Shown: positions 1 to 64,000 of the stretch, one piece after another
How the letters are laid out: every line of letters begins with the position of its first letter
How positions within the stretch are numbered: position 1 is the first letter of the stretch
Assembly (NCBI GenBank): GCA_947492375.1
Contig: CANLMI010000003.1
Span: 124,001-188,000, forward strand
Direction of reading: 5' to 3'
DNA from: an uncultured Kordiimonas sp.
Lineage (GTDB): Bacteria > Pseudomonadota > Alphaproteobacteria > Sphingomonadales > Kordiimonadaceae
DNA length: 64,000 nt
Made by a program: the position numbers and the translations under genes
Notes under the pieces: model-generated
Told to the model about the DNA's origin: nothing
The model's database searches: none
What the model saw: the letters and a program-made list of their open reading frames with translations, nothing else

Positions 1-1938
1 TTCATCAACGGTGGTTGAGAGAGCTAGCGCAATTTCATTGATTTCTTCAACAGTGCTACTGACTGATCCAACTGCTTTAACAGCTCCGTTCGTAATCGAC
101 TGCATGTTGGCTATTTGGGCTTCAATTTCACTTGTTGCCCCCGCGGTTTGATTGGCAAGGCTTTTCACTTCACTTGCAACAACCGCAAAACCTTTTCCGG
201 CGTCACCCGCCCGTGCGGCTTCAATGGTTGCGTTAAGTGCCAAAAGATTTGTTTGCTCGGCAATATCGTTAATAAGTCCAACAATTTCGCCAATTTTATC
301 GGCTGCCTCAGAAAGTTGTGAAACCTGATTCTGTGCTTCAGACGCTGTGCTAACAGCATTTGTTGCAATAGTTGTGGCTGTTGTGACCTGCTGTTGTACT
401 TCATTGATAGATGCGGACATTTCCTCTGCGGCGGCTGCAACAGTTTGAACATTGGCTCCGGCTAGTTCACAGGCGCTTGAGGCTGTGCTTGCTTCTGTTT
501 GTGTATTGGATGCAGCAGATGTCATTTGACTAGCGGTAGAATTTAATTGTGTTGCAGCGCTTGCGACATCCTGAAGAACACCAACAACACTGTTTTCAAA
601 TGTATCTGCTAACTTCATTTGGCTTTCTACGCGCTCACGCTCGGCAAGGGCTTTCATTTCCTCAACTTCAGCCTGACGTTGTTTTTCTTCCTCTGCTTCA
701 GCTTCCACGCGGTCAGCGTCTGCAATTTCCTGGCGGAATCGATCTGCAAATGAGTTGATTTCTACAATCTTTGCCTCTCTTGCTTTGTCTTTGAAATTCT
801 GGACTGAAGCAGCGATTTCGCCGATTTCACTACTGAAATTACTGTATGGAACATTAGTATCCAAATCACCGTCAGCAAGCATGCCCATTGAGCCACGCAG
901 GTTATTGAGAGGTGTTGTAATACTGCGGTAAACCATGAAACTAAGAGCAATTATAAGGATTGTAATGATGATGATGCTTATCAACAAAGCCGTGAATGCA
1001 GTGTTTGCACTAGATGAATTTGAGGCAACACTTTGAACAATTTGTTGATTTAAATAATCTTCGACGTTTTTAAGAAGGTTAATTTTTTTAGTGATTTCAC
1101 CGAACCAATAAGCGCTTTCATACTCGCCGCCTGAAACATCGCCGCCTTCAGCCGCAAGCGCGTACTCACGCATTTTCTGTACGTTATCAACCGCAGAACC
1201 GCGCACTGTGTTCTTATAATAGTCTCGAGCTTCTTTAGTTGCGAATATTTCAAAGGTGTCAAGGAAACTACGTTGTTCGGCAATTAGCTCGATGAAGCGC
1301 TGACGCCCTGCGCCAACAAATTTGCCGCTGCTGTAACCACCGTTACCAAAGGCACGTTCCTGACCTGCACGTTCTTTTGCTTGCAAAAGACCGATATAAG
1401 CTGAAATACGTTTGGTTGTTGCAACATCGTCGGATAGCACAGCCATATTTTCAATTAGATCCAGCAATTTTGCGATTGTTGGTGTATAATACGATGCCAT
1501 TTGAGGAACACTACGAACCAAATCATTTACCTCTCCGCGTACCTTGGATAGGGTATTTAGTTCTTGCTGGGCCATGTCGGCAATACTAGAGAATTCCTCG
1601 CCATATTCTTTAAAGTCAAAACTCTGGCTTGCCTTTTTAAAAGCGTTAAAGGCTTTGTCGCTCTCGCTTTTTTGAGTGTTCAGAGCGGTATTTTGTGCAC
1701 TTCCGCCTTGTGAGGCAATGTAGCCGGCTGATCTGCCACGTTCTTTTTGTAGCTCATGAACCAGACCTGTTACAAAAGGCGCGTACTGCGCAAGCCTGTT
1801 TAGTTTTGATGAATTATTAGCGATAGTATTTGTATCAGATATACTTACTACCGCAAATCCGAGTGCTATTAATAATGGAATAAGAGATAAGGCAAGTATG
1901 CGCAGGCCTAATCCAAATCGATTAAAAAATTCTAACAT
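1..1938 (-). CDS. Methyl-accepting chemotaxis protein with NIT sensor domain (C-terminus cut by window edge)
   Basis: The minus-strand frame is open from an ATG at 1938 to base 1, giving 646 residues without a stop; the C-terminal end lies outside the window. It has a first membrane segment (about residues 10-30) and a helical periplasmic region with the [16 protein letters not shown] signature of NIT (nitrate/nitrite-sensing) domains. A second membrane segment (about 312-335), a HAMP linker and the MCP signalling coiled coil follow. The coiled coil contains the conserved hairpin tip [18 protein letters not shown] and [13 protein letters not shown]. It should relay a periplasmic signal to CheA/CheW at the inner membrane. 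The ligand is not known; nitrate/nitrite is a guess from the domain name. It stands alone, with no che genes visible. Confidence 0.9.
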
Positions 1939-2074
1939 GTTTGCACATTCCCAGTAACAATTAAGCCGACCCCACGTCAGTTGTAGCTAAAACTGATTTT
2001 TATTTGTATGAGCTTCTTATAGACTGGATCTGCTTACTAAATTCTTAACTGGGTGATCATTAGTTTAGGATAAT

Positions 2075-2104
2075 AAAAAAGGGATGCTGAGAGCATCCCT
2101 TTTT
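2075..2104 (-). terminator. Rho-independent terminator of rplU-rpmA
   Basis: An 8-bp GC-containing stem (GGGATGCT/AGCATCCC) with a 3-nt loop is extended by A-T pairs and is followed on the minus strand by a run of six T. It lies 25 bases past the rpmA stop and fits as the end of the ribosomal protein operon. Confidence 0.8.
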
Positions 2105-2128
2105 CAACATATTAGATATTTGTTTTGT

Positions 2129-2389
2129 TTATGCTTCAGCGCCGTAAACAGAAACAAACGCACGGCCATTTTTACCCTTTGAGAACTTAACTTGTCCTTC
2201 AACAAGAGCGAAAAGTGTATGGTCTTTGCCCATTCCTACGTTTTCACCAGCGTACCATTTAGTACCACGCTGACGAACGAGAATGTTACCAGCAAGAACA
2301 TTTTCACCGCCAAATTTCTTTACACCCAAACGGCGACCAATACTGTCGCGACCGTTACGGGAACTACCACCAGCTTTTTTATGAGCCAT
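2129..2389 (-). CDS. rpmA: 50S ribosomal protein L27
   Basis: This 86-residue protein starts [20 protein letters not shown], the strongly conserved L27 N-terminus whose tail reaches toward the peptidyl transferase centre. The rest ([23 protein letters not shown] in two blocks) also matches the family. There is no N-terminal extension of the kind processed in Firmicutes. It follows rplU by 28 bases on the same strand, the usual bacterial pairing, and shares its promoter and terminator. Nothing unusual is seen. Confidence 0.98.
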
Positions 2390-2417
2390 TTTAGTATCTC
2401 CTTATTCTTCGGGCCGC

Positions 2418-2783
2418 TTATTCAGCCGCTGCTTCTTCGGTTTTTTTCTTTGCAGGAGCTTTCTTAGCTGCTGCACCAGCAATTTTAGTCACGCGGAGAA
2501 CTGTAATCTCCTGGCGATGACCTTTTTTGCGGCGATAGTTATGACGACGTTTTTTCTTGAAAACGACAATTTTCTTGTCTTTGCGCTGATCAAGAACTTC
2601 TGCTGTTACTTTGGCACCTTTAACAACAGGTTCGCCAACTGTAACTGCTTTTTCATCACCAACCATCAGAACTTCGTCTAAGGTTACGTTTTTGCCGACT
2701 TCGCCGTCGAGTTTTTCAACTCTAACAACGTCGCCTTCTTGGACACGGTATTGCTTACCGCCTGTCTTTACGACTGCAAACAT
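2418..2783 (-). CDS. rplU: 50S ribosomal protein L21
   Basis: This 121-residue protein opens [18 protein letters not shown] and carries the [14 protein letters not shown] basic block, both hallmarks of L21, a 23S rRNA-binding large-subunit protein. The C-terminus has an alanine/lysine-rich tail (about residues 106-121) beyond the usual core of about 103 residues, as is common in alphaproteobacteria. It is the first gene of the rplU-rpmA operon; a matching promoter lies about 140 bases upstream. Confidence 0.98.
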
Positions 2784-2924
2784 GGTTTTAACCTTTTCAT
2801 TTCTTACCGCAGTAAACCGGGCGGGTCTGAACCCTGTGAATAGTCCGCACTTTGGGCGGTTTCCGCTGGTTGTTTTAAAATATAATAACCAATCGAGAGA
2901 ATCGCTCTTTCGATCAATCGGCGC

Positions 2925-2952
2925 AATATACGGATTTAGGGCGAAGAGTCAA
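2925..2952 (-). promoter_or_regulatory. Probable sigma-70 promoter of rplU-rpmA
   Basis: Read on the minus strand there is TTGACT, a 16-bp spacer and TATATT, a good match to -35/-10 elements. It points at rplU and would leave a leader of about 135 bases. No other comparably good pair was noticed nearer to the gene. Assigned by eye. Confidence 0.5.
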
Positions 2953-3010
2953 TGTTATCGCTCTTATTCTTTTGAGAGGTTCCGCATGAGTGAGTGTATG
3001 AATGTATTCT

Positions 3011-3778
3011 CTAAGTGTCTTTCTTATGTGCGATATTGGCAATGATTGCCATAATAACTGTAAACCCCAGCAAGAATAGAGTGTGCAAGAGTAAATTATC
3101 GCTCGAATTAAAGTTAAACACACTTAAGGATAATTGCGCTGCATGAAATGTTGGCAGCCCCCATGCAAGCGTTTGTAGGCTATCTGGAAAGACGTTTAGC
3201 GGCATTAATAAGCCACCAAATACAGACATTGCCATGAAGACGATGTTAACAATAGCGGGGGCAGCTTGCGGTGACACTGAAAAACCAATAGCCATACCAA
3301 GCAGGCCAAAGGGCACTGCGCACAAAAGTTCTATGAGGGCCATCGACAACCAAGCCTGTATGCTGATCGTCAATCCACCAATAAAAATAGCCACTGTAGT
3401 TAAGAGACTAATTACAATGAAGCCGAATAAAGATGCCATAAACAGTTTGGCGATTAAATAAACGCTGAGCGGCATCGGGGATATCTTTTTCAGGTCAAGC
3501 CAGCCGCTATGGCGCTCTGTTGCGACATAAACACCAAAACCGAATATGGCTGGGCCAATGGCACCGAACATGCCGAATGTCGCAAGCAGGTATAGAACAC
3601 GGTTCTGGCCGTCATCACCCGCAAGCATAACGCCGAAAATAAGATAGAATATTAATGGCATTGCGATCGTCGGTACGGAAAATTGAGGGGTTCTTAGTGC
3701 CTTTAAGAATTCCATTTTACACTCAAGCAAGTAAGGATTGGCAGGCTTGAAAGTTTTGGTATCTGTTGTGGCTGTCAT
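3011..3778 (-). CDS. ABC-2 type transporter permease
   Basis: This 255-residue protein has about six hydrophobic segments and a short cytoplasmic N-terminus (PANPYLLECKMEFLKALRTP), typical of ABC-2 exporter permeases of the drug or lipid export type. An AGGAAAGG ribosome-binding sequence precedes the ATG. It lies 18 bases after the ATPase gene upstream, so the two form an operon and probably a homodimeric-permease exporter in the inner membrane. No substrate can be named. An ATP-grasp gene is divergent from the pair. Confidence 0.85.
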   Translation of the reverse strand: MTATTDTKTFKPANPYLLECKMEFLKALRTPQFSVPTIAMPLIFYLIFGVMLAGDDGQNRVLYLLATFGMFGAIGPAIFGFGVYVATERHSGWLDLKKISPMPLSVYLIAKLFMASLFGFIVISLLTTVAIFIGGLTISIQAWLSMALIELLCAVPFGLLGMAIGFSVSPQAAPAIVNIVFMAMSVFGGLLMPLNVFPDSLQTLAWGLPTFHAAQLSLSVFNFNSSDNLLLHTLFLLGFTVIMAIIANIAHKKDT

Positions 3779-3797
3779 GTGAGTACCTTTCCTGCGC

Positions 3798-4691
3798 CTA
3801 GTTTTTTGTTGTTGGGGCTAGAACGTTTGAGAGAGCATCTTCAAGCGTACTTGCATATACACTAAGGTCAGTAAGGTTTGGGTCTGCACGCAGCAGTTCA
3901 GCTAAAACCTGGTTTTCCTGCTGCGTTGCAATGGTCGTTAACCGCCCTGATTTTGTTATCGCTTCAACGCCTGGGATCGCCTTTAACTTGATATCGTCAA
4001 GGTTTGTTGCACAGGTTATGTTTTTGTGTTGCGCGCGTTTTTTAATATTGCTGGTCATATCGTCAGCAATAATTTCTCCGCTTTTCAAGATAATGAGCCG
4101 ATCAGACAAGGCTTCGATTTCATCGAGATAATGTGATGTTAGAATAATAGTAGTACCTGATTTTTTTAAATCCGAAAGTATCTGCCAAAATTCCCGGCGG
4201 ACATTCATATCCAGCCCTACGGTCGGCTCATCAAGGAAAAGAATTTCCGGTTGACCGCACAGAGCAATAGCAAATTGAACACGTCGTTGTTGACCGCCAG
4301 ACAATGCTTGATATTTACGGTCTAAAATATCATCAAGCTGTGTAAGCTTGATAAGGTTTGCTAAATCGTATGGCCTTTCATAATAGCTTGCGAAAAGCTG
4401 AATAAGTTCATGTACTTTTAAGACGGGTGGTAACTCTGTGCTTTGTAGCATGGCGCCAATTTTTTGCCGTACTGGTTTTGTGCCTGGGGTATGACCAAGA
4501 ATTGTTGCAAAGCCGCTTGACGGCGTCATTAATCCCATCAACATAGCAAGAGTTGTTGTTTTGCCAGCGCCGTTTTCACCGATAAGGGCAATGAATTCAC
4601 CTTTATTGACGGTAAGATCAATTCCTTTGACAGCATTGACCTGCCCATAGCTCTTTTGCAGACCTTTAAGGGATATCGCTGGTGTGTTCAT
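3798..4691 (-). CDS. ABC transporter ATP-binding protein
   Basis: A complete ABC ATPase of 297 residues counted from the ATG at 4691; a TTG five codons upstream would extend it. Walker A GENGAGKT is at about 38-45, the signature LSGGQ at about 130-134, and Walker B ILFLDE at about 150-155, followed by an H-loop (TSHYLDE). The C-terminal part past residue 215 is the regulatory extension common in DrrA/CcmA-like exporter ATPases. It would power the adjacent ABC-2 permease. The substrate is unknown. Confidence 0.9.
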   Translation of the reverse strand: MNTPAISLKGLQKSYGQVNAVKGIDLTVNKGEFIALIGENGAGKTTTLAMLMGLMTPSSGFATILGHTPGTKPVRQKIGAMLQSTELPPVLKVHELIQLFASYYERPYDLANLIKLTQLDDILDRKYQALSGGQQRRVQFAIALCGQPEILFLDEPTVGLDMNVRREFWQILSDLKKSGTTIILTSHYLDEIEALSDRLIILKSGEIIADDMTSNIKKRAQHKNITCATNLDDIKLKAIPGVEAITKSGRLTTIATQQENQVLAELLRADPNLTDLSVYASTLEDALSNVLAPTTKN

Positions 4692-4779
4692 GATTTTATC
4701 TTTCAAATAACTTTGAAATACAAACTTAAATGCTACATATCGAGGGCATTGGCACCTCTTAAGTTTAGACAGTTTTTGG

Positions 4780-5553
4780 GTGAACCCTCTCCAGAGTGCC
4801 GAACGTAGTCGACATAAGATGCTTCAATTATCGCTTGCTAAGCGTGTCGGTTTTAAAATCCCTAAGACACGAATATCTAACTCACCATCGGCTATAAAAG
4901 AGTTTCTTACTGATAAAGATAACGGCGGTTACATATACAAACCTTTCTATTCTGCCTATTGGGAATTAGAGAGTGGGGGAGCTGCAAGATTACCAACGAC
5001 AGATATTGAATTAAATCAGTTACCCAGCGATGACGTTTTAAGATTAACACCGGGTATTTTTCAGGAGAAAGTTGATAAAGCCTATGAAGTCAGGGTGACT
5101 ATCATGGGGCGAAGTTGTGTGGCAGTTAGGATTAATTCACAGGAATATGATGAAGCAAAAACCGATTGGCGCCAAGCTGATTTAGTTGATTTGAATTTGG
5201 AACGTATCGATTTACCGGAAGGGGTTTTCCGTGCCTGTATCCAAGTGATGCGTTCTGTAGGAATTGTTTTTGGGTGCTTTGATTTTATTGTAACGCCGGA
5301 TGGTTCGTACGTTTTTCTTGAGGTTAATGAAGCTGGCCAATTTTTATGGATTGAACATGTATTAACAGATGTGCCGTTGTTAGATATGATGTGTCAGTTT
5401 CTTCTAACGGCATCGCCAGATTTTACATATAAAAATCGTGGCAATGCAGTCAGTTACAATGACATCATTTACTCACAACAGTATAAAGATTTATCACGTG
5501 AGGAAGAAACGCAACATATTAAAGTTGCGTCGATCCATACTGATATTTTATAA
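4780..5553 (+). CDS. N-terminally truncated ATP-grasp protein (MvdD/RimK-like)
   Basis: The 257-residue frame carries the ATP-grasp core: a lysine-containing nucleotide-binding strand (GGYIYKPFYSAYW), QEKVDKAYEVRVTIMG, and the metal-binding end FDFIVTPDGSYVFLEVNEAGQ, as in the MvdC/MvdD graspetide ligase group. The first possible start is a GTG at 4780. However, the codon just before it encodes Trp, completing the family motif W-V-N-P, and about 20 further in-frame codons run back to a TGA at 4714. Family members have about 80-90 residues before this motif. Here that space is taken by the divergent ABC gene. No good ribosome-binding site is seen. It is probably a 5'-deleted remnant, although the retained part has no stops. 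No precursor peptide gene was found next to it. Confidence 0.65.
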   Translation: MNPLQSAERSRHKMLQLSLAKRVGFKIPKTRISNSPSAIKEFLTDKDNGGYIYKPFYSAYWELESGGAARLPTTDIELNQLPSDDVLRLTPGIFQEKVDKAYEVRVTIMGRSCVAVRINSQEYDEAKTDWRQADLVDLNLERIDLPEGVFRACIQVMRSVGIVFGCFDFIVTPDGSYVFLEVNEAGQFLWIEHVLTDVPLLDMMCQFLLTASPDFTYKNRGNAVSYNDIIYSQQYKDLSREEETQHIKVASIHTDIL

Positions 5554-5571
5554 CATGCGGTATAGTAATTA

Positions 5572-6534
5572 CTATTTTAATAAGCGTGCACGCGCAGCAT
5601 CATATTGCGTAGCGAGGTCGTTAATGAACTCTGCGGCAGTTTGAATTTTATCGATGGCACCAATGCCCTGACCACAGCCCCAGATGTCTTTCCATGCTTT
5701 GGCGTCGCTGTTGCCGCCAGAACCGAAATTCATTGCAGACGGATCACTTTCAGGTAGGTCATTTGGGTCCATACCTGCGGCCTCAATCGACGGCTTGAGA
5801 TAGTTACCGTGGATGCCTGTGAAGAGGTTACTATAGACGATATCATCGGCTTTACTGTCGACGATCATTTGCTTATAGCGTTCATCGGCATTTGCTTCTT
5901 TTGTTGCGATAAAGGCAGAGCCAATATAGCCCATATCAGCCCCCATTGCCTCTGCTGCCAGAACCGCATCACCTGACGCCATGGAGCCGGAAAGCGCAAG
6001 CGGCCCGTCGAACCATTCACGAATTTCTTGAACAAGCGCGAAAGGCGATAGCGTGCCGGCATGCCCGCCTGCGCCTGCAGCGACAGCGATCAGGCCATCA
6101 GCGCCTTTTTCAATGGCTTTTTTCGCAAAGCGGTTATTGATAATATCATGGAGAACAACACCGCCGTATGAATGAATTGCATCATTCACTTCCTTAACAG
6201 CACCGAGTGAGGTGATCACGACAGGCACTTTGTATTTTACGCACATTTCAACATCATGCATCAAACGGTCATTTGATTTGTGGACAATCTGATTAACGGC
6301 AAAAGGCGCAGAAGGGTTGTCTGGGTTTGCTTCATCGTAAGCTGCGAGTTCTTCAGTTATACGTTTCAGCCACTCTTCAAGTACAGGCCCTGGTCGTGCA
6401 TTAAGCGCCGGGAACGAGCCGATAATACCTGCCTTACATTGTTCGATCACCAAGTCAGGGTTGGAAATAATGAATAACGGTGAACCAATTACTGGAATAC
6501 GAAGTTTGCCCTCTAGTGACTTTGGTAATGTCAT
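5572..6534 (-). CDS. Nitronate monooxygenase family flavoprotein
   Basis: A TIM-barrel FMN enzyme of 320 residues counted from the ATG at 6534, which has AAGG upstream. It has IPVIGSPLFIIS at the N-terminus and the phosphate/flavin region GADGLIAVAAGAGGHAG, with the catalytic histidine at about residue 158. ALSGSMASGDAVLAAEAMGAD and YIGSAFIATKEA follow. Family members oxidise alkyl nitronates such as propionate 3-nitronate, removing toxic nitro compounds in the cytoplasm; others in the family are enoyl reductases (FabK-like). It stands alone between convergent and parallel neighbours. Confidence 0.85.
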   Translation of the reverse strand: MTLPKSLEGKLRIPVIGSPLFIISNPDLVIEQCKAGIIGSFPALNARPGPVLEEWLKRITEELAAYDEANPDNPSAPFAVNQIVHKSNDRLMHDVEMCVKYKVPVVITSLGAVKEVNDAIHSYGGVVLHDIINNRFAKKAIEKGADGLIAVAAGAGGHAGTLSPFALVQEIREWFDGPLALSGSMASGDAVLAAEAMGADMGYIGSAFIATKEANADERYKQMIVDSKADDIVYSNLFTGIHGNYLKPSIEAAGMDPNDLPESDPSAMNFGSGGNSDAKAWKDIWGCGQGIGAIDKIQTAAEFINDLATQYDAARARLLK

Positions 6535-6715
6535 GAACAATATCCTTGTATTATAATCTAAATTTGATGGGTATCATTAAAATTTGATTGCAGGCTACTC
6601 ATATTTCCCTAATGTGACAACAGGAAAGCACATAAATATTTGTTATCATCTATTTCCCGAGAAATAAAACTGCATTTTGCCTTTATAGTAAGCTTTCGTT
6701 TTGGTCATAACTATA

Positions 6716-7054
6716 CTATTGGCGAATGAAATAGACCTTGTCAATTAGGCTGTTTTGCACTTGGTACATTGCGATAATTTCAACTTTGCCAGTAGGAAGA
6801 CCGTGCAATGTTTCACGGTCGATTGCAAAATCTGCAAGGTCTGTTTTGGTATGCACGACACATTTTAAATCGGGATTGGCAAAACGGTCAGCATATAGTG
6901 TGCGAATTGCCTTCATTCCCTTTGCCACAACAGTATTTGAGGGTAAGTCAATCAGTTCTGCCTTTTCATGAAATAAGGCACAGAAAGCGTTAAGGTCATG
7001 ATTATTGTATGCTGTTAATTGTTCGTCTGCGATTTCACGGGGTGACTTTGTCAT
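6716..7054 (-). CDS. SnoaL-like / nuclear transport factor 2 fold protein
   Basis: This 112-residue cytoplasmic protein starts with a helix-rich stretch (EIADEQLTAYNNHDLNAFCALF) followed by FHEKAELIDLPSNTVVAKGMKAI. This is the usual N-terminus of SnoaL-like domains, which form a cone-shaped pocket. Many are of unknown function and a few are isomerases, cyclases or hydrolases. It has no secretion signal. No functional inference can be drawn from the neighbours. Confidence 0.65.
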   Translation of the reverse strand: MTKSPREIADEQLTAYNNHDLNAFCALFHEKAELIDLPSNTVVAKGMKAIRTLYADRFANPDLKCVVHTKTDLADFAIDRETLHGLPTGKVEIIAMYQVQNSLIDKVYFIRQ

Positions 7055-7248
7055 GATTATCTTCTTTCGTGTTTGCTTGATGTGACTAAATTAATTTAAC
7101 GCATCTTACAAACCATGAGATGTAAGAATTTTGTTATATTCACGCAAAAGCCATTGTGAAATTGATTTATATGACTAATCTGGCAAAAGTGATGAGGGTT
7201 ATCGGCTTTGGGATGTGATGCCGATGTTAAATAATAGAGGTTCATTGA

Positions 7249-9699
7249 ATGATTAAAGGGTTGGTTGTAGCTGGTTCTGTTCTGGTGTTTTCCGTATCGG
7301 CATTGACGCAGAGTGTTCAGCAGACAAAGGGTGATTTTCAGGATAAGTTTCGGCAATTAGATGAAGTCCTGCCGACACCTAATACATATCGTAATGCTGC
7401 GGGTGAACCGGGCCATCAATATTGGCAGCAGAAAGTTGACTATAAAATCAAGGTGTCGTTGGATGAAGCAACACGCCGAATTACCGCCCATGAAGACGTA
7501 ACCTATACCAATAACTCACCCGACACATTGAAGTATCTATGGTTACAACTGGATCAGAATCGTTTTCGAAGCGATTCGATGGCGGAAACAACAACAGCCT
7601 TCGCAGGTATTGGCCGCCGTGGTCCTGTCACACGCGCTGGGAATGGTTCGAAGCCGGCGCAGCTCAGTCTTGATGAACTTCGTCGCCAACAGTTTATGGC
7701 AGATCATGAACTTGGTTACACGATCACAAACATTAAAAATGCTCGCGGTAATGATCTCAATTTCATCGTAACTGGCACTCAGATGCGGATTGATTTAGCG
7801 ACTCCGTTAAAGCCCGGTGCAAGCACAGAGTTCAGCCTAGATTTCGCGTTTAATATTGTTGAAGAGAACGCGGTGGCTGCACGCTCCGGATATGAGCATT
7901 TTCCTGATGATGCGCGTGAAGGCGGCAATGATATTTTCCTTCTTGCACAGTGGTTCCCACGCCTTTCAGCTTATACAGATTATGAGGCATGGACGGGTAA
8001 AGAGTTTTTGGGGCGCGGTGAATTTACGCTAGAATTTGGTAATTATGATGTAGAGATCACAGTCCCATCTGACCATATCGTTTCCTCCACTGGTGTTTTG
8101 GATAATCCCAATGCTGTTTTAACAGCAGAGCAGCGTAAGCGTTTGAAGGACGCAGAAACAGCGAAACACCCTGTTTTCATTGTGACCGAAGAGGAAGCGC
8201 TTGAGAACGAGAAAGAAGGAACCAACGACACGAAAACATGGCGCTTCAAAGCGGAAAAGGTTCGTGATTTTGCCTGGGCTTCTTCACGCAAATTTATCTG
8301 GGACGCCAAGGGTTATAAGCAGGGTGGTAATATCCAGCCGTTTGTGATGGCTATGTCTTTCTATCCGAAGGAGGGCGGTGAGCTTTGGTCTAAATACTCT
8401 ACTGAGGCCATCGTTCACACAATGGAAGTATATTCCCGTTTCTCATTTGACTATCCCTATCCAACATCGCAGTCGGTGAACGGCCCGGTGGGGGGGATGG
8501 AATATCCGATGATTACCTTCAATGGCCCGCGCACAAAGCTTCAAAAAGATGGAAGTCGCACGTATTCGCTCGCGGAAAAACGTTTCTTGCTTGGTGTTGT
8601 GATCCACGAAGTTGGCCATAATTATTTCCCGATGATCGTAAACTCTGACGAGCGCCAGTGGACATGGATGGATGAGGGCTTGAACAGCTTCCTCGACGGT
8701 GTTGCTGGCCGTGAGTGGGATCCAAATATTCCGTGGGGTGTAGAACCTGCTGATGTGGTTGGATATATGAAATCCAATACACAAGTACCGATCATGACCC
8801 AGTCTGATAGCATCCTTCGTATTGGCCCGAACGCTTACACCAAGCCTGCGGTGGCGCTTAATATTCTGCGTGAAACCATTTTGGGCCGTGAGCTTTTTGA
8901 CTTTGCCTTCCGTGAGTATTCACAGCGCTGGATGTTCAAACGCCCGACGCCTTCTGATTTCTTCCGTACGATGGAAGAAGCCTCTGGTGTTGACCTCGAT
9001 TGGTTTTGGCGGGGGTGGTTCTATTCAACGGATCATGTTGATATCTCGCTCGATAAAGTGTCGAAACTCCGTATCGATACCAAAGACCCGGATATCGATT
9101 ACCCACGCCGCCGTGCTGAATTTAATGACAAACCAGCATCCCTGTTTGTTGAGCGCAATAAGGCAGAAGGTAAGAAACTATGGGTGGATTTGAACTCTGA
9201 TGTCCGTGATTTCTACGACGAAAATGATCAGTTCACTGTCACAAATAAAGAGCGCAACAAATATCAGAGCTTTCTCAAAGGCCTTGATAAGGAGTGGGAA
9301 CGCGAGGTATTTGACCGCGCTGTTCGTGAAGATAAGAACTATTATGTTCTTGAGTTCTCGAACAAAGGTGGCCTTGTGATGCCAATTATCCTTAATTTAA
9401 CATTTGCTGATGGTTCAACCGAGAAGCAATATATCCCGGCTGAGATTTGGCGCCGTACGCCGAAAGCAGTAAAGAAACTGCTTGTGCTTGATAAAGACAA
9501 AGAGCTTGTAAGCGTTCTTGTTGATCCGGATTGGGAAACCGCAGATACGGATATTGAAAATAACCATTATCCACGTCGTATTGTTCCAAGCCGTGTCGAG
9601 GCCTTTAAATCCAAAGGCGGTTCTGCGTTGGTTAGTCGTGATATTATGCATGATGCAACAACAAAGCTCAAAACCGATGATGATAAGAAGGAAGATTAA
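7249..9699 (+). CDS. Exported M1-family metallopeptidase
   Basis: This 816-residue protein has an N-terminal signal peptide (about 1-22) and an aminopeptidase-N-like beta domain (KIKVSLDEATRRITAHEDVTY). It has a GGMEYPM exopeptidase-type loop and the zinc site HEVGH at 453-457, with the third ligand glutamate at 476 in WMDEGLNSF. The HEXXH-X18-E spacing is that of gluzincin family M1. It should work in the periplasm or be exported, trimming N-terminal residues from peptides during protein scavenging. The C-terminal third lacks the long ERAP-like helical domain. The next gene begins directly after its stop codon, so the two are co-transcribed. Confidence 0.9.
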   Translation: MIKGLVVAGSVLVFSVSALTQSVQQTKGDFQDKFRQLDEVLPTPNTYRNAAGEPGHQYWQQKVDYKIKVSLDEATRRITAHEDVTYTNNSPDTLKYLWLQLDQNRFRSDSMAETTTAFAGIGRRGPVTRAGNGSKPAQLSLDELRRQQFMADHELGYTITNIKNARGNDLNFIVTGTQMRIDLATPLKPGASTEFSLDFAFNIVEENAVAARSGYEHFPDDAREGGNDIFLLAQWFPRLSAYTDYEAWTGKEFLGRGEFTLEFGNYDVEITVPSDHIVSSTGVLDNPNAVLTAEQRKRLKDAETAKHPVFIVTEEEALENEKEGTNDTKTWRFKAEKVRDFAWASSRKFIWDAKGYKQGGNIQPFVMAMSFYPKEGGELWSKYSTEAIVHTMEVYSRFSFDYPYPTSQSVNGPVGGMEYPMITFNGPRTKLQKDGSRTYSLAEKRFLLGVVIHEVGHNYFPMIVNSDERQWTWMDEGLNSFLDGVAGREWDPNIPWGVEPADVVGYMKSNTQVPIMTQSDSILRIGPNAYTKPAVALNILRETILGRELFDFAFREYSQRWMFKRPTPSDFFRTMEEASGVDLDWFWRGWFYSTDHVDISLDKVSKLRIDTKDPDIDYPRRRAEFNDKPASLFVERNKAEGKKLWVDLNSDVRDFYDENDQFTVTNKERNKYQSFLKGLDKEWEREVFDRAVREDKNYYVLEFSNKGGLVMPIILNLTFADGSTEKQYIPAEIWRRTPKAVKKLLVLDKDKELVSVLVDPDWETADTDIENNHYPRRIVPSRVEAFKSKGGSALVSRDIMHDATTKLKTDDDKKED

Positions 9700-10212
9700 T
9701 TGATAAGGGCTTTTCTTATCAGTTTATTCATAATAGCAGGCGCCGTTTGGGCGCCTGTTTCACTCAACGCGCATGAGCTTAAGACTGCGCTTTCAACAGT
9801 GCTGTTCAACGAACGGACTGGTAATATAGAGATTGTTCACCGATTTAATATTCATGACGCAGAGCATGCTGTTCGTGAGGTATTTGGCAGGAACGCCGAT
9901 ATCATTGGCTCTCAAGATACACAAGATACGTTCGCCAATTATGTTGTGGAGCGATTTGCCTTATTAAAAGAAGATGGTACGCCCATATCGCTTGAATATC
10001 TCGGCTTTGAAGTCGAAGGGAAGTTTTTCTGGGTTTATCAGGAAGCGCCTGCTTTTGAGGCAAACCAATTGATACTGAGCCATAATGCCTTGCGGGAAAT
10101 ATGGCCCGATCAGATCAATATAGTTAATATTGAAGGTTTTGGAGATATTCAGACCCTTACGTTTTCAGGAAGTACTGAATATCTTTCTGTAGAGTTTTAC
10201 AAACCTCAATAG
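9700..10212 (+). CDS. Exported DUF6702-like protein
   Basis: This 170-residue protein starts at a TTG immediately after the peptidase stop codon. It has a signal peptide (MIRAFLISLFIIAGAVWA) and a mature N-terminus beginning near HELKTALSTVLFNE, followed by beta-strand-rich sequence ending in a VEFYKPQ strand. The His near the mature N-terminus and the pattern NIEIVHRFNIHDAEHA resemble DUF6702 proteins, which often sit beside M1 peptidases in marine bacteria. Function is unknown; coupling to the peptidase suggests a periplasmic partner. The family assignment is from memory of its pattern. Confidence 0.65.
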   Translation: MIRAFLISLFIIAGAVWAPVSLNAHELKTALSTVLFNERTGNIEIVHRFNIHDAEHAVREVFGRNADIIGSQDTQDTFANYVVERFALLKEDGTPISLEYLGFEVEGKFFWVYQEAPAFEANQLILSHNALREIWPDQINIVNIEGFGDIQTLTFSGSTEYLSVEFYKPQ

Positions 10213-10222
10213 TCAATATCAC

Positions 10223-10861
10223 TTATAATAAGCCTTTATCTTTGAATGCTTGTGCCGCAGCTTTGATAGCACTTGCTTCAATAAAGCCTTGATTGTTGCG
10301 TTTTGTAAACGCGCTGGCACCAAAACACATCACATTATCAAGGCTGAGGTAGTTTTCTGCATTGTCGGCACTCAGGCCTCCTGTTGGGCAGAAGACCAGT
10401 TCGGGCAAAACAGCACCAAGGCTTTTCAAAAAAGGAGTACCGCCTGATTGTTCGGCTGGAAAAAACTTTAGAGTATCAAAGCCATAATCTCTGGCGCTCA
10501 TAGCTTCGGAGATAGTTGCAATACCGGGTAAAAACGGTAGCCCACTTTTTTGAACCGCAGCGGCGAGAGTGTTGGTTAGGCCCGGGCTAACACCAAAATC
10601 AGCACCAGCGTCAATGACCGCTTGAAGTTGCTCTGCTTTGGTAATTGTGCCCATACCAATCGTAGCGCGGTCACCAAGCTCGGCTTTTACAGCTTTCAGA
10701 GCATCGAGGGCGCTTGGGTGCCGCATCGTGAGTTCTAAAACATGTAATCCTTCATCGATTAACTGTGCACAAATGTCTACGGCTTCCTCTGCGCTTTGAA
10801 ACGCAAGAACAGGGATGGCTTTGGTGCCAGTTAACATGGTTCTAATATTGGAATTTGTCAT
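10223..10861 (-). CDS. eda: KDPG aldolase (2-dehydro-3-deoxy-phosphogluconate aldolase)
   Basis: This 212-residue enzyme has the class I aldolase residues in place: general-base Glu43 in LELTMRHPSAL, Schiff-base Lys132 in TLKFFPAE, and the phosphate-binding FCPTGGL loop. It cleaves KDPG to pyruvate and glyceraldehyde 3-phosphate, the last Entner-Doudoroff step. It is the last gene of the glk-zwf-pgl-edd-eda operon, 15 bases after edd. The usual ELTLRT motif reads ELTMRH here, a modest change. Confidence 0.95.
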   Translation of the reverse strand: MTNSNIRTMLTGTKAIPVLAFQSAEEAVDICAQLIDEGLHVLELTMRHPSALDALKAVKAELGDRATIGMGTITKAEQLQAVIDAGADFGVSPGLTNTLAAAVQKSGLPFLPGIATISEAMSARDYGFDTLKFFPAEQSGGTPFLKSLGAVLPELVFCPTGGLSADNAENYLSLDNVMCFGASAFTKRNNQGFIEASAIKAAAQAFKDKGLL

Positions 10862-10876
10862 ATTGCTTGATTTTCC

Positions 10877-12694
10877 TTAATCAAAGTCAAAAACAGAGGC
10901 GCCTTCACTTGCGCGGCCAACCAACTGCTGGAACGGTGTGAACATATTCCGCCCTACCGTTAGGGAGCGTGAAGGGGTAGCAGGTATGCTTCGCGCTTCT
11001 AATTCTGTTTCATCTATTAGGACTTCGAGGTTGCCAGTTTGGGCATCTAGTCGCATCATATCGCCTGTTTTAATCCGGCCGATATTCCCGCCGTCTAGGG
11101 CTTCTGGGGTAATATGGATTGCGGCTGGCACTTTGCCTGATGCACCAGACATTCTGCCATCGGTTACCAAGGCAACTCTGAAGCCGCGATCTTGTAATAC
11201 ACCCAGCGAAGGCGTTAGCTTATGAAGTTCAGGCATGCCGTTAGCTTTGGGGCCTTGAAAGCGGATGACTGCGATAAAGTCTTTATCTAACTCGCCGTTT
11301 TGAAACGCTGTTAACATGTCATCCTGATCATCAAACACAACTGCGGGTGCCTCAATAACACGGTGTTGAGGTTTAACGGCGGATGTTTTCAAAACGCCTT
11401 CGCCAATATTGCCGCGCATTAATGCAAGACCACCTGTTGGCTGAAAAGGATCTGTAACCGGCCGAACAATCATTGGGTCACCGGGCTCTGTAGGCACGTC
11501 TTCCCACATAATGGCATTATTTTTAAGAACAGGGTTCGCAACAGCGTCGCTAAGTGACATACCACCGCGCACGCATGGTATGTCGCCGTGTAATCGGCCT
11601 TCATCCAGAAGGCGGCGCATTACAAAGCTGGTGCCTCCCGCGTTATGAAAGGCATTAATATCAGCAGTGCCATTTGGGTACACGCGGGAAATAAGAGGAA
11701 CAACGGCTGAAAGTTCAGACATGTCTTTCCATGTAAGTTTAATGCCGGCAGCGCGGGCTATAGCAATTAGGTGGATGGTATGATTTGTCGATCCACCGGT
11801 TGCCAGCAGAGCTATTGCGGCGTTTACGATTGCTTTGGCATCTACATGGTCGGCCATTGCATGCCCGCTGTTTGCAAGCTCGATAGCGTATCTTGCTGCT
11901 TCCTCATTAATAGGTTTTCTAAGCGTGTCAGTCGGATTAATAAAACTTGAGCCAGGTAATTGCAGCCCCATCATTTCCAGCATCATCTGGTTTGAATTGG
12001 CTGTACCATAAAATGTGCAGGTGCCCGGGCTATGATAGGCTTTGCTTTCACTTTCGAGCAGGTCATCACGTGTTGCTTTGCCCTCAGCGTACAATTGGCG
12101 AACTTTTGCTTTCTCTGCATTCGAAATGCCTGTTGGCATGGGACCTGCCGGGACGAATACAAAGGGTAAGTGCCCAAACGAGAGCGCACCCATCAGTAAT
12201 CCGGGAACGATTTTATCGCAGAGGCCAAACAAGATGCCTGCCTCGAACACATTGTGGGAAAGGGCTACACCGGTTGCCATTGCAATCACATCACGGCTGA
12301 AGAGCGATAGTTCCATACCGGCCTGACCTTGAGTGACGCCATCGCACATTGCAGGAACACCGCCTGCCATTTGTGCAACGGCCCCGGCGTCTTTAAGGGC
12401 GGCTTTAATTTCGTCCAGCATATGATGGTAAGGCTGGTGCGCTGATAGCATATCATTATAGGCACTGACGATAGCTACATTGATAGTTTTTTCATCATTA
12501 AGCTTTTGTTTTTCTGTATCACTGCAAGCAGCAATTGCGTGCGCGATATTCCCGCAGGACATGGATGGGCGTGCCGGGCCAGCACGGCGCATTTCGTTAA
12601 TGCGTTCCATATACGCATTTCGTGATGCGAATGACCGCTCTAGGATTTTGTCAGTAACTTCAAGTATGCGAGGATGGGGCATAGTAGTTTCCAT
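10877..12694 (-). CDS. edd: 6-phosphogluconate dehydratase
   Basis: This 605-residue member of the IlvD/Edd family has RPSMSCGNIAHA, MCDGVTQGQAGMELSLFSRD, PGTCTFYGTANSNQMMLE, GGSTNHTIHL and the C-terminal TDGRMSGASGKVPAAIHI. The conserved cysteines that hold the iron-sulfur cluster fall in the CDGVTQG and GTCTFYGTANSNQ blocks. It converts 6-phosphogluconate to KDPG. The length and motifs match Edd rather than dihydroxyacid dehydratase, and the operon context confirms it. A second ATG five codons in is an alternative start; neither has a strong ribosome-binding site. Confidence 0.96.
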   Translation of the reverse strand: METTMPHPRILEVTDKILERSFASRNAYMERINEMRRAGPARPSMSCGNIAHAIAACSDTEKQKLNDEKTINVAIVSAYNDMLSAHQPYHHMLDEIKAALKDAGAVAQMAGGVPAMCDGVTQGQAGMELSLFSRDVIAMATGVALSHNVFEAGILFGLCDKIVPGLLMGALSFGHLPFVFVPAGPMPTGISNAEKAKVRQLYAEGKATRDDLLESESKAYHSPGTCTFYGTANSNQMMLEMMGLQLPGSSFINPTDTLRKPINEEAARYAIELANSGHAMADHVDAKAIVNAAIALLATGGSTNHTIHLIAIARAAGIKLTWKDMSELSAVVPLISRVYPNGTADINAFHNAGGTSFVMRRLLDEGRLHGDIPCVRGGMSLSDAVANPVLKNNAIMWEDVPTEPGDPMIVRPVTDPFQPTGGLALMRGNIGEGVLKTSAVKPQHRVIEAPAVVFDDQDDMLTAFQNGELDKDFIAVIRFQGPKANGMPELHKLTPSLGVLQDRGFRVALVTDGRMSGASGKVPAAIHITPEALDGGNIGRIKTGDMMRLDAQTGNLEVLIDETELEARSIPATPSRSLTVGRNMFTPFQQLVGRASEGASVFDFD

Positions 12695-12705
12695 ATTGTC
12701 TGGGG

Positions 12706-13425
12706 CTAGGGGGTCCAGAATACGTTTAAAGGGCGATCCATCGTATTGATGATACGGGCAATTGGAAGATGTGTATTTTTTTCCAAAGCATCAGCGAGTG
12801 TCTGGAATTTCTCTGTACCCGTGATCATTAATACACAGTCTTGCGCATGGTTTATTGCATTAAATGTCAATGATATGCGTTTGGTTTCATTGCCTGTGAC
12901 ATCACTTTTAACAGCATTGAGCGCTGCACAGATATTATTATTATCAGGCTTTAGTGCATGTTCTAAACCATCTGCATTCAGAAAAAGGGATGCGGTATGA
13001 CCATCATTTCCCATGCCCAGTAAAACACTGGTAAAGGGTTGATGTATTTTTTGGTATTGAAGTTCAATGTCGGCTAGTGCTGTGTCATAGTCACTGTTTG
13101 TTACAAACATTCCGGTGATATGCGCAGATTTAGCTTTATCCCTCAGTAGGCTATTTTTGACAAAGCTCTCATTACTGCGCGGATGAGAGGTTGGGACCCA
13201 GCGTTCATCAACCAGAGCAATATTAACCTGCGGCCAGTCAAAATCAGTGTTTGAAAGTTTTTCGAAAAGGGGTTTGGGAGTTGAGCCACCAGACACAGCC
13301 CAGGAAGCAGTACCAAGCGCCTTTATATCATTAGTAAGGCTTTTGAGAACGCGGCTTGCAAGCGCGTCTACCATTGTTGTCATACTGTCAAAAGACTGAA
13401 AGTTGATTTTCGAATGCTTTATCAT
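12706..13425 (-). CDS. pgl: 6-phosphogluconolactonase
   Basis: This 239-residue protein of the DevB/NagB-like fold has WAVSGGSTPKPLFEKL, the ALVDERWVPTSHPRSN block and LLGMGNDGHTASLF, all diagnostic for the DevB-type lactonase. It hydrolyses 6-phosphogluconolactone to 6-phosphogluconate. It lies 9 bases after zwf and 11 bases before edd, inside the tightly packed operon. Confidence 0.95.
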   Translation of the reverse strand: MIKHSKINFQSFDSMTTMVDALASRVLKSLTNDIKALGTASWAVSGGSTPKPLFEKLSNTDFDWPQVNIALVDERWVPTSHPRSNESFVKNSLLRDKAKSAHITGMFVTNSDYDTALADIELQYQKIHQPFTSVLLGMGNDGHTASLFLNADGLEHALKPDNNNICAALNAVKSDVTGNETKRISLTFNAINHAQDCVLMITGTEKFQTLADALEKNTHLPIARIINTMDRPLNVFWTP

Positions 13426-13434
13426 AACAGGTTT

Positions 13435-14895
13435 CTATGTATTTGAGGCATCATGATACCAATCCCGGCGGTCACGTTTCATAAGGTCATGGGCTTCGTA
13501 TGGCCCCCATGTGCCAGACTGGTAAGGCTTTAGGCTGTTTGGATTAGATGCCCAATGGTCTGCGATACGGTCAATCCATTGCCACGCCAGATCAACTTCA
13601 TCACGGTGGACAAACAGGCTCTGATCACCCCGTGCTGCGTCCAGCATCAGTCTAAGGTAAGGGCCGAGGCGTTTGCTGTCGCCTACACCTGAAACGTCAA
13701 GATTAAGTTCTACTTCACGAAGGGCGGCCCGGTCTTCTTTATCGTCTTTGATCATCATACGCATAGCCAGATGATCTTCGGGCTGGAGGCGGATAATAAA
13801 ACGGTTTGGTTGCATGTTAGTGTTCCAGCGAGGGTCAGAGGCGTGTGGAACATTTTTGAATTGAATTACAATTTCTGCATAGCGTTCAGGTAACCGTTTA
13901 CCAGTTCTCAGGTAAAACGGCACACCAGCCCAGCGCCAGTTTTCAATATGGGCCTTGATCGCAACAAAGCTATCTGTCTCGCTGTTATCTAAATCAAGGT
14001 CATCCAGGTAGCTTTTAACGGCTGTTCCTGCCATAGCGCCAGCTTTGTACTGACCGCGTACAACATTTTGATCGATTTCAGTTCCTTGAAGCGGCCGAAG
14101 CGACTTTAGAACTTTCAGTTTTTCTTCACGGATACCTTGTGCATCCAGCCGTGCTGGTGGTTCCATAGCAATAAAACACAAAAGTTGCAGGAGGTGGTTT
14201 TGAACCATGTCCTTAAGCGCGCCAGTGCCCTCATAAAACCCGCCACGACCTTCCACGCCTAAATCTTCGGCGATAGTGATTTGGATATGATCAATTGTCC
14301 GGTTGTTCCATAATTGCTCAAACAGGAGGTTCGAAAACCTTAGGGCAAGCAGGTTTTGCACTGCTTCTTTTCCAAGATAGTGATCGATTCTAAATGTTTG
14401 CTCTTCAGAGAAATATTGCGCAACATCATTGTTAATTTCTGCGGCGGTTTCGCGGTTATGCCCCAGAGGCTTCTCTAAAACGACACAAGCATTATCATTG
14501 TTGAGGCCGTATTGGCCTAGAAGAGCACATGTACTTGTGAAAAATGCAGGCGGAATCGCAAGGAAATGAACCAGAGGCCGATTTTGTTCTTTGAGTGAAT
14601 TTTGAAGGAAGCTCCAGCCTTCGCCTTCATCCGATAATGATATTTGCACAATTTGAATATTATCAGCAAAAGATTTGAGTGTTTTCGTATCTACATTGCA
14701 TGCAGGAGGAGTGGCATCAAAGACATCTTGAAGCCATTCATATACTGATTTGTCGAGCTCAGAGCGGGATGTCAGATAAATTTTACTGTCTTTGGTAACC
14801 CGGTTGGCTACAAAGCCACTATATAGGGCTGGCAGTAGTTTTTTTCGCGATAAATCGCCAAGACCGCCGAAAATTACTAGATCAAATGCCGACAC
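13435..14895 (-). CDS. zwf: Glucose-6-phosphate dehydrogenase
   Basis: The chosen start is the GTG at 14895 (VSAFDLVIFGGLGDLSRKK), because AAGGAG lies 8-9 bases upstream and it begins just after the glk stop. An ATG further upstream would overlap glk. This gives 486 residues. The NADP-binding fingerprint is GGLGDLSRKK, and the substrate/catalytic motif is RIDHYLGKEAVQN. It oxidises glucose 6-phosphate to the lactone, feeding the Entner-Doudoroff route, with NADPH as by-product. Confidence 0.96.
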   Translation of the reverse strand: MSAFDLVIFGGLGDLSRKKLLPALYSGFVANRVTKDSKIYLTSRSELDKSVYEWLQDVFDATPPACNVDTKTLKSFADNIQIVQISLSDEGEGWSFLQNSLKEQNRPLVHFLAIPPAFFTSTCALLGQYGLNNDNACVVLEKPLGHNRETAAEINNDVAQYFSEEQTFRIDHYLGKEAVQNLLALRFSNLLFEQLWNNRTIDHIQITIAEDLGVEGRGGFYEGTGALKDMVQNHLLQLLCFIAMEPPARLDAQGIREEKLKVLKSLRPLQGTEIDQNVVRGQYKAGAMAGTAVKSYLDDLDLDNSETDSFVAIKAHIENWRWAGVPFYLRTGKRLPERYAEIVIQFKNVPHASDPRWNTNMQPNRFIIRLQPEDHLAMRMMIKDDKEDRAALREVELNLDVSGVGDSKRLGPYLRLMLDAARGDQSLFVHRDEVDLAWQWIDRIADHWASNPNSLKPYQSGTWGPYEAHDLMKRDRRDWYHDASNT

Positions 14896-14896
14896 T

Positions 14897-15907
14897 CTAT
14901 GCTCCTTCTTGGGCGTTTGCAGCTTGGGGCATTTGAGTAGCACGCCAATCTGCTGCTGCGCCTATAAGCGCAGAATTTGTATCTGTCATAACATGAATAG
15001 GGATGTTCGTCAGGTACGAAGACATGATGCCTTTGGTGCCGAACCGACTTAAAAAATCACTGCTATCGATCAGATCATATAATTTGGGTACAATACCTCC
15101 GGCTATCCAGACGCCGCCTCGTCCCCCTTGGGTTAGAACAATATCGCTTGCAACACCGCCTAGAATGGAGAGAAAAAGTTGAACAGCGCGAACGCACGAC
15201 GGGATATCAGCCACAGCAGCAGAAGCGCTGATTTCTTGCGGCGTTAGGCCTTTGGGGCCAGAACCTGCATAATCCACTAAAAAATCATGAATTCGGGCTA
15301 ATCCACGGCCGGATAGAACAGATTCGATACAGATATGCTCGGTTGATTTTTTAAGGTGCGCCCACAAGTCTCTCTCCAGGTGTGTGGTTGGGGCAAATGA
15401 TGCGTGGCCACCTTCTGTAGAGATAACTTTATAGGTTTCATCAACCTTGAATAACTGAGCAACACCAAAACCTGTGCCGGGCCCCATTATACTTAGTGGT
15501 GCATCTATAACAGGGGTGCCACTTTTAAGAACCTTGAACTCGGAAGGTTTCAGGAAGGGCACCGCTTGTGCTACAGCAGCAAAGTCATTCATGAAGCTTA
15601 TGGCTTTTAAGCCTGTTGCCTGTTGCAATTCAGACGATGAGAAGTTCCAGCCAATGTTGGTGATTTGAGCCGTATCTTTGGTTGTTTGGCCAGCGATGGC
15701 TAAATGTGCACTTTGTATTGATGGATCAGATAAACGGTCAGTGAATGTTTTCATCATTTCTGCAAAGCTTGAAAAGTCGGCACAGGAATATGTCACATTC
15801 TCCAGCATGCTAAGATGATTGTTTGAAAGTTTGATAACCGCAAATCGACCATTGGTGCCACCAATATCTGCGGTAATAATTTTTATGCCTTTATCTGCGT
15901 GCAACAT
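14897..15907 (-). CDS. glk: Glucokinase
   Basis: This 336-residue protein of the proteobacterial glucokinase family (PF02685 type) has the phosphate-binding DIGGTNGRFAVIKL near residue 16, MNDFAAVAQAVPFL, GPGTGFGVAQL, and the EGGHASFAPT block that contacts glucose. It phosphorylates cytoplasmic glucose with ATP. It is the first gene of the Entner-Doudoroff operon, transcribed from a promoter overlapped by a perfect palindrome and divergent from the LacI-type regulator. No PTS genes are visible, so glucose probably enters as free sugar. Confidence 0.95.
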   Translation of the reverse strand: MLHADKGIKIITADIGGTNGRFAVIKLSNNHLSMLENVTYSCADFSSFAEMMKTFTDRLSDPSIQSAHLAIAGQTTKDTAQITNIGWNFSSSELQQATGLKAISFMNDFAAVAQAVPFLKPSEFKVLKSGTPVIDAPLSIMGPGTGFGVAQLFKVDETYKVISTEGGHASFAPTTHLERDLWAHLKKSTEHICIESVLSGRGLARIHDFLVDYAGSGPKGLTPQEISASAAVADIPSCVRAVQLFLSILGGVASDIVLTQGGRGGVWIAGGIVPKLYDLIDSSDFLSRFGTKGIMSSYLTNIPIHVMTDTNSALIGAAADWRATQMPQAANAQEGA

Positions 15908-15937
15908 TTATTGTCTTTCATCCGCTTTCTTGAAATC

Positions 15938-15966
15938 TTAATAGATAAATTTGACAGCGCTGTCAA
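15938..15966 (-). promoter_or_regulatory. Promoter of the glk-zwf-pgl-edd-eda operon
   Basis: On the minus strand a consensus TTGACA is followed by exactly 17 bases and TATTAA, leaving a short leader to the glk ATG at 15907. The -35 element and most of the spacer lie inside the palindrome at 15948-15969, so a protein bound there should block RNA polymerase. Confidence 0.65.
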
Positions 15967-15969
15967 ATT
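15948..15969. promoter_or_regulatory. Perfect 22-bp palindrome, likely operator of the LacI-family regulator
   Basis: Two 11-base arms meet at a central CG with no mismatch; the core is TGACAGCGCTGTCA. The even-length palindrome with central CG is the classic shape of a LacI/GalR-family operator. It lies between glk and the divergent LacI-family gene, covering the glk promoter. A near copy occurs upstream of the PEP carboxylase gene at 20082-20099. Binding by the adjacent regulator is inferred. Confidence 0.75.
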
Positions 15970-16107
15970 CTGAATTGCCCTATCATAGGTTGATTATATA
16001 TTGGGCACCTTATTGGGTATTGGCCGGATTTGCACTGTTGCTTGTTTGTTGAGATTTATTTGCTAGTGTTCTATTGCTGTTTGTAGAAGATATGGGGTGC
16101 AAATATT

Positions 16108-17151
16108 ATGGGCAAGGCCAAGATTAATGATGTTGCCAAATTGGCGGGCGTTTCCATCAAAACGGTTTCACGCGTTATTAACCGAGAGGCTAATGTTAGT
16201 AATAAAACCCGAGAACGTGTGCTTGAAGCAGTAGAGGCGCTCCAATATCAACCAAGCCAGTCAGCAAGGGAATTGGCAGGCAATCGTTCTTATATGGTAG
16301 GCGTGCTCTATGATCACCTCAGTCCTGGATATTTAATCAATGTCCAACAAGGTATTTTGCAAACATGCAAAGAGTTTCATTATGGTTTGATTTTAAACCC
16401 TATGAGTTATAAAAAAACCAACCTTGAAGATACTTTTGGCACATGGTTAAGACACTCTCGTGTTGACGGTGTGGTTTTAACGCCGCCATTTGGTTCTGAT
16501 CAACGGATCATCGACGTACTGGAAGGTAATAATATACCAGCAGTAACAATATCCGAAAAGCCAGTTAGCCTTTTGCCTTCTGTGACTGTTGATGAAATCA
16601 GTGCAGCTCGTGAGCTTACCCGGCACCTTGTTCGTCATGGCCATACCCGAATAGCGTTTGTAAAAGGCGAAGGGGAACATCAATCAACCAAGCTGAGGTT
16701 GAATGGGTTTTATGAAGAAATGAAATCAAATGATTTAGCGGTTGACCCAAGTTTGATTGTCTCGGGTGATTTCAGTTATGAAGGTAGTCTGGGGGCGGTT
16801 ATGTCGCTCTTTGATCATTCTGATCCTCCAAGCGCTATTTTTGCAGCGAATGATGATATGGCCGCTGCTGTTATAGCAGTTGCTCATCGGCGTGGTTTTC
16901 GAGTGCCTGATGAAATTGCTGTCGTTGGCTTTGATAACTCTCCGATTGCATGCCAAGTATGGCCAACAATCACTACTGTTGACCAGCCTGTACAGGCGAT
17001 GGCAGCATTGGCATGTGAAAAGCTAATTGAATTGATCAAAAGCCCGGCAGGCGATGCCACTGAAAATGACGAGCATCGCCAAGTTGTGATGCCCTACACA
17101 CTGCATGTGCGAGCATCATCTGATAAAGCAATGTTTGTGGCAGATCGTTAG
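16108..17151 (+). CDS. LacI-family transcriptional regulator
   Basis: This 347-residue protein has an N-terminal helix-turn-helix ([20 protein letters not shown], about residues 6-25) with the [11 protein letters not shown] hinge helix. A periplasmic-binding-protein-like effector domain follows ([51 protein letters not shown]). It is divergent from glk and probably represses the Entner-Doudoroff operon through the palindrome between them, released by a sugar or sugar phosphate. Its stop overlaps the stop of the convergent PEP carboxylase gene by about 4 bases. Confidence 0.93.
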
Positions 17152-20018
17152 CCAACCGCACCAATCTCGCTTGCGATCAAGCTGCTGATCTTTAAGATGA
17201 GTTCGTAGGCATGTTCAAGTTCATCAAAAATTTCTTTGTGTTCTTTAATATAGCCGCCAGTATTTGTTATGTCATAGCTGGCTTCTTCGCCATATTGTGC
17301 GTCGTCTTCACTATGCAGGTGAGCAGGGAAAATTTTCCTTAGTTCATCAACCGTATCAAAGATATTCAGGTGTAAGATCTGGTCGATCAAATCATGAAGT
17401 GAAATATCCTGCCTGGAAGAAAATCTCGGAACTTCCATACCTTTCATATAGACGAAATAAATCAGGCCAATCCGAACGATATGGAGCGCTAATATCGTTT
17501 GATTGAGGGGTGATTTTGTTGCATCAATATCAGGGGTTGCTTTCAACATATCCTCTAAAAGAAAGCTATCCCGTCTTAGTTTACGTAAAACTGCTCCCAT
17601 TTCAGCGCCGTCGAATATCTCTTCTAGGAGGCTGGATAAGCGTAACATTTTGCTTCGTTTTTTCGACGGTTGCTCTTGTTCGCATCGGTCAAGCCAGTGT
17701 GTAGGCGATAATCCAATCAGATATGCATTAAGAATATTGATATCGGATCGTTTCAGCGCCTCAAGACTCATGCGTATAAGCTGGCGAAGCCGTGGTGATT
17801 TTTGTATTATTTCGCTGAAGCGCCGGGCATTTCTATTTGCCGCTGCACCAACACCAGTAATTGAATTCGCCATATATCCCAACTGCTGCAATACTGCATT
17901 ATTTGGAATTGCCCGAATTTGTCCGATGCTTTCAAGGTGATTGCCAATACCTTTTCTACCTTGCCGTTTTACTGCTCTGGAGCCCGTGGGGTACAGCATG
18001 GATTGACCAATAGAATCGATTAGGCGCAGGTAACCAGAATCAAAAGTTAGGTTTTCCTGTGTTTCTGTTAACGTCAGGAAAAAATCTAGGGACCAATCGC
18101 TATTTTTATAAAGTAGATCCGGTTCGGTATCTGGGGTTTTTAGCCGAGTGCTCAGAAGATCAGTAATTACGGCGAAAGTGACATCTTGATTGAGGAACCA
18201 TAAATATCCATCACCACCTTGAAAACTGACTTCATGTTTATAAGAATTACCTATTTCATTTAAGGCGCGTCTTACTTCTGGCGAATGCGTATATTCAAAA
18301 CGGTCAATCATACTTCTGGGGTGCGCGCCGCGCCCGATGGATTCCCCATGAGTATCAAAAAATACTAGATCAATATTATCCAGACCTCTTGCTTTCCATA
18401 AGCGTACTAAACGCAGCTTAAACCTTTCGATGGCGAGAGAGGCAGCAACCTGGCCTACATATCGACCAGAATCTGAAAATCCAAGCTGGACGCAGAAACG
18501 ACCCTGTTTTTCAATATATTCACGGAAATCTTTGTTATCGATAAGCTCGCTTATAACTCGGTCGCCGCGTTGAAGGCCAATGCCGGTTTCAAACAGGGGT
18601 GAGATTTCCACATAGTCATCAACACCAAAAAGTTTAGCATAATAAAGAGCGACCAACAGAGTAAAAGGTGTGTCTGATTCAGCGACAAGCATTCTGAGTG
18701 AGCCGTTGTCATCGAAATGTTTTCTAAACTGTTTCGCGAGCATAAAGACGCGTTTGGCGGTGGTTTGTTCTTCTGCAAGAGTGCCGTAATGAATTGTTTC
18801 TTCTTCAACATTTGATAAAAGATTAGCAATTGCATCCAGATAATGTCGGCGTGAAGCGCTTCGGTCGGGTGCTTCCTGAAGATTTATAAGTGGCCTGATG
18901 GCATTGTGTAATTGTGCTGCGTTCAGCCTGAAATGAATATGGGATAGTCCAAGGCCGATTGTTTCCCATTCTGCCCGGAAAGTTGCAATCTCGAGAGATA
19001 CAGAATTTTCGATATCAGACTTAATAAGGGAATTCAGGCTATCATGTATTTTTTGACGGGCTTCATCTTTGGCACCTCTGCGTTCTACAGCGGCGCAGTT
19101 AAATGCTGCGAAATGATCATTTTTTTCTGCCGTTTCCAGATTCTTTAGCCCATCAGCAAAACATGTGTGCAGGTCGATGAGTGCGTTTTTGATATCGTGG
19201 CTATCACTGTTTGTCTCTGTGGGTAGTGTTTGCTGAATTGTGGACCAGAAGGATTGTAATTCTTCAAGGCCAAGCAGGGTTGTGTAGTAGCGAAAATAAA
19301 GGCTTTGGGCCCAGCCAATATCGGTCCTGCCATCAAGGTCGAAACCAACCCAGCTTGCAACTGTGGCAATGGACGGAACAATATTCTGCCAATCTTCAGG
19401 ATACAACTCCATCGTGACTTGCATAAAAATGCGCCAAATCCCTCTGAGGCTTAATCGAATATTTCGGATAGCTGCGTTTGCATAATGTAGTTCGTCATCG
19501 AGGGTAGGGGAGGAGGTTGGTAGCAGGCTAAGGCCGTTTTGTCCGCTGGGTGACGCCGCTGGTTTTGAAGAGTTGCTATCATTTTGTGCAAGAACGGCAG
19601 TGGCATATGCCCATGCCTCTTTAGAAAGAGAGAAAGTGGGGTGGGCTGTGATTACAATACCCGCTAACTGGCTTTTTGCTTTTGCATTGAAGCTATTGGC
19701 AGATATTTTCTGATTATTTTCAAACGCTAAGGCAGTAAAGGCTTGTTTGATGTGATTTGAATTGGTTTCTTTATCCAAGTTTCCAACATACGTCTTTAGT
19801 GCTGTAAGGCGACGTTTGAGGATATCACTACCTGCTGTGTGTAGTATATTTTCAATTTTAGCGAGGCCCTCGGAGTCATTGCTGATTTGTTGGTTTAGGG
19901 ACCAGGCTGTATCAAGAATTTCATTATAATGCTTGGTGCAACCTCGCATTTGACCGTGACAGCTATTGCTTTCATCGGCTGTGCCTGTGAGTTTATATAG
20001 GTCTGTAGCGGTCAACAT
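17148..20018 (-). CDS. Divergent phosphoenolpyruvate carboxylase homologue
   Basis: At 956 residues this is full-length for PEPC and has recognisable landmarks in order. TAHPTF is at 124-129 (family: TAHPTE), PLFET at 474-478, GFSDSGR at 513-519 (family: G-Y-S-D-S-x-K-D), HGESIGRGAHP at 557-567 (family: HGRGGxxGRGG), QGGDGY near 600-605, and IRAIPNNAV (family: RAIPWxxxW). It does not end in the family's QNTG/RNTG carboxyl terminus. Several conserved active-site positions therefore differ. It may be an atypical anaplerotic PEPC, or a paralogue with altered activity. It carries a copy of the glk palindrome in its upstream region, linking it to glucose use. Confidence 0.75.
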   Translation of the reverse strand: MLTATDLYKLTGTADESNSCHGQMRGCTKHYNEILDTAWSLNQQISNDSEGLAKIENILHTAGSDILKRRLTALKTYVGNLDKETNSNHIKQAFTALAFENNQKISANSFNAKAKSQLAGIVITAHPTFSLSKEAWAYATAVLAQNDSNSSKPAASPSGQNGLSLLPTSSPTLDDELHYANAAIRNIRLSLRGIWRIFMQVTMELYPEDWQNIVPSIATVASWVGFDLDGRTDIGWAQSLYFRYYTTLLGLEELQSFWSTIQQTLPTETNSDSHDIKNALIDLHTCFADGLKNLETAEKNDHFAAFNCAAVERRGAKDEARQKIHDSLNSLIKSDIENSVSLEIATFRAEWETIGLGLSHIHFRLNAAQLHNAIRPLINLQEAPDRSASRRHYLDAIANLLSNVEEETIHYGTLAEEQTTAKRVFMLAKQFRKHFDDNGSLRMLVAESDTPFTLLVALYYAKLFGVDDYVEISPLFETGIGLQRGDRVISELIDNKDFREYIEKQGRFCVQLGFSDSGRYVGQVAASLAIERFKLRLVRLWKARGLDNIDLVFFDTHGESIGRGAHPRSMIDRFEYTHSPEVRRALNEIGNSYKHEVSFQGGDGYLWFLNQDVTFAVITDLLSTRLKTPDTEPDLLYKNSDWSLDFFLTLTETQENLTFDSGYLRLIDSIGQSMLYPTGSRAVKRQGRKGIGNHLESIGQIRAIPNNAVLQQLGYMANSITGVGAAANRNARRFSEIIQKSPRLRQLIRMSLEALKRSDINILNAYLIGLSPTHWLDRCEQEQPSKKRSKMLRLSSLLEEIFDGAEMGAVLRKLRRDSFLLEDMLKATPDIDATKSPLNQTILALHIVRIGLIYFVYMKGMEVPRFSSRQDISLHDLIDQILHLNIFDTVDELRKIFPAHLHSEDDAQYGEEASYDITNTGGYIKEHKEIFDELEHAYELILKISSLIASEIGAVG

Positions 20019-20081
20019 TTGTTATTCTTTCTAAATCTATAGTGTTTTGAATCATAATAGCAGAATATAATAATTTACTAT

Positions 20082-20099
20082 AATGATAGCGCTGTCATT
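20082..20099. promoter_or_regulatory. Second copy of the LacI-type palindrome, upstream of the PEPC gene
   Basis: AATGATAGC/GCTGTCATT is a palindrome with a single mismatched pair. It is identical to the glk site over TGA-AGCGCTGTCA apart from one C-to-T change. It lies about 64-81 bases before the PEPC start codon, a plausible promoter-proximal position. It suggests that the LacI-family protein encoded at 16108 controls both units. Confidence 0.6.
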
Positions 20100-20156
20100 T
20101 TCCAGTAAAGATAAAATTTCAAGCAAAATTTTTGCTCAAAAGGCGCAAATAATATT

Positions 20157-20615
20157 TTATCCTAGTGATAGAGGTAACTCTGTTGTCATTTTGAGGCATT
20201 CCATTGAGAAGCAGGCGCTGACATCTGATAGTTTTGCCACTTTGATAAGTTTTTTATAGATTGCATCATAACTTTTAAGATCTGTAGTTACTACTCGCAG
20301 TAAATAATCAACTTCCCCTGTCATTCTATGGAATTCAAGCACTTCGGGCATCTCTTGCACGCCTTTTGCGAACCCGTCTAACCATTCTTCATCATGCTCT
20401 GCGGTGCGAATAAGAATAAACCCTGTAAGGCCCATATTGAGTTTTTCCTGGTCCAGTAAGGCTACTTTTTTTTTAATGATACCTTCCTCTTCCATACGTT
20501 TGATTCTGCGCCAGCAAGGTGTTTGCGATGTGCCCGAACGTTCGGCTATGTCAGCGATGGAACCAGATGCATCTTTTTGCAGAGTATTTAATATACGTAG
20601 GTCTATTTGGTCCAT
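20157..20615 (-). CDS. Lrp/AsnC-family transcriptional regulator
   Basis: This 152-residue protein has an N-terminal winged helix-turn-helix (DQIDLRILNTLQKDASGSIA, then SQTPCWRRIKRMEEEGII) and a C-terminal RAM/AsnC ligand domain (GEVDYLLRVVTTDLKSYD). Such proteins respond to amino acids and control amino-acid metabolism genes. It is transcribed away from the DUF6356 and D-amino-acid transaminase genes, which are therefore candidate targets. Confidence 0.92.
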   Translation of the reverse strand: MDQIDLRILNTLQKDASGSIADIAERSGTSQTPCWRRIKRMEEEGIIKKKVALLDQEKLNMGLTGFILIRTAEHDEEWLDGFAKGVQEMPEVLEFHRMTGEVDYLLRVVTTDLKSYDAIYKKLIKVAKLSDVSACFSMECLKMTTELPLSLG

Positions 20616-20749
20616 ATGTTCCTCTTTTTAAAGAAATAAAGAATATATATTCCTATATAATATCAAAATCAGGGTAAATAAGACAATACATTTCAGAAAA
20701 TCATATTATAGTGTTTTAAACAGTGTTAGTTAAATTCAGGAGAGTGTTT

Positions 20750-20998
20750 GTGCTGGTTAGGCTTTTTACGGATCATCCAAAATCGGTTGACGAGAGTTAT
20801 TTTGAGCATTTGCTAACAGCATCTTCTTTTGGCATTTCAATGGTATTTTATGGATTGCTATGTTTTGTTCATGCTTTGTTACCATTTCTCTTTGAAAAAT
20901 CAGCAAGCCGGGCAATTGATCGCCTTTACATACGAATGGTAACACACCGAAATAAAAATAACCCTGCCGAAAGCGTGCCTACGACACCTGCGGAATAA
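20750..20998 (+). CDS. DUF6356-like small membrane protein
   Basis: The likely start is the GTG at 20750, since AGGAG lies 7 bases upstream; this gives 82 residues. It opens LVRLFTDHPKSVDESYFEH, followed by one long hydrophobic stretch (SFGISMVFYGLLCFVHALLP in the middle) and a charged tail. The LFxxHPxSVxESYxEH pattern is that of DUF6356 proteins in alphaproteobacteria, whose function is not known. It probably spans the inner membrane. Confidence 0.7.
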   Translation: MLVRLFTDHPKSVDESYFEHLLTASSFGISMVFYGLLCFVHALLPFLFEKSASRAIDRLYIRMVTHRNKNNPAESVPTTPAE

Positions 20999-21187
20999 AA
21001 CTTTCACGCGAGAGAGGATTAGTGAATGCAATGTTTCTGATGTGCATTCTATTCTCTTTATCTATGTGACTATATTTTGAGTTATATCGTTATAGCGCTG
21101 CCTATAGCCTTTCTTGATATCATCTTGTATTTGCCTAAATCTGTCGATATGGATGTGCTTGTAATCTCAAATGTATAGGGTTTCTAT

Positions 21188-22039
21188 ATGCGTACAGTTT
21201 ATATTAACGGCAAATTTGTACCTGAAAATGAAGCAAAAATTTCAATTTTTGATCGTAGTTTTCTATTTTCTCACGGTGTTTATGAAGTAACATCGGTTTT
21301 GAATGGTGGTTTGATTGATCATCAGGGCCATGTACGCCGCTTGTCTCGTTCACTCGCAAATGCCCAAATACCCTTTGAACTCATAAGCGATGATATCTTA
21401 AAAGTTCAAAAACGCCTTATTGAACTGAACCAGCTTCAGGAAGGGTTGATTTACCTTCAGGTGTCAAGGGGGGCAGAGGATCGTGATTTTATTCCGTCAG
21501 AATCGCTGAAGCCTACTATTATTATGTTTACTCAGGAAAAAGCATTATTGAATCCCCCGCAGGTCGTTGATGGTATTAAGGTGATTTCAGTTGATGATAT
21601 TCGTTGGCGGCGGCGCGATGTGAAGGCGGTTGGGTTATTGGCGCCTGTTCTTGCAAAAGAAGAAGCAAGATGTAAGGGCGCGCAAGATGCCTGGATGATA
21701 GAAGATGGCTATATTACCGAGGGAACGTCTAATAACGCGTATATTTTAACAAAAGAAAATACGATCGTAACCCGTCAACTTAGTCATGATATTTTGCATG
21801 GAATTACACGTGAAGCTATTCTAGCGGTTGCAATGGCTATGGATTTAACTATCGAAGAGCGCCCCTTTACTCTTGAAGAGGCTTATGATGCCAGAGAGGC
21901 ATTCATTACCAGTGCATCGACGTTTGTATGGCCGGTTGTAGAGATCAATAATCAAGAGATTGCTCAGGGAAGACCTGGTGCGATAACCCTAGAAATCCGT
22001 AAGAAATATATCGATAGAGCACTGGCCAATTTGGCGTAA
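21188..22039 (+). CDS. D-amino-acid transaminase (class IV aminotransferase)
   Basis: This 283-residue fold-type IV PLP enzyme has FDRSFLFSHGVYE near the N-terminus, the PLP lysine at about 146 in RRRDVKAVGLLAPVLAKEEA, and EGTSNNAYIL for cofactor binding. The RW.R.D.K pattern and lack of branched-chain-specific features favour a D-alanine-type transaminase over BCAT or ADC lyase. It would interconvert D-amino acids and 2-oxo acids, supplying D-Glu/D-Ala or degrading D-amino acids. No TTA/GTG start ambiguity is seen. Confidence 0.85.
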   Translation: MRTVYINGKFVPENEAKISIFDRSFLFSHGVYEVTSVLNGGLIDHQGHVRRLSRSLANAQIPFELISDDILKVQKRLIELNQLQEGLIYLQVSRGAEDRDFIPSESLKPTIIMFTQEKALLNPPQVVDGIKVISVDDIRWRRRDVKAVGLLAPVLAKEEARCKGAQDAWMIEDGYITEGTSNNAYILTKENTIVTRQLSHDILHGITREAILAVAMAMDLTIEERPFTLEEAYDAREAFITSASTFVWPVVEINNQEIAQGRPGAITLEIRKKYIDRALANLA

Positions 22040-22099
22040 GTGTTTTGGGCACATCGGTTATTCATACAAGATCATCTGATGCAATGGTCTTGTATGTAA

Positions 22100-23491
22100 T
22101 CATCGTTCCGTGAAAGCGTTTCTAACTGTTGTTAAAATTGGTGACAGTAAATATCCGATTATAGGCTGGCTGTCTGTTTCAATGATTGCCTGAACAGGAA
22201 AGCCAGGTTGCAGTTTTGAATTTTCGCTTAGGTTTGCGATACTTTTGCTATCGAAGGCAATTTGCACTGAATAATAAGATAAGCCTGATTGCTCATCAAT
22301 CAATGTATCCGGCGAGACTCTTCTGACCGTACCTTCAACAATTGGTGCATTTCTACCCTTAAAGGCAGCCACAGTAATCTTTGCTGGTAACCCTGGCACG
22401 ATATTGGCTGCATCATTCGCAGGTAATTGTGCGTCAACTATTAGTTCGGACCCATCGGGAACTAAGTCAAATAAAGTATCTCCGGGTTGAAGAACTTCAC
22501 CGCCCGCCTTCACTTGCATGTTCATGACAACCCCGTTTTTACCTGCCTTAATGACGGTGCGGTCTTTCTGGTTTTTCGCAAGATCAAGTGCTCCGGATAC
22601 CGATTGCATTTCTATTTGTGTATCCTGCATCTGCTGGGCGATTTCGCCTCTTGTGGACGATTGGAAGTTTTCAAGTTCACCCTTTGCGCCGTTTACTCTA
22701 TTTTGTTGCTCTACCAACCTGCTTTCGAGGCTTAATTCATCCGCAAGCAATGCTTCGCGTTGTCTGCGAAGGGCTAGGCTACGTGATTTTGGTGCCAGGC
22801 CTTTGGCTAAAAGGTCCCCTACATCTTCAATTTCTTCTTCAATTAATTTCAACTGTGCTGTGGTTTTATTTTTCTGCTCGCTAAGTGAATTTTTTATGTT
22901 GCTAAGGTCTGTGATGTTGGCTTTCAAAATATTTTCTTGTGAAGCCAGCATCCCTTGCCTGATCTTGAATTGACTAGACTCTAGAGATAAAATCTCTGCC
23001 TGTGCCGCTGTGCTAACGCCTTGTGGTATCAGTGGGCTGAGGTCGAGTGTATTTTGTCCATTCCATTCGTGTCTTAGTCTTTCCAGTCTGGCATTGAGGG
23101 CAAAAATCCGTGTTTGTACATCTCTTAGTCGTGCATTTGCTTCGCGTGGATCGATCTCTACCAAAGTGTCTCCTGCTTCTACACGCGCACCATTTTTAAC
23201 ATGAACTCTTTTAATGATACCGCCTTCGAGATGTTCGATGGCATCACGGTCACCGCTTACGATTACACGTCCGCTGACAACCGCACCTGTTGATAACGGC
23301 GCAAATATTGACCAGAAAATTAGGGCGCCAAAAAACACACAGATTGTGATTATCCCTTTTTGGGTCCAATCCGAAACCATTGGTTCGCGAGTATCTAACA
23401 CAAGATCCATAAGCGCGTTGCTGTCGCTTTTATTCTCGGGCTGTTTTTTGCTGCCATCTGCCATATGTGAAATATCGAGTGGATCAGTCAT
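22100..23491 (-). CDS. Type I secretion membrane-fusion protein (HlyD family)
   Basis: A 463-residue protein from the ATG at 23491, preceded by GGAGG. It has one N-terminal membrane anchor (TICVFFGALIFWSIFAPLS), the lipoyl-like half motifs (VSGRVIVSGDRDAIEHLEGG and GVVMNMQVKAGGEVLQPGD) and a long alpha-helical hairpin between. A C-terminal beta-barrel region ends in SPILTTVRNAFTER. This is the HlyD/PrtE adaptor that bridges the ABC component to a TolC-like channel. It overlaps the upstream ABC gene by 8 bases. No TolC gene is in the window. Confidence 0.9.
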   Translation of the reverse strand: MTDPLDISHMADGSKKQPENKSDSNALMDLVLDTREPMVSDWTQKGIITICVFFGALIFWSIFAPLSTGAVVSGRVIVSGDRDAIEHLEGGIIKRVHVKNGARVEAGDTLVEIDPREANARLRDVQTRIFALNARLERLRHEWNGQNTLDLSPLIPQGVSTAAQAEILSLESSQFKIRQGMLASQENILKANITDLSNIKNSLSEQKNKTTAQLKLIEEEIEDVGDLLAKGLAPKSRSLALRRQREALLADELSLESRLVEQQNRVNGAKGELENFQSSTRGEIAQQMQDTQIEMQSVSGALDLAKNQKDRTVIKAGKNGVVMNMQVKAGGEVLQPGDTLFDLVPDGSELIVDAQLPANDAANIVPGLPAKITVAAFKGRNAPIVEGTVRRVSPDTLIDEQSGLSYYSVQIAFDSKSIANLSENSKLQPGFPVQAIIETDSQPIIGYLLSPILTTVRNAFTER

Positions 23492-25373
23492 GATTACCCT
23501 CCTCATGACGGCCGGCTAAAGGGTCTTTGTCTGGTGATCTGGGGATTCGCATATTGGCAAGGCTAGCTCGTTTGGGTGAAGAAGTTTGCTTATCGTCATC
23601 TGGTTTGCTTTTCACCGGAACCTTTTTACGTGTAATATTTGTATTACCGATTTTGGGAAGCGTTGGAGCATTAAGGCGTCGCAAGACTTGAGAACGATTG
23701 CCAAACTGGCTTAGTTTACCACGATTTATCATGGCGATTTTATCTGATCGTTTGATGAATTCCTGATGATGTGAAACGATAATGATGTTCGTGCCGCGTT
23801 GTTTCTCTTCTTCCATTACTTCAAGAAGCTTGGCTTCAGTAGCTGCATCAAGATTGAGGTTTGGTTCATCCATTACAAGGATACGGGGTTCGCCGCAAAG
23901 GGCTCGTGCAATAGCCAAACGCTGAATTTGCCCCCCAGATAGGGGGTGTCCCATATCGCCGCCGATACAAGTTTCATACCCCATTGGTAGTTGCATAATA
24001 TCTTCATGGGCATTGATGCGCCTGGCTGCCTCAACGACATCTTCGATCGGTAAACCGCGGAAACGCGATATATTTTCCTCGATTGTTCCTGGTAAAAAAT
24101 CGACTTGCTGGGGAACATAGCCAATCATAGGGCCCAATTCGTCCCGGGAAAAATGGGATACTTCGTAATCGCCGATATATACAAACCCTTCGGTTGGTGA
24201 ATGGGCGCCAGCCATTAATTTCGCCAGCGTAGATTTACCAGAGGCGCTGGGGCCAATTAAACTAAGAACTTCACCAGGTTTTGCGGTTAAGGTGATATTT
24301 TTCAAAAAAGCGTTTTCCGTGTTAGGGAAAGTATAGCTTGTATCTTCAAGGCGAATTTCGACAATACCATCTGGTCTGCGTGCTGTTGTTGTTTGTTCAA
24401 CTGCATTTGGTAGTATTTGACTAAGTTTATGGTAGGCAGTGCGGGCTGACATAGCTTGTTTCCAAGCAGTGATTGCTTGCTCCACAGGAGCGAGCGCGCG
24501 CGACATAATTAAAGAGGCCCCGATGATGATGCCTGGGGTAGCTTGTCCATTTATGACGAGAAGTCCGCCAGCGAAAAGCACTGAAATTTGTAGGAGCATC
24601 CTAAAGAAACGAAAGCCTGCCAAGTTGATGGATGCACGGCCTGCGCTAATATATTGCCCTTGTAATGCTTTAATATTTAATTTTAACCAGCGACGGCGCA
24701 AGGGTTCCATCATGCCCATAGATATTAATGTGTCGCTGGATTTTTGCACAACGCGCATGTAATCACGGGAATCTTCAGTGTGACCATGGCCCTTTTCTAA
24801 ATGCTTTCTGATGGAATGTTCGCTGAGAATGGCAATGGCAAACAGTGCCCCAGCACCAATTGTTGCGATTATCCCGATTGTTGGAGAGAGCAAAAATAAA
24901 ACAATTAGATAGAACACCATCCATGGAATATCAAAAATCGCAAGAATAGCAGGGCTGGACATAAAAGACCGTAGCCTCCACAATTCTTCTAATCCTGTTG
25001 CATTGTTGATTTTGCCTTTATGATGCGCAAGCGCTACTTCTTCAAAAATATGGACACCCAGCTTTGTTTCTAACCAGCTGGCGGCACGGTTGAGAACCTG
25101 ACTTCGAATCACATCAAGAAGGGCTGCTACAGTTAAGGCTGCAATGGCAATAAGTGTAAGCAGATAAAGACTGCTCTCATTTCCCGAGCTCAAAATTTTA
25201 TCAAGCATGGACATCATGTAAATGGGAACGGTTAATTGTAATAAATTCAGGATTAAGGAAAAAATAGCGGCCCACTTTAGTGAGCGCTTACAAGCATTGG
25301 TAATTGTGACAAACGGTGATGTTTGTTCCGCAATCGCATCTTTAACAGCTTTTGATTCGAGGATATCCTTCAT
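23484..25373 (-). CDS. Type I secretion permease/ATPase (PrtD type)
   Basis: This 629-residue half-transporter has an N-terminal six-helix membrane domain (about 30-310), with the PrtD-like stretch YMMSMLDKILSSGNESSLYLLT. The C-terminal ATPase has Walker A GPSASGKST, signature LSGGQIQRLAIARAL and Walker B ILVMDEPNLNLD. No C39 peptidase or N-terminal RTX-binding domain is present, matching PrtD rather than HlyB. With the HlyD gene it forms an inner-membrane secretion unit. The substrate is not adjacent; the beta-helix/LamG protein at 54921-58010 is a candidate by analogy with sphingan loci. Confidence 0.9.
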   Translation of the reverse strand: MKDILESKAVKDAIAEQTSPFVTITNACKRSLKWAAIFSLILNLLQLTVPIYMMSMLDKILSSGNESSLYLLTLIAIAALTVAALLDVIRSQVLNRAASWLETKLGVHIFEEVALAHHKGKINNATGLEELWRLRSFMSSPAILAIFDIPWMVFYLIVLFLLSPTIGIIATIGAGALFAIAILSEHSIRKHLEKGHGHTEDSRDYMRVVQKSSDTLISMGMMEPLRRRWLKLNIKALQGQYISAGRASINLAGFRFFRMLLQISVLFAGGLLVINGQATPGIIIGASLIMSRALAPVEQAITAWKQAMSARTAYHKLSQILPNAVEQTTTARRPDGIVEIRLEDTSYTFPNTENAFLKNITLTAKPGEVLSLIGPSASGKSTLAKLMAGAHSPTEGFVYIGDYEVSHFSRDELGPMIGYVPQQVDFLPGTIEENISRFRGLPIEDVVEAARRINAHEDIMQLPMGYETCIGGDMGHPLSGGQIQRLAIARALCGEPRILVMDEPNLNLDAATEAKLLEVMEEEKQRGTNIIIVSHHQEFIKRSDKIAMINRGKLSQFGNRSQVLRRLNAPTLPKIGNTNITRKKVPVKSKPDDDKQTSSPKRASLANMRIPRSPDKDPLAGRHEEGNHD

Positions 25374-25681
25374 GATTAAATGGTCCTCGAAATTTGTCTG
25401 TGTTTGCTTAAATTAGTAGTCATTAACCTTGCCTGAAATGCCTGATTTATAAATGTTTTTCTCAAAAATATCAAATTGTATCATTGTTTATACCAAACTG
25501 TTTTGTTTTATTATGATACACGATGGTTTGGCTACGTTGATAAATGTTGTAATATCAGCATTGTTGGACAATACTTAACAAAGGGTTATTGTTAAAATAC
25601 TAACAATAAATAAAATACGAATGATAATCGGACGTTAATCTTTTATTTGTAGTATCCTGTTTTTTTAATGAGAGGAAATGG
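25374..25681. other. Divergent intergenic region between the secretion pair and the EPS export operon
   Basis: 308 AT-rich bases without a gene. A loose promoter pair pointing right (TTGGAC, 17 bases, TATTGT) starts at 25564. An inverted repeat overlaps its -10 end and is listed separately. A purine-rich ribosome-binding sequence (GAGAGGAAA) precedes the next gene. Nothing else was recognised. Confidence 0.5.
25586..25609. promoter_or_regulatory. AT-rich inverted repeat upstream of the EPS export operon
   Basis: Arms TTATTGTTA and TAACAATAA match perfectly, with a 6-base spacer. The dyad lies about 75 bases before the first gene of the export operon and overlaps a possible -10 element, so it may be a repressor or activator site. 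A looser relative (TTATTG, 7 bases, TAACAAT) occurs at 26960-26979 before the next gene. AT-rich dyads can arise by chance. Confidence 0.4.
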
Positions 25682-26944
25682 GTGGACTCTCGCATGCAAT
25701 TTTTTAAAAAATATACTGTTACGTTACTTTTGAGCGCAGGTTTGACAGGGATAGTTGGTGTTGAAGCGATGGCTCAGCAGCAATCAGGTTCGTTCCTTCA
25801 ATCGCCAGCGTCAGATCAAGGCTTGAAGCTAAATTTTAATGCTGACGGTACCTATTCAGATAACTTTCTTCGGTTTTCTGATGTTGATATTGCTGAGCAG
25901 AACGGTCTAACTGCAGAGGACTATGCACTGGATTTACGGGGGAGCATAGCGTTTGGTCGTCGTATCGGACGAAATCAGTTGAGTTTTGATAGTACGGTTG
26001 GGTACAGGTTTCATGACAACAATACGCAGTTGGATAGCGAACGATTTTCTGGACGCGGAGTGTTTGCCTGGCAATTGGGCGCACGGTGTGGTGGTGCATT
26101 TGGTGGTCAATGGGCGCGCGATAATGGCCAATTTGAAACACAAAGCGATGTTTTGGTAAATAATAATCAGACAATATTAACAGGTAGTGGTGAAGCGCAG
26201 TGTAATATTCTTGGTCCAATACAATTGGCTGTAGGGGCAAGTTACAGCGATGTTGATAACTCTGCAACTACACGAGAAGTGAATAATCGTGAAGATCAAT
26301 TCTATCGCGGCAGCCTTAGATATACTTTTGGACGTGGTTCTTATTTAGGTGCTTTGGTTAGCACATCAATAACGAACTTTACCGATAGGGATACATTTGA
26401 AGGTGCTGTGGATCGTTTTGAATTAGTTCAGTATGCTGGTGAAGCAAATTTAGTGTTTGGACGTGACATTCGTTTGAATGCTCAGGTTGGTATAACCGAT
26501 ATTCAGGATACTACTAATGTTAGTGATAGTTTAACAGGTGTAAGCGGTATCATTAATCTCCAACTTCCAGTTGGAACTGCTCATAATGTTAATCTAACTG
26601 GCTCAAGGTCTGTTATTCCTTTGCAGAGTGTTACAGCACTGTTTGCGCGGTCTTCCGATATTTCATTATTTGTTAATTCATCGTGGTCATCGAGGTTGTC
26701 CAGCCAAATAACGTTTGGGTATACAAGAAGATTATTGGAAAATGATGAGGCGATCGTTGATCCTATTGAAGGTTTCAATGATCGCGATACCACATACAGT
26801 TTTGGAGCAAGGGTGAGTTATGATTTAGGGCGGTTAATTGGTCTGAATTTTTCTTATCGGTATTCTGACCGTTCGGCAAATGCTGACAGTTTTGAATTTA
26901 CGGAAAATCGCTTCATCATTGGATTGCGGGTGAATTTTAACTGA
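25682..26944 (+). CDS. EPS-associated outer-membrane beta-barrel protein
   Basis: This 420-residue protein has a signal peptide ending near MAQQQSG and alternating hydrophobic/polar strands throughout, closing with FTENRFIIGLRVNFN, a C-terminal beta-signal ending in an aromatic/polar pair. Its place just before the Wza-type gene is that of the outer-membrane barrel found in PEP-CTERM/EPS loci (BBP2-like). It probably helps the polymer pass the outer membrane. The GTG at 25682 has a better-spaced GAGG than the ATG four codons later. Confidence 0.75.
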   Translation: MDSRMQFFKKYTVTLLLSAGLTGIVGVEAMAQQQSGSFLQSPASDQGLKLNFNADGTYSDNFLRFSDVDIAEQNGLTAEDYALDLRGSIAFGRRIGRNQLSFDSTVGYRFHDNNTQLDSERFSGRGVFAWQLGARCGGAFGGQWARDNGQFETQSDVLVNNNQTILTGSGEAQCNILGPIQLAVGASYSDVDNSATTREVNNREDQFYRGSLRYTFGRGSYLGALVSTSITNFTDRDTFEGAVDRFELVQYAGEANLVFGRDIRLNAQVGITDIQDTTNVSDSLTGVSGIINLQLPVGTAHNVNLTGSRSVIPLQSVTALFARSSDISLFVNSSWSSRLSSQITFGYTRRLLENDEAIVDPIEGFNDRDTTYSFGARVSYDLGRLIGLNFSYRYSDRSANADSFEFTENRFIIGLRVNFN

Positions 26945-26992
26945 TTTGTATGCAGGTTGTTATTGAAATGTTTAACAATTTTATGATGGGAT

Positions 26993-27871
26993 ATGGTATC
27001 CGTTATGTACCTAAAAATTAAAGAAAATATTGTCTACCGTGTTTGTATTTGGATATTGCCAATTTGGGCAGTGTTGTCAGGGTATACGTCAGTGGCCACG
27101 GCACAGAATAGTGATGCTGTCGGTGAGCAAGAAAATATTGCACCGCAAGCTTATCTCATTGGTCCCAATGATGTGATCGCGATATCAGTTTTCAGGCAAC
27201 CTGATTTAAATGTTCAGCTACGAGTAGCGTCAGATCAAAGTGTTTTGATACCGATTGTTGGTAAAGTTCACGTTGGCGGTAATTCCGAGCAAGTTGCCGC
27301 AAAGATTGTTGAGAAGGCGTTACAAGAAGGTGGCGTTGTTAAAAATCCAGCTGTTGCCGTTCAAGTGGCGCAGTTTAACAGTCAGAAGGTCTCTGTTTTG
27401 GGTTTTGTTGCGAGGCCTGGTAGTTATACCCTCGATCGGGCTACCAGATTATCAAGCATATTAGCTCAGGCTGGTGGTTCAACAATATCTGGGGCGGATG
27501 AACTATTGTTTACGGATTATGACCCACAAAGTGGTGCAGTTCAAAGGCATCTAGTAAAGATTGATGAACTGCTTGGCGGCAGTAATTCGCCGCAAGATAG
27601 ATATATTGGTGACGGCGATATTATATTTGTACCAGAGGCAAAATATTTTTATATTTACGGGGAAGTACGGAACCCGGGCAGATATCGTGTGCAGCAAGGT
27701 TTGACACTTGAACAAGGTCTTGCAATTGCAGGAGGAACGACGGAACTTGGGTCTCGTAAAGGGGTTAAGCGCCGTGAGACCGAGAAAGATAAGGCTAAAC
27801 TCAGAGGGGTTGACTTATCTGAAGTTATAAAGGTCGGTGATGTCTTTTATGTTCCCCAAAGATTATTTTAG
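26993..27871 (+). CDS. Polysaccharide export protein (Wza/EpsE type)
   Basis: A 292-residue periplasmic/outer-membrane export protein. After a long signal region (ending about TAQ at residue 38) comes the Poly_export domain (YLIGPNDVIAISVFRQPDLN). Two SLBB-type repeats follow (VSVLGFVARPGSYTLD and YFYIYGEVRNPGRYRVQ), with GGTTELGSRKGVKRRETE after the second. No lipobox cysteine is seen, unlike E. coli Wza. It should form or line the polymer exit channel with the chain-length protein encoded next. Confidence 0.88.
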   Translation: MVSVMYLKIKENIVYRVCIWILPIWAVLSGYTSVATAQNSDAVGEQENIAPQAYLIGPNDVIAISVFRQPDLNVQLRVASDQSVLIPIVGKVHVGGNSEQVAAKIVEKALQEGGVVKNPAVAVQVAQFNSQKVSVLGFVARPGSYTLDRATRLSSILAQAGGSTISGADELLFTDYDPQSGAVQRHLVKIDELLGGSNSPQDRYIGDGDIIFVPEAKYFYIYGEVRNPGRYRVQQGLTLEQGLAIAGGTTELGSRKGVKRRETEKDKAKLRGVDLSEVIKVGDVFYVPQRLF

Positions 27872-27940
27872 TCAATTAACTAATTCTAAAATATGAGAAT
27901 GATAAAAACGCCTTGAATAGATAATAAAGGAAAATTCGCA

Positions 27941-29392
27941 ATGAGTTTAATGCAGGTATTGGGTATTTTAAAGGCTCGATTTTTTATCATTCTGCTGTCT
28001 TGCGTGTTTGCAGGTGTAACAGCTTTTGCTGTTGTTAGTTTTTTACCAAAGCAATATGAAGCGTCCTCAAAAATTTTACTTGATGTTTCTACCCCTGATC
28101 CTGTGACTGGGCAATTACTGTCCGGTACTTTGGCACGTTCACACATGCGTACTCAGATTGCCCTCATTAAGTCCGAGCGTGTTGCCAGAATGGTTGTTGA
28201 TGATCTGGGATTAATGAATTCAGCCTACTTTCTCAATGAATTTTCGAAAGTTAATCAGCGTCGAGAAGACCTTCAATATTGGATTAGTCAACGACTGGTT
28301 GGTAACTTAGATGTGCGTAATGTTGGGGGCAGTGAAATTATATCTGTTGTATATACTGGAAACTCGCCAAATATTGCTGCACAACTGGCTAATGCATTTG
28401 TTGATGCTTATATACGAATAGATCTGGATTTACGAGTAGAGCCGGCCAAAAGAAACTCTCAATGGTTTGCCAGTCAGTTAAATATTTTAAAGCAAAATTT
28501 GGATTTGGCTCAAGGTAGGTTAACTTCATTTCAACAGGCAAAAGGTATTTTGGAAGTATCTGATGAAGTGGATGCTGAAAACAACAAACTTGTAGATTTA
28601 ACGCAACGTTATACAGCTTCTTTATCTGATATTAGTGAGGCCAAGACCTTATTTGCACAATTGGAAGCTTTCGACAGAGCTGGGGGTAAAAGCGAAGAAT
28701 TACCTGAGTTCTTGACAAATGGACGAGTACAGCAGTGGCGTGATGAATTAACTCGCCTAGATGGTGCGCTTGCTGAGCGCTCAGAGCAGCTTGGAGATAA
28801 TCACCCGGAAATACTAGGACTCATTGCAAGGAAAGAGATTGCTCAAGCACAAATCCTTGAGGAAATTAAGAAACTCAGGTCTTCGTTGGCAGCACGCGTG
28901 CGTATCGCAGAGGAAAAGTCTTCTGTTTTGGAAGCAGAATTGAACCAACAAAAAGCTAATATGTTAGCTTTGCGCGAAGACCGTGACCAATTAGAACTCT
29001 TGCGACGTGAAGTTGAGATCCGTAAAGCTGAATATGATGATGCGTTTAGACGTGCTGGAACTCTACGATTAGAGGGAAATATTGCTCAATCCGGTGTCCG
29101 TGTAATGGAAGAGGCGCTACCGCCACTTGGGCACAGTTTCCCTAAAAAGCCGCTATCACTTGGTTTAGCAGCAGTAGCCGGAATTGTTTTAGGCGTGGCG
29201 CTGTCATTTTTGTTAGAAATGATTGACCGCAGAGTTAGATCACACAAAGATCTTGAACAGATTACTGGAAAGCCTGTTTTGACAGTTTTAGTTGCAGGTA
29301 AGGCATCCAAGTCTGGATGGCGCAAACGGTTATCTGAGCGTAAGCGCAGATCTAATAGTAAGGTCAAACAGCTTCCAGCTGCTGCAGAATAG
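27941..29392 (+). CDS. Chain-length determinant protein (GumC/EpsF, Wzz family)
   Basis: This 483-residue inner-membrane protein has an N-terminal transmembrane helix (about 12-35) after MSLMQVLGILKARF. It has a Wzz domain (QYEASSKILLDVSTPDPVTG), long periplasmic coiled-coil helices (about 170-400) and a second membrane helix (about 405-425) preceded by the proline-rich ALPPLGHSFPKKP. The C-terminal tail is short and basic, and the kinase is on a separate gene, as in EpsF/EpsG pairs. It sets polymer length and connects the Wzy system to the export channel. Confidence 0.88.
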   Translation: MSLMQVLGILKARFFIILLSCVFAGVTAFAVVSFLPKQYEASSKILLDVSTPDPVTGQLLSGTLARSHMRTQIALIKSERVARMVVDDLGLMNSAYFLNEFSKVNQRREDLQYWISQRLVGNLDVRNVGGSEIISVVYTGNSPNIAAQLANAFVDAYIRIDLDLRVEPAKRNSQWFASQLNILKQNLDLAQGRLTSFQQAKGILEVSDEVDAENNKLVDLTQRYTASLSDISEAKTLFAQLEAFDRAGGKSEELPEFLTNGRVQQWRDELTRLDGALAERSEQLGDNHPEILGLIARKEIAQAQILEEIKKLRSSLAARVRIAEEKSSVLEAELNQQKANMLALREDRDQLELLRREVEIRKAEYDDAFRRAGTLRLEGNIAQSGVRVMEEALPPLGHSFPKKPLSLGLAAVAGIVLGVALSFLLEMIDRRVRSHKDLEQITGKPVLTVLVAGKASKSGWRKRLSERKRRSNSKVKQLPAAAE

Positions 29393-29403
29393 AGAATTCA
29401 TCA

Positions 29404-30285
29404 ATGAATACGAATATTGAAAATATTGGTCGCAATCATTCGAGCGGGCAATGGGAAAATAATAAAATTGGGCAAATTTTATTGGGCCTTGGTAAACTGA
29501 ATGAAGAACAGGTCCAAGATATTCTTGCCTTGCAAGAAAGCCAGGAACTCACTTTTGGTGCTGCGGCGCAAAAGTTAAATTTGGTTACTAATCAAGATAT
29601 TGATGAAGCAATCGCTCAGCAATTTAACTATGCAATTCTAGCGCCTGGTGCTGATGGTTTTTCCGATGAAATTCATGTGGCGTATAAACCCTTTGGAGCT
29701 GAGGCTGAAGCAATAAGGGTTTTAAGAAGTCGGCTACTGCTTGGTTGCCTTGAGCAAGGTCGTCGGGCGATTACTATAATGTCTCCAAATAAAAGGTCCG
29801 GCGCAACGTATCTTACTGTTAATTTAGCAATTTCATTTGCTCAGCTTGGCCTTAAGGCATGTTTAATTGATGCAAATTTACGCGAACCGCGTATAGCAAA
29901 CGTTTTTGGTCTAAAGAATAGAACGCCTGGCTTAAGTGATGTATTGCTGGGACAGCATGGTGTTGAAGAGGTAGTGTTAAGAAACCTTTTCCCTAACCTT
30001 GGTGTCATTCCATCAGGTCGCAGACCACCAAATCCGCAGGAACTTCTGGGGCGTCATGAGTTGGTGTGGATGTTATCGCAACTTCTAAGTGATTTTGATG
30101 TTATACTTTTTGATACACCTGCGATGAATACTACCGCAGATGCAAGAACAGTTGCTGCACGTGTTGGAACCGCCCTTTTAGTTGCGCGCCAGCATAAAAC
30201 GTTAGCACCAGACATAGAGACGGCTACATCAGAGCTTGCGGCAGGTGATATTGAGCTGGTCGGTACTGTACTGAATAAGTACTGA
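29404..30285 (+). CDS. EpsG-type BY-kinase-like ATPase with degenerate P-loop
   Basis: This 293-residue protein is built of an N-terminal segment (about 20-75; IGQILLGLGKLNEEQVQDIL) like the MshEN/GspE N-terminal fold. A MinD/BY-kinase ATPase follows: MSPNKRSGATYLTVNLA in the P-loop position, CLIDANLREPRIANVFG as Walker A', and VILFDTPAMN as Walker B. The canonical P-loop lysine is missing (GAT instead of GKT/S), and there is no C-terminal tyrosine cluster. In exosortase/EPS loci this slot is EpsG, the cytoplasmic partner of the chain-length protein. Confidence 0.8.
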   Translation: MNTNIENIGRNHSSGQWENNKIGQILLGLGKLNEEQVQDILALQESQELTFGAAAQKLNLVTNQDIDEAIAQQFNYAILAPGADGFSDEIHVAYKPFGAEAEAIRVLRSRLLLGCLEQGRRAITIMSPNKRSGATYLTVNLAISFAQLGLKACLIDANLREPRIANVFGLKNRTPGLSDVLLGQHGVEEVVLRNLFPNLGVIPSGRRPPNPQELLGRHELVWMLSQLLSDFDVILFDTPAMNTTADARTVAARVGTALLVARQHKTLAPDIETATSELAAGDIELVGTVLNKY

Positions 30286-30288
30286 TAA

Positions 30289-31206
30289 TTGGGGGTTAAA
30301 TTGGCTAATAATACAAATACGCGCATTACGCTGGATTGGCAGGAAATTTGGCAAGATATACTTGGCTCCGGCTTTTGGGTTATCGCTATTACTCTAGTTG
30401 CAATCTATACTGGGACAACTGCGTTATTAATTGAGGGGCCTTGGCAGACTGATCAGGATAGTCATGGGCCGTTTATTTTATTGATTGTTGCTCTCATCAT
30501 TTTACTGAAAGCGCATAAATTAAGAGAAATAGAACCACCACAATCAAGTTTTCTAGGCTGGTTGTTCTTATTGGCTGGTTTATTCTTTTATGTGGTTGGA
30601 CATTCCCAAGAGATCATGTTGTTAGATGCAGGCTCGATAATACCTGTTTTAACCGGAGTGATCTTGATTACGAAGGGTAAAGAAGGATTAAAAGAGCTTA
30701 TCTTTCCGCTTTGTTTTTTGATTTTTGCTGTTCCCATGCCTGGATGGTTGATGGACGGGCTAACTCAACCGATGAAATTGGCCTTGTCTGACCAAGTTGT
30801 TGATATGCTTTATGGGTTTGGTTATCCAGTAGCGCAGAACGGTGTGATTTTATATATCGAGCAATACCAGTTGCTTGTGAAAGATGCGTGTGTTGGATTG
30901 AATTCATTACATAGTTTGGCAGCTGTTGGAATTATCTATATTTATCTCTCAAAACCAAGCCATATATTACACACGTTGTTTTTACTCCTGATTATTGTTC
31001 CTGCAGCTTATGCGGCTAACCTTGTTCGGGTGATTGCCTTGGTGCTGATTACTTATTATTTTGGCGAGGCTGCAGGGCAAGGGTTTTTACATGATTTTGC
31101 TGGATTGGTAATGTTTGTAACGGCCTTGGTATTATTTATCGCCATTGATAGTGTTATTTTCTTTGGGATTATGTGGTCTAAAAAAAGAGAAGCGGCAAAG
31201 TTATGA
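30289..31206 (+). CDS. Exosortase (XrtB/XrtV type)
   Basis: This 305-residue integral membrane protein has eight or so hydrophobic segments and the transpeptidase-like triad of exosortases: Cys201 (KDACVGLNSLHS), Arg247 (AANLVRVIAL) and His268 (GQGFLHDFAG). The spacing and the ITYYFGEAAGQGFLHDF block match exosortases B and V rather than XrtA. It should recognise PEP-CTERM tails, cleave them and attach the protein to the envelope or polysaccharide. The candidate substrate is encoded at 37070-37579. The start is a TTG; another TTG four codons later, with GGGGG before it, is equally possible. EpsI overlaps its stop. Confidence 0.88.
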   Translation: MGVKLANNTNTRITLDWQEIWQDILGSGFWVIAITLVAIYTGTTALLIEGPWQTDQDSHGPFILLIVALIILLKAHKLREIEPPQSSFLGWLFLLAGLFFYVVGHSQEIMLLDAGSIIPVLTGVILITKGKEGLKELIFPLCFLIFAVPMPGWLMDGLTQPMKLALSDQVVDMLYGFGYPVAQNGVILYIEQYQLLVKDACVGLNSLHSLAAVGIIYIYLSKPSHILHTLFLLLIIVPAAYAANLVRVIALVLITYYFGEAAGQGFLHDFAGLVMFVTALVLFIAIDSVIFFGIMWSKKREAAKL

Positions 31207-31910
31207 TCAAACGGCCTCCTTTTAAATTAGCTATGATTGGTGTGTCCCTGGTTTTTGCGGGACTTGCGGCACAATATTTGAAGCCAACAGAAGTTTCTGC
31301 GGTAGTGAAGGCTGATTTTGTCCTTGACGAGCTCGTACCCACAGAATTTGGCGAATGGTATGAAGATCAATATATTAAAGCTATTCAACCTCTTGAACAG
31401 AGTACTTTAGCGGATAAGATTTATAATCAAAGCCTTTCAAGAAGCTACCGTAATGCTGACGGTGATCTGATTATGCTGGTAATAGCGTACGGACGTCATC
31501 AAAGCGATAATCTTCAGCTCCATTTGCCTGAAACATGCTATGCGGCAAACGGTTTTAAGGTTGGTAATCCAAGCGTTGAAAGATTATCGATTATTAAGAA
31601 CGGTGAAGCTGTTTTGCCAGCTAAACGTTTATATACCACAAATGGACCACGGAGTGAGCCGGTTACTTACTGGACTCGTGTTGGCGATGATATTCCAACA
31701 TCACAAGCCGAAAGGCAAATTGGAAAGCTTCTTTATGGTTTATCAGGTAGGATACCTGATGGTATTTTAGTTCGAATTTCAAGTTTCGGGGATTTAGATA
31801 ATAAGTCTTTCGAAGTTCATGATGCATTTATACAGGAGCTGTTGGCAGTACTTCCTGATGAGAGTTTGCCATTATTCCTTGGAAAGTTATCAAATACACA
31901 AGAAATATAG
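31203..31910 (+). CDS. EpsI family exosortase-associated protein
   Basis: This 235-residue protein has one N-terminal membrane helix and the DUF3485/EpsI domain with the conserved LHLPETCYAANGFKV motif (about 105-120). The ATG overlaps the exosortase stop codon by 4 bases (ATGA), so translation is coupled. EpsI is either a free-standing gene or fused to exosortases in many loci. It acts with the exosortase in the periplasm, with unknown chemistry. The V-type or B-type subclass is inferred from the exosortase. Confidence 0.87.
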   Translation: MIKRPPFKLAMIGVSLVFAGLAAQYLKPTEVSAVVKADFVLDELVPTEFGEWYEDQYIKAIQPLEQSTLADKIYNQSLSRSYRNADGDLIMLVIAYGRHQSDNLQLHLPETCYAANGFKVGNPSVERLSIIKNGEAVLPAKRLYTTNGPRSEPVTYWTRVGDDIPTSQAERQIGKLLYGLSGRIPDGILVRISSFGDLDNKSFEVHDAFIQELLAVLPDESLPLFLGKLSNTQEI

Positions 31911-31998
31911 ACTTTTGATTTAAATTGTCTCGATAATCTGGGGAAATCGAGTTAGGTTGAGATAGTCTAATCTTTATATGTGGGGCGGAGATTTTAAA

Positions 31999-32961
31999 AT
32001 GAGATTTATTTTTAGCACAGCAATTGTTGGATTGAGTTTGATGTTGACCGCTTGCGGCGCTGATAGTGAACCACAGGCCACGGACGATAGCACTCAAACT
32101 ACAAAGGTGCCGGATGACGGCCTTGTTTTAGAGGGGCAGGTTGTTGCACAAGTTAATGGTGAAGAGATTACTATTCATGAGCTTAATGTAGAGATTGCGC
32201 GTTTGAACATTCCTGCTGATGCTGATCGGCGCCCTATAGAAGAAAATGTACTTAGGTCAATCGTATCGCGTAAGATTTTTGAACAGAAGGCGAAAGCGAT
32301 CGGACTGGATAGAAGCCCTGAAGTGTTACTGGACATACGTAGGACGAGATCAGCACTGTTAGCTCAGGCATACCTGCGATCCAGATCTGGCGAACGCCCT
32401 GCTGTTTCTCGAAGAGAAGCACAACAATATGTGCTTGATAATCCAGTGCTCTTCGCAAATAGAACCTATTATATTTTTGATTCTATTGTTGTGCCGACAA
32501 CTGACCTCACTGAAGAACTTAAAGATCAGTATGAAGCGTCAGGTAACTTAAATGATATTGAAAGCGATTTGCTAAGCAAAGAAACACAGCACCAGCGCAG
32601 ACCTTACACAATATATTCTGAGACATTACCTGCTGCGATGATTGAAAAGATGCCTGAATTGCAGCGCGACCGCACGGTATTTTTCCTTGTTCAAGGTGCA
32701 ACAACATTTATTACGCAGTATCAGGAAAGCCGCCCTGCTGTTCTTGCTGGAGAAGAGGCTATTGACGCAGCAATTCGCACTTTGACCAGTCAAAAATCGC
32801 GAGATTTTTTGACATCGATAGAATTAAATGCTGTTGAAGAATCGGATGTTACATATACTGGTTCGTTCTCTAATTTAGAGGATAAGCCTGAAAATTTAAT
32901 TCAAGGCAAGTTACAGCAAGAAATCGATGACTCTGTACAATCTACGGATGATGTTCAGTAG
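31999..32961 (+). CDS. EpsD-like peptidyl-prolyl isomerase lipoprotein
   Basis: A 320-residue protein from the ATG at 31999, preceded by GGCGGAG. It has a lipoprotein signal peptide with lipobox LTAC (residues about 13-16). A SurA-N-like region (QVNGEEITIHELNVEIARLN) and an extended PpiC-like C-terminal part follow. This is the layout of EpsD proteins of PEP-CTERM/EPS loci. It probably helps fold outer-membrane or export components in the periplasm. The C-terminus is acidic and Gln-rich. It lies 88 bases after EpsI. Confidence 0.8.
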   Translation: MRFIFSTAIVGLSLMLTACGADSEPQATDDSTQTTKVPDDGLVLEGQVVAQVNGEEITIHELNVEIARLNIPADADRRPIEENVLRSIVSRKIFEQKAKAIGLDRSPEVLLDIRRTRSALLAQAYLRSRSGERPAVSRREAQQYVLDNPVLFANRTYYIFDSIVVPTTDLTEELKDQYEASGNLNDIESDLLSKETQHQRRPYTIYSETLPAAMIEKMPELQRDRTVFFLVQGATTFITQYQESRPAVLAGEEAIDAAIRTLTSQKSRDFLTSIELNAVEESDVTYTGSFSNLEDKPENLIQGKLQQEIDDSVQSTDDVQ

Positions 32962-32999
32962 CTTTTTAACCAGCTTAATAATTAAAAAACTGTGGTGTA

Positions 33000-34172
33000 A
33001 TGATGGCTAAATGTCTTACTATTGGCTTGTTTTGGCACTCGCCAAATTCAGATAACTTGGGTGTGGGTGCGTTAACGATCGCTAATATTGAATTACTCAC
33101 GAAGGCGGCTGATAGAGTTGGTTTGCAGCTTAAGTTCATAATTTTGGGCTACCTGGATAATCGCGAAATATATGTTAAAGGCGATAATGTAGAAACTATC
33201 GCATTGAATGGTAAGTTAGTTGCTTTGCCTTGGTATGGTTTAGGTAAGTCACTTAGGCGATGTGATGTCGTATTTGATATTGGCGGTGGTGATAGTTTTG
33301 CCAGTATCTACGGATGGAAACGGATCACTTATTTTCTGTTGTCTAAATGGCGAACAATAATGAATGGGTGCCCACTGGTTTTATCTCCACAAACAATTGG
33401 TCCTTTTAATAAGGGCTTTATAACATGGTTTGCTGGCCTGACTGTTCGGCGGGCGTATTTGACATTTGCTCGTGATCGATTGTCTTTGTCGCATTTATTA
33501 AATGACTTAAAGGTTAAAGAAGAAGCGTCTCGTCTTACAACGGATGTTGCTTTTGCTCTACCTTATGAAAAAAAAGAATTTGATCAAACATCTAAGCCGC
33601 GTGTAGGGATTAATATTTCAGGTTTGCTATTGAATGGTGGTTATACTGGCCAAAATGAATTCGGTCTAACGCTGGATTATGGAGTGCTTATTCGGCGCAC
33701 GATCCAGTATTTCCTGGATAAAGGCGCTGAAGTGCATTTAGTCTCCCATGTTATTACAGAGCATGTTGTCGAGGATGATTACCGGGCGGCGGAAACATTT
33801 TTGAAAGACTTTCCATCTGTTATTCTGGCACCAGCATTTACGGACCCTGTTGAAGCTAAAAGTTATATAGCCGGCCTTGATTTTTTCACGGGAGCACGAA
33901 TGCATGCATGTATAGCAGCGGCTTCTTCTGGTGTGCCGGTGGTTCCCATGGCGTATAGTCGTAAGTTTCAAGGGTTGTTTGGTGCATTTGGTTATGATCA
34001 TACACTCGAATGTAAGGAACTAGATACAGATGCAGCCTTTGAATATTTAACGTCTAGATACGAAAATATTGCTTCTTTAAGTTCAGATGTTGCAGAGCTT
34101 TATTCTAAAGCCAGTGAGAAATTGGAAGTGTATATTTCAGAGGTTAGTGACCTGATGGTCAAGGTTTCTTAA
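33000..34172 (+). CDS. Polysaccharide pyruvyl transferase family protein
   Basis: A 390-residue CsaB/WcaK-type protein. It opens IGLFWHSPNSDNLGVGALTI (family pattern NxGDxA) and has DIGGGDSFASIYGWKR, LSPQTIGPF, an R-x-x-S motif (RDRLSLSHL) and FTGARMHACIAA, which is the conserved G-x-R-x-H site. It would transfer pyruvate from PEP as a ketal onto a sugar of the repeat unit, adding negative charge. The FrhB-like gene starts 24 bases downstream, a common pairing in EPS loci. Confidence 0.87.
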   Translation: MMAKCLTIGLFWHSPNSDNLGVGALTIANIELLTKAADRVGLQLKFIILGYLDNREIYVKGDNVETIALNGKLVALPWYGLGKSLRRCDVVFDIGGGDSFASIYGWKRITYFLLSKWRTIMNGCPLVLSPQTIGPFNKGFITWFAGLTVRRAYLTFARDRLSLSHLLNDLKVKEEASRLTTDVAFALPYEKKEFDQTSKPRVGINISGLLLNGGYTGQNEFGLTLDYGVLIRRTIQYFLDKGAEVHLVSHVITEHVVEDDYRAAETFLKDFPSVILAPAFTDPVEAKSYIAGLDFFTGARMHACIAAASSGVPVVPMAYSRKFQGLFGAFGYDHTLECKELDTDAAFEYLTSRYENIASLSSDVAELYSKASEKLEVYISEVSDLMVKVS

Positions 34173-34196
34173 TAGTTTTTGCTCAATATACATCTT

Positions 34197-35408
34197 ATGT
34201 CAAAACTTGAAAAAATAATCCTTAAAAACCATCTTTGTGTAGGCTGCGGCCTCTGTGAATCCTTAGGTGCCGAAGAAGGCATCACAATGGAATTTAGCGA
34301 TGAAGGGTTTTTACGGCCAAAGCTTAAACAATCAATTTCAAAGCGGTTGGATGAGCAAATTTTTTCTGTATGCCCAGGAAGAACTCTGGAAAGTGAAACG
34401 CCTGAGAGCGAGCAACATCTATACTGGGGCCCGATTAAGACAAGTTATACCGGGTATGCCATAGATACAGACGCAAGGTATGCTGGTTCATCCGGGGGAG
34501 GGCTTTCGGCTATCCTCATACATATGCTTGAGAGTGGCAAAGCTGATGTGGTTATTCAAACTACTGCTTCAGAGGTTAACCCTGTTATTAACGCGACTGT
34601 GTTATCAACTACAAAAGATGCGGTGATAAAGTCGGCGGGGTCACGCTATGCACCCGCGGCTCCTCTTGTGAATGTTATTCAAGTGCTCGAGCAATATGAT
34701 CGTGTCGTTATTGTTGGTAAACCATGTGATATTGCGGGGGTAACAAATTTACTTCGTAAACATCCTGAGCTTGAAAATCGGGTAGTACTGAAGTTGGCTT
34801 TTATGTGCGGAGGGACACCAAGCCAGTTTGGGACCGATGAAATATTATCCCGGCTCGATGTTAAGCATGATGAACTTGCTTCTTTTCGGTATCGGGGCGA
34901 AGGGTGGCCAGGAAATGTTCAGGCCCTTACAACTGAAGGTAGGCTTGAAACGATGTCATACCCGGTTTCATGGGGGGAAATTCTAACGCACAAAGTACAA
35001 CCAAGATGTAAAATATGTGCGGATGCGACGGGAGTTTTCTCTGATATTACTTTTGCTGATGCATGGTATGATGACGGTGGTGGCATGCCTTCATTTGATG
35101 AACAAGACGGGCGAAGCTTGGTATTGGCGCGAACAGATCGTGGGCAAGGGATTGTCGAGGAAGCAGTGGCAGCGGATGCAATTTACACTGAAGGCTTAGC
35201 CGTTGAAGAAATAGCCAAGATGCAGCCTTATCATGTTCTGAGAAAGCAATTTGTGATGTCACGGCTCATGGCACTTCGGTGTTGTTTTCGACCAATTCCA
35301 TCATATCGATATCTTCGTCTTCTAGAAGCTGCTCGAAAAGTTGGGCTGAAGCAGAATTTTAAGAACTTTCTTGGTATGATAAAACGTGTTCTTCTGAAAA
35401 GAGCATAG
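34197..35408 (+). CDS. Coenzyme F420 hydrogenase/dehydrogenase beta-subunit-like (FrhB) protein
   Basis: A 403-residue protein from the ATG at 34197; a TTG six codons upstream is possible. It has a ferredoxin-like cysteine motif at the N-terminus (LCVGCGLCESLG) and SGGGLSAILIHMLES. The FrhB C-terminal domain has KPCDIAGVTNLLRKHP, AFMCGGTPS, RCKICADATGVFSDITFADAW. Members found in polysaccharide loci beside pyruvyl transferases are proposed oxidoreductases; real F420 use is unlikely here. It probably binds an iron-sulfur cluster and flavin and modifies a sugar. The reaction is unknown. Confidence 0.82.
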   Translation: MSKLEKIILKNHLCVGCGLCESLGAEEGITMEFSDEGFLRPKLKQSISKRLDEQIFSVCPGRTLESETPESEQHLYWGPIKTSYTGYAIDTDARYAGSSGGGLSAILIHMLESGKADVVIQTTASEVNPVINATVLSTTKDAVIKSAGSRYAPAAPLVNVIQVLEQYDRVVIVGKPCDIAGVTNLLRKHPELENRVVLKLAFMCGGTPSQFGTDEILSRLDVKHDELASFRYRGEGWPGNVQALTTEGRLETMSYPVSWGEILTHKVQPRCKICADATGVFSDITFADAWYDDGGGMPSFDEQDGRSLVLARTDRGQGIVEEAVAADAIYTEGLAVEEIAKMQPYHVLRKQFVMSRLMALRCCFRPIPSYRYLRLLEAARKVGLKQNFKNFLGMIKRVLLKRA

Positions 35409-35497
35409 GTTTTATTTGTTTTACTCGATAAAACCCTATCCAGTTTATGTAAGTATATGAGATAAAGCTAGTTTTAATAATATTGAAGAGTTGTGGT

Positions 35498-36583
35498 ATG
35501 TTCAGCATCGATTCCTTAAAGGCCAGTGTTAATTCGAGCATTACATTGGATGATGTAAGCAATACACGCGATAATAACTATAATTTATTGAGGTTTTTAG
35601 CGGCTGCAGGTGTTATTGTATCACATAGTTTCCCTCTTAGTTATGGGCCAGGCACTCATGAGCCATTATCTGATACTCTTGGATTTTCGCTGGGCAGATT
35701 ATGTGTCTATATTTTCTTTGTTATAAGTGGTTTTCTGATCGCAAAGAGCTTTTGCCAGCGAAAGAGTATGCTTGATTATACTTTGGCTAGGATACTTAGA
35801 ATATTTCCAGCTTTGATATTAGTCGTTTTGTTATCAGCTCTGATTCTTGGGCCTATCATGAGTTCGTTACCCTTTAGCGCATACTTTAATAATATAAGTG
35901 TCTATACATATATAATTAAAAATATCTCGCTTGTATCTCTGCAATTTGGAATAGACGGCGTATTCAGTAATAATATATATCCAGATGCAATTAATGGCTC
36001 ACTTTGGACGTTACCATATGAAGTTGCATGCTATGTAATGATAGCGTTTCTAGGACTTGTTGGAATATTTCATTCCAGATTTATGTTATTTGGGGTGTTG
36101 TTAATTTATGGTGTCGTGTGGATATATTACACTAATAATAGTTACGACAATGCTATTTGGTATAAGTTAGGGATATTCTTAGAGTTATCTCTTTACTTTT
36201 TGGCTGGCTCAATTTGTTATATATACCGTAGTAAAATATACCTTAATTTTTGGCTTATGATTGGTCTATTGATATCGTCCTGCGCGTTTATTGGTACCGA
36301 TATGTTTAAATTTATGTTCTTACCAGGGCTAACAATGGCGATCTTTTACATTGTGTATATTCCGGGTGGGTTTTTAAGGGCATATAATAAATTAGGCGAT
36401 TATTCCTATGGTCTATATATCATCGCTTTTCCTACCCAACAGGTCTTGGCTTCTTTAATAACCGACATTTCCGCAACTGAAATGATGGTTTCTGCATTTT
36501 TTCTTACGTTATCTTTATCTATTATTAGTTGGCATATTATAGAAAAGCCATGTCTTAGATTGCGCCGATATTTTATCAGTTAA
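35498..36583 (+). CDS. Membrane-bound acyltransferase (acyltransferase 3/OafA family)
   Basis: A 361-residue, roughly ten-helix membrane protein from the ATG at 35498. It starts RDNNYNLLRFLAAAGVIVSHSFPL, carrying the family's N-terminal arginine and the catalytic-type histidine in SHSFP. FVISGFLIAKSF and GSLWTLPYEVACYV follow, both conserved. Such proteins transfer acetyl or succinyl groups to exopolysaccharide or O-antigen sugars on the periplasmic side. It lies 90 bases after the FrhB-like gene and ends that run of plus-strand genes. Confidence 0.88.
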   Translation: MFSIDSLKASVNSSITLDDVSNTRDNNYNLLRFLAAAGVIVSHSFPLSYGPGTHEPLSDTLGFSLGRLCVYIFFVISGFLIAKSFCQRKSMLDYTLARILRIFPALILVVLLSALILGPIMSSLPFSAYFNNISVYTYIIKNISLVSLQFGIDGVFSNNIYPDAINGSLWTLPYEVACYVMIAFLGLVGIFHSRFMLFGVLLIYGVVWIYYTNNSYDNAIWYKLGIFLELSLYFLAGSICYIYRSKIYLNFWLMIGLLISSCAFIGTDMFKFMFLPGLTMAIFYIVYIPGGFLRAYNKLGDYSYGLYIIAFPTQQVLASLITDISATEMMVSAFFLTLSLSIISWHIIEKPCLRLRRYFIS

Positions 36584-37008
36584 TTCGTTTCAAATTGCGT
36601 ACTTGCTAACCCTGATCCTCTAATATGTTTATCTAATACTAGGGTGCTCTGAGATATTCAGAGTATTGATTTAGTTTGTTATCAAAATGCTAAATATAGA
36701 TAAGCGGGTAGGAGAAGGTATAGGTGAAGACTTTTAATAGAAACACTCGCCATTATGAATGTGTTGTGGTGCTCAGGTGGTATCATAGTTAAAGTTAACT
36801 GATTAGGTTGGTTTAGTAAGTATGCTTTACTAATTCTTATTTTATTTGGTGCCTATTGATTGTTAATGCCTCTTAAGCCTTAACTAATCGTTTGGAAACT
36901 ATAACGCGTCTGAAAATGGCTACATATTCGCTTGTTACTAATGCATGATTATAAAGGCGAATATTGGTGTTATATGTAATTGAATGATTTCTACTATAAT
37001 CATAACAA
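36584..37008 (+). other. Gene-free stretch downstream of the acyltransferase gene
   Basis: 425 AT-rich bases with many stops in all frames. A 22-codon GTG frame at about 36724 reads like nothing complete; it has a faint IS6-transposase-like pattern that I rejected. A weak hairpin (TTAGTAA/TTTACTAA) lies near 36818. No gene, RNA or repeat could be supported. Confidence 0.5.
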
Positions 37009-37042
37009 AAACCCCCGGAGTAATTTCTTACTCCGGGGGTTT
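37009..37042. terminator. Strong bidirectional terminator after the PEP-CTERM gene
   Basis: A perfect 15-bp stem (core ACCCCCGGAGTAA) with a 4-base loop TTTC is flanked by A and T tracts, so it can work on both strands. It sits 28 bases past the stop of the minus-strand PEP-CTERM gene. Confidence 0.85.
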
Positions 37043-37069
37043 GCTATTCTTTTTTGGTTACGCTTGAGA

Positions 37070-37579
37070 TTAAGCGAAATCTACTGCACTGCGCTCGCGG
37101 CGGCGAAGTTGTAGACCTACAAGGCCGAAACCAAGGATCATCATCAACCATGTTGCTGGCTCTGGGATGAATGCAACGCGGAATGTACCACCGCTAGGTG
37201 TTGCAGAATCACCAAATACTACACGAACGAAGTCTTCGCTGAGGTCTAGGCCGTTTGTGTTGAAACGAACAACACTGCCTGGGCCAGTATCACTGAGGCC
37301 TGTACCTAGAAGAGTGTTACCGTGGAAAACACTAAATTGTACGCCTGAAATGTTTGTAACATTTATCAACCATGCAACGTGTGCACCAACTGTATCCAAA
37401 ACAAAAGTTTGTTCGTCTTCGAAACCTGGATCATTTGGTCCAACATTTACACCAAATGTACTTTCGTGAACAAGAACACCTTCTTCAACTGTACCGTCTG
37501 GAAGATTAAAAGTAGTATTAGCTTGTGCGCCAAGGGCAACGAAGAAACAAGCTGTAATGGCCATAACTAACCGTTTCAT
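37070..37579 (-). CDS. PEP-CTERM sorting-domain protein
   Basis: This 169-residue exported protein has a signal peptide (MKRLVMAITACFFVALGAQA) and a beta-rich central part with no recognised enzyme fold. Its C-terminal sorting tail is the motif PEPATWLMM, a hydrophobic helix (ILGFGLVGLQ) and a basic cluster (LRRRER). The tail is close to the PEPxxWA-CTERM form that goes with exosortase V in alphaproteobacteria. AAGGAG precedes the ATG. It is the only protein of this kind in the window and so the best candidate substrate for the exosortase. Confidence 0.88.
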   Translation of the reverse strand: MKRLVMAITACFFVALGAQANTTFNLPDGTVEEGVLVHESTFGVNVGPNDPGFEDEQTFVLDTVGAHVAWLINVTNISGVQFSVFHGNTLLGTGLSDTGPGSVVRFNTNGLDLSEDFVRVVFGDSATPSGGTFRVAFIPEPATWLMMILGFGLVGLQLRRRERSAVDFA

Positions 37580-38135
37580 AGTGCGCTCCTTTCAGTCTGA
37601 GCATCCCTGTGACATTAAGCAATTGCACCAGGGCTTTTTTTATTAAAATTGTTCCTTATCGGGTTGATCCCGCCTTAGGAATTGTTGTTATAGCAAAGGA
37701 TATGGATATTAACAATCTGTTAACCATGTTTGCTGATGTTTTAGCTCAAATTTACTGCCATGTGTTGCAAAGGTGTTTCATTTCGTAACGGAACTGTCCC
37801 TTTTTGGAACGGTTAGTCGTAGTGAATTCCTGTTAATAACGCGAATCATAAGGAAAACAAAGGTAATGTCAGCCGTCATTAGCTGATTAAACACTTATAA
37901 TAGCGATAAAATCTGATGATATTAATTCTATCGTAATTTTTTTATTCTTATAAATATCAATATAAGAAAGTATCATTGTTCATAATTTTGCTTATTTTGC
38001 CGGCCATAATGGTCATGAAATTAAAATTGCCTTCAGTGCTGTTAAGAATGTTGTAGGGTGATACACGAAAAAAGCTGTCGCGGTAATTAGGCATCATTTA
38101 TGATACCGTCGCGACATTAGAGGAGACTAAAACCC
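37580..38135. other. Divergent intergenic region between PEP-CTERM and AAA ATPase genes
   Basis: 556 AT-rich bases. The left end holds the leader of the PEP-CTERM gene with a GC-poor hairpin (CCCTG...CAGGG, 37605-37633) followed on the plus strand by seven T, which resembles a weak terminator with no gene to serve. The right end holds the inverted repeat at 38076-38116 and a GAGGAG ribosome-binding sequence. No open frame of note was seen between. Confidence 0.5.
38076..38116. promoter_or_regulatory. Nested inverted repeat in the leader of the AAA ATPase gene
   Basis: Outer arms TGTCGCG and CGCGACA enclose an inner ATCAT-TT-ATGAT hairpin. The whole dyad ends 19 bases before the GTG start and just before the GAGGAG ribosome-binding sequence. 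It could be a protein-binding dyad or an mRNA hairpin that controls translation. GC-rich arms in otherwise AT-rich intergenic DNA make chance less likely. Confidence 0.45.
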
Positions 38136-39728
38136 GTGGGTTTTTTATTTGGCAAGCGTAAAAAGGATAGTATTGTTTCTGCAGTGGAGGGAAACAAAAC
38201 TGCTAATCGATCGATTAGTGAGCGGGAGACTATTGCTGCTATTAAGAACAAGACTAAGTCTACAACGACTGGAGGTCAGCCCGCCCCGCATGTAGTCACG
38301 CCGAAGCCATCGGATACGCCAGAAACCAAGGAAGGGCCTCGTGATATGCGAGGTTTATTGCCTAAAAAGGCTAAAGGCCCCGTGGGTAATGATACAGGGT
38401 TGAAAAGCGGTAGTATTGTTTCTGCTGTAAGTGCACAGAACCAGGCCCAGAATTATACATCCGCAGAAAATATTTCAGAGAAAAAGACGCGAAAAATAAA
38501 CTCTATCCAATTTAGAACGCTTGCTTCTGACCGACCTAACCGGAATGCTGTGAACGATAGTGATTATGAGCGGTCCAGATTGAAATTGAGAGAGATTTTT
38601 GCCCCTAGTGCACCTGTATTAAATAAGGAACATTTTGCTGGCCGTACCGAAGAGTTAGAACGGGCTATTTCTTCGATCGAAAATGAGCGTATGCATCTTG
38701 TCATATACGGTAAACGCGGTTGGGGTAAGACAAGCTTTACAAATACGCTTTCAAATATTGCATCAGAAGCAGGTTATATTGTTTGTCGCGCATCTTGTAG
38801 TCGTGACATTAAATATTCAGATATTTTCAGGAATTTCTTATCTGAAATTCCCCTAATTCACGACAGTAGATATATATCTGGTCATACACGTGAATTATCA
38901 AAAGAAACTTTAGCAAAGCATTTACCTGCAGGAGATTTTGGCCCGAGAGAGTTGACCGAGGCGGTAGCTAATATGACAGCAACCCGGGCAATTTTTGTAC
39001 TAGACGAATACGACCGTGCCCAAGACCCAACCTTGACGACAGCCTTGGCTGAAACGCTCAAGAATTTCTCTGACCGGGCGGTCCGTGTATCGGTTATTAT
39101 TGTTGGTGTTGCTGATACGCTCGGTGAAATGCTTGGGGCACACGAATCAATTAGGAGAAATATTGTTGGGCTGCCAATGCGCTTGCTATCAAGCCCTGAA
39201 TTTGATGAACTTTTAGATATAGGTGAAGCTGAAACTCGAGTTGAATTTCCCACTGGTGTCAGGGAACGGTTAGCAAATCTATCACGTCAGGTACCGTATT
39301 TTACTCGGCTTTTATGCTTGCATGCTGGACAAAATGCACTTGCCAACGAACGCTGGAATGTAACGAATATTGATGTTGATTATGCGAAAGAACAGGCTTT
39401 GTTTGACACAAAGCCTTTATTATCACGGTATCATCGTCGGTTAATAGAAGATGCAGATAATGCCGTCCTGAAATCATTCCTAATTAGTATTGCGCGTGTC
39501 AAAACTAATGATAAAGGTGATTTCAATGTTTCCGAAGTGCTGGATGAATATCAAAAATTAACGGGTACTGTAGTTTCCAAGTTATCAGTTGGAAGCAGGC
39601 TTTCACTCCTTGCGAAAGAAGAAGTTGCCTTTGTTACTAAATTCGAACGAGATCACAAATTAGTCTATCGCCTTACTGATCCGTTGACTGGTTTTTACTT
39701 GCGCCTTCGTTATGAACATGATGTTTAA
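38136..39728 (+). CDS. Orc1/Cdc6-like AAA ATPase in the EPS locus
   Basis: A 530-residue cytoplasmic protein starting at a GTG with GAGGAG upstream. Residues 1-150 are polar, proline- and lysine-rich and probably disordered; they carry a repeated SIVSAV element (about 12-17 and 93-98). Then comes FAGRTEELERAI, Walker A YGKRGWGKTS (191-200), Walker B AIFVLDEYD (285-292) and sensor-like RVSVIIVGVADTLGEM. A C-terminal winged-helix-like region follows (SKLSVGSRLSLLAKEEVAFV). The layout recalls archaeal Orc1/Cdc6 and related prokaryotic P-loop ATPases. Its role among polysaccharide genes is unknown; regulation or a scaffold for the machinery is possible. Confidence 0.75.
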   Translation: MGFLFGKRKKDSIVSAVEGNKTANRSISERETIAAIKNKTKSTTTGGQPAPHVVTPKPSDTPETKEGPRDMRGLLPKKAKGPVGNDTGLKSGSIVSAVSAQNQAQNYTSAENISEKKTRKINSIQFRTLASDRPNRNAVNDSDYERSRLKLREIFAPSAPVLNKEHFAGRTEELERAISSIENERMHLVIYGKRGWGKTSFTNTLSNIASEAGYIVCRASCSRDIKYSDIFRNFLSEIPLIHDSRYISGHTRELSKETLAKHLPAGDFGPRELTEAVANMTATRAIFVLDEYDRAQDPTLTTALAETLKNFSDRAVRVSVIIVGVADTLGEMLGAHESIRRNIVGLPMRLLSSPEFDELLDIGEAETRVEFPTGVRERLANLSRQVPYFTRLLCLHAGQNALANERWNVTNIDVDYAKEQALFDTKPLLSRYHRRLIEDADNAVLKSFLISIARVKTNDKGDFNVSEVLDEYQKLTGTVVSKLSVGSRLSLLAKEEVAFVTKFERDHKLVYRLTDPLTGFYLRLRYEHDV

Positions 39729-39790
39729 TTCAGATTGCCAGACATTAGTTCGAAACAACATATCCCCTCCTTTATTTGCTTGAGATCGTT

Positions 39791-40963
39791 ATGAAGAAAA
39801 AAATTCTAATCGTTGGTACTGGCTATGTTGGTTTAGCGAATGCCTTACTCCTTGCTCAGAAAAACTCTGTTGTAGCGTTGGATATATCTCAGGAAAAAGT
39901 TGACAGTATAAATAATAAAAGATCGCCAATTGCGGACCGCGAAATAGAAGACTTTTTAGAAAATAAAGACCTTGATCTGATCGCAACGACTGACAAAGCA
40001 TTGGCTTATAAAGATTGCGATTTTATCTTTGTTGCCACGCCTACTAATTATAATCCTGTGACGAATTATTTTGATACATCAAGTATCGAAAGTGTTTTGG
40101 AGGATATAAAGCAATATTGCCCAGAGGTTTTGACGATAATAAAGTCAACGGTACCTGTGGGGTATACTCAAAAAACAGCCGAACAATTTGGTATGTCTAA
40201 TATAGTCTTTTCACCAGAATTCTTACGTGAAGGGAAGGCGCTTTATGATAATTTATATCCTTCACGTATAATAATTGGTGAAAAGAGTGAACGCGCGCAA
40301 TCGGTTGCTGATTTGCTGCAAGACGGCGCCTGTAAAGACAATATAGAGGTGTTACTTGTTGACTCTACAGAAGCCGAAGCCGTCAAACTGTTTGCAAATA
40401 CCTACCTTGCCATGCGTGTTGCGTTTTTTAATGAACTAGACAGTTTTGCTGAGGCAAGGGAGCTAGATACAAAACAGATTATTGAGGGGATATGTTTAGA
40501 CCCCAGAATTGGCCAAGGGTATAATAACCCATCTTTTGGTTACGGTGGCTATTGTTTGCCAAAGGATACTAAACAACTTTTGGCTAATTATCGGGATGTG
40601 CCCAATAATATGATCCAGGCGATTGTTGAAGCAAACCGTACCCGAAAGGATTTTGTTGCAGAATCCATTTTGCGTAAAAAGCCGAAAACGGTTGGTGTGT
40701 ATCGTTTGGTAATGAAATCAGGGTCGGATAATTTTCGGTCAAGTTCGATCCAGAGTATTATGAAAAGATTAAAGGCTGTTGGTATTGAGGTTATTATTTA
40801 TGAGCCACAGCTTTCAGAACCACACTTTGAGAATAGCGCTATTGTCAATGATTTGAATACTTTCAAAGAAAAATCTGACCTAATTATCGCAAATAGAATT
40901 TCGCCTCAAATCGAGGACGTTAGGACAAAAATCTATTCACGTGATCTGTATGGAAGCGATTAA
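39791..40963 (+). CDS. ugd: UDP-glucose 6-dehydrogenase
   Basis: A 390-residue protein from the ATG at 39791; an upstream TTG is possible. It has the NAD fingerprint [19 protein letters not shown] and [10 protein letters not shown]. The catalytic region [15 protein letters not shown] has the active-site cysteine, and [20 protein letters not shown] is also present. Length and sequence match the short (E. coli Ugd-like) type. It makes UDP-glucuronate for an acidic sugar in the polymer, consistent with the nearby PssD/PssE-like transferase, whose Rhizobium relatives use UDP-glucuronate. Confidence 0.92.
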
Positions 40964-40989
40964 TCCGGGTATATTATTCAGACCTGTTC

Positions 40990-41973
40990 TTACTTATTAA
41001 TGAACAGATCGATATGATATGCGTAGCTATCAGGATTGATTTCGATCATCTTGGGCTCCATTGATCTAGCCTTGACAATCGCCGCTGCCAGCTCATCCTG
41101 TGTCCGAGCCTCTATAACTAACCCCATATCACGAAAAGCACCAACTAGTTCGAATTGGTGGTCGTCGTAATGCTCGCCCATGTCGGCACGCCTCGGCATT
41201 GCAATTACAATACAGCCAAACCTGATGGCACCTAACATTGACCCAGACCCACCATGAACAATCGCAATTTTGCTTTCTTTCAAATGCCCGTTTAATGTTT
41301 CTTGTGTCAGTGTTTGTTTCACAGACATTGTTGAAGGGGCAATATCACTCTCACCTACTTGAGCGAAAACCTCTTCATTGATGAGGCCTTGGTTCTTTAA
41401 AGCATCAATATCATTTATCATTCGGTCAAAAGGCATCACAGTTCCGACCGTCAGAAAAATTTTATCTTGTTTCTGATTGCTGTCGGCAAGGGGCGCTTCT
41501 TTGAAGGGGTTACAGTAAACGGCTTTGGGGTGTTGCTTTTCAAGTTTAGGCCATTGGACTAGATACATGCCGGCGTATCGGGCGGCCAAATTACCGAATA
41601 GGGAAATAGTTTCTACCCGCGCTATTGATTCAATATAGATTACCTTGCGTTTGAAAAGCCAAGCAAGAAAGAGGGTAAAGAAGGCTGCGCCTGCGCCGGT
41701 ACTGATGACAACATCAGGTCTGATAGTGATAAAATGCCATAGAGACATCAGGCCATTTGTAAAACCAGCCCAAAGAAATTTGATGAGGCCAATTGTTTTG
41801 CGTTGCCCAAATGCGAAGTGGGGTACCAGTCGAACTTTATGATCTTCTGCTAAGCTAAGGCCGAGCGGGGTTGCTTCGGTCAGGAAATAATAATCGTGTT
41901 TTTGGGCGTACGGTAACATTTGTAATAATTGGCGCAAATGACCACCGCCGGATGCTGCAAGACACACCTTCAT
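40990..41973 (-). CDS. Fused Alg14-Alg13-like (PssD-PssE-like) glycosyltransferase
   Basis: In its 327 residues the N-terminal half (about 1-155; VCLAASGGGHLRQLLQML, DVVISTGAGAAFFT) matches the membrane-associated Alg14/PssD/CpsF part. The C-terminal half (about 165-320; IFLTVGTVMPFDRMI, IVHGGSGSMLGAIRFGC, MPRRADMGEHYDDHQFEL) matches the catalytic Alg13/PssE/CpsG part. These are usually two proteins; here they are one chain. Family members add the second sugar (glucuronate, galactose or GlcNAc) to a lipid-linked glucose. With ugd next door, glucuronate is the likely donor sugar. Confidence 0.85.
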   Translation of the reverse strand: MKVCLAASGGGHLRQLLQMLPYAQKHDYYFLTEATPLGLSLAEDHKVRLVPHFAFGQRKTIGLIKFLWAGFTNGLMSLWHFITIRPDVVISTGAGAAFFTLFLAWLFKRKVIYIESIARVETISLFGNLAARYAGMYLVQWPKLEKQHPKAVYCNPFKEAPLADSNQKQDKIFLTVGTVMPFDRMINDIDALKNQGLINEEVFAQVGESDIAPSTMSVKQTLTQETLNGHLKESKIAIVHGGSGSMLGAIRFGCIVIAMPRRADMGEHYDDHQFELVGAFRDMGLVIEARTQDELAAAIVKARSMEPKMIEINPDSYAYHIDLFINK

Positions 41974-42005
41974 AATGTTTCCCCTAGTCTTTCATTTTAT
42001 GAGAG

Positions 42006-42272
42006 TTATTCTTCGTCAACGTGGTCTGCAACACCATCATTTCTAAGGATACGAAGAAATATATAAGCACCTGTTGCAATAAATACTGCCCATGCAGATA
42101 TTGGACCTGCAATGCCGTCTAGTTCGTTACCGAGAAAGTTGCCGATTGCACACCCTAACATAGGCCAGATATAAGCGGCGATATCTTGATCTTCCTTGCG
42201 TGAAAATTGTAGGAACATACCTACTAATGCGATAAATATCGCTACTGAAACAAAGTCGTATATCGTATTCAT
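42006..42272 (-). CDS. Small membrane protein, likely XrtV sorting-system accessory protein
   Basis: This 88-residue protein has two or three hydrophobic segments (IYDFVSVAIFIALVGMFLQF, MLGCAIGNFLGNELDG, AWAVFIATGAYIFLRIL) and an acidic tail. The pattern of YD.V.VA.F..L...FLQ followed by .GCA..N.LGN fits the small accessory protein that accompanies exosortase V in sphingomonads, as I recall that family. This supports the V subtype of the exosortase in this locus. It lies 32 bases upstream of the glycosyltransferase gene on the same strand. Confidence 0.6.
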   Translation of the reverse strand: MNTIYDFVSVAIFIALVGMFLQFSRKEDQDIAAYIWPMLGCAIGNFLGNELDGIAGPISAWAVFIATGAYIFLRILRNDGVADHVDEE

Positions 42273-42335
42273 TTAAATTCCCATTTCCCTCATTAATAGC
42301 CCATATATATACGGTGTTGGCCGTTGATCAAACCA

Positions 42336-43256
42336 TTATGGTCGGTTCCAGCGTACCCCTTGATCTCTGTATGATTTGCTAAATTGCAGTGCTAGCATTG
42401 CTTTGACACGGAACCATCTTATTCGGCTAAGCATTGAGATAGCGCCTAGTTTGTGTCTAAAACCACTTATTCTATCTGATCTTAAAACTTTCAAAGAATG
42501 CACTGGAATGGACGCTAATACCAATATTGTTCTTATGCCCCATTTTATGCCAGAAAATGATTTCTCTTTTGTTTCTTCATAATCATGGCGTGTATGTCTG
42601 TCCCACTTTTGATAGATATCATCGGCGCTTGTCCGTGCAGGGTGATAAATTAACATGTCGGCCACATAGTCAAACCGTAGACCTTTTTGAATTGCAACTT
42701 TGCCCCATGCTCTGTCTTCGGCGACATGCAGGCCTGGAAATGGGCCAACCTTTTGAAAGGTCTCAGGGGTTGTCGCTAGATTGCCACTTCCGGAAAAGCC
42801 CATTTTCCCGATATATTCTTTTTGTCTATAGGCAAATATACTTTCATAGGCTTCAAGAGGTGTGAGAGCATTGATGTCTTTGCAATCTATTTTGACATCA
42901 CCGCCAATTAAGGGCGCGCTGTCATTTGATTGCAATGCTTTAATACCGTTTTTAATCCAATCTTTATCGGCGCGGCAATCCGCATCGATAAAAAAGAGAT
43001 ATTCCCCTTTGGCGTTACTAACACCCAAATTACGCGCAGGGCCAGGGCCAGGCTCTTCTTGTTTTAGGAGTTTGACAAATGGAAATTCTTTCACTTCATT
43101 ATTTGGCATATGTGTGCTGCCATTATCAACCAATAGAACTTCTATATGGTCAATTGGAAAGGATTGTTCTTTGATTGATGTCAAGCATATCTCGATCCAC
43201 TCGTGTTGATTGAGGTGGGGGATAATAACGCTTACGTCAGGATAAAAATTTTCCAT
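42336..43256 (-). CDS. Family 2 glycosyltransferase
   Basis: This 306-residue GT-A fold enzyme has SVIIPHLNQHEWIEICLTS at the N-terminus, LLVDNGSTHMPN for nucleotide binding, GPGPARNLGVSNAKGEYLFF and the metal-binding DAD in FIDADCRADKDW. A C-terminal hydrophobic/basic region probably associates with the membrane. It adds a sugar to the lipid-linked repeat unit in the cytoplasm; donor and linkage cannot be told. First of the minus-strand group 42.0-43.3 kb. Confidence 0.9.
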   Translation of the reverse strand: MENFYPDVSVIIPHLNQHEWIEICLTSIKEQSFPIDHIEVLLVDNGSTHMPNNEVKEFPFVKLLKQEEPGPGPARNLGVSNAKGEYLFFIDADCRADKDWIKNGIKALQSNDSAPLIGGDVKIDCKDINALTPLEAYESIFAYRQKEYIGKMGFSGSGNLATTPETFQKVGPFPGLHVAEDRAWGKVAIQKGLRFDYVADMLIYHPARTSADDIYQKWDRHTRHDYEETKEKSFSGIKWGIRTILVLASIPVHSLKVLRSDRISGFRHKLGAISMLSRIRWFRVKAMLALQFSKSYRDQGVRWNRP

Positions 43257-43564
43257 TATTACTACAATTTATTATAATTAAATGAGATACAGTCTATGTT
43301 CTAAATTAGAATACTCGCAATATACTTAATAATTTATGTCATTCATCATATTTAGGAATTAATTTCAATTCACTATTCATACACTCTATGCGGTGGCCGT
43401 TTTCATATCAGAAATGGGCCATTTAATTTTTATATGTAATATTTTAACCAATTACAGACAGTATGATGAGAATGAATATGAAAAATATGTTTAACATATT
43501 GAAGACATTATATATTAGACGTTGCGTAGGCTAAAAATAATTAAAACAGGGAAAAAGCGTTCCG
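43257..43564. other. Divergent AT-rich intergenic region before the initiating transferase
   Basis: 308 bases, strongly AT-rich, between the GT2 gene (leftward) and the WcaJ-type gene (rightward). It should hold both promoters, but no pair of elements stood out by eye. A purine-rich stretch (CAGGGAAAAAG) before 43565 is the probable ribosome-binding site. No gene or repeat was seen. Confidence 0.5.
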
Positions 43565-45013
43565 ATGGAAGCCAAATCTATTGAACCTTTGAAGGGTAGA
43601 AATAGCAAGCCAGTTAATCCCACACTTATCGAAATTTTCTTACATATCAGTGATGTGTTAGCAGTTTTGATAGCAGGAGTGCTTGCGTTTTATTTGTTTG
43701 ACAGCCGTATTATTGGTGACATTAGGGGAACATATGTAAATATCATTGGCCTGGGCGTGATTTTGTCGAGTATGTCGATATTTTTATGTGGTGGCTACGA
43801 TACTGATACATATTTTAATCTTGGCAACTCTTATCGAGGCTTTTTGACCGGTTTTTTTCTAACGGTTTCGATTTTGTTAGTAGCTGGTTTTGCCTTTAAA
43901 TTGACAGGTACCTTCTCGCGCCTTTGGACTACTGGGTGGCTTACAGGCGCGCTTGTTTTACTCGCTGTTGGGCGATTTGGTGTTTGGATGATAGCGCTTC
44001 GTATGCGCAAAAAAGGTGTATTTGACTCGCGTATTGTCATTGTTGGGGCAGGGGAACAAGGCGAGAGACTGTGTCGTTTTATTAAAAATAGTGAATGGCT
44101 TACGATGAATGTGATCGCATTCATTGATGACCGGGCAGACCGTGTCCCGAATAATATTGATGGAATCCCCGTGGTTGGTGGACGTAGGGACCTTATTCGT
44201 CTCATACGGAAAAATAAAGTAGATCAGGTTTTGATTTCGCTGCCTTGGTCAGCCGCTGAACGTTTACAGGAAATCATTGATGATATTGCGGAAACACCAA
44301 TAAAAATCCGTTTAGCCCCCGATCTCGCTATCTTTAATTTTGGCGACCGAACGATTTCATCGCTTGGTGGCTTACCTGTTGTTAATCTATTCGATCGTCC
44401 TATTAAAGGTACCAGATCGATGTTAAAGAAAGCCGAAGATCTGATTTTAACAAGTTTGATCTTGCTCGCAATTTCGCCGATATTAGCGATGGTTGCGCTT
44501 GCTATTAGAATTGATAGTCCTGGGCCAATATTTTTTAGGCAAGACCGTGAAGGCTTTAATAATAGCACTTTCAAGGTTTGGAAGTTTCGTTCCATGTATC
44601 ACAATATGGGGCAGAATGACCAAATTCAGCAGGCTACCAAAGGGGATAGCCGTATTACTAAAGTGGGTGGGTTTCTCAGAAAAACCAGCCTTGATGAATT
44701 ACCTCAGCTCTTCAATGTTCTGTCGGGTGATATGTCCCTTGTGGGGCCACGCCCTCATGCTCCTTCCACGGAAGCGGCAGGCGTTAAGTTTGAAGACGCT
44801 GTAAGGCGCTATGCATCCCGTCACAGAGTAAAACCCGGCATCACCGGTTGGGCGCAAGTTAATGGCTGGCGCGGTGAAACCGATACGATTGAAAAGCTGG
44901 AAGCACGCCTTCATCATGATTTATATTATATCGATAATTGGTCTGTGGGCTTTGATATTTATATTCTTCTTAGAACTGGCCTCGTGTTTTTTGGTCAAGA
45001 TGAAGCGTATTGA
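43565..45013 (+). CDS. Undecaprenyl-phosphate sugar phosphotransferase (WcaJ/PssY family)
   Basis: This 482-residue polyprenol phosphosugar transferase has four to five N-terminal helices (about 20-140) and a CoA-binding-like Rossmann domain (IVIVGAGEQGERLCRFIKNS). After a fifth membrane segment comes the catalytic domain: SPGPIFFRQDREGFNNSTF, KFRSMYHN, RKTSLDELPQLFNVLSGDMS in two blocks, VGPRPHA and GWAQVNGWRGET. It starts the repeat unit by moving glucose 1-phosphate (or galactose 1-phosphate) onto undecaprenyl phosphate at the inner membrane. The full-length two-domain form argues for glucose. Confidence 0.92.
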   Translation: MEAKSIEPLKGRNSKPVNPTLIEIFLHISDVLAVLIAGVLAFYLFDSRIIGDIRGTYVNIIGLGVILSSMSIFLCGGYDTDTYFNLGNSYRGFLTGFFLTVSILLVAGFAFKLTGTFSRLWTTGWLTGALVLLAVGRFGVWMIALRMRKKGVFDSRIVIVGAGEQGERLCRFIKNSEWLTMNVIAFIDDRADRVPNNIDGIPVVGGRRDLIRLIRKNKVDQVLISLPWSAAERLQEIIDDIAETPIKIRLAPDLAIFNFGDRTISSLGGLPVVNLFDRPIKGTRSMLKKAEDLILTSLILLAISPILAMVALAIRIDSPGPIFFRQDREGFNNSTFKVWKFRSMYHNMGQNDQIQQATKGDSRITKVGGFLRKTSLDELPQLFNVLSGDMSLVGPRPHAPSTEAAGVKFEDAVRRYASRHRVKPGITGWAQVNGWRGETDTIEKLEARLHHDLYYIDNWSVGFDIYILLRTGLVFFGQDEAY

Positions 45014-45029
45014 TTGAAGGTATGCTCTG

Positions 45030-46055
45030 ATGAATGATGTTTTATTTGATGCCAGTTCACTTGCGATTGTAATTGTGAACTATAATTCCTGGGAAGATCT
45101 TATTGAATGCGTTGAAAGCGTATTTTCATCTAATAGTTATGGCTTCAAAGTTATTGTTTGCGATAACGCATCTCAGGATGGTTCAATTTCAAAGTTGCTT
45201 GAATGGGTGGACGGAAAAGCATCATATGATTTTGATGGACCACAAAAGTTTGAGGGATATGTATGCAAAAAACCCAATAGTTACCTTCATATCAATAGTG
45301 AAGGTGCCAGAATAGGCGATGACGGCGCATCGTTGATCGTTATTGAGACAGGAGATAACCTTGGGTTTGCAGGCGGTAATAATGTCGGTTTGCGTTACGG
45401 ACTTGAGAAGCTGGATGTGGAGTATTTTTGGCTTCTGAATGCTGATACAACGATTGCTGTTGATGCTGTGCAAGAGCTGGTGCTGCGAATGCAAGAAGAT
45501 TCTATGATAGGGCTTTGTGGAACCATAATAAGGTTTTATCATTTTCCCGCTACATTGCAGGCATTAGGCGGTGCCACCTTTAATAAATGGAGTGGTAATA
45601 GTTCAGGAATTGCGTCGCATAATTCATATCCTCACATATTTGACCGAAATTCGATCGAAGACAAAATTGATTTTATAGTAGGTGCTTCGCTCTGTACCAC
45701 GCGCGATTTCTTAACGTCAGTTGGTTTGATGGAAGAGAGCTATTTTCTCTATTATGAAGAGATTGACTGGTCGGTCCGAAATAATAATCAATTCAAACAT
45801 GCACTCGCCGATAAGGCAGAGATTTTCCATAAAGAAGGTGGAGCCATTGGAACTAGTTCTATTCCAGGTCAAAGGGGAAGCTTGAGCGAGTATTACTTAA
45901 TTAAAAGCAAACTATCTTTTACCCGTAAGTTTTTCCCATTGGCATTTGTTTCTGTATATGCATTGTCTATAGTTATGTTGTTAAAACGATTACTACAGCG
46001 CAGATGGGGCCATGTTTCTGCACTTTTTAAAGCGCTTACAGCCCGTAAATACTAG
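45030..46055 (+). CDS. Family 2 glycosyltransferase (rhamnosyltransferase-like)
   Basis: This 341-residue GT2 enzyme has LAIVIVNYNSWEDLIECVES, VIVCDNASQDGS, NLGFAGGNNVGLRYG, LLNADTTI (the N-x-D-T form common in rhamnosyltransferases) and LYYEEIDWSVR. It lies 16 bases after the WcaJ-type gene and is co-transcribed. An insertion of about 40 residues (YDFDGPQKFEGYVCKKPNS region) between the DNAS and GFAGGNN blocks is longer than usual. Rhamnose transfer is a guess from the motif type. Confidence 0.88.
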   Translation: MNDVLFDASSLAIVIVNYNSWEDLIECVESVFSSNSYGFKVIVCDNASQDGSISKLLEWVDGKASYDFDGPQKFEGYVCKKPNSYLHINSEGARIGDDGASLIVIETGDNLGFAGGNNVGLRYGLEKLDVEYFWLLNADTTIAVDAVQELVLRMQEDSMIGLCGTIIRFYHFPATLQALGGATFNKWSGNSSGIASHNSYPHIFDRNSIEDKIDFIVGASLCTTRDFLTSVGLMEESYFLYYEEIDWSVRNNNQFKHALADKAEIFHKEGGAIGTSSIPGQRGSLSEYYLIKSKLSFTRKFFPLAFVSVYALSIVMLLKRLLQRRWGHVSALFKALTARKY

Positions 46056-46098
46056 TTAATATTTTTAGCATGCTGGTAATGATGTAATTAGTAGTAGT

Positions 46099-46905
46099 TT
46101 ATTGTTGATTAAACTTTCTAATGTTTAGTCTTGCTTTCATTTCTGGAAGAAGCGTTAGTTCGTATCCGCGATATTCTTTACCAATAGATAAATCTTGCTT
46201 CTGTCCTTTAAGTCGAGCATTCATGTAGTCATCTACAACTTTGACGTATGCATCGGCGCCGACTTTGACACTGCGGGCGAAAGCCGAATGAATATTATCT
46301 CCTTTCTCGAGTTTTGCATGATGAACTGCATATATTTCTCCGCCGTCTACCGCAGATGTACATTCGTGAATAGTAGCGCCAATCATGTTTAAATCATTAT
46401 TTACTACAGGCCAAAAAGCACAAGCCGTTCCTCTATAATACGGGCTGATACCAGTGTGCATATTAAAAGATAGGTCCTTGGCTATATCGAGGATATTGTC
46501 TTTAACTATACGAGTTCCATACACTAGTATAGCGTCTGGATTGTAACTCTTGATAGCGGCATATGTTTCTGGAGTATTGAGGCCATCAATTGGTTGTATA
46601 AGATTGTCATCTTGAAATGTTAGTGACATCTCACCAAGAAGGTGTACGAGTGTTTTGCGCCTAGTATTGTGGGTATTGATGAGTTTTAGAAACAATATAC
46701 GACTAGCTTTTCCTAAAAAACTTACAATACCGCGGCGAAAATATGATTTTTTCTTACGTGAGTATATTTTTTTATCAACAAAAATAGCTTGAATTTGAAA
46801 GGCGTCAGCAAGTCTGTTTGCAACATACCTTTGTTCATAATTATCCGTTGTTAAGATAACTATTCTGGGCTTGTGATTGTTGGGTGATAACACCATGCTT
46901 CTCAC
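46099..46905 (-). CDS. Formyltransferase-fold protein (methionyl-tRNA formyltransferase-like)
   Basis: In this 268-residue protein the formyl-transfer core is visible: GTRIVKDNILDIAKDL, the catalytic N-x-H in FNMHTGISPYYRGTA, and the D-G-G of TSAVDGGEIYAVHHA, with an N-H-D catalytic set. The protein is shorter than tRNA formyltransferase and lacks its C-terminal domain, as in sugar N-formyltransferases. It may formylate an amino sugar using N10-formyltetrahydrofolate. No amino-sugar synthesis genes are in the window. The GTG at 46905 and ATG at 46896 are both possible starts. Confidence 0.75.
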   Translation of the reverse strand: MRSMVLSPNNHKPRIVILTTDNYEQRYVANRLADAFQIQAIFVDKKIYSRKKKSYFRRGIVSFLGKASRILFLKLINTHNTRRKTLVHLLGEMSLTFQDDNLIQPIDGLNTPETYAAIKSYNPDAILVYGTRIVKDNILDIAKDLSFNMHTGISPYYRGTACAFWPVVNNDLNMIGATIHECTSAVDGGEIYAVHHAKLEKGDNIHSAFARSVKVGADAYVKVVDDYMNARLKGQKQDLSIGKEYRGYELTLLPEMKARLNIRKFNQQ

Positions 46906-46940
46906 TTGTTGTTAGAAATTAAAATAACGATTGAACCTAC

Positions 46941-48365
46941 TTAGGCGAAACGATCCCGCCAGAAACGGATGAAACTGTCTTTATTTATTCTTTTTAGTAA
47001 TGGACTTAAATAGTCACGATAATCCCCATATTTATTTATAGGAAACTCCATCGCTTCCAGCCATAGAGTTTTCCCTATTTCTGAAAATAGTTTATCTGTT
47101 GTTTTTTCAGTTGGTTGAACTTTCATGAATGCATCTTGTATATTTCTTTGTGCAAATGGCATAAATGCGATTTTTTGAGCTTTTTGGACAGGGGCTTGTG
47201 CCATAGCCCAGCTACCAAAACGTAATTCATTGAATGCAAGGTCCAGAATTGCTGATCGGGGTAGTGATGCGATAGGGGCAAGCCATTTTTCAACACTTTT
47301 AACTACATCCGAATGTAAAGGAAGCGTTAAGCGTGATAATACAAATTCCGCGGTTGCTGGTTTATTGTTTATAATTTCAAAGTCTTGCCTGTAAAGCCGA
47401 CAGCGCCCTGTTTCTCCGTACATACCAGTTAGAATAATATCGTACTCTAGCTGTTTCAGTGTTGGAAAAAAGTTTCTTGTACTTTCTCTTACAACATCTG
47501 AGACAAGCTTATCCCATTCTATTTTTTGCGCTTCATCGGCTTCTAATACTGGGATAAGTTTATGATCCATATTCAGTGTATCTGCTATTAATGCAGGTAA
47601 GTATTGGTCTAAGCCTTGGCCTTCTGAACCAAATGTAAATAATTCTATATCGTTTTCTACGCCTTTGCATGCAGCGATTAACAATCTGCTATCAAAGCCG
47701 GCAGTTGCTGTAACACCTGTTTTATATTCTTTAGCCACGGCGCTTGTGAATGCACTTAACGAGTCCGCAACGTCCTGTATGGCTTTGTCAAAATTGAGGC
47801 CTAAAGTAAATTCTTCAACTATTGGCCAAAACCTATGTGTTTGCCATGACTGAAGGTCTAAATAGAAATTAGGGAGTACTCTAAGAATACCATGATGTGC
47901 TGTTAGGTCACCACTTATCCATGAGCCGGATACTTCATTTTCTACTATTGCTTTATGCCTTTCAGATGCAAACCTTTCTTGATATTCTTGGTCACTTAGA
48001 AACATTGATGTTGACGAGCCAGCGCGCTTGGAATTCGTGCAATAAACCAATGGAATTGAACCACCGCAGTCAGGGTAAAGCCTTTGGGGCAGGTTACTAT
48101 GTGTGTGAATAATGAAATTACCATGAATGTGACTTAGGATGTTTTCTTCAAAGTCTTTAATGTCGTCGAGTGATTTTGTAACTTTGATAACTTCTTCATA
48201 TATTTCGATATCATCGCCGTGATATGTATGCAGAATTAGGCCATAGAGGTCGCCAATAGCTTGTCCGCTAATGTCTTGGATATGATAGTGTTTTAAATGA
48301 CTTGAAATAGATATTATGGACTGGTTATCTATTGTCTGTAGTGTAAATCCAAATGGTTCTAACAT
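46941..48365 (-). CDS. Asparagine synthase-like protein lacking a glutaminase cysteine
   Basis: A 474-residue protein whose C-terminal half (about 190-470) has the pyrophosphatase-type ATP site TATAGFDSRLLIAAC (family SGGxDS), ELFTFGSEGQGLDQYLPAL and ILTGMYGETGRCRLYR. The N-terminal half looks like a degenerate glutaminase (YGLILHTYHGDDI) but begins Met-Leu, with no Cys at position 2, so it would need an external amine. Such proteins in polysaccharide loci are proposed to amidate uronic acids. It lies 35 bases upstream of the formyltransferase gene on the same strand. Confidence 0.72.
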   Translation of the reverse strand: MLEPFGFTLQTIDNQSIISISSHLKHYHIQDISGQAIGDLYGLILHTYHGDDIEIYEEVIKVTKSLDDIKDFEENILSHIHGNFIIHTHSNLPQRLYPDCGGSIPLVYCTNSKRAGSSTSMFLSDQEYQERFASERHKAIVENEVSGSWISGDLTAHHGILRVLPNFYLDLQSWQTHRFWPIVEEFTLGLNFDKAIQDVADSLSAFTSAVAKEYKTGVTATAGFDSRLLIAACKGVENDIELFTFGSEGQGLDQYLPALIADTLNMDHKLIPVLEADEAQKIEWDKLVSDVVRESTRNFFPTLKQLEYDIILTGMYGETGRCRLYRQDFEIINNKPATAEFVLSRLTLPLHSDVVKSVEKWLAPIASLPRSAILDLAFNELRFGSWAMAQAPVQKAQKIAFMPFAQRNIQDAFMKVQPTEKTTDKLFSEIGKTLWLEAMEFPINKYGDYRDYLSPLLKRINKDSFIRFWRDRFA

Positions 48366-48563
48366 CTTATGGTATCTCTCGGAAATTAACTTGATATAAC
48401 TGCGTTGATAAGCGTTATATGCGTAATTTATTATAGAATTAGTAAGTTAAATTTAAAGTAAATGTGTATGAGGTTAAATCTATTTCTAACATTATATATG
48501 TATTAGAATGTTAGAAATAGAATATTACTGTAATTATTGAATTTATCTTAAGCAGGAAAAAAT

Positions 48564-49289
48564 ATGTTGAGAGAAAAAATATCTCGAAAGTTGGCGCAAC
48601 TAGTGCCGCACAAAACTATTAAGATGAATAATACGCGGTCAATGGTTAGTTTTACATTTGATGATTTTCCTAAATCTGCAGCGAAAACAGGTGCTTCAAT
48701 TCTTGAAAAGTATGGGTATAGAGGGACTTTTTATGGGTGTGGTGGTTTGTTTGACCTTGTTCATGATGGAAATCATATAGTTACCGAAGCAGATATCCGG
48801 TCTATTTGTCAAAATGGGCATGAAATAGGATGTCATACGTATGCACATATCGATTGCCAGAAAGCTCCACAAACAGTATTAGCCGCTGATTTACAGAAGA
48901 ATGCACAGTATATTGAGGACATTACCGGGGAAGCTGTATCTAGTTTTGCTTACCCTTTTGGGAAGCTAGATATAAGTTCGCGGAAATCTGTAGCAGAACA
49001 ATATGACACAGCACGTACAGTGTTTCCTGGGTTGAATACTGGAACAGTTTGCCTGCACTCATTAAGGTCTTATAGTGTCTATTCAAGTAATTTTAATTTG
49101 GATTATTTTACCCAAATTATTGCACAAGCAGTTGCTGAAAATGCTTGGTTAATCTTTTATACGCATGATGTGTCCGAGACGCCTGAGAAATTTGGATGCA
49201 CGCCAAAAGAGTTTGAAAGCTTGGTCGCTTGTGTTGCTCAGTATAATATAAAAGTTAAAACAGTGAGAGATGCTACTGTAGCTATTTAA
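48564..49289 (+). CDS. Polysaccharide deacetylase (NodB/CE4 family)
   Basis: This 241-residue protein has NodB-domain motifs: MVSFTFDDFPKS (motif 1, TFDD), HEIGCHTYAHID (motif 2, H-x3-H metal site), FAYPFGKLDISS (motif 3) and WLIFYTHDVSETP near the C-terminus. No signal peptide is seen, so it may act in the cytoplasm on a lipid-linked or nucleotide sugar. It would remove N-acetyl groups, giving free amines. These could be the acceptors for the nearby formyltransferase-fold protein. Confidence 0.87.
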   Translation: MLREKISRKLAQLVPHKTIKMNNTRSMVSFTFDDFPKSAAKTGASILEKYGYRGTFYGCGGLFDLVHDGNHIVTEADIRSICQNGHEIGCHTYAHIDCQKAPQTVLAADLQKNAQYIEDITGEAVSSFAYPFGKLDISSRKSVAEQYDTARTVFPGLNTGTVCLHSLRSYSVYSSNFNLDYFTQIIAQAVAENAWLIFYTHDVSETPEKFGCTPKEFESLVACVAQYNIKVKTVRDATVAI

Positions 49290-49419
49290 GAAAATTAAGA
49301 AATTGATTCACTTTACTTTAATAATCTTAAATTAATTATGGTTTAGAAAAAATGTTTGCCGCGAGTGTAAAGAAACACAAATAGAACTTGCGTTTAATAT
49401 CGAGCTTCTGAGGGTTCCT

Positions 49420-50361
49420 ATGACAAATAATGCCGCGCTAGTAAGTGTGATCATTCCAACGTACAATAGAGCTGAATTAGTATGTAATGCGATTGATAGT
49501 GTAATTCAGCAACAAGTAGATAATGTTGAGATTGTTGTTGTTGATGATGGCTCAACGGATAATACTGAGCAAACTCTGGCAAAGTATGGCGACAGTATTC
49601 GGTACATATATCAGGAGAATACCGGATTGGTAGGAGCCAGAAATACAGGCATACGTCAATCTTCGGGCGACTGGATTAGTTTTTTAGACTCGGATGATGT
49701 TTGGTTACCTAATAAACTTAAAGTTCAACTGGAAGAACTAGAGAGGTCTCCGGATGCTGTAGCGCATTTAACTAATGTAAAATTGCAGCGGAGTTTTGCC
49801 AATGACGAGGATATTTTCTCTCTTAGAAATATGTTATCGCAGTTCAAAGGTGAAGAAAGCCTGTATCTGGAAAGGCCGCTTGCTTTAAATGCTGTCTATA
49901 ACTTTTCTAGAGTCCAGAGCGCATTAGTGAAACGCTCTGCTATTACGGCGACCAGTCTGTTTAGTACAGCTTATCCTTATTTTGAAGAAGAGATTATGCA
50001 TAGAATTAGTCTCGAAGGACCTTGGCTGGTATCCCCGATTCCTTACGCTATTGAAATACGGCATGAAGAAGCCTTTGAAGCTATGGGGGATGCCTCACGA
50101 AGAAAGCCATATATTGCGCATAGATCATATATGGATAGCTTACTGTCTTTGTTATCAGATCAAAGAGTCAATGACACAGAGCAAAAAATACTTGTCAAAC
50201 AGCTATCGCGCTATGCTTATTTGACAGCTCGTCTGTATATGAAAGCTGATATTATGGATAAAGCAAAGCAGGCTATTAACGATGCCCGGGCGTGGGAGTT
50301 CAATTTGAAAAACCAAATGCTATACTTAGCTACATTCATACCATTTCGGTTTTTAAGGTGA
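49420..50361 (+). CDS. Family 2 glycosyltransferase
   Basis: This 313-residue classic GT2 enzyme has SVIIPTYNRAELVCNAIDSV, VVVDDGSTDNTEQTL, NTGLVGARNTGIRQSSGDW and the metal-binding SDD in FLDSDDVWLPNKL. It is probably cytoplasmic or membrane-associated. It contributes one sugar to the repeat unit. It follows the deacetylase gene by 130 bases on the same strand. Donor specificity cannot be read from the sequence. Confidence 0.9.
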   Translation: MTNNAALVSVIIPTYNRAELVCNAIDSVIQQQVDNVEIVVVDDGSTDNTEQTLAKYGDSIRYIYQENTGLVGARNTGIRQSSGDWISFLDSDDVWLPNKLKVQLEELERSPDAVAHLTNVKLQRSFANDEDIFSLRNMLSQFKGEESLYLERPLALNAVYNFSRVQSALVKRSAITATSLFSTAYPYFEEEIMHRISLEGPWLVSPIPYAIEIRHEEAFEAMGDASRRKPYIAHRSYMDSLLSLLSDQRVNDTEQKILVKQLSRYAYLTARLYMKADIMDKAKQAINDARAWEFNLKNQMLYLATFIPFRFLR

Positions 50362-50423
50362 TTTCAATATAGCTGCACATTTGCATGAAAGAGGTTTTTG
50401 ATCGAAATCATTTTTTTTATGCT

Positions 50424-50469
50424 GAATACGATATAGAAGTTTATATGAATACGATATAGAAGTTTATAT
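50424..50469 (+). repeat. Perfect 23-bp tandem duplication
   Basis: The unit beginning GAATACGATATAGAAGTTTA occurs twice head to tail with no mismatch (50424-50446 and 50447-50469). It ends 27 bases before the oxygenase start codon, so it lengthens or duplicates part of that leader. It looks like a recent slippage event. Confidence 0.95.
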
Positions 50470-50496
50470 ATCGAGCCATTATAGGAAGAGTTAGTA

Positions 50497-51324
50497 ATGT
50501 TAAATGTCTCTAAAGAACAAGTTTCTGAGAATCCATATCCTCATATCATTAAAGAGGGAATATTACCTCAAAGCCTTTATGATGCCTTGAAGAAAGATTT
50601 TCCGTCTCAAGATATTTTTAACAGTCAAAAAGATAATTTTGGTTTGCAAGGTAGCCGGACTGGTAGTGGTACAGATATTTATCGGGGGGATCCTGCATTT
50701 GATCTTTTGACTCAAGGCTCTGAAGCGTGGCGAGAGTTTACGAATTACATTAATTCCAAGGATTTTATGAATGATACACTTTCGACCTTTGGTGATTATT
50801 GGAAGCTCAAAGGATGCAGGGTTGATCCAAAGCTAGCTGTCTTTAATGACTATGTTGAACCTCGTGAGGTTATGACAGTAGATGAAACACTGACCGATAA
50901 GCTTTCTAAATTGAGCAAGGGAGTTTTAGGGAAGTCTTTTGGCGAAAAAAATGTAAATGAGCTATTTACACGCTTTGATATACATATGGGTAAAGAAGCA
51001 TATGCCAAGGCAGTTCATTGTGATCGGCCCAATAGGCTTATTTCATTGATTATATATTTTTGCGATGCTGAGGATATTGGTTTAGCTGGTGGAGACTTAG
51101 GTATTCATAAACATAAGAAAGATAAAAAAATATCGCAGTATGAACGCCACCCCAGACCGGATGATACAGAACTAGTTGCTGAATTGCGCCCCAAGGATAA
51201 TCTGGGTGTATTCTTTATGTGCACTAATAACTCTTACCATAGTGTTACAGAGATCACTGCGGCAGAAAAGCCGAGAAACTTTCTTTATCTTAATATCTCC
51301 AGTATGGCTCATGATATTTGGTAG
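50497..51324 (+). CDS. 2-oxoglutarate/Fe(II)-dependent oxygenase family protein
   Basis: This 275-residue protein has the double-stranded beta-helix motif of these oxygenases: HCD in AVHCDRPNRLISLIIYF (about 172-174), the distal histidine in NSYHSVTEI (about 249), and RNFLYLNIS with the 2-oxoglutarate-binding arginine. No signal peptide is present. It would hydroxylate a sugar, lipid or protein residue; similar proteins occur in capsule and EPS loci, without known products. AGGAAG precedes the ATG. Confidence 0.78.
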   Translation: MLNVSKEQVSENPYPHIIKEGILPQSLYDALKKDFPSQDIFNSQKDNFGLQGSRTGSGTDIYRGDPAFDLLTQGSEAWREFTNYINSKDFMNDTLSTFGDYWKLKGCRVDPKLAVFNDYVEPREVMTVDETLTDKLSKLSKGVLGKSFGEKNVNELFTRFDIHMGKEAYAKAVHCDRPNRLISLIIYFCDAEDIGLAGGDLGIHKHKKDKKISQYERHPRPDDTELVAELRPKDNLGVFFMCTNNSYHSVTEITAAEKPRNFLYLNISSMAHDIW

Positions 51325-51355
51325 AACGTAAAAGTAAAACTCTGTAATTTATACT

Positions 51356-51400
51356 AAAACAAAAGCCTCGCTGTTATAATGGTAGCGAGGCTTTTGTTTT
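51356..51400. terminator. Bidirectional terminator between oxygenase and Wzy-like genes
   Basis: A perfect 17-bp stem (AAAACAAAAGCCTCGCT and its complement) encloses an 11-base loop, with A and T tracts on both sides. It lies between two convergent genes and overlaps the last bases of the minus-strand gene at 51399. Confidence 0.88.
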
Positions 51401-52952
51401 ATGTATGTGGTGCTGTCGTTTCCTTGATTTTTATAGTTTTGTGGACAATTATTAAGGTAACACCAGCCAGAAAATAAATTAAACTATTATTAAATGTTTG
51501 GGATAATACAAGCTTAATCAGCAAAAAGCAGGCTATTGTTGATGCTAGGGCAGCCCCTAATTTTGCAAGAGGGGTTAGATGTTGATCGTAAATATACAAT
51601 TTAGTTGCGTACCAGATCAAGCTTCCAAAGAATATAAGAAAACACACTAAACCAGTAAGTCCTGTTTCAATGGCGACGGATAGCCAGTAAGAGTCAATTG
51701 TGAGATATCCTGCTGGATTTCGGTAATTCAGCTTTGTCGCGCCTTGGCCAATTCCAAATCCAAATATTGGATTAGTGGCGATGATTGGAATGCCATCTGT
51801 TAACTGATGGAGCCGTGCGTCTGAACTGTTGGCGGTAGAGGAGTCACCAAAAATCATACCTCTTATACGTGTGCTGGCAGCCAATACTGTTACAAATGCA
51901 CCAATGCCAGCGATATACATTGTTACAATTGCTGGTCCAATAATGCTTCTGCCATCCTGCAACCACTGACGCAGTGACCAAATCATAATATAGGTCATAG
52001 CTCCGAACAATAGTCCAACATTACCTAACCGTGAACCTGTTTTTAGAACCCCTATAAAAGCGAAAGCTAACACTACAGTTGCAATCAGTTTAAGTAAGAA
52101 GTTTTTCCCTTCCATAATGAAATAAAGAAGAAATGGGGTCATATAGACAAAGAGTTCAGCGAATTCCAATGAAGTGATTGATATGCCGTTAACCCGGTAT
52201 TCACCATTGCGATATATGGGCCGCATAACGCTGCTTGATATAGTTTCGCCGCCGCCAATCATCCAATCAGGAAGGTAAAGCCCGAATAGATTTTGTTCGA
52301 CGTTTGATTGAAAAAAAGCCATCCCGACATAATAACAAACAATTGGGACGACAATATATGTCATTAGCAAGAGTGTTTTGCTGTTTCTTATTGTGGTAAT
52401 TACAGCGAGAAATATGGCAGATGTTACAGTAAAATATTTCGCAAAAAAAGTAAGACTGGTAACAGGAGAAGGTGCAAAAATTATGCTGAGAACCTGTAGT
52501 CCTAATAACATTGTAAAAGAGTACATTATTAAGGGGTGAGTTTTATATAGGTCTTTTAATCTGCTTTTTGCATATTTTGAGACTGAGAAGTTAATGATAA
52601 GGAAGAATAGTAAAATGAATGAAAGAATTCTAGCAGGTGGAGTCCAGATTTTACCTGGAAGAGGGATAAGGCAAACATAGGGCGGCCAGATACAAATAAA
52701 TATAACATAGAAGATGAGCAGTCTCTCGATTATGCTCTCGTAACAATAGTCCAGTTTAGGCATTAACCATATGGCCAATATGATAATCACAATAGTGGGT
52801 AAAAGGGCAATTTGAAATCCAAAAAATCCGCTAAAAGGTATGAAAAGTCCGGTTCCTATTGCTGCGAAAACACTTGTAAGTGTGACGATTAACAAAGCCC
52901 CCCACTTGTAAAGGGGGCGATTTATCGGCGAATAATTGAAGAGAGTTTTCAT
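51399..52952 (-). CDS. O-antigen ligase/polymerase-like protein (Wzy-like)
   Basis: This 517-residue membrane protein has about twelve hydrophobic segments and one large periplasmic loop (about 310-420). The Wzy_C/O-antigen ligase pattern is TGSRLGNVGLLFGAM and IFGFGIGQGATKLNYRNPAG, then DSYWLSVAIETGLTGLVCF. With the Wzx-like flippase next door it most likely polymerises repeat units in the periplasm. It could instead be a ligase, but no lipid A core genes are present. Confidence 0.85.
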   Translation of the reverse strand: MKTLFNYSPINRPLYKWGALLIVTLTSVFAAIGTGLFIPFSGFFGFQIALLPTIVIIILAIWLMPKLDYCYESIIERLLIFYVIFICIWPPYVCLIPLPGKIWTPPARILSFILLFFLIINFSVSKYAKSRLKDLYKTHPLIMYSFTMLLGLQVLSIIFAPSPVTSLTFFAKYFTVTSAIFLAVITTIRNSKTLLLMTYIVVPIVCYYVGMAFFQSNVEQNLFGLYLPDWMIGGGETISSSVMRPIYRNGEYRVNGISITSLEFAELFVYMTPFLLYFIMEGKNFLLKLIATVVLAFAFIGVLKTGSRLGNVGLLFGAMTYIMIWSLRQWLQDGRSIIGPAIVTMYIAGIGAFVTVLAASTRIRGMIFGDSSTANSSDARLHQLTDGIPIIATNPIFGFGIGQGATKLNYRNPAGYLTIDSYWLSVAIETGLTGLVCFLIFFGSLIWYATKLYIYDQHLTPLAKLGAALASTIACFLLIKLVLSQTFNNSLIYFLAGVTLIIVHKTIKIKETTAPHT

Positions 52953-53298
52953 TTTAATATCAAGACTTTAACTTCATTCATTTTAGTTCAGAAGATGCAA
53001 ATTATCATTATACTATATAAGAATAGTTAAGCTATAGCTGATTAGCAGCAATTTACTAACTAATTAAGTCGTCCATAAAATGGATCAGATAAATTCTTAT
53101 TTTAAGATTGAAACTTATAATCTGTTTATCAATAGAATATAAAGATTAATGTTATTTAAACAAAATTGTATATAAATCTAGGTGTGACAGGTGTATCGAG
53201 TAAAGTATAATTTTGAGAATTTAGTAGATATACAATACTAATATCATATTTAATTCATGTGATGACAATTTCAAATATGTAAGATTGCGATTTAGCGT
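52953..53298. other. Divergent AT-rich region between Wzy-like and Wzx-like genes
   Basis: 346 very AT-rich bases, containing the promoters of two divergent membrane-protein genes but no element pair that stood out. No open frame, repeat or hairpin was seen. Confidence 0.5.
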
Positions 53299-54768
53299 AT
53301 GGCATCGGTTAGAACTGCAGTAGCAATAACAAGTATTTCACAGTATATCATAATCATACTCTCCTTTGTTAAGGTGCTTGTTATATCAAGATATTTATCA
53401 CCTGAAGAGGTTGGTATTTATGCTATTGCTATGCCGTTACTTTTGTTTCTTCGCACCTTTCGAGTTTTTGGTACCTGGGATTACATTGTTTCAAGGGAGG
53501 TTATTACCACAAATGATCTTAGAGTATGCTATACGATTAATATTAGTATCTCTATTTTCACTGCGGGTGCTCTTTATTTAGGTGCAGATTATTTTGCTCT
53601 TTTTTTTGGTGCTAGTGATTTGTCCCATGTCTTAAAACTAATGGCATTTGCCGCTCTGATTTTTCCATTTGGTGTTATTTCTCAAGCGTTGTTTCAACGT
53701 GATATGCATTTTGGTTCATTGGCTAAGATACAGGTAGTTTCTTCACTGATAGAGACAGTTGTTGCTTTATCTATGATTATCATGGGCTTTGGTGTAATAA
53801 GCTTGGCCTGGGGATTTGTCGCTGCTAGTGCTTCCGCCATATTTGTTGTTGCTTTGATTGAGAAAAAATATTTTTTTTTAAGGCCAAAGGTAACCGGTGG
53901 ATACAAGGTTATACGATTTGGCACTATTACTTGGCTGAGTACCACCTTAAATCAATTTAGTGAGCTATTTCCCGCACTTCTATTAGGTAAGATATTGGGT
54001 GTAGCTCAGCTAGGCTTTTTCAGCCGTGGCCAAACCCCTGTTACAATTTTTCGACAAGCTATAGATACGTCTACAGGCAAGGTGGCACAGTCATGGTTTG
54101 CACAGGTTTCTAGAGCTGACTCTAGTCAATTAAGTCGCGTATATATTAAAATTATGCGATTAACATCAGGGCTTGCTTGGCCCTTTGCGGTTATGCTTGT
54201 TTTTCATGCTGATTCATTGATACCGATATTGCTGGGCAATCAGTGGACAGAAAGTATTCCTGTTGCGCAGATATTGGCTGTTAGCTTGATGTTTGCACCT
54301 TATACGTTTTATGGGACGAAATTGTTACTCGCTAGAGGGCATGTGGGGCGACAACTTAAATTTGAGATTGTGGCACAAATATTAAGGTTAGCCCTTTTAG
54401 TGGGAGCTGTAACTTATGGCATTGATGTGTTCGCAATAGCGATTGTGTTGAGCAGTATTGTGAGTATGTTTCTGATTTCAATAGTCCTCAAGAAAAGTAT
54501 AAATCTTGGATTTTTTGATATCTTAAAATGTTTAACAAGTTCTATGATATTAGCGCTGTTCGTGGCTTTTCCTAATATAATTTTTTATCAATTTATAATG
54601 CCTGAAACAACGCTCTCGATTTTTGCATTAATAATAATTCTTGGTGTAAATGGTTTGTTTTGGATCGGTGCATTATTTGTTACCAAGCACGATTTATGGC
54701 TAGAGATTGATAATATTTGGCAAAAAGTAGTCTCCTCATATACGCAACACAAAAAAACGCTAAGTTAA
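53299..54768 (+). CDS. Oligosaccharide flippase (Wzx/MATE-like)
   Basis: This 489-residue integral membrane protein has about 14 hydrophobic segments. It starts RTAVAITSISQYIIIILSFV and LVISRYLSPEEVGIYAIAMP, the usual start of PST-family flippases. FGVISQALFQRDMHFG and QLGFFSRGQTPVTIFRQAID follow, the latter close to the family pattern LGFYSRA. It would flip the undecaprenyl-linked repeat unit to the periplasmic side for the Wzy-like polymerase. Confidence 0.9.
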   Translation: MASVRTAVAITSISQYIIIILSFVKVLVISRYLSPEEVGIYAIAMPLLLFLRTFRVFGTWDYIVSREVITTNDLRVCYTINISISIFTAGALYLGADYFALFFGASDLSHVLKLMAFAALIFPFGVISQALFQRDMHFGSLAKIQVVSSLIETVVALSMIIMGFGVISLAWGFVAASASAIFVVALIEKKYFFLRPKVTGGYKVIRFGTITWLSTTLNQFSELFPALLLGKILGVAQLGFFSRGQTPVTIFRQAIDTSTGKVAQSWFAQVSRADSSQLSRVYIKIMRLTSGLAWPFAVMLVFHADSLIPILLGNQWTESIPVAQILAVSLMFAPYTFYGTKLLLARGHVGRQLKFEIVAQILRLALLVGAVTYGIDVFAIAIVLSSIVSMFLISIVLKKSINLGFFDILKCLTSSMILALFVAFPNIIFYQFIMPETTLSIFALIIILGVNGLFWIGALFVTKHDLWLEIDNIWQKVVSSYTQHKKTLS

Positions 54769-54920
54769 TTCTATAGTTTCTACATGGATAAAGCTATTGA
54801 GCTATTAACGAATAGATATGAATAATTATTCTAAATCATTTGAGTTTCCTTTTATACAAGTTGTATCGAGGTCTAGTTATTAAACTGACCTGATGACCTT
54901 AACTATGTGAAGGCGTCACC

Positions 54921-57900
54921 ATGGCCCCAAAAAAGACACTTTTCATCCTCAATTACCTTTTGAGTACGTTGTTTTTAGCCATTTTTGTGAATACAGAATT
55001 TGAACAGTTTGCCTTAGAAGAGTCAGATTTATTAAAATGCGATCAAGTTGCTTACCAAGGTTTAAGTTTTGATCCTTATATTAAAAATATATCGGGCAAT
55101 ATTGTTTGTGGAGTATATTATATGTCAGGCAGTGACGTTATCGTCGTTAGAAATGCAGCGGAGTTGGAACAAGCTTTCGCAAATGCTACAGGTGGAGAAG
55201 TAATTGAGTTGGCTCCTGGTGATTATGGGTCTGCTAGATTACGCTTCAAGAGTTTTCCTGAAAACGTTATCATTCGAGGTGCAGAAGGTGGCGAAGCAGT
55301 TTTTGAAAACTTAGTGATAGTAGATGTTGATAATGTTTCGTTTGTTAACATATTTACTGAGGCTGGTGTGCCTGTAGGGTCTACGTCATTTCGTGCTGCT
55401 GTACGGGTATCTGATTCAAGCAATATAAGTTTTACAGATTCAGAATTTCGTGGAACTTTAGACGGCATCCATGACAATAATGCTAGTGGTATCTCTTTTA
55501 CTAATAGTCAAAATGTTAGTGTTACAAATAGTTACTTTCTAGAGGTTAATGGTGGTATATCAGCGACTTTTTCTCAAAATCTTTCTTTTGCAAATAATAG
55601 ATTTGATGGCATCAGACAGGATGGTTTCATTTTGGGTGCAGTTGATGATGTTGTTATTGAAAATAATAATTTTGGCCAGTTTGTTACAGACACGACTAAT
55701 ACCAGAATCCACGCCGGTATTATTCAGTTCTTTACTGCTAATGTAGATCAAGGCAGTTCGAATATTGTGATTCGTGGCAACACAAGCCTTCAAGGATTAG
55801 AAGATAATTTCCCTATTGGTGGTATTTTTATCAGAGATGAAGCAGGTGGCAATCGCTTTAGTAATGTTTTAATTGAAGATAATCTTATTTATACTAGAGA
55901 CGCTGATAGTATCACGGTTAATAACGGTGATGATGTCGTTATTCGTAATAACACAGTGATTAACTCGCCAACGGCTGATGTAACAACGGGTATAAATATT
56001 GCTGATGGTACATTAGATGCTCTCGTAGAGAATAATGTTGTAAATAGTATTATTACACGGGGTAGTGGTACCTTTACTGGCAGCAATAATGTTATCGTTC
56101 AAACCGATGATCCATCCAGCCCAACATTTATTAACAATCTGTTCTTTGATGCTTTTGCAGGCGAAAGTGCTGTTTTAGAAGACTTTACACCGAGGCCTGA
56201 TGGATTATTGCTGTCAGGTGGACAGGTGATTGGTGCGCGCACTTTTGATTCTGCACCAGACAGCCTTACTGCAAGGGTAACAAGTGAGCTTTTCCATGGA
56301 ACAAGCAACGCATTAGCAGCTGAATTTAGCGCAGAATTTACAGCAAATGATAATGGTCTCCTGGACGAAGATGACGCAACATATGTTTATGATTTCGGCG
56401 ATGGAACTACGGCTGAAGGGTTTAATGTTCGCCACACTTATGCCGAGCCTGGAACCTACGTTGTCACTTTGACGGTCACCAGAGGTGGGGAAAGTGACAC
56501 AACTACAAATACTGTAATTGTCGAGAGCCCAGAAATATTAGACTATCAAGAAGATGTTTTGGCAGTAAATAGCGGTCAAACAGCAGTAAGCCGAGTATCA
56601 TCTGATAATGATATATTGGTGTTTGATACGACTAATCCATTGAATATAGGCCGCCCAGATAGTCTGTTTGGTTTGGATGATTTGTATTTAGGTCTGGATG
56701 TTCGCCCAGATAGTGCTGCTGGTGGACATCAATTACTTTTCAATAATCATGCTCGTTATGGGATATCTCTGGTCGATGATAGATTAGTGTTTTTTCTTGT
56801 AACTGATGATGGCGAACTTCATGAAATTGAAATCGACAATGCTGATATTTTTGATGGTGAATTCCATAATGTAGCGATTTCTTTTGATGGTTCACTCAAT
56901 ACATTTAGCGCATTTATAAATGGTGAAAATGTTGGAACTATAAGTGGAGTTACTGGCAAAATTGATCAAAGCCCAGTGCTTGATGTTTTGGTGGGTGGTA
57001 CAGCTTTTGGAAACCGTGGGTTTTCTGGTGAAATCAAGAATATTGAGGCATTTTCTGCGCCTGAACCTGTTGAGACAGGAAAGACGAGTACGGAAATCTT
57101 GAGTGGTCCTAGTGCAGGAACTGTTGTACCACAAACACCAGAACCACAGGAACCAGCAGGCAACCCTTCTGAACCTGAAGAGCCCAATACTACGGCGCCA
57201 GAAGAGCCCGAAGAAGAACCGTCCACAAGTGCGCCAAATACCTCCCCTGAAGGTGACAGTGAGCCAGAGGAGCCAACAGAGGCAGCTTATTCATTAGCCG
57301 GTGAGGTTGGGGCTAACGCGGAAATTTCTGGTGACGTTACACAGAACGGTAATGAGTTTTCGTTCGAAGGTGATGGATATATTAACCTTGGACGCCCTGA
57401 CGAGTTTACTGCAAGTGATGAAGTTGCAATTTCCTTTGATATCCGCACTGACGGCGAAACCGACAGCCCCCAGCGTGTATTCTGGGATACTGGTCGATAT
57501 GGTGTGGAAATTAAAGGGGATACTGTCAATTTCAGTTTATTTACCGATGAAGGTGAGTTCATTAATATAAGCGTTGAAAATAGCGGCGTAACTGATGGTA
57601 ATTATTATTCATTGGCTTTCACCTTTGATAGTTCCAGTGGTGAGTTTGCCGCCTTCATCAATGGAACAGAAATTGGCCGTGAAACGGGTATCGTTGGTGA
57701 CTTACGTGATCCAAGTAGCAACAAAGATATAACTGTCGGCGGTACGTCTGGCGGTAAGGGCTTTGAGGGCGATATTAAAGACTTTAAATTATTTGATACC
57801 GTAGAGACGGCAGAAACGGAACTTGGTATCAATGATGTGGTAACCGCTGTTGCCTCTATCCGGTCAGCAGACAACGGCCCGGCCACAACTGATACAGATA

Positions 57901-58010
57901 CCGCGCCAGCAAGCAATGTTGTACCGCTCAATACTCAGCAAACAAGCAATTCGAACAATAATGCTATGGATGATGAGGCGGATTGGGCTATGGCGGCGGT
58001 TTCCGAATAA
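54921..58010 (+). CDS. Large exported beta-helix/PKD/LamG protein, probable polysaccharide-acting protein
   Basis: Of 1029 residues, the first 25 form an N-terminal hydrophobic segment (signal or anchor). A right-handed parallel beta-helix follows (about 70-390), with Asn-rich rungs such as VVIENNNFGQF and VVIRNNTVINS and start ELAPGDYG, as in polysaccharide lyases and epimerases. Then comes a PKD-like domain (about 455-537; YVYDFGDGTTAEGFNVRHTY) and a LamG-like module (about 570-713). A Pro/Glu/Thr linker (714-790) leads to a second, related LamG module (about 810-960) and an acidic tail. No RTX nonapeptides or PEP-CTERM tail are seen. Its position at the end of the EPS cluster recalls SpsR of sphingan loci. 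Confidence 0.8.
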   Translation: MAPKKTLFILNYLLSTLFLAIFVNTEFEQFALEESDLLKCDQVAYQGLSFDPYIKNISGNIVCGVYYMSGSDVIVVRNAAELEQAFANATGGEVIELAPGDYGSARLRFKSFPENVIIRGAEGGEAVFENLVIVDVDNVSFVNIFTEAGVPVGSTSFRAAVRVSDSSNISFTDSEFRGTLDGIHDNNASGISFTNSQNVSVTNSYFLEVNGGISATFSQNLSFANNRFDGIRQDGFILGAVDDVVIENNNFGQFVTDTTNTRIHAGIIQFFTANVDQGSSNIVIRGNTSLQGLEDNFPIGGIFIRDEAGGNRFSNVLIEDNLIYTRDADSITVNNGDDVVIRNNTVINSPTADVTTGINIADGTLDALVENNVVNSIITRGSGTFTGSNNVIVQTDDPSSPTFINNLFFDAFAGESAVLEDFTPRPDGLLLSGGQVIGARTFDSAPDSLTARVTSELFHGTSNALAAEFSAEFTANDNGLLDEDDATYVYDFGDGTTAEGFNVRHTYAEPGTYVVTLTVTRGGESDTTTNTVIVESPEILDYQEDVLAVNSGQTAVSRVSSDNDILVFDTTNPLNIGRPDSLFGLDDLYLGLDVRPDSAAGGHQLLFNNHARYGISLVDDRLVFFLVTDDGELHEIEIDNADIFDGEFHNVAISFDGSLNTFSAFINGENVGTISGVTGKIDQSPVLDVLVGGTAFGNRGFSGEIKNIEAFSAPEPVETGKTSTEILSGPSAGTVVPQTPEPQEPAGNPSEPEEPNTTAPEEPEEEPSTSAPNTSPEGDSEPEEPTEAAYSLAGEVGANAEISGDVTQNGNEFSFEGDGYINLGRPDEFTASDEVAISFDIRTDGETDSPQRVFWDTGRYGVEIKGDTVNFSLFTDEGEFINISVENSGVTDGNYYSLAFTFDSSSGEFAAFINGTEIGRETGIVGDLRDPSSNKDITVGGTSGGKGFEGDIKDFKLFDTVETAETELGINDVVTAVASIRSADNGPATTDTDTAPASNVVPLNTQQTSNSNNNAMDDEADWAMAAVSE

Positions 58011-58032
58011 AATATTAGATATTGAATGAATT

Positions 58033-58059
58033 AAAGCCCGGCTATTTGCCGGGTTTTTT
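58033..58059 (+). terminator. Rho-independent terminator after the beta-helix gene
   Basis: A stem CCCGGC/GCCGGG, extended by G-U and A-T pairs with a 5-base loop, is followed by a run of seven T on the plus strand, starting 23 bases past the stop codon. Confidence 0.85.
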
Positions 58060-58148
58060 ATTGCCTGCTCTATTGATTAAGGACTTGCACAAAGCCTAAA
58101 TCCACATAATGATGAAAATCATTAATTTGGGTGCGAGGGAGATAGGTG

Positions 58149-59399
58149 ATGCGATTAGTCAGTTTACTGGTTTTGTCAGTATTGTTAAATTTATCATTGT
58201 TGGTACATGCACAGGAAACGGTTGCTCCGGAAACGGTGGATATGTCCAGCGAACGTCTAAAGCGGTTAGAACAGCATTTTCAAGGCTATGTGGACCGAGG
58301 CATTTTACCTGGCCTTACAACGCTTGTCGCACGAAAAGGAAGTATTGTTCATTTTCAGACATATGGCCAAATGAATCGCGAAGCTAATAAGGATATGGAG
58401 GAAGACGCCATCTTTCGACTGTATTCCATGACTAAGCCAATAACCGGCGTCGCTTTGATGATGTTGTATGAAGAGGGTAAATTCAAACTCACGGACCCTG
58501 TTGGCATGTATTTACCTGAATATAAAAATATGCAGGTTTATAAATCAACGGCTGATGATGGCACTTTGATTACAGAGCCAACGAAGCGCCCTATGACTGT
58601 ACAGGACCTTATGCGGCACACCTCTGGGCTAACATATGGTGTATTTGGTAATACGCCTGTTGATGTTGCTTATCGTGAAGGTGGATTATTTGATCCATCG
58701 AAAAACCTGGAACAGTTATCGCAAGAATTGGCGAAATTCCCACTTTTATATCAACCGGGTGAACGGTGGGTATATTCACTCTCTGTTGATATTCAAGGTC
58801 GCCTGATCGAGGTGTTATCAGGCAAAACACTTGACGTCTTTTTTGAGGATCATATTTTCAAGCCCTTGGGCATGAAAGACACAGCCTTTTATGTCGCTAA
58901 AGATAAACATGATCGATTTGTAGAGCTATACGGGATTGATGGTAAAGGTGGGATGGCGCCGTATCGCGGTGATTTTTATCTCCAACAGCATGAAAAACCG
59001 GCTTTTCTTTCTGGTGGTGGCGGCCTTGTATCATCCACAATGGATTATTGGCGGTTTGCGCAGATGTTGGGAAATGGCGGCGAGTTAAATGGCGTTCGCT
59101 TACTTTCACCGAAGACAATTGAATTAATGACGTTGGACCACCTGCCGGATGGTGTAAAGGGCATGCGTGATGATGCCCAAGGGTTTGGGTTAGATTTTTT
59201 GGTTGTTAAAGATGTGACAACGCTTGGCACCTCAGGCAGTGTTGGTGAATATAATTGGGGTGGTTTGGCAAATACAATTTTTTGGATTGATCCAGAAGAA
59301 GAGGTTGTTGCCATCTTGATGACGAACGTGGTGTATCAAGGTGATTTACCACTTCGTGAAGAAATGCGCCAAATGGTCTATCAATCTATTATTGAATAA
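58149..59399 (+). CDS. Exported serine hydrolase of the class C beta-lactamase fold
   Basis: A 416-residue protein from the ATG at 58149; a GTG directly before it is possible. It has a signal peptide (MRLVSLLVLSVLLNLSLL) and the active-site S-x-x-K in YSMTKPITGVA (about 95-98). RHTSGLTYG and a tyrosine motif YSLSVDIQG follow, and near the C-terminus a G-T-S/H-x-G-like GTSGSVGEYNW. Family members include esterases, D-aminopeptidases and beta-lactamases; the exact substrate is open. It acts in the periplasm. GAGGGAG lies upstream. Confidence 0.87.
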   Translation: MRLVSLLVLSVLLNLSLLVHAQETVAPETVDMSSERLKRLEQHFQGYVDRGILPGLTTLVARKGSIVHFQTYGQMNREANKDMEEDAIFRLYSMTKPITGVALMMLYEEGKFKLTDPVGMYLPEYKNMQVYKSTADDGTLITEPTKRPMTVQDLMRHTSGLTYGVFGNTPVDVAYREGGLFDPSKNLEQLSQELAKFPLLYQPGERWVYSLSVDIQGRLIEVLSGKTLDVFFEDHIFKPLGMKDTAFYVAKDKHDRFVELYGIDGKGGMAPYRGDFYLQQHEKPAFLSGGGGLVSSTMDYWRFAQMLGNGGELNGVRLLSPKTIELMTLDHLPDGVKGMRDDAQGFGLDFLVVKDVTTLGTSGSVGEYNWGGLANTIFWIDPEEEVVAILMTNVVYQGDLPLREEMRQMVYQSIIE

Positions 59400-59411
59400 A
59401 TAAAGGAACAG

Positions 59412-59451
59412 AGAAGCCGCAATCCTACAGGGCGTGAAAATTGCGGCTTCT
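59412..59451. terminator. Bidirectional terminator between serine hydrolase and exbD
   Basis: A perfect 12-bp stem (AGAAGCCGCAAT and complement) with a 16-base loop lies between convergent genes. There is only a short T-rich tail on either strand, so terminator strength is uncertain. Confidence 0.65.
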
Positions 59452-59460
59452 TCACCAATA

Positions 59461-59865
59461 TTATGGACGTTTTATTGTCGAAAATATTTGGTGAATTCCC
59501 AGGCCTGCGATACGGGCAGTATCATAAACCGCGATGACATCCCCCATGTTTGCCTCAGGCGCTGCATTAATAATCAAGGCAATATCAGGCTTTTCCGTAA
59601 AGGCTTGTTTCATGATTGCAATTAGCGATGTTTTTTCAACGTAGCGGCCACCTATGTAGTAATTTCCCGTCTCCTTAACTGCAACAGTTATGGAATTGTC
59701 ACTTTCGGTTTGCTGGGTACGCGGTGAGGGGAGTGAGTTTATTTCTACGCCGTTTTCCTGAATAAAGGAGGCCGTTATGATAAAGAAAATTAACAGAATA
59801 AAAACGATATCCAACATAGGTGTCATGTCTGGTTCGTTGTGTTCAGTTGAATGTTTACGTGTCAT
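59461..59865 (-). CDS. ExbD/TolR-family biopolymer transport protein
   Basis: A 134-residue protein from the ATG at 59865, chosen for the strong AAAGGAGG upstream. It has a short cytoplasmic N-terminus, then the ExbD signature DMTPMLDIVFILLIFFIITA with the proton-path aspartate in the membrane helix, and a periplasmic domain. It follows the tonB gene by 36 bases. No ExbB gene accompanies this pair, so it probably borrows ExbB from the module further upstream. Confidence 0.9.
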   Translation of the reverse strand: MTRKHSTEHNEPDMTPMLDIVFILLIFFIITASFIQENGVEINSLPSPRTQQTESDNSITVAVKETGNYYIGGRYVEKTSLIAIMKQAFTEKPDIALIINAAPEANMGDVIAVYDTARIAGLGIHQIFSTIKRP

Positions 59866-59901
59866 AATGGCCTCCTTTGCCCCCAATCAAAATATTTGAA
59901 A

Positions 59902-60504
59902 TCATTCGTCTAGCTGGAAATTAAAGCGAGTGAATACATTTGGTGTGTCGATGGATACGCCGTTCACTACCTGCGGTTTGTAACGGAATTTCTTCACTGC
60001 TTTTAAGCTTGCTGTCTCAAAATATCCTTTGGGCTCAGCATCAATAATCACGGCATTTTCTATCGTACCTGCTGCTGTGACAGTGAATTCCACTACGGTC
60101 CACCCAGTGATACCTCGTTCTGCTGCTTTGCGAGGAAAGTGTGGCTCAACCCTTACAATGGGCACCATTGCTCCGTCGCTAAGTGGGCTTAAACCAGGAT
60201 TTGGGTCGCCGATCTTTACAGGAGGTGGGGTGCCTTGAATTGTTATATCTGTTGGGCTTGGAATATCTGTTGGTAATTCTGTGTCTGGTGTTTCAGGAAT
60301 GTCCACACGCTCATAGGGTTTAAGCCGGTCCACGCGCTCCACTTCGGGTGGGGTAAGTTTCTCTATGGGTATCTTTGGGGCCGGGCGATAGTCTGTAATG
60401 GTTTCGACGTTATTATTAGCAACTAAACTCTGCATAACGAAAAATAAGCTGAATGTCGCCGCAGAAGCAAAGCCAGTTGCTGGAATATATCGTGAGTAGT
60501 ACAT
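59902..60504 (-). CDS. TonB-family energy transducer
   Basis: A 200-residue protein from the ATG at 60504, chosen because GGAGAAAGGAT lies just upstream. It has an N-terminal membrane anchor (GFASAATFSLFFVMQSLVA), a proline-rich periplasmic linker (about 40-110) and the TonB C-terminal domain: VRVEPHFPRKAAERGITGWT, VEFTVTAAGTIENAVI and KFRYKPQVVNG. It couples the proton motive force to TonB-dependent outer-membrane receptors. It pairs with the exbD gene that follows. It is a close paralogue of the TonB encoded at 62425-63045. Confidence 0.92.
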   Translation of the reverse strand: MYYSRYIPATGFASAATFSLFFVMQSLVANNNVETITDYRPAPKIPIEKLTPPEVERVDRLKPYERVDIPETPDTELPTDIPSPTDITIQGTPPPVKIGDPNPGLSPLSDGAMVPIVRVEPHFPRKAAERGITGWTVVEFTVTAAGTIENAVIIDAEPKGYFETASLKAVKKFRYKPQVVNGVSIDTPNVFTRFNFQLDE

Positions 60505-60620
60505 ATCCTTTCTCCATTTTGTTATATTATAACTATACACGATCGTTTATAAAAGTAAAGTAATAACGTAACAAAATAAATTTAAACTTCAACACATGAA
60601 CTAAAATTTCCTGAAAGCTT

Positions 60621-60932
60621 TCAATCGTAGCGCGGAGCTAAACCGCGCATAAGTAAGGCACCAATGAATATCAAACTCAACCAGGCGGTCATTGTATAGG
60701 CTATCATGGATAATATTTGTAGAGCTGTGATCAATACCCAAAGACCGAAAGAATAGGTACTAGTATTTAGAGTTAGAAGCCAGCCAGAGATGAAAGCGAC
60801 TGGTATAGATATACAAAGCACATGCAGAAAGTACACTCTGTGCCAATGTTGCAGGGGGATATCACGGCGAGCAATATATAAAAATATGAACGCGAGAAAG
60901 AAAACAAAAATTGTTAAAAAGGCCAATATCAT
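60621..60932 (-). CDS. Small membrane protein of unknown function
   Basis: In 103 residues there are three to four hydrophobic segments (ILAFLTIFVFFLAFIFLYIA, VLCISIPVAFISGWLL, LGLWV/ALQILSMIAY, AWLSLIFIGALL) separated by short polar loops, and a positively charged C-terminus. No family was recognised. It lies between the two TonB modules on the same strand, with no obvious ribosome-binding site. The even membrane-protein composition supports a real gene. Confidence 0.55.
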   Translation of the reverse strand: MILAFLTIFVFFLAFIFLYIARRDIPLQHWHRVYFLHVLCISIPVAFISGWLLTLNTSTYSFGLWVLITALQILSMIAYTMTAWLSLIFIGALLMRGLAPRYD

Positions 60933-60994
60933 ATGGTCTATTTATCACGACTGATAAGCGAAGTCTTTTTGTTCCTGATAGTAGTCTTAAAAAA

Positions 60995-61018
60995 AATGGC
61001 GCCTAAAAAAGCGCCATT
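60995..61018 (-). terminator. Rho-independent terminator after the TPR gene
   Basis: An 8-bp stem (AATGGCGC/GCGCCATT) encloses an 8-base loop and is followed on the minus strand by a run of eight T. It lies just past the TPR gene stop and separates the first TonB module from the genes downstream. Confidence 0.85.
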
Positions 61019-61046
61019 CTATTAGATTGGAATATCTATTTTACTG

Positions 61047-62399
61047 TTAACGGGCATCAGCGAGGATTTTTTCACGTTCCTCTTCGATCTTTAAGTAATC
61101 TTCCCATTGTTTTACAGATCTACGTTCTTTAGCATTTTTTGCTATGCGACGTGCCTTTGTAAACTCAGCCTTAGCTTCTTTGAATTTCTTTAATTCTGTG
61201 TAGCTAGTGCCTTTTAGCATAGTTGCAGAAAGCAAACGCTTCTTCGCGTCAGCGGCTGAATCTGTGCTGTCAATATTGATCGCATTTTGAAAAGCTTCAG
61301 CAGCTTCAGCATGGCGATCTAATTGTGACAGAACCTGACCGATCTGGAACCAGAGCGATCCATCAGCATCTTCTTTTGCAGCAGCAGATAAAGGACCAAC
61401 AGCATCCTGATATTCAGCAGCCAGAAGATATGCTTGCCCCAGTGTTTTCTGGTTGTCAGCAGTTTGCTCTACCAGTTCGTCTTTGAAAGCGTCTCTTAGA
61501 ACCCATGCTGCTTTTATCGGTGCATTACGCGATAAAAGGATTTGGGCATGATTTACCAACTGTTGTGGCTTATCATTCAAGAAACCTTGTTTATAGGCAG
61601 CTTCTGTTACAGAAAAAGAGGTTTGCTCTTGACCAAGTTCACCGTAAACACCAGCAAGCTGTGTCCAGTATGATGGCTTTGGCCAGTTGATCAGTAATAG
61701 CTCAAGCGTATCACGAACTTTCGCGAAGTTCCCTAGTTCCCAATAGGAGGATAAGATCAATTGATACCAGTTTTCTTTAATTTCTAAACCAGCAGCCTCG
61801 GATTCGCTAATACCACGCTCAACATATTCAATAGTTTTGGGATAGTCAGATTTTGTGTAATAGATTTGCGAAATAAAAATCAATTGATTGACGCTGATAA
61901 CCTCGGCACGAGGCTCCCATTCATTGATATATTGAAGGGATTTATCAAAGTCCTCTTGAACATACCATAGCTGAGCGAGGTTAAAGAGTAAGCTAATTTC
62001 CAGTTGTTCAGGAATTTGTTCCCGGACGTCGAGAATTTGCTCATAGTAGCGGATAGCTTCTCTTGGCTGCTCTTCTTCAAAGGCGATATTTGCTAGGTAT
62101 TGAAACGCAACTGCTTTTTCGTAGTTGTTAACACCTTTGCGTTCCAAAGCGCCATTGATGATTGTTTTTGCTTCGGCAAAGTTCTTCACATCCATAGCTT
62201 CCTGGCCTTTAGTGATTTTCTTGTGAAAATCGAGCGAAAGGGCAGGGACCTTACGAGTGCTTTTCTTCTTTTTGGGCTTTTCTTGTGCCTGGGCAACGTC
62301 GGGGCCGAAAATTGGTGTACCAACAGGTGCAATTACTGCAATTGTCGCAGCCGTTGCAATCGCCACAGGTAAGGATTTAAGTGCTTTCATTATGCTCAT
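61047..62399 (-). CDS. TPR-repeat periplasmic protein of a TonB module
   Basis: A 450-residue protein from the ATG at 62399, chosen for AAGGAG 9 bases upstream. A signal peptide (KALKSLPVAIATAATIAVIA) is followed by a lysine-rich stretch. Several tetratricopeptide-like helical repeats cover the rest, for example AFQYLANIAFEEEQPREAIRYYEQ, split over two helices. TPR proteins of this kind (TtpC-like) accompany ExbB-ExbD-TonB systems in marine bacteria and are needed for transport there. It lies 25 bases after tonB, in the same operon. Confidence 0.82.
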   Translation of the reverse strand: MSIMKALKSLPVAIATAATIAVIAPVGTPIFGPDVAQAQEKPKKKKSTRKVPALSLDFHKKITKGQEAMDVKNFAEAKTIINGALERKGVNNYEKAVAFQYLANIAFEEEQPREAIRYYEQILDVREQIPEQLEISLLFNLAQLWYVQEDFDKSLQYINEWEPRAEVISVNQLIFISQIYYTKSDYPKTIEYVERGISESEAAGLEIKENWYQLILSSYWELGNFAKVRDTLELLLINWPKPSYWTQLAGVYGELGQEQTSFSVTEAAYKQGFLNDKPQQLVNHAQILLSRNAPIKAAWVLRDAFKDELVEQTADNQKTLGQAYLLAAEYQDAVGPLSAAAKEDADGSLWFQIGQVLSQLDRHAEAAEAFQNAINIDSTDSAADAKKRLLSATMLKGTSYTELKKFKEAKAEFTKARRIAKNAKERRSVKQWEDYLKIEEEREKILADAR

Positions 62400-62424
62400 A
62401 ACAAGTCTCCTTCTATGCCCCGTA

Positions 62425-63045
62425 TTAACTGTCTGCCAGGTTAAAGCTGAACCGGTATTTAACACCAGTTACTTCTTGACCTACGCCGTTTACGACCTTT
62501 GGCTTGTATTTAAACTTTGCAGCTGCTTTACGTGCTGCGCGTTCAAAATAGCCTTTTGGGTCTGCTTCAATGATAACAATCGAATCTGTCGGAACTGTGC
62601 CATCAGCGGCAACAGTTAATTCTACAACTACATACCCTTCAATACCGCGCTCTGCTGCACGACGAGGAAACTGTGGTTGTACCCGCACAAGCGGTAAGTA
62701 ATCACCATCTTGGCTTGGTCCTAGGTCGATTGAATCAAGGTTTACACCAGCACCAGAGTTAGCACGACCAATAGACAGATTCAGTTGGTTCGGGCCGTCC
62801 ACTTGTACGTCAGGCGTATCAATCTCTGGGGGAGGTGCTTCTACCTCTGGAGGCTTCTCTACCTGGCGCTCTAAGCGTTGAGGTGGCTGATCTTCAATAT
62901 CTTCCACAACGTCAACAAATCGAATTTGCGCTGCTTCATCCAGTACAATCTCATCGTCTTGAGCAACGAGTGCCTGCATAATATAAAAAAGAGCAAATGT
63001 AACAACACCGGCTAAGCCAAGTGCTGGCGCGATCCGTACATTCAT
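62425..63045 (-). CDS. TonB-family energy transducer
   Basis: This 206-residue protein has an N-terminal anchor (IAPALGLAGVVTFALFYIMQ), a Pro/Glu-rich linker (about 50-95) and a TonB C-terminal domain with VRVQPQFPRRAAERGIEGYV, VVELTVAADGTVP and KFKYKPKVVNG. Its start overlaps the exbD stop by 4 bases (ATGA), showing coupled translation. It transmits inner-membrane energy to outer-membrane receptors. It belongs to the exbD-exbD-tonB-TPR operon. Confidence 0.93.
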   Translation of the reverse strand: MNVRIAPALGLAGVVTFALFYIMQALVAQDDEIVLDEAAQIRFVDVVEDIEDQPPQRLERQVEKPPEVEAPPPEIDTPDVQVDGPNQLNLSIGRANSGAGVNLDSIDLGPSQDGDYLPLVRVQPQFPRRAAERGIEGYVVVELTVAADGTVPTDSIVIIEADPKGYFERAARKAAAKFKYKPKVVNGVGQEVTGVKYRFSFNLADS

Positions 63046-63443
63046 GATTTCACCTCCGTTGCAAATGCAATTTTACCTACACCTGCCTCTTTAATCGCCT
63101 TGTAGGTATCAAGAACTAGTCCGGCTTTTGCTTTGTCATCTGCCTGAATTGCAATTGTACCTTTTGGATTTTCCGAGTGTAACTTCTCGATAATTGTACG
63201 AATAGCATCAACATCAACAGCCTCGCGGTTAATATGCACTTCGTCATTATCGGTTACCGCAACTAGAACACTGATTTGTTTTTGCGGTATTGCCATAATT
63301 GCTTCGGGCTTCTCGACTTCTACACCGGAGTCCTTAACAAATACGGCGGTAACGATGAAGAAAATCAACATAATGAATACGATGTCGAGCATCGGTGTCA
63401 TATTGATTTCAGTATCGTCATCTTGCTGCGAATGATCACGCAT
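63042..63443 (-). CDS. ExbD/TolR-family protein (second of the adjacent pair)
   Basis: This 133-residue protein has a charged N-terminus (MRDHSQQDDDTEIN), then the membrane helix NMTPMLDIVFIMLIFFIVTA with the conserved aspartate, and a periplasmic domain ending IAFATEVKS. It works with ExbB to harness the proton gradient for TonB. The DNA for its membrane helix is identical over 53 bases to that of the exbD gene directly upstream. Confidence 0.93.
   Translation of the reverse strand: MRDHSQQDDDTEINMTPMLDIVFIMLIFFIVTAVFVKDSGVEVEKPEAIMAIPQKQISVLVAVTDNDEVHINREAVDVDAIRTIIEKLHSENPKGTIAIQADDKAKAGLVLDTYKAIKEAGVGKIAFATEVKS
63349..63401 (-). repeat. 53-bp segment identical to part of the neighbouring exbD (copy 1)
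   Basis: This segment encodes the MTPMLDIVFIMLIFFIVTA helix and is identical base for base to 63830-63882, including synonymous positions. The flanking DNA differs clearly. Confidence 0.9.
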
Positions 63444-63507
63444 TTACTTGTCTCCACTTCACCCTGTATGGGTGCCCAATTTGGGATGGGGGCATTGCCC
63501 CCAACAT

Positions 63508-63924
63508 TTATTTTTTACGTGTCCACACAATCTTTCCAGCAGGTATGCCAATTTCTAACGCTGCATCGTAGATACGAATTGCATTGCCAGAAAAGCCACT
63601 TTCTGCTGATTGGATCACAACAGGTGCTTCAGGGCGTTCGACGCTTTCGCGTTTAATGATTGATGTCACTGACGAAATATCAATTGTACGGAAATCGTGA
63701 GAAATCCGGTTATTTCCGTCAATCACAAAGGCAATCGCCCGTTTTTCTTCATCCGGCGGAGGAGGGTTTGAATTATTATTATCCTCCGGGATGTTGATTT
63801 CAATACCTGATTCGTTGACAAACGTTGCTGTAACGATGAAGAAAATCAACATAATGAATACGATGTCGAGCATCGGTGTCATGTTTACTTCTGCTTCATC
63901 ATCACCTTTCGCAAATTTACGCAT
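63508..63924 (-). CDS. ExbD/TolR-family protein (first of the adjacent pair)
   Basis: This 138-residue protein has an N-terminus MRKFAKGDDEAEVNMTPML, the same membrane helix as its neighbour, and a periplasmic domain with an Asn/Pro-rich insertion (EDNNNSNPPPPDEEKR) not present in the next protein. ExbD doublets of this type are seen in TonB systems with a TPR partner, and could form a heteromeric complex with ExbB. It follows an upstream gene that runs off the window. Confidence 0.92.
   Translation of the reverse strand: MRKFAKGDDEAEVNMTPMLDIVFIMLIFFIVTATFVNESGIEINIPEDNNNSNPPPPDEEKRAIAFVIDGNNRISHDFRTIDISSVTSIIKRESVERPEAPVVIQSAESGFSGNAIRIYDAALEIGIPAGKIVWTRKK
63830..63882 (-). repeat. 53-bp segment identical to part of the neighbouring exbD (copy 2)
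   Basis: Partner of 63349-63401; the two copies are 481 bases apart in the same orientation. Confidence 0.9.
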
Positions 63925-63946
63925 GTACTTATCTCCAGGCTACTTT

Positions 63947-64000
63947 CTAGTGATCCATTGTGAGGCTATCTTCAAGTCTTTCAGACTCGCGTTTAGCGCG
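63947..64000 (-). CDS. C-terminal fragment of an upstream gene, probably ExbB/TolQ family
   Basis: Seventeen codons and a TAG are visible, ending ...SERLEDSLTMDH. The frame continues off the right edge of the window. It lies 22 bases before the first exbD on the same strand, the usual place of exbB. The fragment is too short to identify, so the family is inferred from position only. Confidence 0.5.
   Translation of the reverse strand, partial: RAKRESERLEDSLTMDH

Follow-up and report, generated by a model that had tools for sequence, protein, structure and literature searches.

A candidate deacetylation and N-formylation gene pair beside a cysteine-less AsnB-fold protein in an exosortase EPS locus of an uncultured Kordiimonas sp.

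Gene content and organization of the locus

In the window, by which we mean the whole analyzed stretch of 64,000 nucleotides, five ORFs lie between positions 46099 and 51324, as a first-pass annotation had listed them. On the minus strand, a gene for an AsnB-fold amide ligase-like protein without the glutaminase cysteine (AsnB-like; 46941..48365, 474 aa, assigned from an AlphaFold model) is followed after 35 bp by one for a formyltransferase-fold protein (FT; 46099..46905, 268 aa, GTG start, PF00551). On the plus strand are an HfsH-like CE4/NodB deacetylase (48564..49289, 241 aa, PF01522), a GT2 glycosyltransferase (49420..50361, 313 aa), for which PF00535 matched with an E of 1.4e-37 as expected from the annotation, and a 2OG-Fe(II) oxygenase-like protein (50497..51324, 275 aa, PF13640 below its cut-off). 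The divergent 198-bp gap between the AsnB-like and deacetylase genes (48366..48563) has promoter-like matches on both strands; the promoter and terminator scan returned fewer promoter-like matches (11) than shuffled sequence, which averaged 19.8, and we take these as positions only.

The next ORF codes for a Wzy/O-antigen-ligase-type polymerase (51399..52952, minus strand, PF04932 E of 1e-15). On the other side is an undecaprenyl-phosphate glucose phosphotransferase of the WcaJ type (43565..45013, plus; TIGR03023 490.5 bits, above the cut-off of 410.75), a UDP-glucose 6-dehydrogenase-like protein, Ugd (39776..40963, plus), which passes TIGR03026 (343.5 bits, cut-off 189.8) and falls below the NCBIfam model NF011631 (609.7 bits, cut-off 757), and a candidate WelK-like beta-1,4-glucuronosyltransferase (40990..41973, minus; NF046028 385.9 bits, slightly below the cut-off of 400). 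The exosortase (30289..31206, plus) passes TIGR02602 (135.6 bits, cut-off 105.55) and is of the V/B type, scoring below the cut-offs of both XrtV (296.8 of 313 bits) and XrtB (269.8 of 275 bits), and it is followed by a B-type EpsI (31203..31910, plus; NF045609 222.5 bits, above the cut-off of 220). The source genome has 20 PEP-CTERM matches.

A Pfam scan of the 26 locus ORFs of at least 150 aa, from 25682 to 59399, found no aminotransferase and no FemAB/VimA-type acyltransferase family, the FT standing in place of the latter. We saw no amino-sugar synthesis gene in this set either; general metabolism would have to supply the sugar.

The annotation had treated the five genes as a single island. 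This was too strong, because they run in two divergent directions and the sister genome G001 lacks the GT2 and oxygenase genes between the deacetylase and Wzy, the Wzy ORF coming directly after the deacetylase. The oxygenase assignment itself was borne out: the HxD...H iron site is kept (HCD...H...R in both the window and genome G010), and the marginal score in the window (26.1 bits, slightly below the PF13640 cut-off of 27) is accompanied by one above the cut-off (32.4 bits) for the G010 homologue, which is 52% identical. This protein occurs in 2 of 59 genomes, the source genome included, with no match in G001 and 0 matches among PDB sequences. The GT2 and oxygenase genes lie outside the conserved set, and we rejected them as part of a core.

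The formyltransferase-fold protein and its relatives

The formyltransferase fold proposed for FT was confirmed by PF00551 (E of 8.2e-9, 35.9 bits, Pfam cut-off 26.1). Sugar formyltransferases (ArnA and WlaRD, with VioF also among the relatives) make up most of its closest PDB matches; the similarity is only local, at E values of 3e-8 to 8e-6. Many of the closest PDB relatives act on nucleotide-linked sugars. Alignments show that the Formyl_trans_N domain is present and that Asn148, His150, and Asp187 (N148, H150, D187) are kept, which we take to be the catalytic residues of sugar N-formyltransferases. Because the source genome has three further formyltransferase-fold genes, whose sizes fit PurN, Fmt, and PurU, we set aside a role for FT as a tRNA or purine enzyme.

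Outside the genus, the FTs closest to that of the window share 40% identity with it and lie next to a deacetylase gene. In the FT tree, which holds 35 chosen rows, 34 of them different, the window, G001, G926, and G1005 form a clade with 100/100 support, and in G926 and G1005 the FT and PF01522 deacetylase genes overlap by 4 bp. These two deacetylases belong to a different subfamily (18 to 19 bits to the window deacetylase), and the pairs lie outside any EPS locus of the window type. More distant FTs adjoin a NodB gene in G152, G390, and G481, although these five genomes carry only 3 to 15 NodB genes each. In two plasmid loci that also hold genes for glycosyltransferases and sulfotransferases, FT and a PIG-L gene overlap by 4 bp, and DUF4910, an M28-like hydrolase, adjoins FT in six genomes. 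The labels come from purpose-built profiles and were confirmed by Pfam for 5 of 5 NodB, 3 of 6 DUF4910, and 1 of 2 PIG-L genes, the second PIG-L being supported by its annotation. No deacetylase adjoins FT in G531 and G569, whose FT rows lie in the same weakly supported half of the tree, and a separate group that includes S. meliloti has FT among one-carbon genes.

Of the 33 genomes with FT matches, 15 are outside the tree: six more from family f181 (G607, G483, G684, G543, G585, and G479) and nine lower-scoring, unclassified rows (G592, G654, G753, G492, G659, G562, G612, G677, and G594); most weak FT matches are outside it as well. In G753 (locus L181), a 24-bit NodB match overlaps a 704-aa ORF that contains FT, and it was excluded from the pairing count. 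Read from the pairing with deacetylases, the substrate of FT would be an amino sugar.

The deacetylase and its partners in other genomes

The deacetylase was correctly called as NodB (PF01522, E of 1.8e-22) and keeps the motifs FDD, HTYAH, PFG, and THD, presumably the metal and catalytic motifs of CE4/NodB enzymes. Its best NCBIfam model is HfsH (NF050820, E of 3.1e-57), which it does not pass (194.1 bits, cut-off 400). No export signal was apparent by eye at its N terminus.

A search of 346 genomes of the order at E≤1e-30 placed a window-type deacetylase in four, each of which also has a window-type exosortase and an AsnB-like gene. The sister genome G001 keeps FT, AsnB-like, and deacetylase genes. 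In the sister genus (G010), deacetylase and AsnB-like genes share one exosortase locus and the deacetylase gene overlaps that of an FkbH-domain protein, an arrangement that G003 resembles by sequence. The XrtA locus of the source genome pairs a deacetylase with FemAB and holds a WbpS-type protein separate from AsnB-like. G005 has the window-type exosortase and another NodB-like ORF in its locus, with no match to AsnB-like or to the HfsH-like deacetylase.

The AsnB-fold protein and its genomic context

AsnB-like matched no NCBIfam family at E≤0.1; its sole Pfam match was to an unrelated family below the cut-off (13.6 bits, E of 0.085), and the best E against PDB sequences was 0.68. The AlphaFold model (pLDDT 95.5) nevertheless bears out the AsnB fold called by the annotation. 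Foldseek retrieved carbapenam synthetase at an E of 3.7e-13 and VIA-align gave a Z of 22.0 (4.1 A over 383 residues), the best matches including carbapenam and beta-lactam synthetases, tied with AsnB and TsnB9. A family profile matched beta-lactam synthetase with an E of 0.0035. On this model, the protein has the predicted asparagine/carbapenam-synthetase fold, with Ntn-like and PP-loop domains.

As the annotation had also noted, the glutaminase cysteine is missing, the first 40 residues being free of cysteine. The PP-loop is the variant TAGFDSR (TAGxDSR in the family, against SGGxDS). The family is conserved over 57 aligned sequences, an alignment limited to complete, well-scoring ORFs of the related loci that are not near-duplicates, and TIGR03108, the WbpS-type model, was absent among the families found in a scan of these members at E≤0.01. 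An hhalign comparison with the WbpS-type protein of the same genome gave an E of 1.7e-4 and a probability of 49%, with the alignment starting at residue 62 of the latter. The curated model, the cysteine, and the profile evidence led us to reject an ordinary WbpS amidotransferase. Since the protein has no glutaminase, an amine other than ammonia is its more likely substrate, and synthetases among its top structural matches use such an amine.

Among loci with AsnB-like relatives, 46 of 73 had an EPS-type gene and 27 had no such match, compared with 2 of 30 control stretches; the EPS query set was taken from this window, the controls were hand-picked rather than random and shorter (mean 15.5 versus 17.9 kb), and L206, a control stretch that accounts for half of the two matches, is part of the G005 exosortase EPS locus. 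The three closest AsnB-like loci (L044 to L046) had no match to the EPS query set; in L044, MBOAT and GDSL-like genes adjoin AsnB-like. Of the 76 clustered loci, 27 hold a Wzy_C-like family, which lies next to the AsnB-like gene in 12; its label rests on PF04932 scores below the cut-off in three scanned members (26.5 to 28.7 versus 31.7 bits) and on one member annotated as an O-antigen ligase. Another neighbor family is found in 10 of the 76 loci (8 adjacent), with SH3_3 matches only in two members and no Pfam match in one.

FT was found in none of the 73 AsnB-like loci, and we saw the two genes as neighbors in no genus but this one, in the source genome (G000) and G001. We therefore rejected AsnB-like and FT as a general functional pair.

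An acyl-swap proposal and its alternatives

We propose that the locus holds a module that swaps the acyl group on one amino sugar of its EPS, together with a separate AsnB-fold amide ligase, and consider the chances of this proposal about even. What the analysis shows is gene content, predicted fold, active-site residues, conservation, and gene pairing; from these we infer all substrates, the formyl and amide products, and the sequence of reactions. The HfsH-like deacetylase would act on a cytoplasmic precursor and take off its N-acetyl group, and FT would then move a formyl group from N10-formyl-THF onto the freed amine. AsnB-like would act separately as an ATP-dependent ligase, converting a carboxylate to an acyl-adenylate and joining to it an amine that no built-in glutaminase domain supplies. 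The carboxylate would most likely be that of GlcA, for which Ugd and the WelK-like transferase could be the source. GT2 and the oxygenase, as a strain-variable supplement, would attach a side group and hydroxylate it.

The annotation's interpretation as a whole is partly supported. N-formylation after deacetylation is its best-supported part, with the gene pairing in other lineages, the active-site residues, the lack of an aminotransferase among the 26 scanned ORFs, and the three other formyltransferase-fold genes all pointing that way; the opposite strands of FT and deacetylase in the window count against an acyl swap. So do the different subfamily and setting of the G926 and G1005 deacetylases, the FTs of G531, G569, and the S. 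meliloti group, and the lack of an amino-sugar synthesis gene, and for the proposal as a whole also the restriction of the FT/AsnB-like pairing to G000 and G001 and the three closest AsnB-like loci without an EPS-type match. The same opposite strands, along with the nucleotide-linked sugars on which many of the closest PDB relatives presumably act, would fit an FT that acts on a free nucleotide-activated amino sugar, with the deacetylase acting on something else and their closeness a coincidence of EPS loci. The repeated pairing across lineages and the missing aminotransferase argue against this, and we consider it unlikely. We regard it as more doubtful still that AsnB-like, FT, or both serve small-molecule synthesis or are inactive: antibiotic synthetases are among the structural neighbors of AsnB-like and more than a third of its loci (27/73) have no EPS-type match, but the conservation over 57 sequences, the EPS-type genes in the other 46, and the Wzy_C-like neighbors speak for a polymer context.

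The first-pass annotation had also proposed a uronamide, made by AsnB-like from the GlcA carboxylate and free ammonia, in a polymer carrying both uronamide and N-formyl groups. The Ugd-like and WelK-like genes and the AsnB fold are consistent with this, as are passages of PMC7468200 in which WbpS, of the AsnB family, is needed for the P. gingivalis uronamide. The missing cysteine, the lack of a TIGR03108 match, the structural neighbors, and the presence of a separate WbpS-type protein in the XrtA locus make it improbable; plain uronamide is only one option and a weaker one than N-formylation. The trio of FT, AsnB-like, and deacetylase might instead serve protein attachment and not bulk-polymer decoration, making a linking sugar for exosortase-attached PEP-CTERM proteins in the manner of Wbp/Vim with T9SS cargo. 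Both exosortase loci of the genome hold AsnB-family or AsnB-fold, CE4, and N-acylating genes, the genome has 20 PEP-CTERM matches, and section 20 of PMC7468200 speculates along these lines, describing the attachment partner of PEP-CTERM proteins as an unidentified compound. On the other hand, a formyl cap would block the nucleophile amine of the Wbp/Vim scheme, and the G005 exosortase stands without AsnB-like or HfsH-like matches, though with another NodB-like ORF. We give the linking sugar only a small chance; it overlaps with the acyl swap, and the probabilities need not add up to one. An extension that we offer with considerable reserve is that a modular cassette for linking sugars is present in exosortase loci, made up of a CE4 deacetylase, an AsnB-fold ligase, and an N-acylating enzyme that can be exchanged (aminoacyl by FemAB/VimA, acyl of the FkbH type, or formyl by FT). 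Here, formyl would block one amine and the cysteine-less ligase would add an amine-bearing group to GlcA as the PEP-CTERM acceptor.

Comparison with known systems

The decoration had been called unusual for alphaproteobacterial EPS. This needs qualification, as an AsnB-family protein, a CE4 deacetylase, and an N-acyltransferase in exosortase loci are already described in PMC7468200. O-antigens are known to contain N-formyl sugars, but the literature searched gave no link between formylation and either a deacetylase or exosortase loci. Literature on FkbH and on amide-linked amino acids yielded nothing informative, and PMC3684757 and PMC7725333 nothing decisive. The component enzymes are of known kinds and their combination looks new. 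The locus would be a compact formyl acyl swap bearing on the poorly known enzymes that re-acylate deacetylated EPS, and it offers a natural comparison, with the same deacetylase beside FT in one genus and beside an FkbH-domain protein in the next. It also brings out a cysteine-less AsnB-fold family that has no curated name and often occurs with EPS genes.

FT shares its fold and the Asn, His, and Asp residues with the sugar N-formyltransferases ArnA, WlaRD, and VioF, but its similarity to them is only local and its relatives lie beside a deacetylase. The carbapenam and beta-lactam synthetases have, like AsnB-like, an AsnB fold without the glutaminase cysteine, but identity is 12 to 16% and AsnB-like is mostly in an EPS-type context. 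The WbpS or XrtA-system amidotransferases (TIGR03108) share the AsnB family and the exosortase/EPS setting; AsnB-like differs in having no NCBIfam match, a start that cannot be aligned with the glutaminase, and TAGxDSR in place of SGGxDS.

Because of the FT-NodB pairs, the FkbH partner in the sister genus, and the FemAB partner in the XrtA locus, we read the locus as deacetylation followed by re-acylation in which the acyl group can be exchanged, varying on the published Wbp/Vim and the suggested HfsH/HfsK schemes. As outlined in PMC7468200, the P. gingivalis Wbp/Vim scheme combines uronic acid amidation by an AsnB-family protein, CE4 deacetylation (VimE, putative), and re-acylation of the amine. 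The window has an AsnB-fold protein, a CE4 deacetylase, and an N-acylating gene, all within 46099 to 49289, but with a formyltransferase fold and a cysteine-less AsnB fold that lacks a TIGR03108 match, where Wbp/Vim uses Ser or Gly via VimA and a WbpS-type amidase. For the Caulobacter holdfast (PMC8449245, PMC5362036), passages of PMC5362036 report HfsH as cytosolic and suggest that HfsK acylates the amines that HfsH exposes. HfsH is the closest curated model to the window deacetylase; its partner is a GNAT there and a formyltransferase-fold protein here, within an exosortase locus.

Gene content of the exopolysaccharide locus

The window, taken from a genome of 3.94 Mb (G000), holds a Wzx/Wzy-type exopolysaccharide (EPS) locus with a V/B-type exosortase, EpsI, a PEP-CTERM protein, Wza/Wzz, a glucose phosphotransferase, a Ugd-like dehydrogenase, a WelK-like glucuronosyltransferase candidate, a pyruvyl transferase, Wzy, Wzx and a beta-helix/PKD protein. 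All 26 ORFs of at least 150 aa from 25682 to 59399 were scanned against Pfam, and none is an aminotransferase. The ORF at 40990-41973(-), which Ugd adjoins, matches WelK over its full length (385.9 of 400 bits) and its halves match the PssD and PssE models, both below cut-off; it is likely to encode a sphingan-type step transferring GlcA.

Five genes had been read in the first-pass annotation as a tailoring island that could give the polymer uronamide and N-formyl groups: a formyltransferase-fold protein (FT, 46099-46905(-)), a Cys-less AsnB-fold protein (AsnB-like, 46941-48365(-)), an HfsH-like CE4/NodB deacetylase (48564-49289(+)), a GT2 gene (49420-50361(+)) and a 2OG oxygenase (50497-51324(+)). 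We confirmed all five at these coordinates, in two divergent directions, but the GT2 and 2OG genes are a variable part of the set. The G+C content of the region (0.37-0.38 in 2-kb blocks) is slightly below that of most of the preceding locus (0.37-0.42).

The deacetylase and its changing partners

Among 346 genomes of the order, the deacetylase has matches at E<=1e-30 in four, namely G000, a sister genome of the same genus (G001) and two genomes of the sister genus (G003 and G010), and the same four were the only ones with AsnB-like matches among the 29 family genomes examined. All four also have the exosortase. Since they span only two genera, this co-occurrence counts as few independent events. 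A fifth family member, G005, has the exosortase without the deacetylase or the AsnB-like protein, and carries a different NodB-like ORF in its locus. The deacetylase of G010 overlaps a 614-aa FkbH-domain protein (TIGR01686, 211.6 bits, over cut-off), a layout that G003 shares by sequence, and FT has no match in the G010 genome at E<=0.001. The window's genome harbors a second, classical XrtA exosortase locus (L194, G000:C1:1034000-1053000), with exosortase A, FemAB, the XrtA deacetylase and the ATPase all above their cut-offs and a WbpS-type amidotransferase at 708.9 of 816.9 bits.

PF00551 spans residues 109-224 of FT, whose closest PDB relatives are mostly sugar formyltransferases, and Asn148, His150 and Asp187 are conserved in all relatives aligned. 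FT is rare; the numbers of genomes with a match, its own included, are 4 of 385 for the class (E<=1e-12), 10 of 296 for the order and 33 of 398 for the phylum (both at E<=1e-10). In the FT tree, the window and G001 form one clade with two genomes from outside the genus, G926 and G1005 (support 100/100). The half of the tree that contains the window is supported at only 71/69. A separate group includes Sinorhizobium meliloti, where FT sits amid one-carbon genes, which is not a sugar context.

In both G926 and G1005, FT and a PF01522 deacetylase overlap by 4 bp, and besides these two no ORF listed in the 38 kb around FT matched the window locus proteins. The pairs (L155:18738-20002 and L157:17964-19729) lie outside any window-type EPS locus, with ORFs resembling ribosomal-protein genes by eye ∼13 kb away and one GT2-like ORF each, also judged by eye (L156:6954-8057 and L158:6143-7234). 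Of the 12 rows from outside the genus that share this half of the tree with the window, 4 have NodB next to FT, 6 have DUF4910 and 2 have neither. In the rest of the tree, FT has NodB beside it once more (G481) and PIG-L twice; both PIG-L pairs are plasmid-borne, in loci that also carry glycosyltransferase and sulfotransferase genes and, for one of the two, an O-antigen ligase. Given that NodB matches number only 3 each in G926 and G1005, 7 in G152, 15 in G390 and 5 in G481, and assuming ∼1 gene per kilobase, adjacency by chance should be below 1% in each of these genomes. The DUF4910/DUF2172 protein, directly upstream of FT in six genomes (L041, L042, L043, L119, L169 and L186; label Pfam-checked in three of the six), is a possible third type of deacylase partner.

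The AsnB-like protein

No NCBIfam model matched the AsnB-like protein at E<=0.1, Pfam gave a single 13.6-bit match to an unrelated family at the same threshold, and no PDB sequence was a credible match. A model built with 57 aligned sequences as input (pLDDT 95.5, pTM 0.93) was compared with known structures by Foldseek and VIA-align, and the top matches were carbapenam synthetase, the hydroxyamidotransferase TsnB9, AsnB and beta-lactam synthetase, with Z of 22.0 to 20.4 and an rmsd of ∼4 Å over 354-395 residues, matches at most 1 Z apart being counted as tied. PF00733 matched only 3 of 57 AsnB-like sequences at E<=0.01. The PP-loop reads TAGFDSR, compared to SGGIDSS in the WbpS-type protein and beta-lactam synthetase, and its T, G and R are each conserved in 56 of 57 sequences.

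Residues 1-40 of the window protein contain no Cys, and some homologues have one at scattered positions among the first 40. The profile alignment with the WbpS-type protein of G000 (E 1.7e-4, probability 49%) begins only at residue 62 of the latter, so the cysteine strand is missing or replaced. The primary uronamide proposed earlier is possible but not favored, as the protein lacks the glutaminase cysteine.

A single search of genome contigs gave 73 AsnB-like loci, 43 of them alphaproteobacterial judging from titles and the remainder from other bacteria and archaea. With EPS-type queries taken from the window, 46 of the 73 retrieved stretches proved to carry one or more EPS-type genes, compared to 2 of 30 control stretches; FT was present in 0 of 73. 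After removal of two copies (L074 and L075) and addition of five loci, neighbors were clustered for 76 loci, and a Wzy_C-like family was present in 27, adjacent in 12. L073, L074 and L075 have equal scores, are laid out alike and all lie on a single metagenome contig of 138 kb (PBIL01000001.1); they are possibly an assembly repeat.

Another neighbor family, in which two of the members scanned have SH3_3 and a third has no Pfam match, occurs in 10 of the 76 loci and is adjacent in 8 (L056:7607-9115, L007:9995-11470, L055:8713-9720 and seven further loci make up its membership). Tandem AsnB-like genes, in two or three copies, are seen in L045, L046, L077, L092 and L105, and a distant AsnB-related protein lies beside wecB/wecC in a capsule-type cluster of E. 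coli plasmid pCE1537-B (L009). Near a Rhizobium AsnB-like gene, L059:17469-20317 encodes an AMP-binding ligase and a PLP decarboxylase, whose clusters are found in 12 and 8 of the 76 loci, respectively; the two may supply the amine that an amide ligase would use.

Comparison with known systems

Because FT, the FkbH-domain protein and FemAB each lie beside or near a CE4 deacetylase, the simplest account of these gene sets would be deacetylation followed by exchangeable re-acylation, in which the deacetylase would remove an acetyl group and the resulting amine would receive a group that differs with the partner. The FkbH-domain protein would be the one to acylate the amine where it is present. 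In the open-licence papers searched, we found neither formyl as the acyl group of a deacetylase set nor a Cys-less AsnB-fold partner in one.

The scheme itself is not new, since a Wbp/Vim version of it has been published and an HfsH/HfsK version suggested. HfsH of the holdfast, a predicted CE4 enzyme (PMC8449245), was reported to be cytosolic, and HfsK was suggested to acylate the amines exposed (PMC5362036). For Wbp/Vim, WbpS was shown to be required for the uronamide, VimE was proposed to deacetylate before VimA transfers an amino acid, and exosortase loci with gene sets resembling Wbp/Vim have already been noted (PMC7468200).
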